A stretch of DNA of 64,000 nt. It comes from Niallia circulans. GTDB taxonomy: Bacteria > Bacillota > Bacilli > Bacillales > Cytobacillaceae. Under the pieces are notes generated by a model that did not search any database, had not been told where the DNA came from, and saw nothing but the letters and a program-made list of their open reading frames with translations. This document shows, piece after piece, positions 1-64,000 of the stretch; the first letter of the stretch is position 1, and every line of letters begins with the position of its first letter. Where the stretch lies: contig NZ_RIBP01000004.1 of the NCBI RefSeq assembly GCF_007273535.1, positions 1,030,001 through 1,094,000 on the forward strand, read 5' to 3'. A program made the position numbers and the translations under genes.

Positions 1-141
1 TTTCACTTGGAAAACTTTGAGGAGATTTATATGTTCATCTGTCAGAACAGTTTTTGAAGTGATTATTGGCCTATTTGTCATGCTGAAAACATCTTCAGTT
101 AAGATGCAGCCAGCAATTAATCGGTCAACATTAATATTCAT
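1..141 (-). CDS. HD-GYP-type phosphodiesterase, N-terminal fragment (partial)
   Basis: The 47 codons read from ATG at 141 to the window edge begin MNINVDRLIAGCILTEDVFS and contain PIITSKTVLTDEHINLLKVF. This resembles the N-terminal segment that precedes the HD-GYP domain in Bacillaceae HD-domain phosphohydrolases, in which a gene of this type often follows gyrA. A ribosome binding site (AGGGTGGAG on the minus strand) lies a few bases before the ATG. The catalytic domain lies outside the window, so the enzymatic assignment (cyclic dinucleotide phosphodiesterase) is inference from the N-terminus and the position downstream of gyrA. Confidence 0.6.
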   Translation of the reverse strand, partial: MNINVDRLIAGCILTEDVFSMTNRPIITSKTVLTDEHINLLKVFQVK

Positions 142-310
142 GCAATACTCCACCCTTACAAGGACTTTTATACTATATTTTACTCCACTTTTTAACAGAT
201 TGATAACTTTATTTTAAAAATAATTGTCAATCTACCCTTTTCTATAAATTTAATTAGACCTTTTTACCTATTAAAACATACTCTTTAGTAATAAAATAAA
301 AACCTTTATA

Positions 311-337
311 TAAAAAAGAGCCGCCATTGGCAGCTCT
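311..337 (-). terminator. Intrinsic terminator of the dnaA-gyrA arm, after gyrA
   Basis: On the minus strand a 9-bp stem (AGAGCTGCC/GGCGGCTCT, one G-T pair) with a 3-nt loop is followed by a T run. It lies directly downstream of the gyrA stop codon. Confidence 0.85.
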
Positions 338-2848
338 TTACTCTTCTGTTTCCTCAACTTCAGACATTACGTTATCATCTGCTGTTTCTTCAGGGACTTC
401 TGTTTCAGCTTCTTCTTCTTTTTCTACTTTAGCAACAGTTGCAACAAACTCACTTTCACTTTCGTTAAGCTTAATCAGCTTAACTCCTTGTGTGCTTCTG
501 CCCATGGAAGAAATATCGTTAACAGCCATACGAATCAACACACCACCTGTAGTGATAAGCATAAGATCTTCCTCACCATTTACTGCCTTCATGGAAACTA
601 AAGGTCCATTTTTGTCAGTAATATTGCAGGTCTTGATTCCTTTTCCGCCTCTTCCTTGAATTCTATATTCATCTGCAGACGTTCTTTTACCATAACCGTT
701 TTTCGTAACGATAAGTATTTCAGAGCCTTCCTCAAGAACTTCCATACCGACAACTTCATCATTTGAAGAAAGAGTTATTCCTTTAACCCCGGTAGCTGTT
801 CTTCCCATTGAACGTACATCAGTTTCTGGGAAACGAATAAGCAAACCATTTCTTGTTCCTATGATGATTTCTTTATTTCCGTCTGTAAGACGTACAGAAA
901 TAAGCTCATCTCCATCTCTTAAGTTAACTGCAATCAGACCATTGTTTCTGATGTTAGCAAAAGAAGATAACGGAGAACGTTTAGAAATTCCTTCCTTCGT
1001 CGTGAAGAACAAGAACCAATCATCTACAAATTCTGATACAGGAATGATAGCATTCACCCATTCACCCTTCTCCACTCCGAGGAGGTTAATGATTGGAATA
1101 CCTTTAGCTGTACGGCTAAATTCAGGAATTTCATAGCCTTTCAGGCGATATACCTTCCCTTTATTCGTAAAGAACAAAATCGTATCATGTGTGGATGTGG
1201 TACTAAGCTGTTCCACAAAATCATCTTCATTCGTCCCCATTCCCTGGATACCTCGTCCACCACGCTTCTGAGAACGGTATGTAGATGCAGGCAATCTCTT
1301 AATATAACCGTTGTGTGTTAAGGTGATGATGATATTTTCTTCTGGAATTAAATCTTCATCTTCTATATTTTCAATACCGCCTGCTACAATTTCTGTACGG
1401 CGTTTATCATTAAAACGCTCTTTTACTTCATTTAACTCTTCACGAATAATGTCGAGCAGCTTTTCTTCATCAGCTAAGATTGACTTCAGCTCTTGAATTA
1501 ATGCCACTAGTTCTTTATATTCTTCTTCTATTTTTTCTCTTTCAAGTCCAGTCAATCTTTGTAGACGCATATCCAAGATAGCTTGGGCTTGCTTTTCTGA
1601 CAGTTTGAAATTATTCATCAAACCTTCTCTGGCAATATCCGTTGTTCTAGAACCGCGAATTAAGGCAATTACTTCATCAAGGTGATCAAGCGCAATGCGT
1701 AGCCCCTCTAATATATGGGCACGAGCTTCTGCTTTTCTCAATTCAAATTCAGTACGGCGACGAATAATAACCTTTTGGTGATCTAAATAATAAACGAGGC
1801 ATTGCTTTAAATTAAGGACTTTAGGCTGTCCGTCTACAAGTGCTAGCAAGTTAATTCCAAAGCTCGTCTGCATTGCCGTATGCTTATATAAGTTATTAAG
1901 CAATACGTTAGCATTGGCATCCTTACGGACTTCAATAACAACCCGCATTCCGTTTCGGTCAGATTCATCTCTTAAGTCTGTAATACCGTCAATCTTTTTA
2001 TCCCTCACTAATTCGGCAATTCGCTCTACTAAGCGAGCTTTATTAACCTGATAAGGAATTTCCTTGACGATAATTACTTCTTTACCGTTCGGCTTTACTT
2101 CAATATCTACCTTCGCTCTTACGATGATAGACCCTCTGCCTGTTTCATATGCTTTTCTTATACCAGATCTTCCGACGATCATTCCGCTTGTCGGGAAGTC
2201 AGGGCCAGGTATGATTTCCATTAATTCAGGAATTGTTATATCAGTATTTCTGCTTACAGCCAAAACACCATCAATAACTTCTCCGAGCTGGTGCGGAGGG
2301 ATATTTGTAGCCATCCCCACCGCAATTCCGCTTGTTCCATTTACCAGAAGGTTTGGGAAACGAGATGGTAAAACAACTGGTTCCTTTTCTTCTCCATCGA
2401 AGTTTTCTGTGTAGTCGATTGTATCCTTGTTTATATCCCTTAAAAGCTCCATTGCTATTTTGGACATTCTTGCTTCCGTATAACGCATAGCAGCAGCAGA
2501 ATCTCCATCAACGGAACCAAAGTTACCATGACCATCTACTAACATATAACGGTAGTTGAAATCCTGTGCCATACGAACCATTGTTTCATATACAGCACTA
2601 TCACCATGAGGATGGTACTTACCAATTACTTCCCCAACAATACGAGCAGATTTTTTATATGGCTTGTCTGAATGCATACCTAAGTCATGCATTGCATATA
2701 GTATACGGCGATGAACGGGTTTAAGCCCATCCCGAACATCTGGAAGTGCACGGGAAACAATGACACTCATTGCGTAATCCAAGAAGGATGTACGCATTTC
2801 CTTGCTTATATTTATTTCTTTAATTTGAGAATTCGGCATATCAGCCAT
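338..2848 (-). CDS. gyrA: DNA gyrase subunit A
   Basis: Breakage-reunion subunit of DNA gyrase, which with GyrB introduces negative supercoils using ATP. The 836-residue product is the normal length for Bacillus. It has the winged-helix/tower core with active-site tyrosine Y123 ([10 protein letters not shown]), the quinolone-determining stretch [13 protein letters not shown] carrying wild-type-like S84 and E88, a GyrA-box-like QKRGGRG and a six-bladed C-terminal domain. The last about 35 residues are strongly acidic, as in other gyrase A tails. AAGGAGG precedes the ATG. The gene is last in the gyrB-gyrA pair and is followed by a terminator. Confidence 0.98.
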
Positions 2849-2875
2849 ATAGGAACCTCCTTAAGCAAAGCGCAA

Positions 2876-2898
2876 GGTGCTAAATCTCCTTTAGCACC
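2876..2898 (-). other. Perfect hairpin in the gyrB-gyrA intergenic region
   Basis: A 9-bp perfect stem (GGTGCTAAA/TTTAGCACC) with a 5-nt loop lies in the 73-nt gap between gyrB and gyrA. There is no T tract, so it is not a classical terminator. It may be an RNA processing or stability element that adjusts the gyrA:gyrB ratio; this is inference. Confidence 0.5.
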
Positions 2899-2921
2899 AT
2901 AGTCATTCTTTTGCATTTATC

Positions 2922-4892
<1,971 letters not shown>

Positions 4893-4920
4893 CTATGCTA
4901 CCCTATTAGACACATCAACA

Positions 4921-5169
4921 CTAATAATCCTGTGTCGTTAGTCTGTATGACCGCCTCTTTAGTGTATTGGAAGCAATTGGAGAATAATAAATGGCATCCT
5001 TCGTAATTACAATAGATTTAAAAGCATTACGATCACCACTTATGGTAGTCTCCTTTTGCGTATTTAAAAATTCAGTTGTTATCTCAGAGGAACCAATTGT
5101 TTGTTTGTCTAAAATTGTAATGATATCTACAGTTCTTATAAGCACATTATCACCAATATGAACGTACAC
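4921..5169 (-). CDS. remB: Extracellular matrix regulator RemB (YaaB, DUF370)
   Basis: Small 82-residue DUF370 protein in the position of B. subtilis yaaB/remB, between recF and gyrB. The sequence starts MYVHIGDNVLIRTVDIITIL and carries the family stretch KSIVITKDAIYYSPIASNTL. RemB is known in B. subtilis as a regulator of biofilm matrix genes alongside the DNA-binding RemA. The start is GTG at 5169, preceded by GAGGTG, 15 nt after the recF stop, so translation is probably coupled with recF. Confidence 0.9.
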   Translation of the reverse strand: MYVHIGDNVLIRTVDIITILDKQTIGSSEITTEFLNTQKETTISGDRNAFKSIVITKDAIYYSPIASNTLKRRSYRLTTQDY

Positions 5170-5184
5170 TTTTTCACCTCAAAG

Positions 5185-6303
5185 CTATTGAATCTTTTTC
5201 ATCGTTCCTGCTTCCACTTGGAATGTGGAAGCTTCTTTTAATGTTTGATGATCGATTCCATCCACATTCGTCGTTGTCACGAATGTCTGTACTTTCCCTT
5301 GGATGGTATTCAAAAGATGAGATTGTCGATAATCATCTAATTCAGAGAGCACATCATCTAATAAGAGGATAGGATACTCGCGGATTTCCGCATGTATGAG
5401 TTCAATTTCTGCCATTTTTATCGAAAGTGCTGTTGTTCTTTGCTGACCTTGTGAACCAAAAGTTTGAACATCTCTTCCATTAACAAAAAACAATAAATCA
5501 TCTCGATGTGGGCCGAATAAGGTCATGCCTCGGTCAATCTCTCTTTTTTTCACACTGGCAAACTTTTCTTCGTATACTCTTCTCATTTTCGACAAATCGA
5601 GGTCTTCTGATACATCTGCCGAGGGTTTATACTGAATTTCCAACGTTTCTAATCCTCTTGATATTCCTTTGTGAATCGGAATTGCCCAATTTCCCAGAAG
5701 TTCTAAGAACTCAAAACGCTTTGATATTATTTTCACTGCCATGTCAATAAACTGTTCTGTCAGTATTTCAAGCATGGTGTGATCTGACTGCTTATTCATC
5801 TGCAGCTGCTTTAAGTATGTATTCCGCTGCTGCAATACCTTTTGGTACTGGCTCATATCATGCAAGTAAACAGGTGATATTTGCCCTATCTCCATATCAA
5901 TAAATCTCCTTCTGATTTGGGGACTTCCCTTAACAAGGTTAAGGTCTTCCGGTGCAAACATCACAACATTCATATTACCAATATATTGGCTTAACTTACG
6001 CTGCTCAATATGGTTGTACTTAGCTTTTTTTCCTTTTTTAGACACAACTAACTGCATGGGTAAGGTCCCATGTGCTTTTTTTAATCTACCTTCTATTTTA
6101 GCATAATCGGAGTCCCAACGAATAAGATCTTTATCGTTTGAAGTTCTGTGGGATTTAGCCATAGCTAAAACATAGATAGATTCCATCACATTTGTTTTCC
6201 CTTGTGCGTTTTCCCCCAGAATGACATTGACCTTGTTTTCAAATTCTACTTCTAGGTCCTCATAATTACGGTAATTCCTCAAATGCAGTTGCTCAATAAA
6301 CAT
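5185..6303 (-). CDS. recF: DNA replication and repair protein RecF
   Basis: SMC/ABC-like ATPase that helps load RecA at gapped DNA with RecO and RecR. The 372-residue product has the N-terminal Walker [10 protein letters not shown] (about residues 31-39), the RecF signatures GPHRDDL and [13 protein letters not shown], and Walker B with D-loop [15 protein letters not shown] near the C-terminus. Length matches B. subtilis RecF (370). The gene lies 17 nt after yaaA and 15 nt before remB in one minus-strand unit. Confidence 0.97.
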
Positions 6304-6320
6304 AAGGGATCATCCTTTTT

Positions 6321-6533
6321 TTACAGAACTGTGAATGTGCCAATAGAAGGGATTTCGATCTTGTCGCCTGCTCTTAATTTTCTGCCTCTGCGCTGATCCT
6401 GTTCTCCATTGATATACACTTCATGTTCACTTAAAAACCATTTTGCCATTCCACCAGATTGAATAATGTCTGCAAGCTTTAGAAATTGGCCTAACGTTAT
6501 ATACTCCGTATCGATCTTAATTTGATTGTTCAT
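6321..6533 (-). CDS. yaaA: S4-domain RNA-binding protein YaaA
   Basis: 70-residue S4-like RNA-binding protein, typical length for the family. The core reads TLGQFLKLADIIQSGGMAKWFLSEHEVYINGEQDQRRGRKLRAGD with the usual basic loop. It always sits between dnaN and recF in Bacillaceae. A role in ribosome assembly has been suggested for the family; nothing here tests that. The ribosome binding site (GAAAGAGTG) is weak. Confidence 0.92.
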   Translation of the reverse strand: MNNQIKIDTEYITLGQFLKLADIIQSGGMAKWFLSEHEVYINGEQDQRRGRKLRAGDKIEIPSIGTFTVL

Positions 6534-6728
6534 TTTTTCACTCTTTCAAGTTTAATCGTATCTCTCTATTTTACTAAAAATTTTAAGGATACACAAAGGA
6601 AACTGAAATATTTCTATAAATTAGTAGTATTCAGGACATTTTACAAGTGAATTTGACGATACTTTTTTTAAAATAAAAAATTTATTCATAAAAAGATGAT
6701 CATCGTAATAAATATCTTTTGAAGGAAA

Positions 6729-6756
6729 ATAGGATGCCCCAAACGGGACACCCTAT
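6729..6756 (-). terminator. Terminator-like hairpin after dnaN
   Basis: A 12-bp stem with two wobble pairs and a 4-nt loop lies 15 nt beyond the dnaN stop and is followed on the minus strand by a short TTTT. The tract is weak, so it may only partly separate dnaA-dnaN from yaaA-recF-remB-gyrBA. Confidence 0.6.
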
Positions 6757-6770
6757 TCAAAAGTCATTGC

Positions 6771-7904
6771 TTAGTATGTTCTTACTGGAAGGATAAGCTG
6801 CAAGATAGAATCATCGTTTAATGGATTAATGACGAATGGTCGCATTGCACCAGTGAAATTAATTTTCACTTCTGTTCCCTCTAAAGCTTTTAAAGCATCC
6901 ATCATGTATTTTGCACTAAAAGAAATTTTTAGTTCTTCGCCATTAATTGACTCACTAACAAGCTCTTCAACAACTTTACCGATTTCTGGTGTAAAAGAAG
7001 AAATTTCAATAACATCTTGACCAATAGTCGAGAATTTAACGACGTTATTACGCCCCTCTCTTGCCAACAAGGAAGCACGATCAATAGCTTGTAAAAATTC
7101 CTTGGCATTAACCACAATCTCTGTTTTGCTTTCTGTCGGAATAAGACGGTTTGTATCAGGATAATTCCCTTCAAGAAGACGAGAGAAGAATAAAATATGC
7201 TTCGCCTTGAATAGAATTTGGTTTTCGGTAACAACAATTTCCACTGGCTCATTATGATCATCTAAAATCCGGTTCAATTCATTTAAACTTTTTCCTGGAA
7301 TAACAATATTAAATGTCTGTTCTGTATTTGCATCTATTTTAGCTTTTCTTAGAGCAAGGCGATGGCTATCTGTTGCAATACAGATTAAATCATCATTTTC
7401 AATCTTCCAGTTTACACCTGTCAACACTGGGCGTGTTTCTGAGGTGGACACCGCAAAAACAGTTTGCTTAATAATATTCTTTAACAGGTCAGTTGGGATC
7501 TTAAAGATATTTTCTTCGGAAATTTGTGGTAGATGCGGATATTCCTCTGAATCAAGACCGTTTAAGTTAAACTCAGATTTTCCTGAGCGAATGACTGTTT
7601 GCAGGTTATCCACTTCAATCTCAACTTGACTCGTAGGAAGTTTTTTCACGATTTCACTAAAGAATTTGGCTTGCAGCACGATTGATCCAGAACGTTGAAC
7701 TTCTACAATGACTGCATCGTTTTCTTCTTTAGGAATGAAAGATTCAATGGAAATATCAGAATCACTTCCTGTTAGAGTTACGCCTTCTTCTGTCGCTACA
7801 ATTTTTATACCTGTAAGAATAGGAATCGTCGTTCTGCTAGTTATAGCTTTCATTACATCCTGTACACTTTGTACAAGATTTTCTTTTTGGATGATAAATT
7901 TCAT
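6771..7904 (-). CDS. dnaN: DNA polymerase III sliding clamp (beta subunit)
   Basis: Ring-shaped processivity factor of the replicative polymerases. The 377-residue product (B. subtilis 378) has the three-domain clamp layout from MKFIIQKENLVQSVQDVMKA to the C-terminal peptide-binding end LILPVRTY. Start ATG 7904 is preceded by GGAGG at good spacing. It is the second gene after dnaA. The 185-nt gap between them holds the unwinding half of oriC, so dnaN transcription crosses the origin. Confidence 0.98.
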   Translation of the reverse strand: MKFIIQKENLVQSVQDVMKAITSRTTIPILTGIKIVATEEGVTLTGSDSDISIESFIPKEENDAVIVEVQRSGSIVLQAKFFSEIVKKLPTSQVEIEVDNLQTVIRSGKSEFNLNGLDSEEYPHLPQISEENIFKIPTDLLKNIIKQTVFAVSTSETRPVLTGVNWKIENDDLICIATDSHRLALRKAKIDANTEQTFNIVIPGKSLNELNRILDDHNEPVEIVVTENQILFKAKHILFFSRLLEGNYPDTNRLIPTESKTEIVVNAKEFLQAIDRASLLAREGRNNVVKFSTIGQDVIEISSFTPEIGKVVEELVSESINGEELKISFSAKYMMDALKALEGTEVKINFTGAMRPFVINPLNDDSILQLILPVRTY

Positions 7905-8089
7905 AATTGATCCTCCGTCATCATTATTTTTAATTGCGTATTTTATAATAATATTTCTTTAAAAGATCGTAGTAATAGTAGTAGGCCCTGTTAATTTGTG
8001 GACAACTCGATTTTTCAAAGGAAACACAGTCTATCCACATGTGGATAGACTGTGTCTAAGTTAGTGAAAGTTATACACAGTATTCAGCT
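7905..8089. other. oriC: oriC, unwinding half (dnaA-dnaN intergenic): DUE, DnaA-trio, DnaA boxes
   Basis: The elements read in order on the plus strand. An AT-rich stretch at about 7921-7966 is the probable DNA unwinding element. Five consecutive TAG/TAA triplets follow at 7970-7984 (TAG TAA TAG TAG TAG), which read 3'-to-5' as GAT/AAT repeats, the DnaA-trio described in B. subtilis. Next are a GC-rich spacer (about 7984-7989), a DnaA box TGTGGACAA at 7997-8005, two head-to-head boxes at 8031-8039 and 8040-8048, and TTATACACA at 8071-8079. The order box, GC cluster, trios, AT-rich DNA is that expected for DnaA strand-opening. Confidence 0.9.
8024..8055. repeat. 32-bp perfect palindrome built on two inverted DnaA boxes
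   Basis: Bases 8024-8039 are the exact reverse complement of 8040-8055. The centre is CTATCCACA abutting TGTGGATAG with no spacer. In RNA it would form a strong hairpin downstream of the dnaA stop, but there is no T run. It may serve both as a double DnaA site and as an mRNA 3' hairpin for dnaA. Confidence 0.85.
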
Positions 8090-9430
8090 TTATACTTTTA
8101 ATAATTCATTGATTTCCTTCAGCTGCTTTTGCAGGATGGAATCAGATACTAGTAGTTTTGAGATCTTTTCATGCGCATGGATAACTGTAGTGTGATCTCT
8201 TCCACCGAATTCTTCGCCAATCTTCGGAAGGGAAAAGTCAGTAAGCTCTCGTGATAAATACATAGCAATCTGTCTAGGAAAAGCAATGGACTTCGTTCGT
8301 TTTTTGGCTTTGAAATCCTCTAGCTTTACACTGAAAAGCTCCCCGACTACTTTTTGTATATCATGTATTGTAATTACGCGCGGCTTTGAGCTAGGGACGA
8401 TATCTTTTAATGCCTCTGCCGCAAGATCAGCATTAATGTCTTTGTTGATTAAAGAGGAATAAGCAACAACTCTTATGAGCGCTCCTTCTAGTTCACGAAT
8501 GTTGGAATCAATTTGATTTGCGATATACAGCATAACCTCATTTGGAATATCCAAACCATCTGCTTTAGCCTTTTTTCGGAGAATCGCGATTCTTGTCTCC
8601 AAATCAGGAGGGGTAATATCTGTTATAAGTCCCCATTCAAATCGTGAACGAAGCCTGTCTTCCAAAGTCGGAATCTCTTTTGGTGGTCTATCACTGGATA
8701 TGATAATTTGTTTGCTTTCCTCGTGCAGCGTGTTAAATGTATGGAAAAATTCTTCCTGTGTTGATTCTTTTCCAGCAAGGAACTGAATATCATCTATAAG
8801 AAGCACATCCACATTCCGATATTTGTCGCGGAATTCTGCGCCTTTATTGTCTCGAATACTATTGATGAACTCGTTAGTGAACTTTTCTGAAGATAAATAA
8901 ACAACCTTCGCCGCAGGGTTATGATCTAAAACATAATGTCCAATTGCATGCATTAAATGGGTTTTTCCAAGTCCTACGCCCCCATATATAAATAGTGGAT
9001 TATAGGCTTTTGCTGGTGCTTCCGCTACTGCCAGTGAAGCAGCATGAGCAAATCGGTTTCCCGATCCAATTACAAATGTATCAAAGGTATATTTTGAATT
9101 AAGTATTGTCTGTTCAGTTGTTTCTTCCTCTTTTTTCTTTTGTTTAGAGGAGATTTGAAGATCAAATTCTTCTTCCTTTTGATTACGAGGAATTATGAAT
9201 TTTACACCAAGTTCTTCACCAGTTATTTCGTAAAGAATGTCAGAAATAAGCTGGGAGTATCGTTCTTCCAACCAGTCTCGAGCAAATTCGTTAGGAGCTG
9301 TTACGATTAAGCTATCACCTTGAAGGGCATGTGCCTTCGTTGCTTTTAGCCATGTATCAAAGCTTGGTTTGCTGATTTTTTTTTCGATATTGCCTAAAGC
9401 TTTATCCCATAGATCCGCAATATTTTCCAA
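8090..9430 (-). CDS. dnaA: Chromosomal replication initiator DnaA
   Basis: AAA+ initiator that binds oriC and opens it. 446 residues, identical in length to B. subtilis DnaA. Domain I (about 1-80), a lysine/glutamate-rich linker (about 82-108), AAA+ with Walker [10 protein letters not shown] at 150-158, Walker B LLIDD at 210-214 and arginine finger RSR at 261-263, then the DNA-binding domain IV with signature [11 protein letters not shown] at 409-419. The start is TTG at 9430 behind GGAGGG. Nearby DnaA boxes on both sides imply autoregulation. Confidence 0.98.
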
Positions 9431-10319
<889 letters not shown>

Positions 10320-10320
10320 G

Positions 10321-10347
10321 CCACTGAAACGTCAGTGGTCTTTTTTT
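10321..10347 (+). terminator. Terminator/attenuator between rpmH and rnpA
   Basis: CCACTGA/TCAGTGG stem with AACG loop followed by seven T. It would reduce read-through from the abundant rpmH message into rnpA. Confidence 0.85.
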
Positions 10348-10510
10348 GATAAAAAGGACTGTAAAATTACAAGCTCTTAGAATAAATTGCTAGAGCTCAT
10401 ACTATAATGGAAATATAAACTCCTGGTTTTGAAGCAAGGATGTTTCTATGTTGGAATGTACATAAATAATATAGATTCGGAAAGTATGGAATAAATAAGG
10501 AGTAAATGAT

Positions 10511-10861
10511 TTGAAGAAAGAATATCGCGTAAAAAAAAGTAAAGAGTTCCAAGAGGTATTTAAAAAGGGACAATCATTTGGCAATAAGCAGTTTGTAGTT
10601 TATAAGTATAAAAAAAGTGGACAAGATCACTTTAGAATAGGACTCTCTGTTAGTAAAAAAATAGGGAATGCTGTCATGAGAAATAAAATTAAGCGATATA
10701 TTAGACAAGCTTTCCTTGAAATCGGGGACCTTATAGAAAATGAAGCTGATTATGTCATCATTGCTAGAAAGCCACTAGCAGAAATGGAATATGAAGAAAC
10801 GAAAAGAAGCCTCCTTCATGTTCTAAAGATAGCAAAGGTGTTAAAAAGAAAGATTCAGTGA
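10511..10861 (+). CDS. rnpA: Ribonuclease P protein component
   Basis: Protein subunit of RNase P, which assists the catalytic RNA in trimming tRNA 5' leaders. 116 residues, very basic, with the central RNxxKR-type motif [12 protein letters not shown] and [15 protein letters not shown]. The start is TTG at 10511 preceded by AAGGAGT; the next residues [16 protein letters not shown] match family N-termini. It lies between rpmH and spoIIIJ as in other Bacillaceae. Confidence 0.97.
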
Positions 10862-10959
10862 AAATTCAAGTTAAGCGTTTCCTATATGAAGAGATTAGGA
10901 TACAATGAAGCCATAAGCTAATTAGGGCTCTATTATCTATTAACAGGAGGATATGACGG

Positions 10960-11739
10960 TTGAAGAAAAAATTAGGATTGCTATTTGGTCTATTATTTTT
11001 AATGGCTATTTTAACTGGGTGTACAGAGTTTAATCAGCCAATCACTTCAGACAGTGAAGGCTTTTGGAATGAATATATTGTTTATCCATTGTCTATGCTC
11101 ATCATCAAAACAGCAGAAATTGCCGGCGGAAACTTTGGTGTTTCCATAATTATCGTAACGATTTTGGTTCGTCTTGTAATTTTGCCGTTAATGATTAAGC
11201 AAACAAAAAACAGCAAAGCAATGCAGGCAGTACAGCCTGAAATGGAAGCATTAAGAAAAAAATATAGCTCTAAGGATCAAAAGACACAGCAAAAGCTCCA
11301 AGAAGAAACAATGAAGCTTTTCCAAGAAAACAAAGTGAATCCACTGGCTGGATGTTTCCCATTGATCGTTCAAATGCCAATTTTAATCGGATTCTACCAT
11401 GCAATCTCACGTACAAGGGAAATTGCGCAGCATGAATTCTTATGGTTTAATTTAGGTCAGCCAGATCCGTTCTACCTACTGCCGATTATTGCAGGGATAA
11501 CGACATTTATTCAAACAAAAATGACTATGGCTGGTACTGCAGGCCAAAACCCGCAAATGGTTATGATGCAATATATTATGCCTATCATGATTTTAGTATT
11601 TGCAATTAACTTCCCAGCAGCACTTTCATTATATTGGGTTGTAGGTAATATTTTCACAATTATCCAAACGTATTTCATTAAAGGACCAGAGCTGAAGAAG
11701 CCTGGCCAAACAGGAAAATTGGAGGGAGCTAAAAAGTGA
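10960..11739 (+). CDS. spoIIIJ: Membrane protein insertase YidC1/SpoIIIJ
   Basis: YidC/Oxa1-family insertase for membrane proteins; in B. subtilis SpoIIIJ is also needed for sigma-G activity in the forespore. 259 residues. A lipoprotein signal ends in LTGC with C21. The YidC core follows with about five membrane segments and the cytoplasmic loop rich in K/Q (about 95-130). The start is TTG at 10960 with AGGAGG nine bases upstream. The stop overlaps the jag start by three bases, so the two are translationally coupled. Confidence 0.96.
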
Positions 11740-12374
11740 GAGAAGTAACTGCTACAGGACATTCAGTCGAAGCAGCAGTGGAATCAGCTTTAGCTCAGCT
11801 TAAGACAACAAAGAATCAAGCCGAAATCATTGTTGTTGATAAAGGAAAAAAAGGTTTTTTAGGAATTGGGGCCCGCTCTGCAACTGTAACGGTGAGGAAG
11901 CTTGAAACACCTGCTGAGTCAGCAGAACAGTTTTTGCGAGAAGTATGTGACAAAATGGGAGTGGATGTATCCATTTCGGTTAAAAAAACAGGCAGAAATA
12001 TCTTTTTTGAATTACAAGGGGACAAAATTGCCCTTCTTATCGGAAAAAGAGGCCAGACGCTTAACTCGCTTCAATATTTGACTCAACTGGCTATAAATAA
12101 AAATTCCTCCGAATACTTAAAGGTATCGCTCGATGCAGAAAACTATCGGGAAAGAAGGAAACAAGCCCTTATACAGCTTGCTGAAAGGACAGCCTATAAA
12201 GCCCTTAAGTTAAATAAAGAAATTACTCTGGAGCCCATGCCGTCGAATGAAAGAAAGGTTATTCATAACACTCTTACAAAAATGAAAGGCATCAGCACCC
12301 ATTCCTCGGGAGAAGATGCATTCAGGCATATTATTATCTCTCCAGAAAAAAGATCCACTCAAAGAAATAAATAA
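11736..12374 (+). CDS. jag: RNA-binding protein Jag/KhpB
   Basis: Partner of SpoIIIJ; KH-R3H RNA-binding protein. 212 residues: Jag-N domain (about 1-50, [18 protein letters not shown], with KKGFLGIG), a KH domain ([19 protein letters not shown], about 105-130), and an R3H domain (about 145-205, with [20 protein letters not shown]). The GTG start at 11736 overlaps the spoIIIJ stop. In streptococci KhpB works with KhpA in cell-division control; the role in Bacillus is less certain. Confidence 0.95.
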
Positions 12375-12375
12375 A

Positions 12376-12411
12376 AAAAAGACAATCTCTACTTTGGGGA
12401 TTGTCTTTTTT
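12376..12411. terminator. Terminator after jag
   Basis: AAAAAGACAATC ... GATTGTCTTTTT stem with A and T tracts at either end, directly after the jag stop. Confidence 0.85.
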
Positions 12412-12540
12412 TGTGCTTCTTATTAGTTTAACCTCCAAAATTTCTGCTAAAAAACAACCTCTTCTACAATAAAAAGAAAAATTTTAGTCCATTCCTTATT
12501 AAATCTGTGAATTATTTGTCTTAACAGCGCTATTTTTGGT

Positions 12541-12690
12541 GTGTTTTATTGTTATTCACATGTGGATAAGATAAAATAGTAATAATGAATTTAATAGTAA
12601 TGTGGATAAGTGTGCGGATTTTTTTCTTTTTTAAAAGCTGTGGATATGATAATCTAATCTATTGTAACAATAAAATGAGTGTTGATAAGT
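12541..12690. promoter_or_regulatory. DnaA-box cluster between jag and mnmE
   Basis: The 365-bp gap 12375-12739 contains TGTGGATAA at 12561-12569 and 12601-12609 and TGTGGATAT at 12639-12647, all in the same orientation with 39-40 bp start-to-start spacing. A looser GTTGATAAG is at about 12681. No gene is visible in the gap. The position corresponds to the jag-thdF interval that I recall as one of the DnaA-bound regions outside oriC in B. subtilis. It may titrate DnaA or regulate mnmE. Confidence 0.7.
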
Positions 12691-12739
12691 TTACGTCAAT
12701 TTTTTATATAAATAGATCATTTTGATTTGAGGTGAAAGA

Positions 12740-14125
12740 ATGGAATTTGATACTATAGCCGCAATCTCCACACCGATGGGAGAGGGAGCGATTGCAATTG
12801 TAAGAATGAGTGGACCAGAGTCATTTTTGATTGCAGATAAGGTATTTAAAAGCATCGGTAATAAAAGAATAAAAGAGGTAGCGAGCCATACCATTCATTA
12901 TGGCCATATCGTCGACCCTGGCACAGAAGAAATAATTGAAGAAGTAATGATTTCAGTGATGAAGGGCCCTAGAACATTTACAAAAGAAGATGTTATTGAA
13001 ATTAACTGTCATGGTGGAATGGCTTCTGTTAATCGACTTCTGCAATTGCTTGTTACGAACGGGGCAAGACTTGCAGAACCAGGAGAGTTTACAAAAAGAG
13101 CTTTCCTTAATGGCAGAATCGACTTGTCTCAAGCGGAAGCTGTTATGGATCTAATCAGAGCAAAAACAGATAAAGCGATGAATGTGGCATTAGGACAAAT
13201 GGAGGGAAGGCTGTCTAAGCTAATCAGAAGCTTAAGGCAAGAAATTCTCGAAACACTTGCCCAGGTGGAGGTTAATATAGATTATCCTGAATATGATGAT
13301 GTAGAAGAAATGACACATCAGCTAATGCTTGATAAATCTAAATTTGTCCAGGAAGAGATCAGAAAGCTTCTCCAGACATCCCAGCAAGGAAAAATTTTGC
13401 GAGAAGGACTTTCAACTGTTATTGTCGGCCGTCCAAATGTAGGAAAATCATCCTTGCTTAACAGTCTTGTCCAGGATAATAAAGCAATCGTGACAGATAT
13501 TCCTGGTACAACTCGTGATGTAATAGAAGAATACGTAAATGTGCGCGGTGTACCTCTGCGCCTTTTAGATACAGCAGGTATTCGTGAAACAGAGGATATT
13601 GTAGAAAGAATCGGAGTGGAGAAGTCAAGGAAGGTATTGAAAGAAGCGGATCTTATTTTGCTAGTTCTCAATTACGCAGACGACTTAACGGAAGAGGATA
13701 TCAAGTTATTTAAAGCAGTAGAGGGAATGGACTATATTGTCATTGTAAATAAGACAGACCTTCCACAGAAAATTGACATGGACCGCATAAAGGAAATATC
13801 AGCAAATCAAAAGATGGTTACAACATCATTGCTGCAGGATAAGGGTATTAATCAGCTTGAGGAGGCAATCTCAAGTCTGTTCTTTGAGGGTGTCATCGAA
13901 GCAAGTGATATGACATATGTGTCTAACACAAGACATATATCACTGTTAAACCAAGCACTTCAATCGATTAATGAAGCTATTTCCGGTGTTGAAATGGGAA
14001 CACCAATTGATATTGTCCAAATAGATTTAACTAGAACTTGGGAATTACTTGGTGAAATTATTGGTGATAGTGTACACGAAAGCCTAATTGATCAGCTATT
14101 CTCCCAATTTTGTTTAGGGAAATAA
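12740..14125 (+). CDS. mnmE: tRNA uridine-5-carboxymethylaminomethyl modification GTPase MnmE
   Basis: GTPase that with MnmG builds the cmnm5 group on wobble U34 of tRNAs reading NNA/NNG codons. 461 residues. N-terminal formyl-THF-binding domain ([20 protein letters not shown]). Inserted Ras-like G domain with G1 GRPNVGKSS (about 229-237), GTTRD, DTAG and NKTD. C-terminal FCLGK with the conserved cysteine. The start ATG follows GAGGTG. It is followed 45 nt later by mnmG. Confidence 0.97.
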
Positions 14126-14170
14126 AAAAGATTTTTAATTTTGCACAAAAAGATGCTATTAGGAGGCACC

Positions 14171-16054
14171 ATGATGCAGTACGAAGCAGGAAATTATGAC
14201 GTTATTGTGATTGGGGCAGGACATGCTGGCTGTGAAGCAGGTCTTGCTGCCGCAAGATTGGGCGCCAACACATTAATGTTGACGATAAATTTAGATATGG
14301 TTGCTTTTATGCCGTGTAATCCCTCTGTAGGGGGTCCAGCTAAAGGGATCGTTGTTAGGGAAATTGACGCACTTGGCGGAGAGATGGGAAAAAATATCGA
14401 CAAGACCTATATTCAAATGAGAATGTTGAATACAGGGAAAGGGCCAGCAGTAAGGGCTCTTCGTGCACAAGCTGACAAATATATGTATCAGCACGAAATG
14501 AAAAAAACGCTGGAAAATCAATCAAACTTAACTTTGGTTCAAGGAATGGTTGAACAGCTTATCGTGGAAGACAATACTGTAAAAGGTGTTATCACGAAAA
14601 CAGGAGCTACCTATACTGCTAAAACGGTTGTAGTAACGACAGGAACTTATTTACGTGGCGAAATTATTCTGGGCGAGCTAAAATATTCAAGCGGTCCGAA
14701 TAATCAACAGCCATCTATTCGTCTGTCGGAGCATTTACAGGAGCTTGGTTTTGATCTTGTTCGTTTTAAAACAGGAACTCCCCCGCGTGTCAACAGTCAT
14801 TCAATTGACTACAGCAAAACGGAAATTCAGCCAGGGGACGATGTTCCAAGAGCATTTTCTTATGAGACAACAAAATATATTACGGAACAATTGCCATGCT
14901 GGCTTACGTATACAAATGAAACGACACATCAAATTATTGATGACAACTTGCACCGTTCCCCAATGTATTCTGGAATGATTAAGGGAACAGGTCCACGTTA
15001 TTGTCCTTCTATTGAAGATAAGGTCGTTCGCTTTAATGATAAGCCAAGACATCAAATCTTCCTTGAGCCAGAAGGAAAAAATACACAGGAAGTTTATGTG
15101 CAAGGCTTGTCAACAAGCTTACCTGAGGATGTCCAGCAAGAAATTCTTCGTACCATTCCAGGACTGGAAAATGTACAAATGATGAGAGCAGGCTATGCAA
15201 TTGAATATGATGCGATTGTCCCTACACAGTTATGGCCAACATTGGAAACGAAAAAAATCAAGAACCTGTATACTGCAGGCCAAATTAACGGAACATCAGG
15301 CTATGAAGAGGCTGCAGGTCAAGGGTTAATGGCCGGAATAAATGCTGGATTGAATGCTACGGACAAAGAAGAACTGATTCTAAGCCGTTCTGATGCATAT
15401 ATCGGGGTATTAATTGACGATCTTGTCACAAAAGGCACGAATGAACCTTACCGACTGCTGACATCAAGAGCTGAATATCGCCTGTTATTACGTCATGATA
15501 ACGCTGATTTGCGCTTAACAGACATCGGTAATGACATTGGATTGATTACGGATGAAAGATACAAAATGTTTACTGACAAGAAGAAGCAGATTGAGCAAGA
15601 ACAAAAACGCTTAAAAGAGATTATTCTTAAGCCGAATGAACAAGTTCAAACTGTTATAAGAGAACAAGGTGGCAGTGAACTGAAAGATGGAATTAAAGCA
15701 GCTGACCTGCTAAGAAGACCAGAAATGAATTACAAACATATTCATTTATTGGCACCAAGTGAGGTTGCTTTATCAGATGAAGTAACAGAACAGGTGGAAA
15801 TCCAAATTAAGTATGAGGGCTATATTGATAAATCATTGCAGCAGGTAGACCGCCTTAAGAAAATGGAAAACAAAAAAATACCAGAAAACATTGATTATGA
15901 TGCTATTTCTAGCCTTGCAACAGAAGCTAAGCAGAAGTTGAAAACTGTGCGACCATTATCTTTGGCACAGGCTTCTAGAATCTCTGGAGTAAATCCTGCA
16001 GATATATCCATACTATTAGTATATTTGGAACAAGGGCGCATTGCACGAGTATAA
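14171..16054 (+). CDS. mnmG: tRNA uridine-5-carboxymethylaminomethyl modification enzyme MnmG (GidA)
   Basis: FAD-dependent partner of MnmE in wobble-uridine modification. The N-terminal Rossmann motif [10 protein letters not shown], the GidA signatures [12 protein letters not shown] and [12 protein letters not shown], and the C-terminal helical MnmE-binding domain are present. AGGAGG at 14161-14166 decides the start: ATG 14171 (627 residues) or the adjacent ATG 14174. The upstream in-frame TTG at 14141 has no ribosome binding site. Confidence 0.97.
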
Positions 16055-16065
16055 ACAAATGAATA

Positions 16066-16098
16066 GCTTATTGCCTGAAATATTTTCAGGCAATAAGC
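16066..16098 (+). terminator. Long hairpin after mnmG
   Basis: A 15-bp perfect stem (GCTTATTGCCTGAAA and its complement) with a 3-nt loop lies between mnmG and rsmG. The run of T is displaced and short (GTTTTTA about 7 nt later), so termination may be partial. Confidence 0.6.
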
Positions 16099-16148
16099 AG
16101 TCCTGTTTTTATGTATACATATGAACTTTGAATGGAAAGGGAGCAGTC

Positions 16149-16868
16149 ATGAATACAGAATTATTTAAGCAAATGCTCCAAGAAAAAGGTTTGGAGCTTT
16201 CAGACAGACAAATGGAACAGTTAAAAATTTATTTTGAAACACTTGTAGAGTGGAACGAAAAAATGAATTTGACAGCCATTACAGAACAATCTGAAGTATA
16301 TTTAAAACATTTTTATGATTCAATATCAGCTGGTTTTTATGTAGACAGCTTAAAGTCGCCTATTCATATTTGTGATGTTGGTGCTGGCGCAGGATTTCCT
16401 AGTATTCCTTTAAAAATTGCTTTCCCACAGCTTAAAGTAACAATTGTGGACTCACTGAACAAAAGAATTCAGTTTTTAGAGCATTTAGCTAAATCACTTG
16501 AGCTTAAGGAAGTTCAGTTTATCCATGATCGTGCCGAAACCTTTGGGCAAAATAAAGACTATAGAGAATCCTTTGATATGGTTACAGCAAGAGCTGTTGC
16601 ACGTTTATCTGTTCTTAGTGAACTCTGTATGCCATTGGTGAAGGTAGGGGGTTCATTTGTAGCTATGAAAGCAGCAAGTGCACAGGAGGAAGTGGAAGCT
16701 GGTAAAAAAGCAATCGCTCTTCTGGGAGGGAAGCTTGTTGAAACACATTCCTTCACTCTTCCAATTGAAGAAAGTGAGCGTAACATTCTCGTTATTGCTA
16801 AAGAGAAACAAACGCCTAAGAAATACCCAAGAAAACCAGGTACCCCGAACAAGGAACCAATTGAATGA
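16149..16868 (+). CDS. rsmG: 16S rRNA (guanine527-N7)-methyltransferase RsmG
   Basis: SAM-dependent methyltransferase of 16S rRNA G527; loss gives low-level streptomycin resistance in several bacteria. 239 residues from ATG 16149, equal to B. subtilis RsmG. SAM-binding motif [13 protein letters not shown], and the N-terminal [11 protein letters not shown] stretch is typical. GGAAAGGGAG sits just before this ATG, so I prefer it over an upstream in-frame TTG at 16128. Basic C-terminal tail ([16 protein letters not shown]). Confidence 0.96.
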
Positions 16869-16901
16869 ATATATGCTATGGTAAGATAGCATATATTCAT
16901 T
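16864..16901 (+). other. 16-bp perfect hairpin spanning the rsmG stop codon
   Basis: 16864-16879 and 16886-16901 are exact inverted copies with a 6-nt loop; the TGA stop lies in the left arm. No T tract follows, so it is more likely an mRNA-stabilising or processing hairpin than a strong terminator. Confidence 0.65.
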
Positions 16902-17111
16902 TCGAAATAGTGAACAAATAAGCTTTGGCAGTTACTTATTCAAGCGATTATCTTATTTTTTGTACTATATCATTTTTTCTATCTACTATATAATATAACT
17001 ATAAAAAGCACATTAAATGAAAATTCAAGAAGTTTCTTATTATATTTAATATATTGCAGCAAAAGTTTGAATTTATAAATAATAGGGAGTTTCGTAAAGG
17101 TGGTGCAGGTT

Positions 17112-18005
17112 TTGAAGCCTTCTTTCTCACGCTTTTTTGGCCTAGGCGAAAAAGGGAATAACACAGAAGAAAGTCAATTCGAGACGGTAGACGCTAATGA
17201 GGAGCTTGAAAAAATGGTGAATAATGAAGAGATCAATAGATTGCCAATTAGTCAGATTGTTCCAAACCGTTTTCAGCCAAGAACTGTATTTGATGATGAA
17301 AAAATAGAAGAATTATCAAGAACGATCCATACACATGGTATTATACAGCCTATCGTTGTCCGAGAATTTGATAGAGGTAAATATGAAATAATCGCTGGTG
17401 AAAGACGCTGGCGTGCAATGAAAAAACTAGGGTGGGAAGAAGCTCCTGCTATCATCAAAAATATGAGTGATACGGAGACTGCCTCTGTTGCATTGATAGA
17501 GAACCTTCAACGGGAAGAATTATCACCAATAGAAGAAGCTGTTGCATATGGCAAATTACTAGAACTTCATAACCTGACGCAAGAGGCGCTTGCCCAGCGT
17601 TTAGGCAAAGGGCAATCAACAGTTGCCAATAAGCTAAGACTGCTGAAGTTACCTGATGAAATACAGGAAGCATTATTAAACAAACAAATTTCAGAGCGTC
17701 ATGCCCGTTCCTTGATTCCATTGAAAGAACAGGAAAAACAGCTTAAACTTCTTGAAGAAATTTTAGAGAAGAATTTAAATGTTAAGCAGACAGAGGAACG
17801 TGTTGCCAAAATGCTGGAGCAGGCAGAGCAAAAGCCAAAGCCAAAGCCAAAAAGAAAAGCTTTCAGCAAGGATATGCGTATTGCTGTTAATACAATTCGA
17901 CAATCCCTTACAATGGTTTCAGACAGTGGTATTAACTTAAATGCTGAAGAAGAAGAGTTTGAAGACTTTTATCAATTCACTATTAAAATTCCAAAAAAGA
18001 AATAG
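17112..18005 (+). CDS. noc: Nucleoid occlusion protein Noc
   Basis: ParB-family CTP-binding DNA-binding protein that prevents division over the nucleoid. From TTG 17112 the product is 297 residues and starts [14 protein letters not shown], the amphipathic membrane-targeting helix of Noc; GTG 17100 would add four residues. ParB domain with VPNRFQPR and [10 protein letters not shown], the [14 protein letters not shown] motif, helix-turn-helix [20 protein letters not shown], and a KPKPKPKRK linker before the C-terminal dimer domain. No consensus Noc-binding site was seen in the window. Confidence 0.95.
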
Positions 18006-18427
18006 CTATTATAAATGAATATAAATAACTCACTGTGAGAATATTAACCAATTAGGTTTCAATTTCTCACTTTTTTTTTGCCTAAAATAGCCTTTTTCTA
18101 TGAAAATCTAGCTAATTGCTTTTATTCTTTTGACAGAAAAATAGGCTTTCTGAATCATATAGATTATAAAAATCTAGAGCTATGCTTCTATATATGATAA
18201 AGTCTATTAAAAAATGACGATATTTAGGAGTTTTCATGATAAAATAATAGTTGATTGTACTAGTTCTCTTTCTTTTTTAGGAATAGAATTGGTTCATAAT
18301 TACTGAAAATAGGTTTTAACACCTCATTTTTCAATAAAATAACTTTTTCTTGTCTTATTTAAATAAATAAAAATACAACATCTTCTAATAACAGAAGGTA
18401 ATTTATGTAGTAAAGGTAGGTGACATC
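18006..18427. other. 422-bp noncoding gap between noc and parA
   Basis: Very AT-rich. Apart from the noc terminator at its left end and the parA ribosome binding site at its right end I see no ORF, repeat or RNA. A TTGACA near 18133 could be part of a promoter for parA, but no convincing -10 partner is at proper spacing. Confidence 0.5.
18035..18079 (+). terminator. Terminator after noc
   Basis: GTGAGAA/TTCTCAC stem with a long loop (about 22 nt) followed by nine T. Confidence 0.7.
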
Positions 18428-19189
18428 ATGGGGAAAGTAATAACGGTAGCTAATCAAAAAGGAGGAGTCGGAAAAACGACAACTTCAGTCAATCTTGGCT
18501 CTTGTTTAGCTTATATCGGTAAAAGAGTACTTTTAGTTGATACAGATCCACAAGGGAATGCCACTAGCGGTGTTGGTATTGAAAAAGCAGATGTAGATCA
18601 TTGCATTTATGATGTATTAGTTGATGATATTGAAGCAAGCCAAGTCATCAAAGCAACAAATGTAGAAAACCTTGATGTAATACCGGCAACTATTCAATTG
18701 GCTGGTGCAGAAATAGAACTAGTTTCTACTATCTCCAGAGAAGTCCGCTTAAAACGAGCTTTAGAAGAAGTGAAAGACAGATATGATTATATTCTGATTG
18801 ATTGCCCGCCATCATTGGGATTGCTAACAATCAATGCTTTGACCGCATCAGATGCTGTCTTAATACCTGTACAATGTGAGTATTATGCATTAGAAGGACT
18901 AAGCCAGTTATTGAACACAGTAAGATTAGTGCAAAAGCATTTGAATCATGAGCTTGCAATTGAAGGTGTTTTACTGACAATGCTTGATGCTCGCACAAAC
19001 TTAGGACTGCAAGTAATTGAAGAAGTTAAAAAATACTTCCAGGATAAAGTATTTAAAACGATTATCCCTCGAAATGTACGATTAAGTGAAGCGCCAAGTC
19101 ATGGTGAACCAATCATCATCTATGATCCAAAATCCCGTGGAGCAGAAGTATATTTAGAGTTGGCAAAGGAAGTGGTTACAAGTGGCTAA
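18428..19189 (+). CDS. soj: Chromosome partitioning ATPase ParA (Soj)
   Basis: Walker-type ATPase that acts with ParB/Spo0J in origin segregation and, in B. subtilis, controls DnaA activity. 253 residues, same as Soj. Deviant Walker A KGGVGKTTT with the signature lysine at residues 11-18, Walker A' LLVDTDPQGNAT and the switch DYILIDCPPSLG. GTAGGTG ribosome binding site before ATG 18428. Overlaps parB by 8 nt. Confidence 0.97.
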   Translation: MGKVITVANQKGGVGKTTTSVNLGSCLAYIGKRVLLVDTDPQGNATSGVGIEKADVDHCIYDVLVDDIEASQVIKATNVENLDVIPATIQLAGAEIELVSTISREVRLKRALEEVKDRYDYILIDCPPSLGLLTINALTASDAVLIPVQCEYYALEGLSQLLNTVRLVQKHLNHELAIEGVLLTMLDARTNLGLQVIEEVKKYFQDKVFKTIIPRNVRLSEAPSHGEPIIIYDPKSRGAEVYLELAKEVVTSG

Positions 19190-20039
19190 AGGATTAGGGA
19201 AAGGTCTTGACGCTTTTTTTCCAAGCATGGAAGTAGAAAAGGAAGAAGTAATTAAAGAATTAAATATAAAAGAATTACGACCAAACCCTTATCAGCCAAG
19301 GAAAGTTTTCGAGAAAGAAGCCATTGAAGAACTGAAAGCCTCAATCTTGGAACATGGTATTTTGCAGCCGATCATTGTTCGCAAAAGCATTAAAGGCTTT
19401 GAAATTGTTGTTGGAGAGCGACGTTATCGCGCTGCAAAAGAGGCTAATTTGGACGTCGTTCCAGCAGTAGTAAGAGATCTGTCAGAACAGCAAATGATGG
19501 AGCTTGCCGTATTAGAAAATCTTCAGCGTGAGGATTTGTCCCCAATTGAGGAGGGACATGCTTATCAACTGTTGATGAAAAAGCTAAACTTCACACAAGA
19601 AGAGTTAGCGAAGCGACTTGGCAAAAGCAGACCGCACATTGCCAATCATGTGAGATTATTATCCTTACCACCAGCCGTCCAAGAAATGATTACAGATGGA
19701 ACGATTTCAATGGGGCATGGAAGAGCCTTGCTCGGTTTAAAAAACAAAGAAAAATTGCCGCTTTTAGTTGAAAAAACAGTCAAAGAAGGCTTGAATGTAC
19801 GACAACTAGAATATTTAATCCAACAATTGAATGAAGATGTTTCACGTGAAACAAAGGATGAAAAAAAAGAACCGAAGAATATCTTCATAAAGGAACAGGA
19901 ATCCTTCCTTAGAGAAAGATTTGGTACTACTGTCAATATCAAACAGACAAAAAACAAAGGCAAGATAGAGATAGAGTTCTTTTCTGAAAATGATTTAGAA
20001 AGAATTTTGCAGCTTTTGGATAGCGATCAGGAAATATAA
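19182..20039 (+). CDS. spo0J: Chromosome partitioning protein ParB (Spo0J)
   Basis: CTPase clamp that loads at parS and recruits SMC. 285 residues. N-terminal ParA-interacting peptide (KGLGKGLDAFF), ParB/Srx fold with RPNPYQPRK and GERRYRAAKEA, the ENLQREDLSPIEEG motif, helix-turn-helix QEELAKRLGKSRPHIANHVR, and C-terminal dimerisation domain. The start is GTG 19182 inside the end of parA. The coding sequence itself contains a perfect parS at 19838-19853, as in B. subtilis spo0J. Confidence 0.97.
   Translation: MAKGLGKGLDAFFPSMEVEKEEVIKELNIKELRPNPYQPRKVFEKEAIEELKASILEHGILQPIIVRKSIKGFEIVVGERRYRAAKEANLDVVPAVVRDLSEQQMMELAVLENLQREDLSPIEEGHAYQLLMKKLNFTQEELAKRLGKSRPHIANHVRLLSLPPAVQEMITDGTISMGHGRALLGLKNKEKLPLLVEKTVKEGLNVRQLEYLIQQLNEDVSRETKDEKKEPKNIFIKEQESFLRERFGTTVNIKQTKNKGKIEIEFFSENDLERILQLLDSDQEI
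19838..19853. promoter_or_regulatory. parS: parS site 1 (inside parB)
   Basis: TGTTTCACGTGAAACA, a perfect 16-bp palindrome matching the ParB-binding consensus. Confidence 0.95.
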
Positions 20040-20068
20040 AAAAGAAACCAAATTTGGTTTCTTTTTTT
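20038..20068. terminator. Bidirectional terminator between parB and yyaC
   Basis: AGAAACCAAA/TTTGGTTTCT palindrome at 20043-20062 flanked by A and T tracts, between convergent genes. Confidence 0.85.
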
Positions 20069-20069
20069 G

Positions 20070-20690
20070 TTATATAGGACGTTCTTGGAGGGCAGTATAT
20101 TCCTCTTGGTTTTCAGCGTATCTATACCGTAAGCTGCTTTGATAGATTCCCTTTGAAATAGTTTTAGCCATATCAAGAACAAGGCTAAGTCTCGTATTTT
20201 GCAGAACGAGAAATTCCATGAACCCACTGATATTCACAATACCTGTAATATGAATTTCACCAACTGGTGGAAGCTCTTTTTTTACTCCGCTTCCTGGTTT
20301 AACAGGACCGTCACCAATTTGTACAACACCTACACTCTTCATTCTACCTAAGCAGGCATCTATTCCAATGATGAAGGCATTGGCGTGATTTTCTTTAATT
20401 TCGCTGATTTTTTCTTCTAAATTTAAAGCATGAATAGGATCGTTCAACGTACCATATACAAAAAAAGAGCCCAGCTTTTTTTCAGCTAATAGTGTTCCAA
20501 CAAGGGGGCCAAGGGAATCACCTGTAGAGCGGTCGGTTCCAATACAAATAAATACTATTGGTTGTTCAGAAGAAGCAGGGGGCAATTGCTTATATAAAGC
20601 ATCAGCCAGTTTGTAAGAAGCTAACTGCTCATTATGAGCAATTCTAATTGGGAGTTCATTTTTATCAAATATATTAGTATAGATGCTCAT
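20070..20690 (-). CDS. yyaC: Spore protease YyaC (GPR-like, DUF1256)
   Basis: 206 residues, member of the YyaC/DUF1256 family related to the germination protease GPR that acts on small acid-soluble proteins; forespore-expressed in B. subtilis. Family motifs CIGTDRSTGDSLGPLVG, YGTLNDPIHALNLEE and IGIDACLGR are visible and contain likely catalytic aspartates. Start ATG 20690 follows AAAGGAG. Its presence supports a spore-forming host. Confidence 0.92.
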   Translation of the reverse strand: MSIYTNIFDKNELPIRIAHNEQLASYKLADALYKQLPPASSEQPIVFICIGTDRSTGDSLGPLVGTLLAEKKLGSFFVYGTLNDPIHALNLEEKISEIKENHANAFIIGIDACLGRMKSVGVVQIGDGPVKPGSGVKKELPPVGEIHITGIVNISGFMEFLVLQNTRLSLVLDMAKTISKGIYQSSLRYRYAENQEEYTALQERPI

Positions 20691-21006
20691 TAAATCTACT
20701 CCTTTACGCTAGGAAACTATAAATAAGCAAGGCATTTTCAGCTTTTAACGGTATTCAAGAAAGTTAAAGTAATAACATTATACGGATATATATTAAAAAC
20801 TATACATCTTCATGCCAAATCTATAATAAAGAGGGAAAAAGTAAGGGGGGTAACTAGTTGATTATGAGTAAATATACCTATTAAATAACAGGTAGGTTAT
20901 TACTTCAAAGTAAATTTATAAACTGTTAAAATAGATGAAAGGCAGCTATTTAAATTGGACATAAGTATTTTAAAGCGTTGGAGAAAGAGGCAGCAGAGGT
21001 GATGTA
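20691..21006. other. 316-bp divergent intergenic region
   Basis: Lies between yyaC (leftward) and the MscS gene (rightward). It holds the two ribosome binding sites and presumably divergent promoters; no ORF, repeat or structured RNA stood out. Confidence 0.4.
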
Positions 21007-21867
21007 ATGAATAATATTGAAGAACAAGTGAACGATAGTGTGGATGTCCTGACAGATGAAAACATATGGATAAATTTAGGACAAGGAGCTTTAAAGATTC
21101 TTGTTATTATCTTGATTAGCATCGTAGTGACAAGAGTTGCCAAAATTGCTGTACGAAATATCTTTAAAGTAAGAACACATTCTGCACTTAGAATATCAGA
21201 AAGACGAGAGGCTACATTAGTTAAACTACTGGAGAATACCCTTACATATGTTATCTACTTTATTGCCTTGATGATGATACTAGGCACATTGCATATTGAT
21301 GTGAAGGGTTTGCTTGCAGGAGCGGGAATTGTCGGTTTAGCTGTCGGTTTTGGTGCCCAAAGTTTAGTGAAAGATATTATTACAGGTTTCTTCATTATTT
21401 TTGAGGATCAGTTTTCCGTTGGTGATGTTGTACAAATCGGACAATTTCAGGGAGTTGTAGAGGAAATTGGCTTAAGAACAACGAAAGTTAAAAGTTATAC
21501 TGGTGAAGTGAATATTATACCAAATGGAAGTATAATGGAAGTAACAAACTTTTCATTAAACAACAGTAAGGCAGTTGTGGATGTCAGTATTGCGTATAAG
21601 GGTGATATAGATAGGGCTGAACAAGTAATCAAAGACCTTATCGAAACATTGCCGGCAAAATATGAGCAAATTGTTGGGATTCCAGAGCTTTTAGGTGTTG
21701 AAAATATTATGGCGGCAGAGGTAGTTATAAGAGTTGTCGCAGAAACACTGCCAATGCAGCATTATACAGTCGCTCGTGCATTAAGGAAGGAAATTAAGAA
21801 TGTTCTCGATGAGAATGGGATTGAAAGTCCTTATCCAAAATTAATGATGTACTCGAAACCAGAATAA
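21007..21867 (+). CDS. MscS-family mechanosensitive channel
   Basis: 286-residue small-conductance mechanosensitive channel homologue. Two or three membrane helices in the first 120 residues (LKILVIILISIVVTRVAKIA; YVIYFIALMMILGTLHI), then the pore helix GAGIVGLAVGFGAQSLVKDI with the Gly/Ala packing pattern of MscS TM3. The cytoplasmic beta domain follows (GDVVQIGQFQGVVEEIGLRTT, IIPNGSIMEVTNFS). Likely an osmotic safety valve. Lies 14 nt before yyzM, probably one operon. Confidence 0.93.
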   Translation: MNNIEEQVNDSVDVLTDENIWINLGQGALKILVIILISIVVTRVAKIAVRNIFKVRTHSALRISERREATLVKLLENTLTYVIYFIALMMILGTLHIDVKGLLAGAGIVGLAVGFGAQSLVKDIITGFFIIFEDQFSVGDVVQIGQFQGVVEEIGLRTTKVKSYTGEVNIIPNGSIMEVTNFSLNNSKAVVDVSIAYKGDIDRAEQVIKDLIETLPAKYEQIVGIPELLGVENIMAAEVVIRVVAETLPMQHYTVARALRKEIKNVLDENGIESPYPKLMMYSKPE

Positions 21868-21881
21868 TTTCAGGAGGAAAT

Positions 21882-22079
21882 ATGGAACCGAAAGAGTTTG
21901 CTATCAATGATATTGTTGAGATGAAAAAAGCTCATCCTTGTGGTACAAATCGTTGGAAAATTATAAGGATGGGAATGGATATCCGCATTAAATGTGAAGG
22001 CTGTGAACACAGTGTTCTTATCCCAAGAAGGGATTTTTCACGAAAAATGAAAAAAATGTTAGTAAAGCATGAAGAATAA
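21882..22079 (+). CDS. yyzM: DUF951 family protein YyzM
   Basis: 65-residue protein of the DUF951 family, recognised by DIVEMKKAHPCGTNRWKI and IKCEGCEHSVLIPRRDFSRK. The three cysteines (C-x-C-type pair in KCEGCEH) suggest metal binding, unproven. AGGAGG before ATG 21882. Its usual place is next to ychF, as here. Function unknown. Confidence 0.92.
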   Translation: MEPKEFAINDIVEMKKAHPCGTNRWKIIRMGMDIRIKCEGCEHSVLIPRRDFSRKMKKMLVKHEE

Positions 22080-22093
22080 TTCATGCTTTTTTT
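22064..22093 (+). terminator. Terminator overlapping the end of yyzM
   Basis: AAAGCATGAA/TTCATGCTTT stem, then T tract; the left arm covers the last codons of yyzM. Confidence 0.85.
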
Positions 22094-22229
22094 ATGGAAA
22101 AAAGACTGCTGCATAAGCAAGGCTACTTGTCTTTTTTGCAGGTTAAATCTATAATTGGTAAAGGTTTAAGTACAAACGAAACTAATTTCTGCTTACATAG
22201 AAGCAGGTTTAATATAAGGGAGTGACATT

Positions 22230-23330
22230 ATGGCGTTAACTGCTGGAATAGTAGGATTGCCGAACGTAGGTAAATCTACATTATTTAATGCAATAACACA
22301 GGCTGGTGCAGAATCAGCGAACTATCCATTCTGTACAATTGATCCAAATGTGGGAATTGTAGAAGTACCAGATCCAAGATTAAATAAATTGACTGAGCTT
22401 GTTCAGCCAAAAAAGACAGTACCAACAACTTTCGAATTCACAGATATTGCTGGAATCGTAAAGGGTGCAAGTAAAGGGGAAGGTTTAGGTAATAAGTTCC
22501 TTTCTCATATCCGTGAAGTGGATGCTATTTGTCAGGTTGTCCGCTGCTTTGCTGATGATAATATTACCCACGTTTCTGGAAAAGTAGATCCAATCTCTGA
22601 TATCGAAACAATCAATCTAGAATTGATTCTTGCAGATTTAGAATCTGTTGAAAAAAGAATTGGCCGCGTAGGAAAAATGGCTAAACAAAAAGATAAAGAA
22701 GCATTGGCTGAGTTAGAAGTGCTTGAGATACTAAAAGCTGCTTTTGAAGAAGAAAAACCAGCTAGAGCTGTTGAATTCACTGATGAGCAAGCTAAAATTG
22801 CGAAAAACCTTCACTTATTGACAATTAAGCCAGTATTATATGTGGCAAACGTTGGCGAAGATGAAATCGGCGATACAGAAAACAATGAGTATGTACAGCG
22901 AGTTAGAGAATTTGCTGCTAATGAAAATGCTGAGGTTATTGTTATTTGTGCGAAGATTGAAGAAGAAATTGCTGAGCTTGAAGGGGAAGAAAAGACGATG
23001 TTCCTTGAAGAGCTTGGAATTGAAGAGTCAGGTCTTGACCAGTTGATTAGAGCAGCATATCATTTGCTTGGCTTGGCAACATATTTCACTGCTGGGGTTC
23101 AAGAGGTTCGTGCTTGGACATTTGTCCAAGGAATGAAAGCACCTCAGTGTGCTGGCATTATCCATTCCGACTTCGAAAGAGGTTTCATAAGAGCAGAGAC
23201 TGTTTCATATGATGACCTTATTGTGAGTGGTAATATGGTTGCTGCAAAAGAAGCAGGTAAAGTTCGTCTTGAAGGAAAAGAGTATATCGTTAAAGACGGA
23301 GATATCATTCACTTCCGCTTTAATGTTTAA
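22230..23330 (+). CDS. ychF: Redox-regulated ribosome-associated ATPase/GTPase YchF
   Basis: Obg-family P-loop protein that prefers ATP and binds ribosomes. 366 residues, usual length. G1 GLPNVGKST, switch DIAGIVKGASKGEGLGNKFL, coiled-coil arm (about 130-200), and C-terminal TGS domain (TFVQGMKAPQCAGIIHSDFE ... GDIIHFRFNV). A ribosome binding site GGGAGTG precedes ATG 22230. Stands alone with its own terminator. Confidence 0.97.
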   Translation: MALTAGIVGLPNVGKSTLFNAITQAGAESANYPFCTIDPNVGIVEVPDPRLNKLTELVQPKKTVPTTFEFTDIAGIVKGASKGEGLGNKFLSHIREVDAICQVVRCFADDNITHVSGKVDPISDIETINLELILADLESVEKRIGRVGKMAKQKDKEALAELEVLEILKAAFEEEKPARAVEFTDEQAKIAKNLHLLTIKPVLYVANVGEDEIGDTENNEYVQRVREFAANENAEVIVICAKIEEEIAELEGEEKTMFLEELGIEESGLDQLIRAAYHLLGLATYFTAGVQEVRAWTFVQGMKAPQCAGIIHSDFERGFIRAETVSYDDLIVSGNMVAAKEAGKVRLEGKEYIVKDGDIIHFRFNV

Positions 23331-23354
23331 TAACTGAATTTATATGAGTGCAAG

Positions 23355-23384
23355 ACCGTCTTTATACTTTTAAAGGCGGTTTTT
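23355..23384 (+). terminator. Terminator after ychF
   Basis: ACCGTCTTTA/TAAAGGCGGT stem with six-base loop followed by T5. Confidence 0.8.
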
Positions 23385-23580
23385 ACATTTTCTTTAGCTC
23401 ATTCGACAAATAAGCTCTCTGTTGAGAGCAAACAGTTAGGAAATACTTTAAGAATAATTAGCTGAATTCGACAATGCGATAAGGAAGATACTTTTACAGT
23501 GCGTTTACATGCCCCTTTCAAACTGGTGCTATCATTCCTTTAGAGGGATCATAATACATGTTCCAAAGGGGGATTCTTAG

Positions 23581-24732
23581 GTGAAAATTGCAATTTTTAC
23601 AGATACCTATTTTCCGCAAGTCAATGGCGTTGCTAACTCTTTAAAAAGGCTAACAGATCATTTAGAAAAAAGGCAAATTCAATATCAAATTTTTGCACCT
23701 GAAGTGGAAGATGCTCCGGTTTATCCAAACATTAACCAGTTTTTTAGTATTCCAGTCTTTTTGTATCCTGAATGCAGAACTGCTTTAGCTAACCCTAAAA
23801 AAATTAAAGCTAAGGTTCAAGAATTTAATCCAGACATTATACATATTGCTACACCATACATGATGGGTCTGTATGGACTGTTTTGTGCCAAAAGACTTCA
23901 TATCCCAGTTGTTTCCTCCTATCACACTCATTTTGACCAGTATTTAGAGTACTACAAAGCCTCTTGGCTACTGCCTGTTTTTCATAAATACTTAAAATGG
24001 TTTCATGAGTCCACATTAAGAACCTTTGCACCTTCAAATGAAACAAAATCAAAACTAACCGAACTTGGCTTTCACTCCTTATCCATATGGGGAAGGGGGA
24101 TTGACTGCACTCAATTCCGCCCTATTGCTACAAGTCATGCTGTCAGACAAAAATACAATATACAGGAGGAGTTTATTCTTTTGTATGTTGGAAGGTTTGC
24201 TCCAGAAAAAGACCTGTCCACACTTTCAACTATAATCGACTCTGTTCCTGCCAACTGGAATAAAAAAATACATTGGCTGCTTGCAGGAGACGGTCCTAGT
24301 TTGCCTGAGTGGAAACGGAAAGCAGCTAATTGGAATAATGTTACTCTATCGGGTTATTTAAAAGGAGAAGAGCTGTCAGAAGCTTATGCAAGTGCTGATT
24401 TATTTGTTTTCCCTTCTACTACAGAAACATTCGGCAATGTTGTACTAGAATCATTGGCATCAGGAACTCCCGCAATTGTTTCTAATTCAGGTGGGGTGAA
24501 AGAATTAGTGGAGGATGGTATAACAGGACGAATTTGTACAGCAAAAAGTGCGGACGAATTTACAAAGGCGATTATCGAGTTGCTTGCAAATCATGAAAAA
24601 AGAAGTTTATATGGCATAGCAGCTAGAAAATATGCATTAAGTCAGTCATGGGAAAGTATTCTTGATAACTTAATTGGAGAATATGAAGATGTGCTAATAA
24701 AAAGCAGAGGAGAACAAAGAATTTATGCATAA
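23581..24732 (+). CDS. Glycosyltransferase family 4 (GT-B) protein
   Basis: 383-residue retaining glycosyltransferase. The N-terminus FTDTYFPQVNGVANSLKRL is the acceptor-side signature of the alpha-mannosyl/glucosyltransferase (MgtA-like, GT4) group, and the C-terminal donor-binding domain shows YVGRFAPEKDL and the EX7E motif within TTETFGNVVLESLASGTP. Probably transfers a sugar to a lipid or envelope glycan; the actual substrate cannot be read from the sequence. The start is GTG 23581 behind AAAGGGGG. Monocistronic between ychF and rpsF, not part of the conserved B. subtilis order. Confidence 0.85.
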   Translation: MKIAIFTDTYFPQVNGVANSLKRLTDHLEKRQIQYQIFAPEVEDAPVYPNINQFFSIPVFLYPECRTALANPKKIKAKVQEFNPDIIHIATPYMMGLYGLFCAKRLHIPVVSSYHTHFDQYLEYYKASWLLPVFHKYLKWFHESTLRTFAPSNETKSKLTELGFHSLSIWGRGIDCTQFRPIATSHAVRQKYNIQEEFILLYVGRFAPEKDLSTLSTIIDSVPANWNKKIHWLLAGDGPSLPEWKRKAANWNNVTLSGYLKGEELSEAYASADLFVFPSTTETFGNVVLESLASGTPAIVSNSGGVKELVEDGITGRICTAKSADEFTKAIIELLANHEKRSLYGIAARKYALSQSWESILDNLIGEYEDVLIKSRGEQRIYA

Positions 24733-24777
24733 ATGCAAATGAATATTTACATTCTCAGCAATTCTTTTTAGTATTCA

Positions 24778-24806
24778 TTGCAAATCTATTCCCAATATGC
24801 TATAAT
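24778..24806 (+). promoter_or_regulatory. Promoter of the rpsF-ssb-rpsR operon
   Basis: TTGCAA at 24778-24783 and TATAAT at 24801-24806 with 17-bp spacing. Confidence 0.65.
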
Positions 24807-24812
24807 TTCATC

Positions 24813-24878
24813 TTGTGAGTAATGTATAAATTGCTCCTTGCCCAATCGGGCCGTTTAGACCAAAAGGAGGTGAAAGTG
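24813..24878 (+). promoter_or_regulatory. rpsF leader, candidate S6:S18 autoregulatory RNA
   Basis: The 5' untranslated region contains a short GCCC/GGGC hairpin at 24840-24851 followed by CCG and then the ribosome binding site. In many bacteria the rpsF leader folds into an RNA bound by the S6:S18 complex through a conserved CCG. The match here is by position and the CCG only. Confidence 0.4.
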
Positions 24879-25169
24879 ATGAAAAAGTACGAAATTATGT
24901 ACATCATCCGTCCAAATATTGAAGATGAAGCTAAAAAAGCTCTAGTTGAGCGTTTTAACGGTATTCTTGCTGATAATGGAGCGGAAGTTGCTGAATCAAA
25001 AGAGTGGGGCAAACGTCGTCTTGCATACGAAATCAATGATTTCCGTGATGGCTACTACCAACTTGTGAAAGTTAACGCTGCACCAGTAGCAGTTGAGGAG
25101 TTCTCTCGTTTAGCTAAAATTAACGAAGATATCATCCGTCACATTGTTATTAAAGAAGAAGCTAAATAA
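24879..25169 (+). CDS. rpsF: Ribosomal protein S6 (bS6)
   Basis: 96-residue 30S subunit protein that binds with S18 in the platform. Starts [20 protein letters not shown] and contains the family stretch [25 protein letters not shown] lies directly before ATG 24879; an upstream in-frame start at 24822 has no such site. First gene of rpsF-ssb-rpsR. Confidence 0.98.
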
Positions 25170-25188
25170 TAAAAATAGAATGCATTCA

Positions 25189-25204
25189 TGTTTCACGTGG
25201 AACA
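25189..25204. promoter_or_regulatory. parS: parS site 2 (rpsF-ssb intergenic)
   Basis: TGTTTCACGTGGAACA, consensus ParB-binding site with one asymmetric base; lies between the rpsF stop and the ssb start. Confidence 0.92.
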
Positions 25205-25226
25205 TGATGGAAGGGAGTTGAAACTG

Positions 25227-25739
25227 ATGATGAACCGTGTTGTTCTTGTTGGCCGACTGACGAAGGATCCTGAACTGCGATACACACCGAGTGGAGCTGC
25301 TGTTGCAACTTTCACACTTGCGGTTAACCGTACTTTTACGAACCAACAAGGTGAAAGAGAAGCAGACTTTATCAACTGTGTAATTTGGAGAAAACCTGCA
25401 GAAAATGTGGCTAATTTCTTGAAGAAAGGAAGCTTAGCTGGCGTTGACGGCAGACTTCAAACACGCAGTTATGAGGGACAAGATGGAAAGCGTGTCTATG
25501 TTACAGAAGTGCAAGCAGAAAGTGTTCAATTTCTTGAACCTAGAAACAGCAATTCTGGAAATAGAAATGACAACATGAATTATAGTGCACCAAGGGAACA
25601 AGATAATCCTTTCGGAGGCTCTAATAATTATCAGAATCAGCGACCTCAAAATAAAAATAATGATTATACAAGAATGGATGAGGATCCATTTGCTAATAGC
25701 GGTCAAATCGACATTTCAGATGATGACTTGCCATTCTGA
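25227..25739 (+). CDS. ssb: Single-stranded DNA-binding protein SsbA
   Basis: Homotetrameric ssDNA-binding protein for replication and repair. 170 residues from ATG 25227 (AAGGGAG nine bases upstream), or 169 from the adjacent ATG 25230. OB fold in residues 1-105 ([40 protein letters not shown]), then a disordered N/Q/G-rich linker and the acidic protein-interaction tip DISDDDLPF. An upstream in-frame ATG at 25188 overlaps parS and is not expected to be used. Confidence 0.97.
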
Positions 25740-25775
25740 TAATCAACAATAAAATAAAAAAGGAGGGAAATTGAC

Positions 25776-26018
25776 ATGGCAATGGGCGGACGCAGAGGCG
25801 GACGTGCTAAACGCCGTAAAGTATGTTACTTTACAGCTAACGGCATTACGCAAATCGATTATAAAGATGTAGATCTTCTTAAAAAATTCATCTCTGAGCG
25901 TGGTAAAATCTTACCTCGTCGTGTAACTGGTACAAGTGCAAAATATCAACGTAAGTTGACTATTGCAATCAAACGTTCACGTACTATGGCTTTACTTCCA
26001 TACGTAACTGGTGAATAA
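25776..26018 (+). CDS. rpsR: Ribosomal protein S18 (bS18)
   Basis: 80-residue small-subunit protein, basic, [20 protein letters not shown] through ALLPYVTGE. One residue longer than B. subtilis S18 because of MAMGG at the N-terminus; if translation starts at the internal ATG (25782) the protein would be 78. AGGAGGG precedes ATG 25776. Last gene of the rpsF operon with a strong terminator after it. Confidence 0.97.
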
Positions 26019-26321
26019 TAAAAAAACACATTAGGTTAACTCCTAATGTGTTTTTTTATACTTGTACGGTAAAGTGATTTTGAGAAGATATTATATGTTT
26101 GAATGACCTTGTATAAAATAGTAAAATAACATGGAGGGTATCTTTATATTTTTCTTATGCTAAGAGGGTGTTAAAATCACGTTTATGAATAGAAGAATTA
26201 GTGGAAATACTAAGTATGTATAAGTATTTTTTCGTTCTTTCTTATTTGTCGAGATACGGTATAATAGTGGCATAAAGAACTGTATACATAATAAATTAAC
26301 TATATTAGGAGTGAATAAATA
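26019..26321. other. 303-bp gap between rpsR and gdpP
   Basis: Contains the rpsR terminator and, near the right end, a perfect -10 hexamer TATAAT at 26260-26265 about 60 bp before gdpP, without a clear -35. yybS, which precedes gdpP in B. subtilis, is absent here. Nothing else recognised. Confidence 0.5.
26024..26057 (+). terminator. Terminator after rpsR
   Basis: 12-bp stem AAACACATTAGG/CCTAATGTGTTT, 6-nt loop, T tract. Confidence 0.9.
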
Positions 26322-28295
26322 TTGCCTGCTTTTTTGGAAAAGGGATCAATTCGCTATCCATTAATTTGTCTGATTGGCATAACTCTGATCCTCCTTGGTA
26401 TCATCTCCTTTTATAATTGGCTATTTGCCATTTTAGGGTTACTTCTTTCTGTTATTCCTTTCTATTTCATCATTCAGATGAATGTGCGGCAAAGAAAGGA
26501 AACGGAAGAATATATTACTACCCTTTCTTACCGTGTGAAAAAGGTTGGAGAAGAGGCATTAATGGAAATGCCGATAGGGATTATGCTCATTAATGATGAA
26601 TACTATATTGAGTGGACAAATCCATATTTAGCGTACAGCTTTACAGAGGATAGCTTAGTCGGAAGGTCTTTGTATGATGTGTCTCCATCAGTTATTCCCC
26701 TTATAAAACAAGAGGTGGAAACGGAAATTATCACACTTCATAATCGTAAATTTAGAGTTATCCATAAAAAAGAAGAGCGTCTCCTTTACTTTTTTGATGT
26801 AACAGAACAGACAGAAATAGAGAAGCTTTACGAGGATGAAAGAACAGCAATTGCCATCATCTTTTTAGATAATTATGATGATCTTACACAAGGTATGGAT
26901 GACCAAACGCGTAGCAGCTTAAATAATAGTGTTACCTCCATCCTAAATAAATGGGCAACAGATAACGGTGTATTGTTAAAACGGATATCCTCAGAACGTT
27001 TCTTTGCAGTATTTAATGAAAATATCCTTCAACATCTTGAAAAGGATAAATTCACGATTTTGGATGAGGTAAGAGAGCTAACTTCGAAGCAGAATGTTCA
27101 GCTGACATTAAGTATTGGAGTCGGTTCAGGTGTTTCCTCTCTTCCAGAGCTAGGAACTATCGCCCAATCAAGCCTTGATTTAGCATTAGGCCGCGGCGGA
27201 GATCAAGTGGCTATTAAACAGCCAAATGGAAAAGTGAAATTTTATGGTGGTAAAACAAATCCTGTTGAAAAAAGAACAAGGGTGCGAGCGAGAGTTATAT
27301 CACATGCTCTAAAGGAATTGATAACGGCAAGTGATAAAGTATTCATCATGGGCCATAAGCATCCTGATATGGATGCAATAGGGGCTGCAATCGGTATTAA
27401 TAAGATTGCACAGATGAATAAGAAAGAAGCTTATATCATCCTTAATCCGAATGAGATTGATTTAGGTGTAAGAAGGCTTCTTGAGGAAATAAAAAAGCAT
27501 GAGACATTATACGATAGATTTATTACACCAGAACAAGCGTTGGAAATGGAGACAGATGAGAGTTTATTAATTGTAGTAGATACTCATAAGCCTTCATTAG
27601 TCATTGAGGAAAGGCTTATCCATAAAATTGAGGATGTTGTGGTCATTGACCATCACAGACGTGCAGAAGAATTTATAGAAAATCCATTGCTTGTTTATAT
27701 GGAGCCATATGCATCATCAACGGCAGAGCTTGTAACAGAGCTGTTGGAATACCAGCCGAAGACAGCTAAAATTGAAATGCTAGAAGCAACCGCGTTACTA
27801 GCTGGTATCATTGTTGATACTAAAAGCTTTACATTAAGAACGGGTGCTAGAACCTTTGATGCTGCCTCGTATTTGAGAGGGCAAGGCGCTGATACTGTGT
27901 TAGTACAGAAGTTCTTAAAAGAAGATATCAGCAATTATGTTAAGAAGGCCAAAATAATTCAAAATGTCATTTTCTATAAACCTGGTATCGCTATTGCTAA
28001 GGCACAAAGAAATGAAAATAGTGATAATGTTTTAATTGCCCAAACAGCAGACACCTTATTAACAATGGATGGTATTTATGCATCATTTGTTATTTCACCA
28101 AGAGCTGATGGACAGATAGGTATAAGTGCTAGGTCTTTAGGGGATATAAATGTACAGATTATTATGGAAAGTCTTCGAGGCGGCGGCCATTTAACAAATG
28201 CGGCGACACAGCTCTCCGATATGACAATAGAAGAAGCTGAGGCACGGCTTAAGCTGGCAATTGATGAATATTTTGAAGGGAGAAAAAAGGAATGA
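26322..28295 (+). CDS. gdpP: Cyclic-di-AMP phosphodiesterase GdpP
   Basis: Membrane-bound DHH-DHHA1 enzyme that hydrolyses c-di-AMP to pApA and so affects potassium, cell-wall and beta-lactam physiology. 657 residues. Two membrane helices in about 12-53, PAS-like domain (about 80-150), degenerate GGDEF (about 170-300, [10 protein letters not shown] where GGDEF would be). DHH motifs [12 protein letters not shown] (about 343-354), VDTHKPS and VIDHHRR (about 438-444), and DHHA1 with [10 protein letters not shown] (about 616-625). The start is TTG 26322 behind AGGAG. Overlaps rplI by 4 nt. Confidence 0.96.
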
Positions 28296-28741
28296 AAGTA
28301 ATATTTTTAAAAGACGTTAAAGGTAAAGGAAAAAAAGGGGAAGTTAAAAATGTAGCTGATGGTTATGCGCAAAACTTCCTATTAAAGCAAGGGCTAGCTG
28401 TTGAAGCAAATGCAGGTGCTGTTAGCACATTAAATGCACAAAAGAAAAAAGAAGAAAAAGTAGCAGCAGAAGAGCTTGAAGAAGCAAAAGCATTAAAGGA
28501 AAAAGTGGAAAAGCTTACAGTTGAGCTTACTGCTAAATCAGGTGAAGGCGGAAGATTGTTTGGTTCTATAACTAGCAAGCAAATTGCTGATGAGTTAAAG
28601 AAAAAACATCAAATTAAAATTGATAAACGTAAAATTGATTTGAACGATGCTATTCGTTCATTAGGTGTGACAAAGGTTGCTGTTAAGCTTCATCAAGAGG
28701 TTACAGCTACACTTAATGTTCATGTAAAAGAATTAAGCTAA
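28292..28741 (+). CDS. rplI: Ribosomal protein L9 (bL9)
   Basis: 149-residue 50S protein. N-terminal domain [30 protein letters not shown] is diagnostic; a long lysine/glutamate connecting helix (about 42-75) joins the C-terminal RNA-binding domain ([17 protein letters not shown]). ATG 28292 overlaps the gdpP stop (ATGA), giving translational coupling. Own terminator downstream. Confidence 0.97.
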
Positions 28742-28790
28742 TATTGGAAGTACCATTTATCTTTAAACATGATAAAATAGAATAGGTTTG

Positions 28791-28829
28791 AAAAAATGTG
28801 ATACAGGCATCCTGATCACATTTTTTCTT
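28791..28829 (+). terminator. Terminator after rplI
   Basis: 12-bp AAAAAATGTGAT/ATCACATTTTTT stem with an inner CAGG/CCTG pairing in the loop. Confidence 0.85.
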
Positions 28830-28879
28830 TTAGTATATATTGACGTTATCCTCTCCCAATAAAGGAGGTTTTAAATTTT

Positions 28880-30244
28880 ATGAGTGAAATGCTCCATGAT
28901 AGAGTTCCCCCGCAAAATATTGAAGCAGAACAAGCAGTGCTAGGGGCGATATTCTTAGAACCACAAAGCTTAACACTTGCTTCGGAAATTCTTATTCCTG
29001 AGGATTTTTATAGAGGTGCACACCAAAGAATCTATACAGCGATGCTGAAGTTGAACGATGGCGGAAAGGCTGTTGACCTTATAACTGTCACTGCAGAGCT
29101 ATCTGCAGGCAATAATCTTGAGGATACTGGCGGTGTCAGCTACTTAAGTGAACTGGCAGCATCTGTTCCTACCGCAGCTAATATCGAGTATTACGCGAAA
29201 ATAGTGGAAGAAAAATCCTTGCTGCGAAGACTTATACGGACAGCTACTGATATAGCACAGGATGGCTATGCTCGGGAAGACGAAGTAGAGGTGCTGTTGA
29301 GCGAGGCAGAAAAAAACATTCTTGAGGTTGCCCAGAGAAAAAACGCTGGGGCATTCCATAATATTAAGGATGTATTAGTACGAACATATGACAATATTGA
29401 GCTTATGCATAACCGCCAAGGTGATATAACTGGTATTGCTACAGGTTTCGCAGAGCTTGATAAAATGACAGCTGGTTTCCAACGAAATGATTTAATTATT
29501 GTAGGGGCGCGTCCGTCTGTTGGTAAGACGGCCTTTGCCTTGAATATTGCTCAAAACGTAGCTACAACTACTGGTGAAAATGTAGCGATATTTAGTCTTG
29601 AGATGGGTGCAGAACAGCTTGTTATGCGTATGCTATGTGCAGAGGGAAATATTGATGCACAGCGTCTTCGTACTGGGTCATTGACAGACGAGGATTGGGG
29701 CAAGCTGACTATGGCAATGGGAAGCCTGTCTAATGCCGGTATATTCATCGATGATACCCCAGGGGTGAAGATTACTGATATCCGTTCTAAATGCCGTAGG
29801 TTAAAGCAGGAGCACGGTCTTGGGATGATCCTAATTGATTATTTGCAGCTTATCCTTGGAAGTGGGCGTTCTGGCGAGAACAGACAACAGGAAGTTTCCG
29901 AAATTTCCCGTTCTCTTAAACAGCTTGCTCGTGAATTGCAGGTACCAGTTATTGCATTGTCTCAGCTTTCTCGTGGGGTAGAGCAGAGACAAGATAAAAG
30001 ACCGATGATGTCTGACATAAGGGAATCAGGAAGTATTGAGCAGGATGCAGATATCGTGGCATTTTTGTATCGTGATGATTATTATGACAAAGAATCAGAA
30101 AGCAAAAATATCATTGAAATTATCATTGCAAAGCAAAGGAATGGACCAACAGGAACAGTACAGCTGGCTTTTGTTAAGGAATATAATAAATTCGTTAACT
30201 TGGAACGGCGTTTTGATGATCCGTCCATGCCACCAGGCGCATAA
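28880..30244 (+). CDS. dnaC: Replicative DNA helicase (DnaB family, DnaC of Bacillus)
   Basis: Hexameric 5'-3' helicase at the fork. 454 residues, as in B. subtilis DnaC. N-terminal DnaB domain (PPQNIEAEQAVLGAIFLEP), then the RecA-like domain with Walker A GARPSVGKTAFALN (about 209-222), FSLEMG, Walker B LILIDYLQL and the QLSRGVEQRQDKRPMMSDIR / SGSIEQDADIV arginine-finger region. AAAGGAGG precedes ATG 28880. Lies between rplI and purA as in other Bacillaceae. Confidence 0.97.
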   Translation: MSEMLHDRVPPQNIEAEQAVLGAIFLEPQSLTLASEILIPEDFYRGAHQRIYTAMLKLNDGGKAVDLITVTAELSAGNNLEDTGGVSYLSELAASVPTAANIEYYAKIVEEKSLLRRLIRTATDIAQDGYAREDEVEVLLSEAEKNILEVAQRKNAGAFHNIKDVLVRTYDNIELMHNRQGDITGIATGFAELDKMTAGFQRNDLIIVGARPSVGKTAFALNIAQNVATTTGENVAIFSLEMGAEQLVMRMLCAEGNIDAQRLRTGSLTDEDWGKLTMAMGSLSNAGIFIDDTPGVKITDIRSKCRRLKQEHGLGMILIDYLQLILGSGRSGENRQQEVSEISRSLKQLARELQVPVIALSQLSRGVEQRQDKRPMMSDIRESGSIEQDADIVAFLYRDDYYDKESESKNIIEIIIAKQRNGPTGTVQLAFVKEYNKFVNLERRFDDPSMPPGA

Positions 30245-30251
30245 TCATAGT

Positions 30252-30292
30252 AAAAAGCAGATTGGCTGTTTAAAAGCCAACCTGCTTTTTTT
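30252..30292 (+). terminator. Terminator after dnaC
   Basis: AAAAAGCAG-TTGGCT stem pairing with AGCCAA-CCTGCTTTTT, followed by T tract. Confidence 0.85.
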
Positions 30293-30369
30293 ATTTTTAA
30301 AAAAACAGCTATATTTCAAGTCTGATAGCTTGATAAACAGTTAATAAAATCTATATTAGTAGAATGATT

Positions 30370-30406
30370 ACGAACATAAATTTATTTTCTTGTTTTGAAT
30401 GTTCGT
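30370..30406. promoter_or_regulatory. Pair of inverted PurBoxes upstream of purA
   Basis: ACGAACAT at 30370-30377 and ATGTTCGT at 30399-30406 are exact inverted copies separated by 21 bp, the arrangement bound by PurR in Bacillus. They lie immediately upstream of the -35 of the purA promoter, so purA is probably repressed by PurR when adenine is available. Confidence 0.85.
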
Positions 30407-30412
30407 GTTTTG

Positions 30413-30442
30413 TTGACTTTTGTATACGAAAATTGGTAAAAT
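30413..30442 (+). promoter_or_regulatory. purA promoter
   Basis: TTGACT at 30413-30418 and TAAAAT at 30437-30442, 18-bp spacing. Confidence 0.7.
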
Positions 30443-30470
30443 AGGTTTGTTTGATAATAAATATAAATAA

Positions 30471-31793
<1,323 letters not shown>

Positions 31794-31811
31794 AAAGGTT
31801 TTTTTATGTAA

Positions 31812-31860
31812 AGGAGCCGCTGTTAAGAGCGGCTCCTAAATATTTTTTTATTTTTTTTTG
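31812..31860 (+). terminator. Terminator after purA
   Basis: 10-bp GC-rich stem AGGAGCCGCT/AGCGGCTCCT followed by T-rich stretch. Confidence 0.9.
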
Positions 31861-31885
31861 TAAAAAGTATTGCCATCTATATAAT
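31858..31885 (+). promoter_or_regulatory. Putative promoter of the tRNA cluster
   Basis: TTGTAA at 31858-31863 and TATAAT at 31880-31885, 16-bp spacing, about 80 bp before the first tRNA. Confidence 0.5.
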
Positions 31886-31964
31886 AAGCATGGTAATATA
31901 AAAAGCGTCGCCAATGAAGCGAAATAAAGCAGAAAAAAAACTGCAAGTTATCTTTCATAATAGC

Positions 31965-32040
31965 GAGTCATTAGCTCAGTTGGTAGAGCATCTGACTTTT
32001 AATCAGAGGGTCGCAGGTTCGAATCCTGCATGACTCACCA
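31965..32040 (+). tRNA. tRNA-Lys (TTT)
   Basis: 76-nt cloverleaf: acceptor GAGTCAT/ATGACTC, D arm GCTC/GAGC, anticodon arm TCTGA-CTTTTAA-TCAGA with anticodon TTT, T arm GCAGG-TTCGAAT-CCTGC, encoded CCA. Confidence 0.97.
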
Positions 32041-32050
32041 TTTCTAATAT

Positions 32051-32122
32051 GGCCCATTGGTCAAGCGGTTAAGACACCGCCCTTTCACGGCGGTAACACG
32101 GGTTCGAATCCCGTATGGGTCA
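32051..32122 (+). tRNA. tRNA-Glu (TTC)
   Basis: 72 nt: acceptor GGCCCAT/ATGGGTC, anticodon arm CCGCC-CTTTCAC-GGCGG with anticodon TTC, T arm ACGGG-TTCGAAT-CCCGT. CCA is not encoded. Confidence 0.95.
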
Positions 32123-32144
32123 TTTTATATATATAGATTTATCT

Positions 32145-32220
32145 GGTCCCGTGGTGTAGCGGTTAACATGCCTGCCTGTCACGCAGGAGATCGCGGGTTC
32201 GATTCCCGTCGGGACCGCCA
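32145..32220 (+). tRNA. tRNA-Asp (GTC)
   Basis: 76 nt: acceptor GGTCCCG/CGGGACC, anticodon arm CCTGC-CTGTCAC-GCAGG with anticodon GTC, T arm GCGGG-TTCGATT-CCCGT, discriminator G, encoded CCA. Confidence 0.97.
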
Positions 32221-32259
32221 TTTTTGTTTCATGTGTATATTATATAGAAATATTAATAT

Positions 32260-32332
32260 GGCTCAGTAGCTCAGTCGGTAGAGCAAAGGACTGAAAATCC
32301 TTGTGTCGGCGGTTCGATTCCGTCCTGAGCCA
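32260..32332 (+). tRNA. tRNA-Phe (GAA)
   Basis: 73 nt: acceptor GGCTCAG/CTGAGCC, anticodon arm AAGGA-CTGAAAA-TCCTT with anticodon GAA, T loop TTCGATT. CCA not encoded. The order Lys-Glu-Asp-Phe matches the trnY cluster beside purA in B. subtilis. Confidence 0.95.
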
Positions 32333-32343
32333 TCCTTTAAAAA

Positions 32344-32377
32344 AACAACTATACAATTGCTATAGTTGTTTTTTTTA
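32344..32377 (+). terminator. Terminator of the tRNA cluster
   Basis: AACAACTATA/TATAGTTGTT 10-bp stem, 7-nt loop, T tract. Confidence 0.9.
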
Positions 32378-32469
32378 TTTGCCCAAAAAAGTATTATAAC
32401 AATAATACAATTCCGTTACAATAATGCAACGATACCGGGCTAAGGGCTAGAAGTGTGTTAAAATAATAG

Positions 32470-32655
32470 AAGGCATGGCTATGCAGTTATAGTGGCCTGA
32501 ATCAAAAAAGATAAAAAAAGGCGGTGAGAGGCAAGTAAATGCCTATCAACCGCAAAAAAGGAAAATGAAACTACATCTAATTAAACGATTGAGTATATCA
32601 AAAGGTTTCATTATTATAGAAAATTTATTAACCCTCTATTTTGGAGGGTTTTTCA
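32470..32655 (+). ncRNA. Candidate structured small RNA or leader upstream of walR
   Basis: In the 492-bp gap between tRNA-Phe and walR. An extended -10 (TGTTAAAAT ending at 32464) is followed by a bulged hairpin 32521-32553 (GCGGT-GA-AGGC pairing with GCCT-TC-ACCGC). A long-range pairing AATGAAAC/GTTTCATT (32564-32571 with 32605-32612) comes next, and then an intrinsic terminator at 32630-32654. No ORF with a ribosome binding site fills it. I do not recognise a known RNA family. It could be an independent small RNA or an attenuated leader of the wal operon. Confidence 0.45.
32630..32654 (+). terminator. Terminator upstream of walR
   Basis: AACCCTC/GAGGGTT stem with a 7-nt loop followed by TTTT. 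It precedes walR by about 170 bp, so something is transcribed toward walR and stops here. Confidence 0.7.
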
Positions 32656-32824
32656 AATTATAGGGAAGCAAGCATTGCTGAATAGTTGTAATGAAATAGT
32701 GGAAGTAGAGTAGAATAGAAAAAAAGTGAATATATAAAATGAAAATGGTAAAGTAGAAAGTAGAACAAGCTCTTGAAATAACCTAACTCTAATAGACAGA
32801 TTACATTGAAGGAGATAAGTGTGC

Positions 32825-33535
32825 ATGAATAAAAAGATACTTGTAGTAGACGATGAAAAACCAATTGCGGATATTCTGCAATTTAATTTAAAGAAAGAAG
32901 GATTTGAAGTTCATTGTGCTTATGATGGCAATGCAGCATTGGAAATGGTAGAAGAAGTTCAACCAGATTTAGTTCTGCTTGATATCATGCTTCCACAGCG
33001 AGATGGAATGGAAGTATGTCGTGAGATTCGCAAGAAGTATGAAATGCCCATCATCATGCTAACAGCGAAAGACTCTGAGATTGACAAAGTACTGGGACTT
33101 GAGCTCGGTGCAGATGATTATGTCACAAAGCCTTTCAGCACAAGGGAGCTGATTGCCCGCGTTAAAGCGAACTTAAGACGTCATCAGCAGATTCCAGCTG
33201 CTTCAGAAGAAGAAAATGAATCAAACGAGATTGAAGTGGGTTCTTTAATCATTCACCCAGATGCTTATATCGTTTCTAAAAGAGGAGAAATGATTGAGCT
33301 TACACATCGTGAGTTCGAGCTTCTTCATTATTTGGCTAAACATATTGGTCAGGTAATGACGAGAGAGCATTTGCTGCAAACAGTGTGGGGTTATGACTAT
33401 TATGGAGATGTAAGAACAGTGGATGTAACTGTGAGAAGGCTGAGAGAAAAAATAGAGGATAACCCAAGTCATCCAACCTGGATTGTAACGAGAAGAGGCG
33501 TAGGGTATTACTTGCGTAATCCTGAACAGGAGTAA
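32825..33535 (+). CDS. walR: Response regulator WalR (YycF)
   Basis: Essential OmpR-family regulator of cell-wall metabolism genes. 236 residues from ATG 32825. Receiver domain with acidic pocket DDE and phosphoacceptor D53 ([11 protein letters not shown]), K in TKPFS, and a winged-helix DNA-binding domain ([25 protein letters not shown] ... [11 protein letters not shown]). GGAGAT precedes the start; GTG 32819 is an alternative. First gene of walR-walK-walH-walI-walJ. Confidence 0.97.
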
Positions 33536-33544
33536 TAGATATTA

Positions 33545-35377
33545 ATGAAAAAAGTTAGTTTTTTTAGATCAATTCATGTAAAGCTAATGATAATAATTGT
33601 ATTGCTCATCCTTATATCGATTCAGATTATCGGTGTGTACTTTGTCCAAAAGCTGCAGTCTACACTAATTGAAAACTTTAAGACCTCCATTCAGGAAAAG
33701 GTTAATATCCTTTCCATTTATATGGAGGAGCAGCTCGTAAAGGAGCGTCCTGTTGAAGGCACGGGAACAACGCTTGAAGATGATGTAAAAAGACTGTTAA
33801 GTGAAAATAATAATGCTACAGATATTCAAGAAATAAGGGTAATCACCAATAACTCGATAATTATTGGAACATCAGATCCTGAAAAACAATCATTGGTCGG
33901 CCAGAGAATGGTAGATACGAAAGTAAGAAGGGCTATGTCTAATTCCTCTCAGTCGAATTCCTTCATACGGGTCGAAAATAATAAAAAGGAATATGTCCTA
34001 ATTACACCGATTCGTCCACAGGGCGGAGAGACGGTTGGCGTTATTTATACTGTCGGGAAAATCCAAGAAGTGTATGACAGTCTTGACAACATTAACAGCA
34101 TCTTTCAAAAAGGAACTGTTATCACGTTAATTGTTACTGCAATACTTGGCATATTATTGGCTAGAACGATTACTAGACCAATTTCAGACATGCAAAAGCA
34201 TGCCTTTGCTCTTTCCAAAGGGAACTTCTCTCAAAAGGTTAAAGTGTACGGCTTTGACGAAATTGGTCAACTGGCAATTACCTTTAACAACCTAACGAAA
34301 AAGCTACAAGAGTCACAGGCTTCTACTGAGAGTGAAAGAAGGAAGCTGTCATCTGTTTTATCTTATATGACAGATGGCGTTATTGCTACAGACCGAAAAG
34401 GTAGAATTATCCTTATAAATGAGCCTGCCGCTAAAATGCTGGATGTTTCACGTGAAACAGTCTTGTCTGAGCCAATTATTCATTTACTTGGCTTAAAGGA
34501 TAAATATACATTTGATGAGCTTTTAGAAGAGAGAGAGTCAGTAATTCTTGATTATAGTACAAATTACGAACCATATATTCTTCGGGCAAACTTTTCTGTT
34601 ATTCAAAAGGAGACAGGTTTTGTTAATGGTTTAATTACTGTTCTTCATGATATTACAGAGCAGGAGAAAATTGATATGGAACGGAAAGAGTTTGTGGCAA
34701 ATGTATCGCATGAACTCAGGACGCCGTTAACGACAATGAGAAGCTATGTTGAAGCATTGGCAGAGGGAGCATGGCAGGATGATGGACTTGCCCCTAAGTT
34801 TTTAGAAGTTACGCAAAATGAAACAGAACGAATGATACGTCTTGTGAATGATTTACTTCAGCTTTCTAAGCTTGACAGCAGGGACTATAAGCTGAATAAA
34901 GAGTTAGTTGATTTTATGGTTTTCTATAACAGAATTATCGATAGATTCGAGCTGACAAAGGAACAGAATGTCACTTTTGAACGGAAGTTGCCAAAACATG
35001 TAGCCTTTGTTGAAATTGATGAGGATAAATTAACACAAGTGCTTGATAATATTATTTCAAACGCAATGAAATACTCCCCAGAAGGCGGCAAAATTACCTT
35101 TACCATAAAAGAGCAAGAGCAGCAGTTAATTGTAAGTGTTGCAGATAACGGTGTTGGCATACCGAAGGAAAACATCAGTAAGATCTTTGATCGCTTTTAC
35201 CGTGTTGACAAAGCGAGAACAAGAAGACTTGGTGGTACAGGCTTAGGGTTGGCTATTGCAAAAGAAATGGTTGAAGCACATGGGGGGAGAATCTGGGCAT
35301 CGAGTAAAGAAGGGAAAGGAACGAAAATTTCCTTTACACTCCCTTATATTCAATCAGAAGAGGATGATTGGGTATGA
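33545..35377 (+). CDS. walK: Sensor histidine kinase WalK (YycG)
   Basis: Membrane kinase partner of WalR that senses cell-wall status. 610 residues. Membrane helices at about 14-34 and 191-208 enclose an extracellular PAS-like domain. They are followed by HAMP (about 208-260), PAS (about 265-370), HisKA with H389 in FVANVSHELRTPLTTM, and the HATPase with N-box DKLTQVLDNIISNAMKYS and G-boxes. Codons 300-305 contain a perfect parS. The stop overlaps walH. Confidence 0.97.
   Translation: MKKVSFFRSIHVKLMIIIVLLILISIQIIGVYFVQKLQSTLIENFKTSIQEKVNILSIYMEEQLVKERPVEGTGTTLEDDVKRLLSENNNATDIQEIRVITNNSIIIGTSDPEKQSLVGQRMVDTKVRRAMSNSSQSNSFIRVENNKKEYVLITPIRPQGGETVGVIYTVGKIQEVYDSLDNINSIFQKGTVITLIVTAILGILLARTITRPISDMQKHAFALSKGNFSQKVKVYGFDEIGQLAITFNNLTKKLQESQASTESERRKLSSVLSYMTDGVIATDRKGRIILINEPAAKMLDVSRETVLSEPIIHLLGLKDKYTFDELLEERESVILDYSTNYEPYILRANFSVIQKETGFVNGLITVLHDITEQEKIDMERKEFVANVSHELRTPLTTMRSYVEALAEGAWQDDGLAPKFLEVTQNETERMIRLVNDLLQLSKLDSRDYKLNKELVDFMVFYNRIIDRFELTKEQNVTFERKLPKHVAFVEIDEDKLTQVLDNIISNAMKYSPEGGKITFTIKEQEQQLIVSVADNGVGIPKENISKIFDRFYRVDKARTRRLGGTGLGLAIAKEMVEAHGGRIWASSKEGKGTKISFTLPYIQSEEDDWV
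34444..34459. promoter_or_regulatory. parS: parS site 3 (inside walK)
   Basis: TGTTTCACGTGAAACA, perfect consensus, embedded in walK codons for DVSRET. Confidence 0.93.
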
Positions 35378-36696
35378 ATATGAATTATGAAAATGTAAAA
35401 AGTTTAGTACTGACAATATTAGTGATGCTGAGTCTGCTTATGTATTACCTTCTATGGACAGATCAAGGCAATACAGCAGAAGATCCGAATGATAATATTG
35501 TTGAAACAGAGAAAATTGGCAGCAAACAAGAAGTCGCAGACATTGTTCGGCCCGATAGAATTTTCCAGCATGTAGATGGTGAAATATATGGTACAATTTC
35601 AATGGACGAAATTAATTCTGTACTTAACGTTTTAAAAACAGTTGAATACGGAAGCCTAGAAAATATTTCCGAAGAAATAAACGATATCCCAAACTTTATT
35701 CAAAATGAGAAGAACAGCATGGAAATTCGGTTTCCAGGTCAAATCCCTTTTAGTCTTTACCGGGATATCCTTCAAATTGATGAAAGTAATCTGTTTAATT
35801 TTGATACTATTCTTGTGTCCTATAACCTTGTTAAAGAGGATGAAGGAGCAGTATATTTTATTTCAAAGAAAGATGATAAGGTGTACAAAAGCAGAATTTC
35901 TGTAAGTTATATAAATAACATTAAAGACTTCCAGGACAACATTACTGCTGAGGATACTTCCTATAATTCTTACTTCAGCTATCAGGCAGGTGATAATCTG
36001 ATCTACTTGCCAAACGGGAAAACCGAGCTGAATAAATATATTTATAAGAGTGAAACAGTGGACTCTTCGAGGCTGAAAAATGCAATGTTCAGCGTTCCAA
36101 GCAATGCTCAAAAGAGTGTGGAGACGAATGAAGAAGTGTACACAGATGAGTCAAGTATGCTGAGAATAGAAAAGGATACTCATGTTGTGAAGTTTCTGAA
36201 ACCAACTGGTACTCTTACCAATGAATTAAGCCCTAATCAAATTATTGAAAACAGCATTGATTTTGTTAATGATCACGGCGGCTGGGTCAATAATTATTTA
36301 TTCGTGAATAGTAATGATAAGAATATGGTTAATTTCCGTATCTATGATGAATCTGGTTTTCCAGTATTCAATTTAAAAAAGGATTTATCTACTATCCAGG
36401 TTTCTTGGGAAAATAATAAAGTAGAACAATTCATTACCAGCAATGTGGCTATAACACCAAATCCTATTGATGCGACAGCTCAAAAGCTTGATTCAGGCAG
36501 TTCTGTATTAAAGGAAATACAATCCTCGAAAAACTTTGATCCTAAGAAGCTGGAGGATATTGTGCCAGGCTATGATATGGTTATAACCAATCCGAGCTAT
36601 GCTTATTTAGAGCCAGGCTGGTTTTACTTATATAATGGAGAGTGGCATCAGTTAGGAGAAGGGGAGACAGGGGGCAGTAAAAGTGGATTGGAGTAA
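35374..36696 (+). CDS. walH: WalK-regulating protein WalH (YycH)
   Basis: 440-residue membrane-anchored protein with one N-terminal helix (SLVLTILVMLSLLMYYLLW) and a large extracellular part. WalH and WalI bind WalK and down-regulate it in B. subtilis. ATG 35374 overlaps the walK stop (ATGA); ATG 35380 is a second possibility. The acidic patch and the C-terminal GYDMVITNPSYAYLEPGWFY fit the family. Confidence 0.93.
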   Translation: MNMNYENVKSLVLTILVMLSLLMYYLLWTDQGNTAEDPNDNIVETEKIGSKQEVADIVRPDRIFQHVDGEIYGTISMDEINSVLNVLKTVEYGSLENISEEINDIPNFIQNEKNSMEIRFPGQIPFSLYRDILQIDESNLFNFDTILVSYNLVKEDEGAVYFISKKDDKVYKSRISVSYINNIKDFQDNITAEDTSYNSYFSYQAGDNLIYLPNGKTELNKYIYKSETVDSSRLKNAMFSVPSNAQKSVETNEEVYTDESSMLRIEKDTHVVKFLKPTGTLTNELSPNQIIENSIDFVNDHGGWVNNYLFVNSNDKNMVNFRIYDESGFPVFNLKKDLSTIQVSWENNKVEQFITSNVAITPNPIDATAQKLDSGSSVLKEIQSSKNFDPKKLEDIVPGYDMVITNPSYAYLEPGWFYLYNGEWHQLGEGETGGSKSGLE

Positions 36697-37495
36697 AATT
36701 AAAACTATTTTTATTGTTGCCTTCTTGCTTTTGGATGTTTATTTGATTTATGAATATACAAAGCTTAAAAAAGATACACAGCAATTTGAGACAGAGGAGC
36801 CAGAGACACCAATCTCCAAAACTTTGGCACTTGATGGAATTAAGTATGACGAGGACAAGTTTCCATCTGATATCGAAAAGGGCCAGTACTTAACTGCTAA
36901 ATCTATGACGTTCAGTGATGAAGATTTAGAGAAGCTAGAAAAGAGTACACTAAGCGGCCAAAGCATAAAAGTTCAAGATTCCATCATGCTTCAGTCTATT
37001 TTAGAAAAACCAATCAAGCTAAGCGATGATTTTAAAAAAGAAGAATTAGCTGAATACATTAGAAGTCATATTTTAAACGGTGATCAATATGTTTTCTGGG
37101 AAAAGAAGGACAATACAATCACCTATTACCAACAGTATAATGACAAAACACTATATCATAACTTAAAAGGGGAACTAACCTTTTTAGTAAATGAAGAAAA
37201 TAACATCGTATCCTATAATCAAACCTATCTGCAGGATATTAAAGAATTTGATGAGAAGGAAACGTTAGTGAAGCCGTTAGAGGCTATTTATGCCCTCTAC
37301 AAAAACGCCTACTTGGAAATGAACACATACATCTCCAATGTGGAGCTCGGCTATTATTCACAGCAGAATGCGCCATCTGTGCAGCTGCTTGCACCAACTT
37401 GGAAAATTACTTTAAAAGGACAGAAAAATCTCTATGTCAATGCGTTAAATGGGGAGATTATTAAGCCAGGGATGGAAGAGACGAAATTGGAGTGA
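36683..37495 (+). CDS. walI: WalK-regulating protein WalI (YycI)
   Basis: 270-residue single-pass protein starting [25 protein letters not shown], the family N-terminus and membrane anchor; the rest is extracellular and of YycI type ([26 protein letters not shown]). The start is GTG 36683, 14 nt inside the end of walH, so it is translationally coupled. Works with WalH as a WalK inhibitor. Confidence 0.94.
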
Positions 37496-37502
37496 ACAAA
37501 AC

Positions 37503-38291
37503 ATGCATTTTAGTGTTCTCGCGAGTGGGAGTACAGGCAATGCTATTTATGTAGAATCAGGGGAACATGCATTTTTAGTTGATGCAGGCTTGAGCGGAAA
37601 ACAAATGGAAACATTATTTCAAGGCATTGATCGAAAAATGGACAAGCTTTCGGGTATATTTGTTACACATGAACATAGTGATCATATTAAAGGTGTTGGA
37701 ATTATCGCAAGGAAGTATAACCTGCCGATTTACGCGAATGAAAAAACGTGGAAGGCAATGGAGCCTCTGATCGGCACAATTCCTGTTGAGCAAAAGTTTC
37801 AATTTGATATGGAAACAGTTAAAACGTTCGGAGATGTCTCCATTGAGTCTTTCGGAGTGTCTCATGATGCGGCAGAGCCAATGTTCTATGTATTCCATCA
37901 AGGAGAAAAGAAGCTTGTGCTGATTACTGACACTGGTTATGTGAGTGATCGTATGAAGGGAATTATTCGCAATGCGGATTCTTATGTGTTTGAAAGCAAT
38001 CATGATGTACAGATGCTGAGAATGGGAAGATATCCTTGGAATATTAAAAGACGTATATTAAGTGATGTTGGACATGTTTCAAATGAGGATGCAGCTATTG
38101 CGATGAGTGAGGTTATTGGTGATCGCACAAAGCATATTTATCTGGCACATTTAAGCATGGATAACAATATTAAGGACTTAGCTAGAATGTCAGTGACACA
38201 AACGCTAGAACAGTGTGGAGTGGAGTTAACAGACCAGCTAGGGCTTTATGATACAGACCCCAAAAAGCCGACTAATTTAATGGCGATATAA
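37503..38291 (+). CDS. walJ: MBL-fold exonuclease-like protein WalJ (YycJ)
   Basis: 262-residue metallo-beta-lactamase-fold protein with [12 protein letters not shown] (HxHxDH metal motif), further histidines in [17 protein letters not shown] and HLSMDNN. YycJ is reported as a 5'-3' DNA exonuclease, perhaps in mismatch repair. ATG 37503 follows GGAGTGA at good spacing. It is the last gene of the wal operon, before a terminator. Confidence 0.94.
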
Positions 38292-38293
38292 AG

Positions 38294-38328
38294 AAAAGGC
38301 AAGCAGAACCAATCTGCTTGCCTTTTTT
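38294..38328 (+). terminator. Terminator of the wal operon
   Basis: 14-bp AAAAGGCAAGCAGA/TCTGCTTGCCTTTT stem with 5-nt loop and T tract. Confidence 0.92.
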
Positions 38329-38535
38329 GTATGTCATAAGCAATAAATTTATTTAATACAATGTTAGGACTCGAATTTCTTGATTATGTTGTTTGTTTTT
38401 GTGAGGAATAGGAAAAATTAATAAGGTACTTATCAGTGTCTTATTAAAAGGCTCTTATTTATAGATAGCTTGCCTTTACGAATAAGGACATACTAGCTAG
38501 GAAAACAATTGCTCAGAAGGAAGGCGGTATGACGA

Positions 38536-39741
38536 ATGACAAATGACGAAGAGTTTCGTTATGAAGAGTATAAAAGGAGCAGACCTCAACGAAAGAGGAG
38601 AGGATATTTCTTTGCCGGTTTTATCGGTGCAATTATTGGGGCCTTAATTATTGTCCTTCTGCTTCCCCGTTTAACCCAATTAGGAGTATTGTCTACGCTG
38701 CAAGGCTCAACAAGCGGTGCTAATTTTAGTGGGATTACACAGGGCGTTTCTGTTGATGTTGATACAGATGTTACAAAGGCAGTCGATATTGCTGCAGATG
38801 CTGTTGTTGGGATAACAAATCTTCAGGAATCTGACTTTTGGGCTGATGCCAGCGGGGCAGAGGCTGGCACAGGATCAGGGATCATCTACCGAAAAAGCGG
38901 TAATACAGCTTATATTGTGACAAATAACCACGTAGTGGAAGGTGCATCAGAGCTTGAGGTCACCCTTGCTGACGGTAAAAAGGTTAGCGCAGAGCTTATA
39001 GGAAGCGATATTTGGACTGATTTAGCCGTACTTAAGGTAAGTTCAAAGGACATATCAAAGGTTGCTGAATTCGGCAATTCAGATGCCCTTAAATCTGGAG
39101 AACCAGTTATAGCTATTGGAAATCCTCTTGGTCTGACATTTTCCGGATCTGTCACACAGGGGATTGTTTCTGGATTGGACAGAACCATCCCTATTGACAT
39201 TAATAGTGATGGAGTTGCTGATTGGCAATCAGAGGTTATTCAAACAGATGCAGCAATTAATCCAGGAAACAGTGGCGGAGCACTTGTTAATATTAAAGGT
39301 CAGCTCATTGGAATAAACAGTATGAAAATTTCAGAGTCCTCTGTAGAAGGAATTGGCTTAGCAATACCGATAAATTCTGCTGTTCCGATTATTGAGGATC
39401 TTGAAGAGTATGGTGAAGTAAAACGTCCTTATATGGGAGTTGAACTTGAGTCAGTTAGTGATATTCCAGGTTATTATCAAGAAGAGGCGCTTAAGCTGCC
39501 AAAAGACTTAACCACAGGTGTTGCAATTAAATCTGTCTCTCCGGATTCTCCGGCAGAAAAAGCTGGATTGAAGGAACTGGACGTTATTGTTGAGCTCGAT
39601 GGTGAAAAAATTAAGGATTTAATTGAATTGCGTAAGCATCTGTATACAGATAAGAAAATCGGTGACAAGCTCAAAATTAAATACTATCGCGAAGGAAAAG
39701 AGAAAACGGCAGAATTGACGCTTTCAGAAGATAAAATGTAA
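38536..39741 (+). CDS. htrC: Membrane-anchored HtrA-like serine protease HtrC (YycK)
   Basis: 401-residue S1C (DegP/HtrA) quality-control protease. Arg/Lys-rich cytoplasmic N-terminus, one membrane helix (about 24-44), then the trypsin-like domain with catalytic H132 (TNNHVVEG), D162 (TDLAVL) and S246 (GNSGGAL), and a single PDZ domain (about 295-395). Located outside the membrane. Lies after the wal operon with its own promoter region, as in B. subtilis yycK. Confidence 0.95.
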   Translation: MTNDEEFRYEEYKRSRPQRKRRGYFFAGFIGAIIGALIIVLLLPRLTQLGVLSTLQGSTSGANFSGITQGVSVDVDTDVTKAVDIAADAVVGITNLQESDFWADASGAEAGTGSGIIYRKSGNTAYIVTNNHVVEGASELEVTLADGKKVSAELIGSDIWTDLAVLKVSSKDISKVAEFGNSDALKSGEPVIAIGNPLGLTFSGSVTQGIVSGLDRTIPIDINSDGVADWQSEVIQTDAAINPGNSGGALVNIKGQLIGINSMKISESSVEGIGLAIPINSAVPIIEDLEEYGEVKRPYMGVELESVSDIPGYYQEEALKLPKDLTTGVAIKSVSPDSPAEKAGLKELDVIVELDGEKIKDLIELRKHLYTDKKIGDKLKIKYYREGKEKTAELTLSEDKM

Positions 39742-39770
39742 TAGGAGGGGAATTCCCTTCTATTTTTTTA
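39742..39770 (+). terminator. Terminator after htrC
   Basis: TAGGAGGGG/TCCCTTCTA imperfect stem followed by seven T. Confidence 0.7.
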
Positions 39771-39856
39771 TTTTTCTAAAAAAGGTATAACCTTTATTAG
39801 GGGATTAATTATTTCCTGTAAAAGTTGAAGTTTAAGCAAGGAATGGTAAGATGGAA

Positions 39857-39899
39857 TGTGGATAAGTATTTTAAATAATAAAACTAAAATATATCCACA
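39857..39899. promoter_or_regulatory. Two DnaA boxes between htrC and the CxxH/CxxC gene
   Basis: TGTGGATAA at 39857-39865 and the inverse-oriented ATATCCACA at 39891-39899. Together with four more boxes at 40124-40166 they bracket the small gene yyzF. Confidence 0.6.
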
Positions 39900-39949
39900 A
39901 GCTAAAAAAGAATAAATAATGTAATCAGCACAAAAGGAGTATATACAAA

Positions 39950-40111
39950 ATGATATATAGCTGTGAAGAACATGTAGATATAGCAATAGATACAATCGTT
40001 AACGACTTTGAAACATTCCCGTCATTAGAGAAAATAGAACCTGAAAAAAAGTTATCAACAACCTGTGAATATTGTAAAAATAACGCAATATATGTTGTGG
40101 CGAACACGTGA
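39950..40111 (+). CDS. yyzF: CxxH/CxxC small protein (YyzF-like)
   Basis: 53-residue protein starting MIYSCEEHVDIAIDTIVNDF and containing STTCEYCKNNAIYVV. The CxxH and CxxC pairs suggest one zinc site. The family is found beside htrC and rlmH in Bacillaceae. AAAAGGAG at 39932-39939 precedes ATG 39950. Function unknown. It is flanked on both sides by DnaA boxes. Confidence 0.85.
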   Translation: MIYSCEEHVDIAIDTIVNDFETFPSLEKIEPEKKLSTTCEYCKNNAIYVVANT

Positions 40112-40123
40112 TTCCATACTATA

Positions 40124-40166
40124 TGTGGATTAAAAATGTGGATATGTGGATAACTTCTGTGGATAA
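40124..40166. promoter_or_regulatory. Tight DnaA-box cluster directly upstream of rlmH
   Basis: Four same-orientation boxes within 43 bp: TGTGGATTA 40124-40132, TGTGGATAT 40137-40145, TGTGGATAA 40145-40153 and TGTGGATAA 40158-40166. They end 25 bp before the rlmH start, where a promoter would be expected. DnaA binding there would probably repress rlmH or titrate DnaA. Confidence 0.8.
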
Positions 40167-40191
40167 TATGTTTGTAAAGTGAGGAATACCT

Positions 40192-40671
40192 GTGAATATC
40201 TCGATTATTACCGTTGGGAAATTAAAAGAAAAGTATTTAAAACAAGGAATTGAAGAATATACAAAACGGCTTTCAAGCTATTCTAAAATAGAAATAATCG
40301 AAGTGCCAGATGAAAAAGCACCAGAGGTTTTAAGCGATGCCGAAATGATTCAGGTGAAGGATAAAGAGGGAGAAAGAATACTTGCAAAGGTGCCAGCTGA
40401 TGCTCATGTTATTGCATTAGCAATTGATGGTAAGCAAAAGTCATCAGAGGAGCTTGCAGATACACTAGACAAGCTCGCAACCTACGGAAAAAGTAAAGTA
40501 GCCTTCATTATTGGCGGATCGCTAGGCTTAAGCAGTCACGTATTGCAAAGGGCAGATGACAAGCTGTCTTTCAGTAAGATGACTTTTCCACATCAGTTGA
40601 TGCGCTTGATTTTGGTAGAGCAGGTTTATCGGGCGTTTCGGATTAATCGGGGGGAACCGTATCATAAGTAA
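40192..40671 (+). CDS. rlmH: 23S rRNA (pseudouridine1915-N3)-methyltransferase RlmH
   Basis: SPOUT methyltransferase acting on pseudouridine 1915 of 23S rRNA in the assembled ribosome. 159 residues, usual length. [22 protein letters not shown] at the start, the knot region [10 protein letters not shown], and the C-terminus [21 protein letters not shown] are diagnostic. The start is GTG 40192 behind GAGGAAT. Its upstream region is packed with DnaA boxes. Confidence 0.97.
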
Positions 40672-41065
40672 GGCTTCGTTAGGAAACATAAACAGTATTA
40701 ACTTGAATTTTAATCAAGAATGTAATGAGTACAATAAATTATTTTTAATGCACTAGTTAGAAACAACTGTACAAGTGCATAAAAAAAGAGTCTTCCCAAC
40801 TATTTTATGGACAATGGGAAGCTTTTTTTATTTTTTTACATGAAATACATCATTTCGGTATGCTGATTACAACCGGGGTAAGCATGAATCTCACTTAATT
40901 TACTAAGCAAAAGAATATAAGCTTTGGTATACCTCTTTTAGTTCGTATTTAATGGTAATTTTACAATAATAATCATTTTTTCTATTAATTTCAATTTTCC
41001 TAGTAATTTCATAATGGTTAATTTATAATATTTTGGGAACTATAATATTTTTGGGGGAAATTTTA
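40672..41065. other. 394-bp gap after rlmH
   Basis: Contains the rlmH terminator (about 40787-40830) and then AT-rich DNA without ORF or repeat up to the TM2 gene's ribosome binding site. Confidence 0.5.
40787..40830 (+). terminator. Terminator after rlmH
   Basis: CTTCCCA/TGGGAAG stem with a 16-nt loop, then T tract. Confidence 0.7.
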
Positions 41066-41389
41066 ATGCAAAATATTTATGCAAAACAAGATTTAACTTC
41101 ACAAGAGCTTCAATTATTAGCTTCTGAAATGGATCGTAAGAAAAAGTCAACTGCAACAACTTGGATACTTTGGTTATTCCTAGGTAATATTGGAGCACAT
41201 AGATATTATTTAGGGAAAATTGGCACTGGTGTTGCTATGACCCTTACTTTAGGATGCTTTGGTATTTGGACTTTAATTGATATATTTTTAAATAATGGAA
41301 TGATTAATAAGAAAAATACTGAAATAGAATCAGATATCATCAGTGAACTTAAATTAATGAATAATGCTAGAAAAAAAGAAGCAATTTAA
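41066..41389 (+). CDS. TM2 domain-containing protein
   Basis: 107-residue membrane protein. The TM2 domain (about 32-80) contains two helices, TWILWLFLGNIGAHRYYLG and GVAMTLTLGCFGIWTLIDIF, with the family's GxHRFYLGK-like and W-x2-D motifs. The flanking cytoplasmic ends are charged. ATG 41066 follows GGGGGA; upstream in-frame TTG codons lack a site. Function unknown; stands alone. Confidence 0.8.
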   Translation: MQNIYAKQDLTSQELQLLASEMDRKKKSTATTWILWLFLGNIGAHRYYLGKIGTGVAMTLTLGCFGIWTLIDIFLNNGMINKKNTEIESDIISELKLMNNARKKEAI

Positions 41390-41606
41390 TAATAAACTGG
41401 AGAATACTCGGATATATTTAATACATAAGGACATGAGATAAGAAAATTTCTTTATATACTGTTTAAATGCTTAGTATTTTAAATATTTAGCTCTAATTAT
41501 GGATTTATTTGATATTATTTTTAATTTATATATAATTTTTGGACTTACAAAGTACTAAGGCAGAATCAGGCTTGTATTTTAATAGTTCTAGTATTGTCTA
41601 CTATCT

Positions 41607-41641
41607 ACCCTTGATAAATGCTATCAAGGGTGTTTTTTTTT
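41607..41641 (+). terminator. Terminator downstream of the TM2 gene
   Basis: ACCCTTGATA/TATCAAGGGT 10-bp stem, 5-nt loop, G then nine T. It is more than 200 bp beyond the TM2 gene. Confidence 0.85.
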
Positions 41642-41843
41642 GAAAATGGCTAAAAAGAAAAGTAAAACTTGTAAGTCTTTTTCAGAAATACAAGTCTCAC
41701 TTAGATTCATTTTTTGTCGACAACGAGGTTCAGCTTTCTCCCCGAGGAAAACGAGTGGTCAAGCGCACATTAAACCAAACTAATTTGAAATCCATATTCT
41801 ATTTAGTCACAAGCTTAACTTTTCAAATTTAGATGTAATTTTA

Positions 41844-41951
41844 TTATTCGCGTTTAGAAAGGTTATCTTTTGTTATGTCTAAGCCTCCCATTCCGACGAA
41901 CTCCATATCTAAAATATCGAGTGAACAATCAAGGGTTACAATAGAATGTAA
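41844..41951 (-). pseudogene. Possible 3' remnant of a decayed gene
   Basis: On the minus strand 35 codons run open from a TAG to a TAA and read ...SIVTLDCSLDILDMEF followed by VGMGGLDITKDNLSKRE, a protein-like composition in a region where surrounding DNA is not coding-like. No start or ribosome binding site is present, and I cannot name the family. Low confidence. Confidence 0.25.
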
Positions 41952-41970
41952 CTATAAAGGAGGGAAATGA

Positions 41971-42840
41971 ATGTTACAGGAATTTAATCAACTGATGGAT
42001 TATATCGAAGAAAACCTAACAGAACAAATATCTGGAACAGAAATCTCAAAGATAGTTGGAATGTCTGATTATCATTTTAAAAGGATGTTTTCGTATATGG
42101 CAGGCATGTCGTTGAATGAGTATATCAAAAATAGAAGATTATCGGTTGCGAATGTTGAATTAATAGGTGGTGCGAGGGTGACGGATGTTGCCTTTAAATA
42201 TGGCTATCAATCAATTGAGGGATTTTCCAGAGCATTTCGTGAATGGTGTGGCTTCTTGCCGTCAGAAGTAACGAAAAATAAAATCCAAAAATCATTTCCC
42301 AAATTTTCATTTTTTATCGATATACGGGGAGGAATTTCTATGGAATTCAAAATTGAAAGGAAAGAGAAATTTAATTTAGTCGGAGTTTCGAAAAGAGTGC
42401 CTATACAATTTGAAGGTGTCAATAATGCCATTTTAGAACTTGCTCAGTCTATTACTGAACAGCAAAGACAGGAGATGCATCAATTAGCTGATTTATATCC
42501 TCATCAAGTCTTGAATATATCTTATGATTTTGATGATGGTTACTTGGAAGAAAAAGGGCATTTAACGCATATGATTGGTTTTGCCACAACAAAAAAAAAT
42601 CCATTTGCTGATTTAGAACAACTTTCTATTGAAGAAAGCTTATGGGCAATCTTTCCAAACCAAGGACCTTTCCCTGCTGCGCTGCAAGAAACGACCGCGA
42701 AAATTTATTCAGAGTGGCTGCCATCTTCAGGTTATGAAATAGCTGACTTACCTGGAATTTCTTTTACAAAGCATGGCAGTACGAATGAAAATGTATATAG
42801 CGAAGTATGGTTGCCAATAAAGGAAAAAGCAAAGCTTTAA
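41971..42840 (+). CDS. AraC-family regulator with GyrI-like effector-binding domain
   Basis: 289 residues. AraC/XylS double helix-turn-helix in about 8-105 (EISKIVGMSDYHFKRMFSYMAGMSLNEYI; VTDVAFKYGYQSIEGFSRAFREWCG). It is joined to a GyrI-like/AraC effector-binding domain in about 125-286 (FKIERKEKFNLVGVSKRV ... EVWLPIKEK). This is the Rob/BmrR-like layout that binds small hydrophobic or cationic compounds. ATG 41971 is preceded by AAAGGAGGG. No adjacent transporter on the same strand, so targets are unknown. Confidence 0.88.
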   Translation: MLQEFNQLMDYIEENLTEQISGTEISKIVGMSDYHFKRMFSYMAGMSLNEYIKNRRLSVANVELIGGARVTDVAFKYGYQSIEGFSRAFREWCGFLPSEVTKNKIQKSFPKFSFFIDIRGGISMEFKIERKEKFNLVGVSKRVPIQFEGVNNAILELAQSITEQQRQEMHQLADLYPHQVLNISYDFDDGYLEEKGHLTHMIGFATTKKNPFADLEQLSIEESLWAIFPNQGPFPAALQETTAKIYSEWLPSSGYEIADLPGISFTKHGSTNENVYSEVWLPIKEKAKL

Positions 42841-42871
42841 TGGTGAGCTTGAGGGTTAAGTGTTAGAAAAT

Positions 42872-42904
42872 AAAAGTGAATTCGTTGTATCGAATTCACT
42901 TTTG
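42872..42904. terminator. Bidirectional terminator between convergent genes
   Basis: 13-bp perfect stem AAAAGTGAATTCG and its complement with a 6-nt loop, A and T at the ends. Confidence 0.8.
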
Positions 42905-42989
42905 GTTAAATACAGAAGCCTGTTGAGTTTTATTTTCAAATGATAGTTTGCACTGAAGCAAGAGGGACACAAAATTAGTTCTTAGCCAT

Positions 42990-43466
42990 TTATGAATTCG
43001 ATTCGTGCTGTTCGAGTGCTCCGTCCTGCCACAATTGAAATAAATAGATGATTAATGAAAATCCGACCATCATGGCAACAACAGCAAGTGTAGGCAAGGT
43101 CGAATCTCCTGAAACTAGTCCAAGTCGCTCCCATATTGGGTAAACGATGTACATAAATCCCCCGTCCAAAAGTATATTAACAGTCAAATACCTCCAAAAT
43201 TTCCCGAAAGTAAAATGGAATACCCAGATAACTATCACTAAATATGCACCATATACCCAAGGAATGGGAATAATTTTATCCCATCCGAACAGGCTGGAGC
43301 CAGTTTCATTCCACCAGCCGTAATGGTGGGCTGCCTGGTATGCTAGGGAATGAATAACGGTCATAAATAGAGCGACTGGTATGTATCTCCGAACAGTTAT
43401 CATTTTCAGAAAAAACAAGGAAAGCCAAGGTATTATTAAGAGTAACCAGAGGATAATCTGTTTCAT
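42990..43466 (-). CDS. Integral membrane protein of unknown function
   Basis: 158 residues with about five predicted membrane helices (for example IILWLLLIIPWLSLFFLKMI, YIPVALFMTVIHSLAYQAA, VYGAYLVIVIWVFHFTFGKF, LAVVAMMVGFSLIIYLFQLW). Conserved-looking HHYGWWNE and tryptophan residues recall the CBO0543-type family of Bacillaceae small membrane proteins, but I cannot assign a function. Start ATG 43466 has a modest ribosome binding site (GAGGTTTTACTGAA region). Stands alone. Confidence 0.65.
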   Translation of the reverse strand: MKQIILWLLLIIPWLSLFFLKMITVRRYIPVALFMTVIHSLAYQAAHHYGWWNETGSSLFGWDKIIPIPWVYGAYLVIVIWVFHFTFGKFWRYLTVNILLDGGFMYIVYPIWERLGLVSGDSTLPTLAVVAMMVGFSLIIYLFQLWQDGALEQHESNS

Positions 43467-43723
43467 TTCAGTAAAACCTCACAGTAGTTTTATATGTATT
43501 ATTGCTTTTGGTACTGATATTTATTCGTTATAAAAAAGATATTATGGAAACACTGCAGCATATACCTAAAAACTTGTTTTCAGTAATAACCAAGTACATT
43601 AAATTAAATAAAAGCATCATAACGTTAGTTTCCATGAATAAGTATGTTTCTATTTATGAACAAATATGCTGTAATAGTGTTAGAATACCTGTTGTTAGTA
43701 GTTAAAAAAGTGAGGAATTAACG

Positions 43724-44602
43724 GTGAAAAAATTTAAGAAGTTTTATTTAGAGATTACAAGTGTATGTAATCTTGCGTGCAGCTTTTGTCCACCAACAGA
43801 AAGACAGAAGCAATTTATTTCTTTAGAGGATTTTTCTAAGAGGTTAGACCAGATTAAACCACATACAGACTATATTTATTTACATGTAAAGGGTGAGCCG
43901 CTGCTTCATCCTAAAATAGGCGATCTGTTAGACTTAAGCCATGAAAAAGGCTTTAAGGTTAATATCACGACTAATGGAACATTAATTAATAAAAAGAGGG
44001 AAAAATTATTAAATAAGCCTGCGCTTAGACAAATGAATTTTTCACTTCATAGTTTTGATGGTCATATTGGTTCTAAGGATAAGGAAGGGTATGTGAGAAG
44101 TATTCTTTCCTTTATTAAAGAAGCGACGAGTCAGTCGGATTTGATTGTTTCCCTAAGATTATGGAATCTTACACAAGACAATACAACGAATATTGAAAGA
44201 GAACGAAACAGAGAATTACTTGAAATTATTGAGAAAGAATTTGAATTAGACTACAAAATTGAAGAATAGGTCACACCAGGAAGCGGCATCAAAATTGCGG
44301 AACGCATCTTCATCAATCAAGATTATGAGTTTCAGTGGCCTGCGTTGCACGAAGAAGAAGATGATGGCAAAGGCTTCTGTTATGGTATGCGAAATCAAGC
44401 AGGTATCTTAGCAAACGGAACTGTTATTCCTTGTTGCCTTGATGGTGAGGGTGTAATCGATCTTGGCAATATCAATGATAACTCATTTTCGGATATTATC
44501 GAGATGGATAGAGCCAAAGATCTTGTAGAAGGTTTTTCACGAAGAGTCGCAGTGGAGGAGCTATGCAGGAAATGTGGTTATCGTAAAAGATTTGGAAAGT
44601 AA
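43724..44602 (+). pseudogene. Radical SAM/SPASM protein interrupted by one in-frame TAG
   Basis: The frame runs from GTG 43724 (AGGAA upstream) to TAA 44602, 292 sense codons, broken only by TAG at 44267-44269. The first part (181 residues) carries the radical SAM cluster motif CNLACSFC (C15, C19, C22) and GEPLLHP. The part after the TAG continues in the same frame (VTPGSGIKIAERIFINQDYE, then a start-less stretch with HEEEDDGKGFCYGMRN, GTVIPCCLDGEG and ELCRKCGY). Those are the cysteines of a SPASM-like auxiliary-cluster domain. The halves together make a normal-length Bacillaceae radical SAM/SPASM protein. Either a recent nonsense mutation, a sequencing error or read-through. Confidence 0.85.
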
Positions 44603-44616
44603 TTTTAGATATTCAA

Positions 44617-44648
44617 TCAGGACTTTCGTGAAAAATAGAAAGTCCTGA
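44617..44648. terminator. Terminator-like hairpin after the radical SAM gene
   Basis: TCAGGACTTTC/GAAAGTCCTGA 11-bp stem, 10-nt loop; T content after it is modest. Confidence 0.6.
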
Positions 44649-44723
44649 ATCTCTTTGCATCCACCTTAATATATCTCTTTTTCTGATTACAATAAACGAG
44701 CCCCGCATTATTTTGGTTTAGGC

Positions 44724-45206
44724 CTATTTTTCAACAACCGGAATCCACATTTCACCATATACTATTCCGTTTTTCTGCGCCATCTCAACAGTCGCATTTG
44801 GCCCACCAACATAAGCAATAGTTTGTACTTCTGGTAAGACTTGTCCAAAAGCAATGCCTGTAAGCTGATTGCTCAATTCCTCAGCTGTATTTGCTTCTCC
44901 TTTAACAATTAAATAGAGGCCTTCCGGAAATTGGATAACTCTAGATGCTTCATCTGATAGCGTTTTGTCTGACAATACGCCAGCATAATGCATCATTTTG
45001 TTATTAACTGCCTCGTTTACGGCAAAAATATAGTCGTTTGTAGCGAGTTCTTTTAAAGTGGATAGTCTTCCATCTTGGTTGACCGCTTGCCAAAAGTCTG
45101 ACTTTTCCTTATTTATGCCAGCATAGTCTGTATAATCACTCTTTAGCTCGATACCCAATCCTAATACTGTAAAGCTTTCTTTTTCTTCTAAAGTATACTG
45201 TGCCAT
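44724..45206 (-). CDS. GyrI-like/AraC effector-binding domain protein
   Basis: 160 residues consisting only of a GyrI-like (small-molecule-binding) domain: KESFTVLGLGIELKSDYTDY at the start and GGPNATVEMAQKNG ... YGEMWIPVVEK at the end. Such stand-alone domains bind or sequester hydrophobic compounds or modulate gyrase in some bacteria. ATG 45206 is preceded by AAAGGCAGG; TTG 45212 is an alternative. It diverges from the YafY-type regulator next door, which probably controls it. Confidence 0.82.
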   Translation of the reverse strand: MAQYTLEEKESFTVLGLGIELKSDYTDYAGINKEKSDFWQAVNQDGRLSTLKELATNDYIFAVNEAVNNKMMHYAGVLSDKTLSDEASRVIQFPEGLYLIVKGEANTAEELSNQLTGIAFGQVLPEVQTIAYVGGPNATVEMAQKNGIVYGEMWIPVVEK

Positions 45207-45315
45207 ATTCAAAACCTGCCTTTTTTATAATTTTTCAAATGACTTGTATTTTCACTTGATGTGTTTATAATATCTTTAAATCATGTCAAAAAATGATACT
45301 GTTTAGGAGATCTTA

Positions 45316-46278
45316 ATGAAAAAAGTTGAACGGATTAATACTATTATGCGCTATATTAATAATCGTGCCCATTTTACCATTTCTGAAATCATGCAGGAAT
45401 TTCATATCTCCCGTTCGACTGCTGTTAGAGATATTAAAGAAATTGAAACAATGGGAATGCCGCTTGTTGCTGAGGTTGGAAGGGATGGGGGATATTATGT
45501 TATGAGCAATTCTGTCCTGCCTAATGTTCAGTTTACCGATAATGAGATAAAAGCGCTTTTTATTGCTTTTATGGCCACAAGAAATCAACAGCTTCCATAT
45601 TTGAAGAGTCGTCAGTCCTTGGCTGAAAAATTACTTGGTCTGCTTTCAGACAATCAGCAAGATGATTTAGTGTTATTAAATCAAATATTGCTTTTTGAAG
45701 GAACCAATCCGAATAATCCTGACCTCCTTGATTTATCAGATCTGCCTCATCCGATATTAGAAAAACTTATTCATATTCTCCTTGCAGATAGTTATTTACT
45801 GATTACTCTTAAAGAAGTGAAGGAAATTAAATCACTCCCGATTTTTCTTTTGCATCTTTATCGTGAAAAAAGTCTTTGGTTTATTGAAGGCTTTGACTTG
45901 AATGAGGAACAAAGAAGGATATTTCCTGTTGATAATCTCACCAATGTTGAACCATATTCAACAAAAAATAGAGTAAGTAAGAAAAAGATTCTAGATAAAC
46001 TAAATAATCAGCAGCAAGTAGTTAATCTTGTCATAGAACTTGGCCCAAAAGCGATTACGCAGTTTAAAAAATATCATCCTTTGAAAGCTTCCATTTCTTA
46101 TACAAATCCTTACCAAACAATAGCCATTTTAAAGACCTTTGTTAATGTTAATAATTCAGAAGAAGTAACTGACCTAACAAATTGGCTGCTTTTTTTAGGG
46201 AAAGATATCAAAGTTAGGAAAGTGCCAGAAGAAGTTTTAGAAGAGTTGAGAGAGAGAGAATGCTTATTCAATATATAG
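45316..46278 (+). CDS. YafY/DeoR-type HTH regulator with WYL-like domain
   Basis: 320 residues. N-terminal winged helix (about 1-60, FTISEIMQEFHISRSTAVRDIKEIETMGMPLVAEVGRDGGY) of the HTH_11 kind, then a WYL-type ligand-binding region (about 155-225, with FLLHLYREKSLWFIEGFDL) and a C-terminal domain. The arrangement with a divergent GyrI-like gene is common in Bacillaceae. ATG 45316 follows AGGAGAT. Ligand unknown. Confidence 0.88.
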   Translation: MKKVERINTIMRYINNRAHFTISEIMQEFHISRSTAVRDIKEIETMGMPLVAEVGRDGGYYVMSNSVLPNVQFTDNEIKALFIAFMATRNQQLPYLKSRQSLAEKLLGLLSDNQQDDLVLLNQILLFEGTNPNNPDLLDLSDLPHPILEKLIHILLADSYLLITLKEVKEIKSLPIFLLHLYREKSLWFIEGFDLNEEQRRIFPVDNLTNVEPYSTKNRVSKKKILDKLNNQQQVVNLVIELGPKAITQFKKYHPLKASISYTNPYQTIAILKTFVNVNNSEEVTDLTNWLLFLGKDIKVRKVPEEVLEELRERECLFNI

Positions 46279-46512
46279 GCAGGCTAACAGAATCTTCTAT
46301 TGAAGAAAGCTATAAGAATTGATAGCTAAGATATGTCAAAAATAGAACAATATGATTTTCATAGTAAATAATTTGAAGTTATATAGCTCTCTGTACTTTC
46401 TTAAAAAGAAAAGGCTGTATAAAATAAGAGAGTAGAAAAAGAGAATTTTTGAAAAAAAGGTAGTTTTTGTAGTAGTAGGTGATTAGAAGATAAAAAGTAG
46501 GGAGGAGTTTAA

Positions 46513-47748
46513 ATAAGTCCATTTCTTCAAATGGGGGCAAATGCAGCTTTAAGTTCTTCAAAGGGAAGTGTTACTGTTAGCTACGAAACTTCCAATAAAA
46601 TAGATATTTCTTTAACAGCATTTCTGTTAACTGATTTAGATAAGGTCCAAGGAGACAGTGGGATAATATTTTATAATCAGCCAAACAGTACTACAGGTTT
46701 AGCGAGCTTAATGCCTGCAGTGCAAGTAGGAAATAAAAAAATCCATAAGCTTAATTTTGATATGAGTAGAGCTCCAGAAGGTATAACTAAAGTAGCGATA
46801 ACTCTTACAGAAGATAATAATACCGGATTTGCAAATGTGAAGAACTTAAAGGCCGAGTTAGCTACGGATAATACTGTTATTCAGTTAACGCCGTCTAGTT
46901 TTACAAATGAAAATGGAATTGTAGTATTAGAATTATATGTAAGGAACGGTCAGCCAAAGGTTAGATCCATTTGGCGTGGTTTTGATTCTGGGCTTGAAGG
47001 ATTATGTATAAATTATGGTGTTGAAGTTGAACCGGAAGAACAAGATAAGCCGTCTGAACCTATAATTGTTCCAAAACAGACGCCAATAGCGGCAGATACT
47101 CTTGCAAGCAACAATGGAAAAAACACATTGGCAACGGTAAGCCTTGAAAAGGTTAAGGGGAAGATAAGCCTCGACAAAGGACAAAAGCCAGTTATCATTG
47201 ATAAAACACCTGAAATTACTGCTACTGTTTCTTGGAAGACAGGGACAGATTATGATATTTATGCTTTAGTTTATACCAAGAATGGTATGCAGGTTGATGT
47301 AGCTATGTTTGGTGCGAGAGGTGTACCACCACTTCGCAGTTATGGCAACGGAGCAATGGAGCATATGGGCGATGTAGGGAGAAATAGTAAATCAACAAAG
47401 ACTGAGGTTATTAAACTACGATTAAATGATGATATCCTCGCTGTTGTTCCTGTAGTTTATTCTGCGCAGTCCAATGGAACAGGCTCCTTCTACAGATATA
47501 AGGTATCTATGAGTATAGATAATCATAATGGGACATCTGTTACCATTACATCCAAAAACGCTAATAATAATGACAGAATCTATTCGTGTGTGCCTGGAAT
47601 TCTACATAATACGCAAGATGGAGTTATTATAAATCCACTGGAGCTTTATAGTATGCCGAACTCAGAGTATAGACCACAACTTAGGATGGGGTATTCAGGT
47701 ATGGTAGAAGTCCTAATGGATGAGGGACCAATTAATGATTATAAGTAG
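46513..47748 (+). CDS. Two-domain TerD-family stress protein, apparent ATA start
   Basis: N-terminal TerD-like domain (about 1-170; SPFLQMGANAALSS, GDSGIIFYNQ, NENGIVVLELYVRNGQPKVR) and C-terminal TerA/TerD-like domain (about 215-408; TATVSWKTGTDYDIYALV, MFGARGVPPL) joined by a Pro/Glu-rich linker. TerD domains bind calcium and occur in stress-response clusters. GGAGGAG at 46501-46507 lies 5 nt before ATA 46513, and the codon before ATA is a stop. The first ATG (46531) is 23 nt from the site, and using it would remove the SPFLQ residues that begin the domain. So initiation at ATA is likely. No other ter genes adjoin. Confidence 0.75.
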   Translation: MSPFLQMGANAALSSSKGSVTVSYETSNKIDISLTAFLLTDLDKVQGDSGIIFYNQPNSTTGLASLMPAVQVGNKKIHKLNFDMSRAPEGITKVAITLTEDNNTGFANVKNLKAELATDNTVIQLTPSSFTNENGIVVLELYVRNGQPKVRSIWRGFDSGLEGLCINYGVEVEPEEQDKPSEPIIVPKQTPIAADTLASNNGKNTLATVSLEKVKGKISLDKGQKPVIIDKTPEITATVSWKTGTDYDIYALVYTKNGMQVDVAMFGARGVPPLRSYGNGAMEHMGDVGRNSKSTKTEVIKLRLNDDILAVVPVVYSAQSNGTGSFYRYKVSMSIDNHNGTSVTITSKNANNNDRIYSCVPGILHNTQDGVIINPLELYSMPNSEYRPQLRMGYSGMVEVLMDEGPINDYK

Positions 47749-47778
47749 ATTAGACAATAGGATACTCTAAACAAAAAG

Positions 47779-47825
47779 AAGCAACACAGCAAAAGAATGA
47801 TGTCCTTTGCTGTGTTGCTTTTTAC
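47779..47825. terminator. Bidirectional terminator between TerD gene and nitroreductase
   Basis: 15-bp perfect stem AAGCAACACAGCAAA and its complement, 12-nt loop, A/T ends. Confidence 0.92.
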
Positions 47826-47835
47826 GCTTCACCTA

Positions 47836-48342
47836 TTACCATGTAGCAATTTGACTCTCAACATTTACAAGATTCTTTTTCGGAAGTTCGTCAAAATAAC
47901 CGAGACAAAGGATGCCTGCAATTCTTTCATCTTGCTGAATATCAATTAAGGATTGAATATCTTTATAGTCGTCGAGTTGCCAGGTCATGCCAATCTGATT
48001 TGCCCATGCAAGTAGTTGGATATTTTGAATGAAGCAACAAACAGCAGCAAAATCTTCATTCGTGATATGTACATCCTGACTCATTTTTGACGTAATGATT
48101 AAACAAACTGAGGAGTGAGCTATAGCTGCCTTTAATTGATGATCGTTTTCTTTAGTAAGATTTTGGGATAACTTCTGTTTTGTCTCGCTTGTAATGAATA
48201 TTACGTGCCATGGCTCGCGATTTTGATGATTAGGGGCCCAAGTGGCTTCATCCAAAATATTTAGTATTAATTCTTGGGGTATCTGTTTTTGGGAAAACTG
48301 ACTGACAGCACGCGTTTCTTGAAAAAGCGATGATAAGCTCAT
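47836..48342 (-). CDS. Nitroreductase-family flavoprotein (short)
   Basis: 168-residue NADH oxidase/flavin nitroreductase-like protein, somewhat shorter than the usual 180-210. Family features: TRAVSQFSQKQIPQELILNILDEATWAPNHQNREPW near the N-terminus (FMN-binding loop) and AGILCLGYFDELPKKN near the C-terminus. RBS GGAGG before ATG 48342. Last of four minus-strand genes that begin at a Fur box, so likely iron-regulated. A role as a ferric-ligand or cofactor reductase is inference. Confidence 0.85.
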   Translation of the reverse strand: MSLSSLFQETRAVSQFSQKQIPQELILNILDEATWAPNHQNREPWHVIFITSETKQKLSQNLTKENDHQLKAAIAHSSVCLIITSKMSQDVHITNEDFAAVCCFIQNIQLLAWANQIGMTWQLDDYKDIQSLIDIQQDERIAGILCLGYFDELPKKNLVNVESQIATW

Positions 48343-48387
48343 TTTTAATGCCTCCTTTTTTTCTCTAATAATGGGTAATGCCTCCGT

Positions 48388-48987
48388 TTATTTAAAGGTT
48401 AGTTTTTCTTTAATAGCTGTTCGGTGTTTGGAGTTGGGCATCTTCTTCCACTTACCAACATACATAATGCAGACAACTTGCTCCTGTTCATTTAAATCAA
48501 GTTTGTCTGTGAAAAGCTTGTTATAAATATATGGTTCTGTATTCCACACAGTTCCTAATTGGTGATCCCAAGCTAGTAAGGAAAAGCTTTGAAGGATGGC
48601 ACAGATTGCGGCATAGTTTTTGATACTCTCTTTTGTAGAGCCTTTTTGGATGGCAACCAAAAAGGCGGGGATTTGTGCAGTTCGTTTTATAAACATCTGC
48701 TTAAGCTTATTGGGCATTCTTCTATATAAACCATGCTCGGAAAAAGAGGCAATAATTCCAGCTGCTAAGCTTTCCTTGCCTTCTGGACTGGAAACTAGGA
48801 TAAAGCGACAAGCTGCTTCCTGCTGATCCAAAGCTGGTGATTGTATGGATAGTTGAAGCAGTTCTGTTATTTGTTGGGTTGAAACTGGATGTGTTTCAAA
48901 GCGGCGAATACTTCGCCGCTCTCTTATAAGACTAGCCATATTTTCAGCATTATTTATATTCGTTGTCAAAGTTAAATTTTTAATCAT
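48388..48987 (-). CDS. Nitroreductase-family flavoprotein
   Basis: 199-residue nitroreductase. Typical RERRSIRRFETHPVSTQQITELLQLSIQSPA at the N-terminus (phosphate-binding arginines for FMN), and VVCIMYVGKWKKMPNSKHR at the C-terminus. It is only distantly similar to the next gene, so the pair could form a heterodimer or act on different substrates. RBS AAAGGA precedes ATG 48987. Follows the ABC pair by 22 nt in the same presumed operon. Confidence 0.87.
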   Translation of the reverse strand: MIKNLTLTTNINNAENMASLIRERRSIRRFETHPVSTQQITELLQLSIQSPALDQQEAACRFILVSSPEGKESLAAGIIASFSEHGLYRRMPNKLKQMFIKRTAQIPAFLVAIQKGSTKESIKNYAAICAILQSFSLLAWDHQLGTVWNTEPYIYNKLFTDKLDLNEQEQVVCIMYVGKWKKMPNSKHRTAIKEKLTFK

Positions 48988-49009
48988 TTTCTACACTATC
49001 CTTTCCCGT

Positions 49010-50764
49010 TTATTTGTTAGACTCAACAAGATTAACACTCCAACCCATACTTTCTTGCTGGATATCCCAAAGTTTTGCATAAAGTCCTTTTTTGGCGAGC
49101 AAGTCTTCATGTGTTCCTTGTTCAGAAAGATTGCCATTATCCAGCACAATTATTTTGTTTGCTCCGGCAATTGTTTTTAATTTGTGGGCGATAACAATAA
49201 CGGTCCTATTTCTTACGAGTTCAGAAATAGCCTCTTGAATAAGAACTTCATTCTCAGGATCAATGGAGGCAGTAGCTTCATCTAATAAAACAATTGGTGC
49301 ATTTTTTAGAATTGCTCTAGCAATCGAAATCCGTTGTCGCTCTCCTCCAGATAAGGTGGAGCCATTTTCCCCAATAAGAGTTTCATAGCCATCACGCATT
49401 TTTTCAATAAATCCATCACACCTGGCCATTTTTGCGGCAGCAAATACCTCTTCATCTGTTGCCTCTTGTTTACCAATGCGAATATTATTTATAACTGTGT
49501 CATTAAAGAGCATAACTTCCTGAAAAACAAAGCTCATATAGCTCATTAAAGCTTCTGGATCAATGCTTCGAATGTTCTTGTTGCCTACCAATATTTCTCC
49601 ATTACTAACATCCCAGAATCTGGCTATTAACCGGGAAATGGTGCTTTTACCTGATCCTGAAGGACCCACAAGCGCTGTCACCGTGTTCTGCGGTATGGTG
49701 ATGTTCATGTTGTTTATAACGGAATCCTTGTTATATGCAAAGGAAACATTTTTAAATTCAATGCTGCAATCAGAAAGATTAACAGCTGTTTCACCTTCCA
49801 TTGCAGGCTCATTTCGTAGTTGCTTCATGCGCTTTGTTGAGGTGAAGAGATACATGATTTCAGTGAACATAGTTAAAATAACAAGGACGGGAGTATAAAT
49901 ACGGGTACTAATCATCGCGAATGTAAGAAATTTAACGACATCTAGACTGCCAGCAGTCAACAGATTGACGCCAACCAGTATGACAATGCCGATACCTACC
50001 TGTAAAATGACGGAAGCAAGGGTGATAAAGCTGCCAGCAATTGCTTCAAATTTTATCGATTCTTTCATCATTTGCTTGAGTGCCATTTTCAATACAGTCG
50101 ATTTTTCACCAGACAGACCAAATGCCTTAACAACTTTTATGCCATCTAAGTACTCCTGCATCTGTTTTGATACGTTTAATTTCGCCTTAACATGGCGTTT
50201 TCCAAACCTTTCCTGGATTTTTCGTGAAAGATAGATTATTCCCATGGAAATAGGAAGAACGAATAGTAAAGCAAGTGTCATACGCCAATCATAGAAGGCC
50301 AGTAAGATAGAGACAATCGTAATAGAAATGGAGTTTGCAACAATTTGCGGAATGGCATGGCTCACCATGTGTTCAATAGTAGTGCAGTCACCCATAATGT
50401 TTGTTGTTAGTTCCGACAAATCCTTCCGGTTGAAGAAGGAAAGGGGAAGCCTCCGCATATGTTCTGCAACCTTCATTCGCATATTCGTACTTTCAGCGTA
50501 TGCTGCGGTATAGGTCTTATCATATTCCATTCCGTAGACAAGAAAGTAAACTACGGCACTAATTACGCCAAATCCGAAAAGAACCCATAGTCTGCTTGTA
50601 TCCAAAGGTTCATTTGTAACGAGTGGATCAATGATAGTCTGCATGGTGAGCATGATAATCATCAAAGGTACGAAAAGGACTAGATTAGACAGTACACAGA
50701 AAAAAATTGCTTGTTTTAAATCCTTTGTACCTTTTTCGGAGAGATGTAGAAGTCTACTAAGCAT
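49010..50764 (-). CDS. ABC transporter, fused permease/ATPase (second subunit)
   Basis: 584-residue type-IV (exporter-fold) half transporter. Six membrane helices in about 18-300, then the nucleotide-binding domain with Walker A GPSGSGKST, signature LSGGERQRISIARAIL and Walker B DEATASIDPENE. Its start overlaps the end of the upstream half transporter by 8 nt, so they form a heterodimer. The C-terminal tail LWDIQQESMGWSV resembles the partner's. The family includes siderophore importers IrtAB and YbtPQ, which have exporter folds. Confidence 0.9.
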   Translation of the reverse strand: MLSRLLHLSEKGTKDLKQAIFFCVLSNLVLFVPLMIIMLTMQTIIDPLVTNEPLDTSRLWVLFGFGVISAVVYFLVYGMEYDKTYTAAYAESTNMRMKVAEHMRRLPLSFFNRKDLSELTTNIMGDCTTIEHMVSHAIPQIVANSISITIVSILLAFYDWRMTLALLFVLPISMGIIYLSRKIQERFGKRHVKAKLNVSKQMQEYLDGIKVVKAFGLSGEKSTVLKMALKQMMKESIKFEAIAGSFITLASVILQVGIGIVILVGVNLLTAGSLDVVKFLTFAMISTRIYTPVLVILTMFTEIMYLFTSTKRMKQLRNEPAMEGETAVNLSDCSIEFKNVSFAYNKDSVINNMNITIPQNTVTALVGPSGSGKSTISRLIARFWDVSNGEILVGNKNIRSIDPEALMSYMSFVFQEVMLFNDTVINNIRIGKQEATDEEVFAAAKMARCDGFIEKMRDGYETLIGENGSTLSGGERQRISIARAILKNAPIVLLDEATASIDPENEVLIQEAISELVRNRTVIVIAHKLKTIAGANKIIVLDNGNLSEQGTHEDLLAKKGLYAKLWDIQQESMGWSVNLVESNK

Positions 50765-52586
50765 TGTTTTGTACCTGCCTTTCTTCTGCGATTGTCCAGC
50801 TCATTGCTGAAGTATATTGATCCCACATATGACGGTACCGTCCACCAAGGGATATAAGGGTATCATGTTTGCCTTCTTCCATTAGCTTGCCTTCATTAAT
50901 AACAAGAATATTGTCTGACCCCTTCACAGTAGAAAGTCTATGTGCGATTAGAATGACCGTTTTATTTTTCATGAGTTTTTCAAAGGCCAACTGCACCTTG
51001 TGCTCGTTCTCCGGATCAGCAAAGGCAGTAGCTTCATCAAGGACGATGATAGGAGCATCTTTAAGAATGGCTCTCGCAATGGCAATCCTCTGTTTTTCAC
51101 CGCCAGAAAGCTGAATATTACTAGCCCCAATCACTGTGTCATATCCATTAGGCATCTTTTCAATGAACTCGTGGCACTGAGCTGCTTTTGCAGCTGCAAT
51201 TACCTCAGTACGGCTTGCACTTTTGTTTCCAATCATGATATTTTCCAGAATGCTTTGCTGGAATAAAAAAACATCCTGGAATACAAAACTGACAATACTC
51301 ATTAAGTAATCAGTGGACATTTTTTTAATATTCACCCCGCCAATTTTGATACTTCCTTTACTTACATCATAAAAACGTGGAATTAAATGGGCGATTGTAC
51401 TTTTGCCAGAGCCAGATGGCCCTACTAAAGCAGTTACCTCGTTCTGTTTAGCAATAAAACTAATGTCAGACAGTGCTTCTGAATCCTCATAAGAGAAGCT
51501 TACATTCTCAAAGCTGATATTAAAATTGGTTGTTTTCTCTGGATTTTGCGATTCAGGCAATGGTTTTTCTTGAAATATTTTATCCATACGCTCAATACCG
51601 TCGGCAATTTGCCTTCCCGTTTGAGAGACGTACATAAGCTTGAGAAAAGGGGTAGTTATGGCAACAGAGAAAATTAGATAGAAAAGAACAGCCATAGAAA
51701 ATCTAGGATAATCAGTTATATCAGTCGAAATCCAGATAACTACGGGAATAAGGAAAATATAGATGTTATTTAAGATGACTAAAAAGAGCAAATATGCATT
51801 TTTATATGCTTTTGTATAGGCAAGTGCAAAATCTCCATATGATTTAATAGAAGTATAAAATTTTCTAAAAGAGTAGATGGTTTGGCCAAACGCTTTAATA
51901 ACAGATATGCCGCGGATATACTCTACAGATTGATTGTTCATATCTTCTAGCGAATCTTGGTAGATTTTCATAAATTCGGATGATTTTTTACCCATATAAA
52001 GTGCTTGAATGACATACAAGCTGATAATTGGAAAGAGTGTAGCCAGGCCCAGTCGCCAATCAAACCCTAATAAAATGATTAAAACGACAATTGGTGTAGC
52101 AAATGAACCGATAATATCAGGAAGCTGGTGAGCAATAAATCCTTCAATCTTTTCGATATTTTCATCGACAACCTTGCGCAGCTTTCCTGTTGAATTTTGT
52201 GTGTAGAAGCCAAGAGGTAAACTTGCGAGATGATTGACAAATGCTAGTTTTAAATTATACAACGTTTGAAAAGCGGCAAGATGTGAACACATTAATGCAA
52301 TGAAATTAAGGAGGATGGCACCGACAGCAGATCCTCCAGCAAGCCAGCCAAGCTTTATGATATAACTGCCGTTAATTATGCTTAAATCGGACAAATTGTA
52401 TGCTAATTCGCGAATGATGTAGTAGATGGAAAGGAACGGGATAAATGAAACTGCTACGCTAACAACAGATAGTATACATGAAGTCACGACAAGGGCTTTT
52501 TTAGTAAAAGCAAGCTCCCACATACGTTTCATTCCGTTAGCTGCTTGTTTATGCTGCTGTTCGCTTTGTGTACTTAAACTGGACAT
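50757..52586 (-). CDS. ABC transporter, fused permease/ATPase (first subunit)
   Basis: 609-residue half transporter, first gene after the Fur box. Membrane domain about 30-320, nucleotide-binding domain with Walker A GPSGSGKST, signature LSGGEKQRIAIARAIL and Walker B DEATAFADPENE, the latter variant being common in the YbtP/YbtQ/IrtA-like group. RBS AAGGAGGAAT precedes ATG 52586. With the overlapping partner it most likely moves a ferric siderophore or another iron-linked compound. Direction and substrate are inference. Confidence 0.9.
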   Translation of the reverse strand: MSSLSTQSEQQHKQAANGMKRMWELAFTKKALVVTSCILSVVSVAVSFIPFLSIYYIIRELAYNLSDLSIINGSYIIKLGWLAGGSAVGAILLNFIALMCSHLAAFQTLYNLKLAFVNHLASLPLGFYTQNSTGKLRKVVDENIEKIEGFIAHQLPDIIGSFATPIVVLIILLGFDWRLGLATLFPIISLYVIQALYMGKKSSEFMKIYQDSLEDMNNQSVEYIRGISVIKAFGQTIYSFRKFYTSIKSYGDFALAYTKAYKNAYLLFLVILNNIYIFLIPVVIWISTDITDYPRFSMAVLFYLIFSVAITTPFLKLMYVSQTGRQIADGIERMDKIFQEKPLPESQNPEKTTNFNISFENVSFSYEDSEALSDISFIAKQNEVTALVGPSGSGKSTIAHLIPRFYDVSKGSIKIGGVNIKKMSTDYLMSIVSFVFQDVFLFQQSILENIMIGNKSASRTEVIAAAKAAQCHEFIEKMPNGYDTVIGASNIQLSGGEKQRIAIARAILKDAPIIVLDEATAFADPENEHKVQLAFEKLMKNKTVILIAHRLSTVKGSDNILVINEGKLMEEGKHDTLISLGGRYRHMWDQYTSAMSWTIAEERQVQNNA

Positions 52587-52643
52587 ACTATTCCTCCTTT
52601 AATATTAGGTAGAAAAAACTCTCTGCACTGGTAGAGTGCTTCA

Positions 52644-52680
52644 TTTACTATTGATAATGAGAATCATTATCAATAGTAAA
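52644..52680. promoter_or_regulatory. Fur box inside a 37-bp palindrome with symmetric divergent promoters
   Basis: 16-bp arms TTTACTATTGATAATG and its exact complement flank a 5-nt centre. The core 52653-52671 matches the 19-bp Fur consensus GATAATGATAATCATTATC at 18 of 19 positions. Because of the symmetry each strand also reads TTGATA-17 bp-TAGTAA, a plausible -35/-10 pair overlapping the operator. It lies 58 bp from the ABC start and 170 bp from the lipoprotein start, so both units are likely iron-repressed. Confidence 0.88.
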
Positions 52681-52849
52681 TATTAGTCCTTTTTCATTTT
52701 TCTGTCAACAGTTATTTCCAATATTGGTAGCAAAAAGATGATGGATAATGTGGATGCTCGAATTTATAGTTTGTTTATATTTGCGATATAAGGAGTTTAG
52801 TTATTGTCTCTACAATAAAAGTAAGCAAATCATAAAGGAGAGATAAATA

Positions 52850-53818
52850 ATGAATAAGAAGTTCATGATGACAGCAATCACTTTGGCTAGTTCAATCACT
52901 TTAATGTCAGCGTGCGGTAATATAACAAGTAAGGAGACTGGTGAAAATTCAGCACCTGAGACTCATCAGACAGTTGAGGAAAGTGCAGAACAACAACTGA
53001 CAAAAGGCCAAAAAATGGCGAATATATTAGGCAGTACAAACTGGCAGGGTACTCGTGTTTATGATAAGGATAATAATGATCTCACAAAAGAGAATACTGG
53101 TTTTATCGGTTTAGCAAAGTACGATGCGGAGACTGGGCACTATGAATTTTTTGATTCCCAAACAGGGGAGACACGCGGTGATGAAGGGACGTTCTTTATG
53201 TCGAATGATGGAATGAAACGCATACTCATTTCCAAAACGATGAATTATCAAGCGGTTGTCGAAATAACAGAATTAGACGAGGAGATGTTTACGTATAAAC
53301 GTATGGGAAAAGACGCGGATAATAATGATATAGAGGTTTTTGTGGAGCATAGACCTTTTGCTGACAATAATTTAAGCTTCTCCACAGCTGATCAACCTTT
53401 AACTGCTTCAACAGGAGAGATTATAATTGATAAGGATGGAGATAACATCCTTGGTTCAAGGTTATGGCAAGGAACAAAGGCATTGGATGAAGAAGGAAAT
53501 GATGTCACCATGTATAATGAGAACTATATCAGTCTTGCTAAGTTCGATAAGGATACGAATCAATATGAGTTCTTTTCTTTAGAAACAGGTGAGAGCAGAG
53601 GTGATTATGGTTACTTTAATGTAATTAATAACAATAAGGTTCGTGCACATATGTCTATTGGTGAAAATAAATATGGTGCAGCATTGGAGCTTACAGAGTT
53701 AAATCAAATTAAATTCACATATAAACGTGTTGGTAAGGATGCCGACGGAAATGATATTACCATCTTTGTGGAGCATGAGCCATATAAGGGAGAATTAACG
53801 CCAGTTTTTGGATTTTAA
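52850..53818 (+). CDS. Lipoprotein with two DUF4822 repeats
   Basis: 322-residue lipoprotein: signal peptide with lipobox LMSAC and C22 as the lipidated cysteine, then two DUF4822 domains at about 59-170 and 200-314. The repeats share LGSxxWQGT, EFF, TGExRGD, FTYKRxGKDADxND and VFVEH-type motifs, so they arose by duplication. AAAGGAGA precedes ATG 52850. It diverges from the ABC pair across the Fur box and precedes a two-component system. Function unknown; it may bind a ligand at the membrane. Confidence 0.85.
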   Translation: MNKKFMMTAITLASSITLMSACGNITSKETGENSAPETHQTVEESAEQQLTKGQKMANILGSTNWQGTRVYDKDNNDLTKENTGFIGLAKYDAETGHYEFFDSQTGETRGDEGTFFMSNDGMKRILISKTMNYQAVVEITELDEEMFTYKRMGKDADNNDIEVFVEHRPFADNNLSFSTADQPLTASTGEIIIDKDGDNILGSRLWQGTKALDEEGNDVTMYNENYISLAKFDKDTNQYEFFSLETGESRGDYGYFNVINNNKVRAHMSIGENKYGAALELTELNQIKFTYKRVGKDADGNDITIFVEHEPYKGELTPVFGF

Positions 53819-53856
53819 GTAAGTAGAAAACTCCTTACTTGAAAAAGGAGACTAAG

Positions 53857-55308
53857 ATGACCATAAAAAATCGATTTTTAACTTCATATCTTGGCGGTAT
53901 TGTTATAGCGAGTGTCTCCATTCTTGCCCTGCTCTGCATTGTTTTTTATGTTACGACGGGTACAGTACCAACACCGAAAACATGGTATCAAACCTTTACG
54001 AAGCAACGCTCCTTAAGTCCTGAAGAGGAGCTTGCTTATGTGGAGCTGCGTAATATTGCGAAGACGAATCCAGATACACTCTTAGAGAAGGGGATCGTAA
54101 CCGACTTGCAAAAAATGGAGGAGAAGTCTCTTGGTGTTGTCATTCGTCATGATGAGAGTATTTTATATTATTCAAAAGGGTTAGTAGAGAAATCTCTTGT
54201 TGTTCATTTTCCAGTTTTTGATACGAATAATATTGAAACAAAAGGAACGATAGATAATGCAGGCAGAATGTATCGTTATATAAAGTTTGATTTTTATTAT
54301 AGTGATCTGTCAAAGGGAAGCATTCTTGTTTTAAAAAAGGAAAATAACCTTTTAGAGTTTTTTACTAAATGGGGAGTTACAATTAGTATCGTTATTATTC
54401 TTGTTTCCATCACTGCAATGCTTTTTTTAAACCAGCTTTTGCATAGGACAATTATCAAGCCTTTAGAAAATTTGGGACAGTTCATGTCTGAATTACGTGG
54501 GGAAAGTCTGCAAAGCAAAACACCAGCCTTACCTGCCAATACAGCAAAGGAAGTACAGCAGCTGACAGCTAATTTTGAAAGTATGCGCACAACCCTGTTA
54601 GCCTCTATCCAAGAGCAGCAGAATCTTGAAAATAATCGAAAGGAGTTAGTTGCAAGTATTTCTCATGATTTAAAAACACCCATTACCTCCATTATTGGTT
54701 ATATTGAAGGCTTGCAGGAGGGAATTGCTGATACACCTGCAAAGCAGGAAAAGTATTTACAGACAATCCATTCAAAATCGATTGCTCTAAATCGTTTAAT
54801 TGAAGAGTTGTTTCTTTATTCTAAACTCGATGCGGAGGCTGTGCCTTTCCATTTTGAACGGATCCAGCTGGAGAAATTTCTTGTACATATGTCAGAGGAA
54901 TTTCAATTGGACAACAGAGATGTTCAATTTCAGGTAAGTGTACGTGAAGATATGTATGCATCAATTGATCGCATGCAAATGAACAGGGCTATTAATAATT
55001 TATTTGAAAATAGCTTAAAGTTTAAAAAGACTGATGAAACGTTATGTATAACATTAGAAGTTACGGAAAATGCAGATAGGTTAGAGATTCATGTAAAGGA
55101 TAATGGGCAGGGAATTGCCGAGGCTCAACTTCCCTATGTATTTGATCATTTTTACCGTGGAGAGGCAGCACGAACATTTACAACAGGGGGCAGCGGGTTA
55201 GGGCTTGCCATTGTGAAGCAAATCGTTGAAAAACATCAAGGCCATGTGGAAATTCAAAGTAAATTGCATTATGGCACTAAAGTGATAATAATACTCGCAA
55301 GAGCGTAA
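53857..55308 (+). CDS. Sensor histidine kinase
   Basis: 483 residues from ATG 53857, which has GGAG at good spacing (TTG 53839 upstream lacks one). Two membrane helices (about 10-35 and 170-195) enclose an extracellular sensor of about 130 residues. HAMP and HisKA follow with H270 in SISHDLKTPITSIIGYIEGL, then the HATPase with NNLFENSLKFKK, DNGQGI and GSGLGLAIVKQIVEKH. Begins 38 nt after the DUF4822 lipoprotein and ends 15 nt before its regulator; the lipoprotein may be a sensor accessory. Confidence 0.93.
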   Translation: MTIKNRFLTSYLGGIVIASVSILALLCIVFYVTTGTVPTPKTWYQTFTKQRSLSPEEELAYVELRNIAKTNPDTLLEKGIVTDLQKMEEKSLGVVIRHDESILYYSKGLVEKSLVVHFPVFDTNNIETKGTIDNAGRMYRYIKFDFYYSDLSKGSILVLKKENNLLEFFTKWGVTISIVIILVSITAMLFLNQLLHRTIIKPLENLGQFMSELRGESLQSKTPALPANTAKEVQQLTANFESMRTTLLASIQEQQNLENNRKELVASISHDLKTPITSIIGYIEGLQEGIADTPAKQEKYLQTIHSKSIALNRLIEELFLYSKLDAEAVPFHFERIQLEKFLVHMSEEFQLDNRDVQFQVSVREDMYASIDRMQMNRAINNLFENSLKFKKTDETLCITLEVTENADRLEIHVKDNGQGIAEAQLPYVFDHFYRGEAARTFTTGGSGLGLAIVKQIVEKHQGHVEIQSKLHYGTKVIIILARA

Positions 55309-55323
55309 GGAAGGTGTCAATTA

Positions 55324-56019
55324 ATGGTGCCATCACGAATATTAATCATAGAAGATGATGTAAGTATTGCCGAATTACAAAGGGACTATTTGGAGATACA
55401 TCAAATGGTAGCGGAGATTGAAACAGATGGATTAAAAGGGGTAAATCGGGCATTAACTGAGCCATACGATTTAATAGTCATTGACTTAATGCTTCCTTCA
55501 CTTGATGGTTTTGAAATCTGTCGACGGATTCGTGAGAAGAAAAATATTCCCTTAATGATTGTCTCAGCGAAAAAGGAAGATATCGATAAAATAAGGGGTC
55601 TTGGATTAGGTGCAGATGATTATATGACAAAGCCATTTAGTCCAAGTGAACTTATTGCACGAGTACAGGCGCATATTAAAAGGTTTAAGCTACTAACAGG
55701 CATGGGAAACTCACAGGAAATAATCGAGAAGAAAAATATCTTAGTAGATAAAGGAGCACGTAAAGTATTCATTTTAGGACAGGAGTTTATTTTCCCGACA
55801 AGAGAATTTGATTTACTCATATTTTTTATGGAGCACCCAAACCGCGTCTGGACAAAGGAGCAGCTTTTTCGGCAAGTTTGGTATATGGACGATTTAGATG
55901 GTGATGTTTTTACAGTCGTTGTCCACGTTGGCAGGATTAGAGAAAAATTTAAAAAGGGAAAACTGTCAGAGTCACCTATAGAGACAATATGGGGAAGTGG
56001 ATATCGGTTTAATAGCTAA
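55324..56019 (+). CDS. OmpR-family response regulator
   Basis: 231 residues. Receiver with D11/D12, phosphoacceptor D54 (IVIDLMLPSLDG) and the TKPFSPSEL lysine, then a winged helix (FPTREFDLLIFFMEHPNRVWTKEQLFRQVW ... HVGRIREKFKKG). Cognate of the preceding kinase. The GTG/ATG start context is AAGGTGTCAATTA before ATG 55324. Targets unknown, possibly the neighbouring lipoprotein gene. Confidence 0.93.
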   Translation: MVPSRILIIEDDVSIAELQRDYLEIHQMVAEIETDGLKGVNRALTEPYDLIVIDLMLPSLDGFEICRRIREKKNIPLMIVSAKKEDIDKIRGLGLGADDYMTKPFSPSELIARVQAHIKRFKLLTGMGNSQEIIEKKNILVDKGARKVFILGQEFIFPTREFDLLIFFMEHPNRVWTKEQLFRQVWYMDDLDGDVFTVVVHVGRIREKFKKGKLSESPIETIWGSGYRFNS

Positions 56020-56323
56020 AGGTAAAAAAGTTTCACATGAAACATTTTAGCAAGTAAGAATTGGTGAAAAGCATTGTTCGTCTTAAAGAAGGAGTTCGAT
56101 TTGGAATCGAACTCCTCTTTATATTTACTTAATATTAATGGGGAAGATAATCCATCAAACCTGTTTTTAAAATTTTTTATTAAGAAAGGAAATATCCCGG
56201 TTTAGTGATTCTAACTCCTTAAAAACATCTATCCTAAGCAGGTTCCCCATTGTACTTAATTCCGTACTTATAAAACAACTCCAAACATATTCTTATAAAA
56301 GAAAATCGGAGGAGGTCGAAGCA
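56020..56323. other. 304-bp gap with parS-like half match and terminator
   Basis: Contains a degenerate parS-like palindrome at 56029-56044, a terminator at 56091-56125 and otherwise AT-rich DNA up to the next gene's ribosome binding site. Confidence 0.5.
56091..56125 (+). terminator. Terminator of the two-component operon
   Basis: GGAGTTCGATT/AATCGAACTCC 11-bp stem, 3-nt loop, then T-rich. Confidence 0.85.
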
Positions 56324-57730
56324 GTGAAAAAGGTTAATGTTCGGTTACAGCCGATTGTAAGTAGGATTAATTTACCTACTGTGTTGAAAACAGCTGTACT
56401 TCCTGGTGACACTGTTGAGAGATTATTTATTGCTACCCAGTTGGGTGAAATTTTTTATGTAGGTGAGGAGGAGGTAAGAACTTTTTTAGATATTAGTCCT
56501 CAGGTTATTAAATTGGGTTCTGAAGGTGGATATGATGAACGGGGCTTATTGGGACTTGCGTTTCACCCGGACTTTACTCATAATGGTTTGTTCTATCTAC
56601 ATTATTCTGTAGCTGGTACACAAGGGTCAGGCGTAGAGCCTAAAGATTTTAAGCCTGAGCCTTGTAATCCTAAAGCATTGAACTTGAGATGGACAAATAG
56701 GGAATCTCAATATGATCATATTGATACGGTCGAAGAATGGGGATTACAGTCAAATGGGCATCCAAAAAAGCTGCGGATATTGCTTAACTTAAGAAGACCT
56801 TTTTCGAATCATAATGGGGTTAACAGCTTAAATTTTTCCCCTGAAACCGGGAAGCTTGTTTTTACAAATGGAGATGGCGGGTCAGGCTATGATCCATTTA
56901 ATTTAAGTCAGGATGACATGGAGATTGCCGGCAAGATAATAGAAATAGATGTTAGAAAGAATACCTACACTAATAATCCACCTATAGTTACTCGTTTTAA
57001 TGAACTGCCCCGAGCCAGTCAGGAACTGCTCACAGTGATGGCAAAAGGGGTTCGTAATATACCAGGCATTTCTTTTCAAAAGGTTTATAATCAGTACATT
57101 AAATATACAGGAAATGTCGGGCAAGAATTAGTCGAGTCAATTTTTGCTTTTAATCATTATAACCCAATACCAGTTACACAGCTTGTTAAAGCATCTGATA
57201 TGAATGCTAAGCTTAACCAAAAAGGATTGGTAAACCTAGGCTGGCGAGGGTGGGAAGGCGATTTTCCTACAGCAATTATAAGAGATTGTAGTAATAATCC
57301 AGCGTTTGATCAGAAAATTTTCGCTTTTTATAATGAAGCAGTAGCACTATCCGGGAGTCGCCTTCAGCCTTTAACTAGCTACTTTCATGAAGATCCAAGA
57401 CCTGATAAGTTTGGTGGAACAGCACTTACCGGAATTCAGTTTTATATGGGCAATGCCATTCCTGGTTTAACAGGAAAGGTAGTCTTTACAGATGTTGTGC
57501 GGAAGGATTCGAAACCAAAAAGAGGGACTTTAGCATATACGTCGTTAAAACCAGACGGTAAACAAAACGACTTTAGTGTGATTCATGCTGACTATGATTT
57601 TGGCACACAATCAGCATATTATGTTAGTTTAGGCGCAAATCTTAATCAAACTAAATTATACTTAGGGGTTTTTGGCTCTATGAAAGTGACAGATTATAAC
57701 CAAGGAACCATTTTTGAGATAGTGCCATGA
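56324..57730 (+). CDS. Glucose/sorbosone dehydrogenase-like beta-propeller protein
   Basis: 468 residues related to soluble PQQ glucose/sorbosone dehydrogenases (GSDH). Visible features: RLFIATQLGEIFYVG, RGLLGLAFHPDFTHNGLFYLHYS, GDGGSGYDPFN and GWRGWEGDFP. No signal peptide or membrane helix, unlike most secreted members, so it may be cytoplasmic or a spore-layer protein. The start is GTG 56324 behind GGAGGAGG. Length suits the family. PQQ use cannot be judged from sequence alone. Confidence 0.8.
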   Translation: MKKVNVRLQPIVSRINLPTVLKTAVLPGDTVERLFIATQLGEIFYVGEEEVRTFLDISPQVIKLGSEGGYDERGLLGLAFHPDFTHNGLFYLHYSVAGTQGSGVEPKDFKPEPCNPKALNLRWTNRESQYDHIDTVEEWGLQSNGHPKKLRILLNLRRPFSNHNGVNSLNFSPETGKLVFTNGDGGSGYDPFNLSQDDMEIAGKIIEIDVRKNTYTNNPPIVTRFNELPRASQELLTVMAKGVRNIPGISFQKVYNQYIKYTGNVGQELVESIFAFNHYNPIPVTQLVKASDMNAKLNQKGLVNLGWRGWEGDFPTAIIRDCSNNPAFDQKIFAFYNEAVALSGSRLQPLTSYFHEDPRPDKFGGTALTGIQFYMGNAIPGLTGKVVFTDVVRKDSKPKRGTLAYTSLKPDGKQNDFSVIHADYDFGTQSAYYVSLGANLNQTKLYLGVFGSMKVTDYNQGTIFEIVP

Positions 57731-57742
57731 TTGGTGATTTAG

Positions 57743-58303
57743 TTAATAAAGTCCTCTTAATCTTCTAAATAGGAGTAATGCAATTTCAACCCATAACCAG
57801 CTGTAAAGGAAAGAAAAGATAAAGATTATTCCGAATGTAAGTAGTGAAAAAGAATTAGAGATGGTCGGTCCTAAAATTGGAAAGCGTAAAATAAACAATA
57901 ATGTACTTATTCCTAACGTTAAAGAAAAAGCTCCAGTAACAATAATGCTTAATCTTGACTTAAGGAGGTAAAAGGACAGCCCAATACCAAGTCCTAATAA
58001 CCCTGTTGTAAAAGGAAACACAATTAGTTCGGTTGGCTGCAGGATGAATAATAATAGTATTGCTTGCAAAAAGGCCATCGCTCCAAATGGAACGGACAGC
58101 ATGGAATATAACAATATTGGTGCTGTGGCAAGGGGGCTTAAAAGATACCCAATACCAGGGAAAGAACCGCCAGCAGATTGAAAAATAGCTGCAAAACAAG
58201 CGAAAATTGATCCTAATATAAGCTTTTTTGTTTTTGTATGTTTAGTAAAGAAGGTTTGTTGAGCTAACTGGACATCGGTGGAAATAGCCTTGAATAAATA
58301 CAT
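57743..58303 (-). CDS. Integral membrane protein of unknown function
   Basis: 186 residues, about five to six membrane helices (LILGSIFACFAAIFQSAGG, LLSPLATAPILLYSMLSVPF, FLQAILLLFILQPTELIVFP, IIVTGAFSLTLGISTLLFIL, LLTFGIIFIFSFLYSWLWVE). The pattern of a helix pair with SAGGSFPGIGYLLSPLAT recalls small ECF-like or biotin-transporter-like folds, but I cannot assign it. GAGGTG precedes ATG 58303. Convergent with the dehydrogenase-like gene. Confidence 0.7.
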   Translation of the reverse strand: MYLFKAISTDVQLAQQTFFTKHTKTKKLILGSIFACFAAIFQSAGGSFPGIGYLLSPLATAPILLYSMLSVPFGAMAFLQAILLLFILQPTELIVFPFTTGLLGLGIGLSFYLLKSRLSIIVTGAFSLTLGISTLLFILRFPILGPTISNSFSLLTFGIIFIFSFLYSWLWVEIALLLFRRLRGLY

Positions 58304-58481
58304 TCTTTCACCTCATTTTTAACGCTTCCTTAAAGTATATAGAAGCGGGGATGTTAATATTAATAAAACCAAGCAAGCCTTAACCGGACTGCTTGGTTTT
58401 ATTTTATTTATACAGGCTCTTGTCGGAATCAACCATCATAGGATGTTTGTTAAGGGAAGTCACCGTGAAAAGAGGAATGTT

Positions 58482-59198
58482 ATGAATTATTATGATCGAA
58501 CCGTTAGTAATCAGCCTAGTGTTATTTCATTTGCACGAGGGGATGTAACAGGTGATAGAGTACCTGATAATGTCTACTTAACAGGAGTAAAAACTTCGAC
58601 TAGTCCTTTTGTCCAGAATATTACTCTTCATATTCAAAACGGGAAAACTGGAAATATACAAAGTGTGCCACTTAATGAAAACGCCGGTTATAATCCTACT
58701 ATTTTTTTAGGTGATTTTACTGGAAATGGCGCAGACGATATTTTCATAAGTATTGCGACCGGGGGCAGCGGCGGAATAATGTATCATTATATTTATTCTT
58801 TTATGGGAAATACAGTAAAGTTAGTATTTGATGCCAATGTATACAATGAGCAATATCAGTATGAGGTTACCTATCAAGATAATTACAAAGTGAAGGTTGT
58901 CAGCAAGATTAATAATAAGATATATATAATAGATATTTCGGGAAGAGATGCAGATTATCTCAATGAAATTTATGAGCAAAACGGCAGACTTAAAAGCCCA
59001 ATCACCGGTTTTGTTAACCCATTAAGTGGTTTATATCCTGTAGATTTTGATTCGAATGGTGTATATGAACTATTAGCTTATCAAAAAGTTGCTGGGCGGT
59101 ATAATGCAGATTCTTTAGGCTATGTGTTAAATACTTTAGGGTGGTCAGATAACAGATTTCTTTTGCAGAATCAGTATGTAGCTGTTTTTGGTTATTAA
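58482..59198 (+). CDS. FG-GAP/VCBS-repeat-like protein
   Basis: 238 residues from ATG 58482 (AGAGG upstream; ATG 58443 is possible but lacks a site). Contains repeated calcium-binding-like loops of FG-GAP/VCBS type: RGDVTGDRVPDNVYLTG, GDFTGNGADDIFISI and VDFDSNGVYELLAYQ, with a GRDADYLNE segment. No signal peptide. Similar proteins occur as spore-associated or regulatory cytosolic proteins in Bacillaceae; the role here is unknown. Confidence 0.75.
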   Translation: MNYYDRTVSNQPSVISFARGDVTGDRVPDNVYLTGVKTSTSPFVQNITLHIQNGKTGNIQSVPLNENAGYNPTIFLGDFTGNGADDIFISIATGGSGGIMYHYIYSFMGNTVKLVFDANVYNEQYQYEVTYQDNYKVKVVSKINNKIYIIDISGRDADYLNEIYEQNGRLKSPITGFVNPLSGLYPVDFDSNGVYELLAYQKVAGRYNADSLGYVLNTLGWSDNRFLLQNQYVAVFGY

Positions 59199-59286
59199 AA
59201 GGGGAATTCTATCGCTCATTTAAATTAAACAGATTCAATTGCTTTATTTATGATATTTCGAGTAAAAAATGTATAATTTTAAGCCT

Positions 59287-59370
59287 TTGAAGAATTGGAA
59301 GATGAGGCAATGGCGGCACTGCAGGCAATTGGGAGCTAACTGGGTGGCAATACGTCAAAATGCAAAGCTT
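59287..59370 (+). pseudogene. Possible decayed PhnE permease fragment
   Basis: The plus strand reads FEELEDEAMAALQAIG, then with a one-base shift NWVAIRQNAK. This fits the EAA-loop consensus of PhnE permeases, IEE...EALQAxGANWxxIxxxAxLP; the intact PhnE2 at 62156 has [21 protein letters not shown] stop lies just upstream and the match is only about 28 residues, so chance cannot be excluded. Confidence 0.4.
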
Positions 59371-59423
59371 AAAGTTAATAGTTGATTGCTACAAACCAGT
59401 AACCAATCGTAGAAACTTCTGTT

Positions 59424-59457
59424 AAGAAAAGCTCCGAGCAGCTTTTCTTCTTTTTTA
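59424..59457 (+). terminator. Terminator on the plus strand
   Basis: AAGAAAAGCT/AGCTTTTCTT stem, 6-nt loop, T tract. Confidence 0.8.
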
Positions 59458-59470
59458 TTATCGGAAAAAT

Positions 59471-59504
59471 AAACAGCCGCTGACCTCAATAGTGACGGCT
59501 GTTT
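59471..59504 (-). terminator. Terminator of the GntR gene
   Basis: AAACAGCCG/CGGCTGTTT 9-bp stem just beyond the gntR stop, followed on the minus strand by ATTTTTCC. Confidence 0.7.
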
Positions 59505-59510
59505 TGTTTA

Positions 59511-60152
59511 TCATTGAATTCCAGACCGGATGAAACGTTCCCGATTTCGTAAATAAGCTTCCTTGCATAACTGCTTGACCGCAACATAGTCTTTTGCACA
59601 AACCGCCTCATAAATGGCTTTATTTAATAGATTGGCAGAGTAATGCTTCTGGTGTGGTGTAAGCTTCCAGTTGACTATACCGAAATGGATCAGCTTGTCC
59701 TTAACAGAATCCATTATTTGCAGCATTGTTTGGTTATTGGCAGATGTTATCATACTGCGAGTGAACATCATGGAAGATTGTACATATGCAGGGTAATCAT
59801 CCTTTTTTTCTGCGTCAAGCTGTTGTTCTAAGTGTGTTTTTAATTCTTCTATGTTATAAATGAGGCCCTTTTCTATAACAGAGTCTACGGAATACTCCTC
59901 TAAAAATAGGAATACCTCCATTACATCTAATATTTCTTTATAAGAGATTTCCTTTACGAATAAACCTCTATTTTTTAGAGAAGAAACAAATCCCTCTGAT
60001 TCTAACCGAGAAATAGCACCTCTTATGGGTGTACGGCTCATATTGAGTAATTGAGCAAGTTCATTTTCTGACAAAAGGGATCCAGGCATATAGATTCCAG
60101 TCATGATGTTTTCCCTGATTTTGCTGTAGGCGATGTCAACTAATGAGGACAT
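59511..60152 (-). CDS. GntR-family regulator (FadR/FCD type)
   Basis: 213 residues from ATG 60152 (AAAGGAAATGG upstream); an in-frame upstream start at 60218 adds 22 unlikely residues. Winged helix in about 1-70 (IAYSKIRENIMTGIYMPGSLLSENELAQLLNMSRTPIRGAISRLESEGF), then a helical FCD-type ligand domain. It diverges from the phnDEEC operon and probably represses it through the palindrome near 60307. Confidence 0.9.
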   Translation of the reverse strand: MSSLVDIAYSKIRENIMTGIYMPGSLLSENELAQLLNMSRTPIRGAISRLESEGFVSSLKNRGLFVKEISYKEILDVMEVFLFLEEYSVDSVIEKGLIYNIEELKTHLEQQLDAEKKDDYPAYVQSSMMFTRSMITSANNQTMLQIMDSVKDKLIHFGIVNWKLTPHQKHYSANLLNKAIYEAVCAKDYVAVKQLCKEAYLRNRERFIRSGIQ

Positions 60153-60306
60153 ATTTCCATTTCCTTTCAAATAGGATAGCACACTTATCTTACCTGATAC
60201 TCTATCCATCCGCAACAAACAAAAGCTAAGTAATTTACTTACATGAACTTTAAAATTCCTTAATATGGAGTTTACGTTTAAGCGTTATTCTTATCTTGCA
60301 CTCAAG

Positions 60307-60316
60307 TTGTATACAA
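60307..60316. promoter_or_regulatory. Candidate GntR operator
   Basis: TTGTATACAA palindrome, of the GT-N2-AC kind used by FadR-type GntR proteins, placed in the GntR/phnD divergent region between the two start codons. Confidence 0.5.
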
Positions 60317-60427
60317 GTTGGATTCTAAGGAGGTTCTCTTTTTTAAAACAAGCTATTATTGTATAAACCCTTGTAACTAGAAGTTAATCAGCTATAAGAA
60401 AAAAATTGAAGATTTCAGGAGGAAATA

Positions 60428-61342
60428 ATGAAGAAACTTGTTTCGTTCTTAATAATGATACTTATTGCAACGGGGATTTTAGCTGGCTGTGGAACAAGCA
60501 GTTCGTCAGGATCAGCAAAACAGGACAAATTTGTTATTGCATATCTCCCTCAGGAGACAGACGAACAAATGCAAAAAACGTATAGTAATTTTGAAAAGGA
60601 ACTTTCTGAAAAAATCGGTATGAAGGTAGAGGCATACCAAGCCAATAGTTATAATGCTGCAATCGAAGCGATGAAAAATAATAAAGCAGATATGGCTATG
60701 TTTGGACCATTCTCCTACATAGTTGCAGAAGAAAGAGCCGGGGCAGAGCTTATTGCTAACTTAAGCAACCCAGCACTGGAGGGACAAGCTCCATCTGTTA
60801 TTGTTGTCCCAAAAGATTCTCCTATCCAATCTCTTGCTGATTTAAAGGGAAAAACAATCGGGTTTGCTGATCCAGTATCAACAACAGGGCATTTGCTGCC
60901 TAAATCAACTATTGTAAAAGAACTGAATATGGATGTAGAAGAGCTAGAGAACAACTTTTTCAAAAGCGTGCAATTTGCCGGAGGGCATGACAAAGCACTT
61001 ATCGGTGTAGTTCGCGGTCAATACGATGCTGCTGGTGTTTCAGCGATGATGCCTGCCATGCTTGAGGAAAAAGGAGTTATTGAAAAAGATTCGTACCGGG
61101 TGATAGCAGAGTCTGACCCGATACCAGTTGGGGCACCATTTGCTGTAAGAGGCGGATTAGACCAGGAAACGAAAGACAAAATAACAGAGTTTTTATTAAG
61201 CTATGCTGATCCTAATTACTTCAAGGCAATTTTAGGCACAGAGGATGCCAAATTTGTGGAAGCAAATGATGGTGACTATGACGAGTTAAGGGATATTTCT
61301 GAAATGCTTAATTTAAGTCCAGAGCAGTTATTGGAGAACTAA
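60428..61342 (+). CDS. phnD: Phosphonate/phosphite ABC transporter substrate-binding lipoprotein
   Basis: 304-residue PhnD-type binding protein. Lipoprotein signal ending in LAGC with C21. The PhnD/PtxB features GPFSYIVAEERAGAELIA, KGKTIGFADPVSTTGHLLPKS and FAGGHDKALIGVVRGQYDAAGVS are present. AGGAGGAAATA precedes ATG 60428. First gene of phnD-phnE-phnE-phnC. Ligand could be phosphonate, phosphite or a related phosphorus compound. Confidence 0.92.
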   Translation: MKKLVSFLIMILIATGILAGCGTSSSSGSAKQDKFVIAYLPQETDEQMQKTYSNFEKELSEKIGMKVEAYQANSYNAAIEAMKNNKADMAMFGPFSYIVAEERAGAELIANLSNPALEGQAPSVIVVPKDSPIQSLADLKGKTIGFADPVSTTGHLLPKSTIVKELNMDVEELENNFFKSVQFAGGHDKALIGVVRGQYDAAGVSAMMPAMLEEKGVIEKDSYRVIAESDPIPVGAPFAVRGGLDQETKDKITEFLLSYADPNYFKAILGTEDAKFVEANDGDYDELRDISEMLNLSPEQLLEN

Positions 61343-61353
61343 GGGAGGAAATT

Positions 61354-62154
61354 ATGATGTCAGCACGCAATAAACCTTCCGTGAGAGCCATTGAAATGCG
61401 CAGGATGAAGGGGAGCTTGTCTGTTATTTTCTTTGCTCTCCTGATTTTGTTTTCGATTTGGTTCGTAGAAATGGATATATTCGAACTTATACAGAGTATT
61501 CCTATATTCTTTCAATTTTTATTTACGGACTTTTTTCCTCCAAATATATCTGATTTGAGTACTTATTTTGGACCGGTAGTTGATACCCTTATCTTTGCTG
61601 TGGTAACGACATGTTTATCATCGCTGCTGGGAATAGTCATTGGATTTTGCATGGCACATAACACAACACCACATCCTGGTGTTCGGGTATTTTTCAGAGG
61701 GATAATTGCATTTTTGAGGAATATTCCATTCCTAGTCTGGGCATCTATATTGGTCGTTATATTTGGAGTTGGAACAATGCCAGGACTGTTCGCTTTAGTC
61801 TTGTTTGGGACAAGCTTCTTAGCTCGGGTATATGCAGAATCAATAGAAGAGTTGAATAAAGAGGGAGTGGAGGCACTAGATGCTTGTGGTGCTTCTTATC
61901 TTCAAAAAATAAAGCATGGGATTATGCCCCAATTCCTGCCGAGCTTTTATTCATGGACACTTTTTATGTTTGAAATAAATATACGTGCTTCTGCCATTCT
62001 TGGACTTGTCGGAGCGGGCGGCATGGGAAGTATATTGAAGCAGACAATGGACTTGTTTCAATACGGAAAAACATCTACAGTCATAGCTATTATGGTCATA
62101 TTGATATTAATGGTGGAATATGTGACAAACCGGGTAAGGGAGAGATTAATTTAA
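61354..62154 (+). CDS. phnE: Phosphonate ABC transporter permease (first PhnE)
   Basis: 266-residue PhnE-type permease with about five to six helices and the cytoplasmic EAA loop SIEELNKEGVEALDACGASYLQKIKHGIMPQ. C-terminal GLVGAGGMGSILKQTM is typical. ATG 61354 (or 61357) behind GGAGG. Lies 11 nt after phnD and 1 nt before the second permease. Confidence 0.92.
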   Translation: MMSARNKPSVRAIEMRRMKGSLSVIFFALLILFSIWFVEMDIFELIQSIPIFFQFLFTDFFPPNISDLSTYFGPVVDTLIFAVVTTCLSSLLGIVIGFCMAHNTTPHPGVRVFFRGIIAFLRNIPFLVWASILVVIFGVGTMPGLFALVLFGTSFLARVYAESIEELNKEGVEALDACGASYLQKIKHGIMPQFLPSFYSWTLFMFEINIRASAILGLVGAGGMGSILKQTMDLFQYGKTSTVIAIMVILILMVEYVTNRVRERLI

Positions 62155-62155
62155 A

Positions 62156-63001
62156 ATGTCAAAAGGTCAAATGCCTGTCCCTGAAACAGTATTGGTAAAA
62201 GAAAAAGCTTTTGCGAAGAAAAAAATTCCAATTGCCCATAAACAAACAAAACGGCAACAGCAATACTTCTTCGTGACGGCTGGAATATTATTTGTCATTT
62301 GTTTTACGCAAATAGATTTAAGCTTTACCCAATTTCAGGCGGGAGTGGCTAGAATCCCGTCGGTTCTTGAGATGATGATGCAAATATCATTTGCTGAACT
62401 CCCTGAGCTAGCAAGTGAAATGGTTGTTTCCTTAGTAACAGCGTTCCTAAGTCTTGTACTTAGCATTATATTTGCTGTCGTCCTTTCATTTCTTGCAGCA
62501 AGAAATACGACCCCAAACAAATATTTTGGGATGCTGCTGCGATTTTTATTTATGATAATCCGTGCTATCCCTGCTACTGTATGGGTTTTAATTGCTGTAG
62601 CCAGCATCGGATTTGGGACAATGGCGGGTGTGTTAGGTCTTATCTTTCCGACACTTTCTTATTTAGTAAAATCCTTTTCAGCCCAGATTGAGGAAGTAGG
62701 CCAAGAGACGATTGAAGCATTGCAATCAGTTGGAGCAACATGGTGGCATATTGTTTTTCGTGGCTTGATTCCAACGCTTCTTACTAGTTTTCTCGCAATT
62801 ACAGCTTTCCGATTTGAAATGAACGTAGCTGAATCTGTTATTTTAGGCATGGTTGGTGCAGGTGGTATAGGGCTTTTAATTCAAGGATATATCTCCTTCT
62901 ATGACTTTAGCAGTCTTAGTCTAGGGATAATCATGGTTTTTATTACTATGTTTACACTTGAATTTATGACAAACCAAATTCGCAGACGCATGTCACATTA
63001 G
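62156..63001 (+). CDS. phnE: Phosphonate ABC transporter permease (second PhnE)
   Basis: 281 residues, about 25-30% like the first permease by eye. EAA loop [30 protein letters not shown] and [15 protein letters not shown]. Long basic N-terminus before the first helix ([16 protein letters not shown]). ATG 62156 begins two bases after the previous stop, and the pair should form the heterodimeric channel. Confidence 0.92.
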
Positions 63002-63011
63002 GAGGAGTATT

Positions 63012-63785
63012 ATGGATAGCGTTCTTAAAATTACAAATCTAGTAAAACGATATAATGGTGGCACACTGGCATTAAAAGATATTAATCTGGAAGTGAAAAA
63101 GGGTGAATTTATTGCCGTCATCGGTCCAAGCGGTGCGGGTAAATCAACGTTACTTCGCAGTATTAACCGTTTAATTGAATCGACAGAAGGTTCTATTGAA
63201 TTTCTTGATCAGCGTATAGAAAAGGCGAATAAAAGCGAATTGAGAAAAATCAGGTCAAAGATGGGCATGATCTTTCAGCATTATAACCTGATTTATCGAT
63301 CAAGTGTCCTTGAAAATGTTCTTCATGGACGATTAGGCTATATGGGCTCAGTTGCTGGAGTGTTTAACCGCTATAAGGAAGAGGATAAGCAGGAAGCGAT
63401 TATGTTGCTAAAGAAGGTTGGATTAGAAGCAGAAATCTATAAGCGAGCCGATGAGCTTTCTGGAGGGCAAAAACAGCGTGTTGGCGTTTGCCGTGCCTTG
63501 GCCCAAAATCCAGAGCTTATCTTGGCAGATGAACCAATCGCCTCCTTGGATCCAAAATCATCAGCTGTTGTGATGGATGCCATTTATAAAAACTGCAAAG
63601 AGCAAGGCATCGCCTGTTTGGTTAATCTCCACCAAGTCGATGTAGCCAAAAGATATGCAACAAGAATAGTGGCAGTTAAAGCAGGCACTATTGTCTTTGA
63701 TGGTCAGGCAAGTGAATTAACGGAGGAAATGATTGAATATCTCTATGAGGGAAAAGAGCAAGAAATATTTGAGACAGCCAATTAA
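63012..63785 (+). CDS. phnC: Phosphonate ABC transporter ATPase
   Basis: 257-residue ATP-binding subunit. Walker [10 protein letters not shown] (about 38-46), Q-loop FQHYNLIYR, signature [15 protein letters not shown], Walker [14 protein letters not shown] and switch [15 protein letters not shown] with the PhnC histidine. AGGAGGAG before ATG 63012. Last transporter gene; the phosphatase gene starts 24 nt later. Confidence 0.95.
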
Positions 63786-63808
63786 GCAAAAAGAAAGGGT
63801 GTAAATAC

Positions 63809-64000
63809 ATGGAGAATCAAGGTTTGATAGCGAGCACAAAGAACAGAATCATTCCGTTTGAAGGAATCCGTAATTTTCGTGATATGGGTGGCTATAAAAC
63901 AGAAGATGGTCGAACAGTGAAGTATGGAGTTTTTTACCGATCGGCAGAATTAACGGACATGACTGATAAAGATAAAGAAATATTTAGTTCACTGGGCATA
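63809..64000 (+). CDS. Tyrosine-protein phosphatase (partial, 5' end)
   Basis: 64 codons from ATG 63809 to the window edge. The N-terminal FEGIRNFRDMGGYKTEDGRTVKYG followed by FYRSAELTDMTDKD is typical of the Y_phosphatase3-type tyrosine/dual-specificity phosphatases. The catalytic HCxxGxxR loop lies outside the window. AAAGGGTG precedes the start, and it appears to be the fifth gene of the phn operon. It may dephosphorylate a transported ester; inference. Confidence 0.75.
   Translation, partial: MENQGLIASTKNRIIPFEGIRNFRDMGGYKTEDGRTVKYGVFYRSAELTDMTDKDKEIFSSLGI

Follow-up and report, generated by a model that had tools for sequence, protein, structure and literature searches.

Exporter-fold ABC heterodimers are known to import siderophores: YbtPQ is the yersiniabactin importer and IrtAB the mycobactin importer, and IrtA has a fused reductase domain. 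The pair studied here is likewise an exporter-fold heterodimer, and the membrane domain of its subunit ABC-A finds its best matches in YbtP and IrtA. Its second subunit, ABC-B, does not fall clearly in their clade, no siderophore synthesis genes lie within its operon and, unlike in IrtA, no reductase domain is fused to either subunit; two separate nitroreductases are encoded in the operon. EqbKL of S. equi, which resembles YbtPQ and is encoded in an iron locus of a Firmicute, differs from this pair in that it belongs to an NRPS siderophore cluster with a DtxR-like regulator, EqbA, and efflux was suggested for it, according to passages of PMC3672683. Other passages describe NtrA of S. aureus as a nitroreductase-family protein under Fur (PMC9598555, PMC7139808), place YfhC of B. 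pumilus and B. subtilis in a putative Fur regulon (PMC3896406) and list lmo0485 of Listeria with a Fur box (PMC4481299). NTR1 and NTR2 of the present locus share with these, as far as the descriptions go, the protein family and the putative Fur link (many relatives of NTR2 are Fur-boxed). Unlike them, they are encoded as a pair in the same operon as a transporter. Their putative Fur site is at the ABC-A promoter. The rightward genes resemble EF0372-EF0373-EF0374..0376 of E. faecalis (RR13/HK13 plus DUF4822), with identities of 63% for the regulator, 47% for the kinase and 60% for DUF4822, and a promoter element is common to the region upstream of EF0374 and the DUF4822 module described here. 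The E. faecalis locus differs in having three DUF4822 genes, divergent kinase genes and an ankyrin protein next to them; the EF0372-EF0376 stretch gave no ABC-A/B match at the cut-offs used.

Features of the two divergent gene sets and the region between them
Feature	Position	Strand	Basis and remarks
NTR1, nitroreductase-family protein, 168 aa	47836..48342	-	Pfam
NTR2, nitroreductase-family protein, 199 aa	48388..48987	-	Pfam; Fur-linked family
ABC-B, partner half transporter, 584 aa	49010..50764	-	Pfam; best half-transporter match YbtQ, membrane domain near exporters
ABC-A, exporter-fold half transporter, 609 aa, DEATAFADPENE	50757..52586	-	Pfam; membrane domain nearest YbtP/IrtA
Perfect palindrome, 39 bp (18-nt arms, 3-nt centre)	52643..52681	.	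Fur box core 52653-52671
Sigma-A type promoter of leftward operon, TTGACA-17-TAATAT	52680..52708	-	Palindrome starts in its -10, 2-nt overlap
Conserved promoter element, 11-bp-phased TTTA repeats ending AGGAGTTTA (52791-52799)	52767..52802	+	DUF4822 module
Lipoprotein, two DUF4822 domains, 322 aa	52850..53818	+	Pfam; lipobox judged by eye
Sensor histidine kinase, 489 aa	53839..55308	+	Pfam; E. faecalis EF0373 counterpart by neighbourhood
OmpR-family response regulator, 231 aa	55324..56019	+	Pfam; E. faecalis EF0372 counterpart by neighbourhood

The two gene sets are separated by the longest perfect palindrome (centre of up to 3 nt) of the window, i.e., the whole 64-kb stretch of DNA analysed. 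A near-consensus Fur box in a 37-bp palindrome at 52644-52680 had been proposed in the first-pass annotation; box and palindrome were both found, the palindrome being 2 bp longer. The core of the box, GATAATGAGAATCATTATC, has one mismatch to the 19-bp Fur consensus, and 0.10 matches with up to three mismatches would be expected by chance in the window. The 5.46-Mb genome has one further exact copy of this 19-mer. Iron-type genes adjoin 9 of 14 other Fur-box-like sites of the genome (all 10 others with up to two mismatches, six of which qualify, plus four picked by hand from the three-mismatch list), and none was found alongside the remaining five. The leftward promoter is strong and is followed by ABC-A, ABC-B, NTR2 and NTR1, with an 8-nt overlap between ABC-B and ABC-A; this layout and the geometry of promoter and operator can be read directly from the DNA. 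Each of the two adjacent half transporters combines a membrane domain with a fused ATPase. Pfam confirmed the leftward genes of the earlier description, an ABC heterodimer with a Walker B variant and two nitroreductases (PF00881 above cut-off in both NTR1 and NTR2), while the variant DEATAFADPENE is confined to ABC-A, its ABC-B counterpart being DEATASIDPENE. In passages of PMC10967856 residues YbtP-E506 and YbtP-F510, the latter in the D-loop, are named; E506 corresponds to Glu+4, the position of F in DEATAFADPENE.

We read the locus, with a probability of about 0.66, as two independent modules placed head to head: a Fur-repressed ferric-chelate importer with its reductases, and a DUF4822 envelope-sensing module. 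The kinship of the transporter bears on the first module. In profile searches the ABC-A membrane domain scored 88.9 bits with YbtP and 66-80 with IrtA, followed by Sav1866 at 33.6; as a single sequence it scored 67.5 with IrtA, 63.5 with YbtP and 50.1 with the next match. The ABC-B membrane domain scored 55.3 with the YbtQ profile, with the exporters Sav1866 (53.6) and BmrA (52.6) within 3 bits, and as a single sequence it ranked Sav1866 first. Full-length searches with ABC-A and ABC-B placed eukaryotic ABCB exporters on top. By membrane-domain scores, ABC-A is far nearer to the siderophore importers YbtP and IrtA than to any exporter and ABC-B is ambiguous between importer and exporter; the proposed likeness to IrtAB and YbtPQ thus holds strongly for subunit A and weakly for subunit B. 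Of 43 loci from relatives, 40 keep the two half transporters paired, and the remaining three are truncated where the fetched sequence stops. A 7-1-7 Fur box with up to two mismatches was found within 400 bp upstream of 6/38 ABC-A relatives vs 11/408 other ORFs (p=0.0016), leaving 32 of the 38 without one; this excess was gone at up to one mismatch (1/38 vs 7/408, p=0.51), and up to three mismatches gave 8 of 38 vs 37 of 408 (p=0.027). A 19-mer scan (300 bp upstream, up to three mismatches) gave 5/38 vs 3/409 (p=0.00016); it overlooks single 7-1-7 boxes and was replaced by this 15-mer (7-1-7) scan.

Fur boxes also recur at relatives of the nitroreductase NTR2. A 7-1-7 box with up to two mismatches lay within 900 bp upstream in 14/19 NTR2-family loci vs 0/20 downstream controls, nine of the 14 being supplied by one genus, and a second sample gave 5/9 vs 0/10. 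Relatives of NTR1 and NTR2 were adjacent in 5 of 10 loci fetched, and an order-wide search with a 53%-identical NTR2 relative (Bacillus sp. FJAT-50079) found nothing nearer than the window's NTR2. The guess that separate flavoproteins serve as reductases gains support from this repeated linkage and from the precedent of S. aureus NtrA, as described in parts of PMC9598555 and PMC7139808. We rejected the idea that nitroreductases are usual companions of this ABC family: neither they nor DUF4822 had a match in 57 ABC loci elsewhere (flanks of at most 10 kb, some on short contigs, some matching weakly and over the ATPase portion alone; of 40 loci with both subunits, 36 extend at least 2 kb past ABC-B). 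A literature search over titles and abstract beginnings suggested no operon of a nitroreductase with a YbtP/IrtA-type transporter and returned no paper tying a Fur-regulated nitroreductase and an ABC transporter in Paenibacillus. DUF4822 was named by a single paper in the literature searched.

The exporter fold and the nearness of ABC-B to Sav1866 and BmrA would also suit a Fur-controlled efflux pump for siderophores or toxic compounds, with the nitroreductases acting in detoxification. Efflux was the proposal of the authors for EqbKL (passages of PMC3672683), and drug export appears as a possible second function of YbtPQ in part of PMC7876324. This reading is nevertheless unlikely: the ABC-A membrane domain groups with the importers, far above every listed exporter, the nitroreductase family is linked to Fur, and none of the genes in the operon is for siderophore synthesis.

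On the rightward side, Pfam bore out the duplicated DUF4822 protein, the histidine kinase and the OmpR-type regulator. Among 20 further loci fetched for DUF4822, 13 have the kinase and the regulator as well; the three genes are a recurrent Bacilli module. An ankyrin-repeat cluster was found in 17 of the 20 (Pfam on one member); no ankyrin-repeat protein was present among the window proteins scanned from 45316 to 57730, and Pfam gave no match on 57743-58303. The conserved promoter element of the module is followed by a candidate -10, TACAAT, at 52811-52816, and may be a box for the response regulator. With a matrix built from other genera, position 52767 ranked first in the window (10.8 vs 6.9), in a test that was not blind because the anchor string had been picked after seeing the window's copy. 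Relatives' DUF4822, kinase and ankyrin genes had no upstream Fur box with up to two mismatches, bar an AT-rich match at one E. faecalis paralogue. The earlier view that one Fur box serves both sides was rejected: no good box accompanies the relatives of the module, the box here coincides in part with the promoter of the leftward genes, and a conserved element belonging to the rightward operon lies roughly 95 bp beyond it.

The transporter was found in this genome only, among 151 family genomes searched (including 13 of the genus), and the ABC pair with nitroreductases is so far known from a single genome. Conservation of the neighbourhood in other genomes, set as a test beforehand, was not found in those searched. 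Two sister species lack the leftward operon and the box and retain the DUF4822 module under purifying selection (dN/dS 0.07-0.23). These observations bear on a single integrated system, in which the DUF4822 lipoprotein would hand a ferric ligand to the ABC pair or the kinase and Fur would govern both sides. Adjacency and the common intergenic region speak for it, as does the position of NTR1 next to DUF4822, which dates back to the ancestor of the three sister species or earlier. DUF4822 could also bind a small ligand, since its structure 4kh8 is tabulated among calycin/lipocalin-fold neighbours in a part of PMC7521688. We consider such a system highly unlikely. The lipoprotein and kinase, earlier suggested to work with the transporter, are probably not its partners, because the module recurs without it and persists in sisters without the operon, and none of the 57 ABC loci has a DUF4822 match; the two gene sets probably do not form a single machine because the sensor system appears to be separately controlled, with its own promoter element and, the AT-rich match aside, no good Fur box in relatives. 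The first-pass proposal of both gene sets as one unit was accordingly not confirmed. Least probable is a cargo of heme or another tetrapyrrole degraded with help of the nitroreductases, for which NTR1 is weakly BluB-like (below cut-off) and NtrA and IruO can degrade heme according to part of a review (PMC7139808), given that the best solved relatives of ABC-A are siderophore importers. Moreover, NEAT and ABM genes, of families linked to heme, are present with Fur boxes elsewhere in this genome.

For the two-module reading we propose the following course. Fur with Fe2+ would sit on the palindrome over the -10 and start site and keep ABC-A-ABC-B-NTR2-NTR1 off; at low iron Fur would leave the DNA, and the YbtPQ/IrtAB-like heterodimer would import a ferric chelate without a dedicated binding protein. 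NTR1 and NTR2, with NAD(P)H and flavin, would then free the iron, either by reduction of Fe(III) to Fe(II) or by an attack on the carrier. In short, this rare leftward gene set probably imports carrier-bound iron that two flavin enzymes release. The DUF4822 lipoprotein, kinase and regulator would sense the envelope from their own promoter element, probably under control of their own regulator, and their place next to the importer would be incidental. The sequences themselves show the order of the genes, how promoter and operator are placed, the Fur link of NTR2 relatives, the kinship of ABC-A, the separate conserved element of the DUF4822 module, and the loss of the first module where the second is kept; from these we infer that Fur binds, that transport is inward, what is carried, that the nitroreductases act as reductases and that the regulator controls the second module. 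More tentatively, and somewhat short of even odds, a stand-alone nitroreductase pair would replace the fused flavin-reductase domain of IrtA in a Fur-controlled importer operon that combines a transporter of clostridial type with a recurrent Fur-linked Bacilli nitroreductase pair, uniting import and reductive iron release in four genes, while the operator of the DUF4822 module would be conserved across Bacillales and Enterococcus.

If this holds, an exporter-fold importer with separate reductases would be a modular version of the single-protein IrtA, and the Fur-linked nitroreductase pair could serve as a genome marker of ferric-chelate use. A recurrent sensor module of the EF0372/EF0373 type, so far little studied and equipped with DUF4822 lipoproteins that are calycin-like, would be set apart from iron uptake, its regulator would gain a testable binding element, and its regulon would be predictable because of the conserved operator.

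As to the history of the locus, the leftward operon, the palindrome and the start of NTR1 are gone from the two sister species in one deletion of about 4.45 kb. We considered and rejected the possibility that the ABC operon was inserted at the DUF4822 locus only in this strain; a deletion in the ancestor of the sisters is simpler because both retain degraded remnants of NTR1 whose left edges agree to within about 10 bp. The remnants also indicate that part of the neighbourhood existed in the ancestor of the three sister species.

As the first-pass annotation had claimed, a near-consensus Fur box lies within a perfect palindrome between the divergent gene sets. The palindrome measures 39 bp (52643-52681) and is the longest perfect one in the window (centre up to 3 nt); its core shows one mismatch to the Fur consensus, and matches with up to three mismatches would occur 0.10 times by chance in 64 kb. 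A promoter scan of the region returned three promoter-like sites versus 1.5 expected from shuffles, among them a leftward consensus promoter (see table) whose -10 contains the beginning of the palindrome, which spans the expected start site. The ABC-A start codon is 66 nt beyond the end of the box core, and the DUF4822 start codon lies about 180 nt from the core. ABC-A and ABC-B overlap by 8 nt, followed by gaps of 22 and 45 nt before NTR2 and NTR1. We read the left operon as a putative Fur-repressed exporter-fold importer carrying its own reductases, and the right module as an independent envelope-sensing system; we infer that Fur binds, that transport runs inward, what is carried, that the reductases are active and that the regulator controls its own module.

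Across the whole genome, the 19-mer box with up to three mismatches occurred 32 times forward and 29 times in reverse, compared with 12 and 6 for a reversed control pattern. We examined 14 further sites (every one of the 10 with up to two mismatches and four that we picked from the three-mismatch list) and ran Pfam on 17 of the adjoining genes. Iron-type genes adjoined nine of the 14, and six of the 10 sites with up to two mismatches.

Table. Promoters, gene remnants and Fur-box-like sites
Feature	Position	Description or adjoining gene	Assignment
Promoter TTGACA-17-TAATAT	52708-52680	leftward	consensus promoter (promoter scan)
Conserved promoter element	window 52767-52802; also stretches L123-L142	TTTA repeats ending AGGAGTTTA	
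NTR1 remnants, sister species	L162 9930-10540; L163 10480-11120	stops and deletions	
Fur-box-like site		FecCD	iron-type (Pfam)
Fur-box-like sites (n=4)		Peripla_BP_2; one an AraC fusion beside an esterase	iron-type (Pfam)
Fur-box-like site		NEAT	iron-type (Pfam)
Fur-box-like site		flavodoxin	iron-type (Pfam; our judgement)
Fur-box-like site		ABM monooxygenase	iron-type (Pfam; our judgement)
Fur-box-like site		ABC ATPase beside pyridine-nucleotide oxidoreductase	iron-type (Pfam)
Fur-box-like site (genome's only other exact 19-mer copy)		luciferase-like monooxygenase	not obviously iron
Fur-box-like site		Crp-like regulator	not obviously iron
Fur-box-like site		DUF2573	not obviously iron
Fur-box-like site		weak IDEAL match	not obviously iron
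Fur-box-like site	L146	no gene start within 400 bp	not obviously iron

By profile score, subunit A groups with the siderophore importers, since its membrane-domain profile (12 sequences) scored 88.9 bits against YbtP and 66-80 against IrtA among solved structures, far above the next, Sav1866 (33.6). The subunit B profile (10 sequences) decides nothing, because YbtQ (55.3), Sav1866 (53.6) and BmrA (52.6) scored close together. Among 151 family genomes, including all 13 of the genus in the collection searched, a close ABC-A was found in the window's genome alone (self score 1334 bits; best other family genome 287 bits, 32% identity). Homologues of up to 78% identity came mainly from Clostridia and metagenomes, with some from spirochaetes, Coriobacteria and archaea, and the left operon was probably inherited patchily and acquired from outside the family. 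ABC-A was followed by ABC-B in 40 of 43 loci checked for neighbours, the remaining three being cut by the stretch end, and Pfam placed an AraC-type regulator upstream of ABC-A relatives in both loci tested (L048 and L083). With tblastn (E up to 1e-6), no match to NTR1, NTR2 or DUF4822 was found at any of 57 ABC loci elsewhere, some of them on short contigs and some matching in the ATPase part only. Within 400 bp upstream, a Fur box with up to two mismatches was present in 6/38 ABC-A relatives versus 11/408 other ORFs (p=0.0016); the figures were 1/38 versus 7/408 at one mismatch (p=0.51) and 8/38 versus 37/408 at three (p=0.027). A Lachnotalea locus (L061, 4519-8092) held a second ABC pair, 37-39% identical, adjoining the first on the opposite strand. 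Close relatives of the pair occurred in a Bathyarchaeota bin (L074) and one of ABC-A in Methanolapillus (P0221); either the family extends to archaea or the Bathyarchaeota bin is mixed.

Nine NTR2 relatives were found in the database, eight with E < 1e-30, by a search limited to shared 5-residue words, and a class-wide profile search hit 110 of 398 genomes (E up to 1e-25). Taking the best 20 loci of the latter, 19 of them outside the window, a 7-1-7 Fur box (up to two mismatches) lay within 900 bp upstream in 14/19, and in 0/20 downstream control stretches of equal length; one genus supplied nine of the 14 (9/12 of its loci), the other loci giving 5/7. One locus scored as a miss (L180, in a larger fetch L193) has a one-mismatch 19-mer box about 950 bp upstream. 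In L193 (8623-14491) a nitroreductase is flanked by an ABC ATPase on one side and a Peripla_BP_2 gene on the other, FecCD is close by, and a one-mismatch box at 11093 lies near this row. When an order-wide search was used, such a box stood at 5/9 of its best remaining loci versus 0/10 controls. NTR2 and NTR1 relatives adjoin in five of 10 larger loci: L186, with an AraC regulator and a perfect TGATAATTATTATCA upstream, and L189-L192, where a gene of 160-176 aa (MarR domain shown in L191) precedes them and a Fur box with 0 to 3 mismatches lies about 600 bp before the NTR2 relative. Passages in the literature name precedents for Fur-linked nitroreductases: S. aureus NtrA, Fur-regulated and required for staphyloferrin A use (PMC9598555, PMC7139808), YfhC, assigned to the putative Fur regulon in B. 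pumilus (PMC3896406), and lmo0485, with a listed Fur box (PMC4481299).

Two sister species (G103 and G066) present the order TerD, decayed NTR1, DUF4822-kinase-regulator, and lack window positions 48300-52753, a segment holding NTR2, both ABC genes, the promoter and the palindrome as well as the first codons of NTR1. On its right side the deletion has the identical base as its edge in both, and on its left side the edges agree within about 10 bp; the NTR1 remnants and this common junction mark a lost Fur-boxed operon. In these two species the dN/dS values of the right module were 0.21-0.23 (DUF4822), 0.07-0.09 (kinase) and 0.09-0.12 (regulator), and those of the flanking genes 0.18-0.20 (TerD) and 0.14-0.17 (GSDH). 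The simplest history would be that the ancestor of both species lost the left operon in one event and that the right module continued without it. In the same-genus genome G099 (L165, 8334-14203), DUF4822 is preceded by other genes (zinc dehydrogenase, DUF6270), and the stretch gave no TerD match.

In these relatives, the 400 bp before the DUF4822 and kinase genes contained no Fur box (up to two mismatches), except that the third DUF4822 paralogue of E. faecalis gave one AT-rich match; ankyrin genes had none upstream either (0/17). DUF4822/ankyrin operons of Bacillales and E. faecalis are preceded by TTTA repeats in about 11-bp phase, ending in AGGAGTTTA and followed by a -10 candidate. The 9-mer (up to one mismatch) was found in 12/19 module heads versus 14/213 control ORFs; in about three of the 19 the automatic anchor was misplaced. 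A matrix from all 19 heads, none of the window's genus, ranked the window's copy top in the whole window (10.8 versus 6.9 for the next), a test that was not blind because the anchor string was chosen after that copy had been seen. The element is possibly the binding box of the EF0372-type regulator.

Of 397 order genomes, 18 (counting that of the window) had DUF4822 proteins, as did two of 61 family genomes, a draw outside which three same-genus genomes with DUF4822 fell. Twenty stretches (18 from the order search, one family genome and one E. faecalis) were compared: 17 contained an ankyrin protein, and 13 contained the regulator as well as the kinase, sometimes at a distance of a few genes. 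The E. faecalis stretch, ordered regulator-kinase-three DUF4822-ankyrin, corresponds by protein lengths to EF0372-EF0376 as given in a passage of PMC1876623. Literature passages on E. faecalis describe RR13 as 'potentially important' and HK13 as non-essential (PMC7701990), and the kinase gene EF0373 as up in blood (PMC2766626). Structure 4kh8, matched here as DUF4822, appears among calycin-fold neighbours in a listing of PMC7521688. OG1RF_10264 is a malate quinone oxidoreductase in a text passage of PMC11925238 and a DUF4822 protein in its table.
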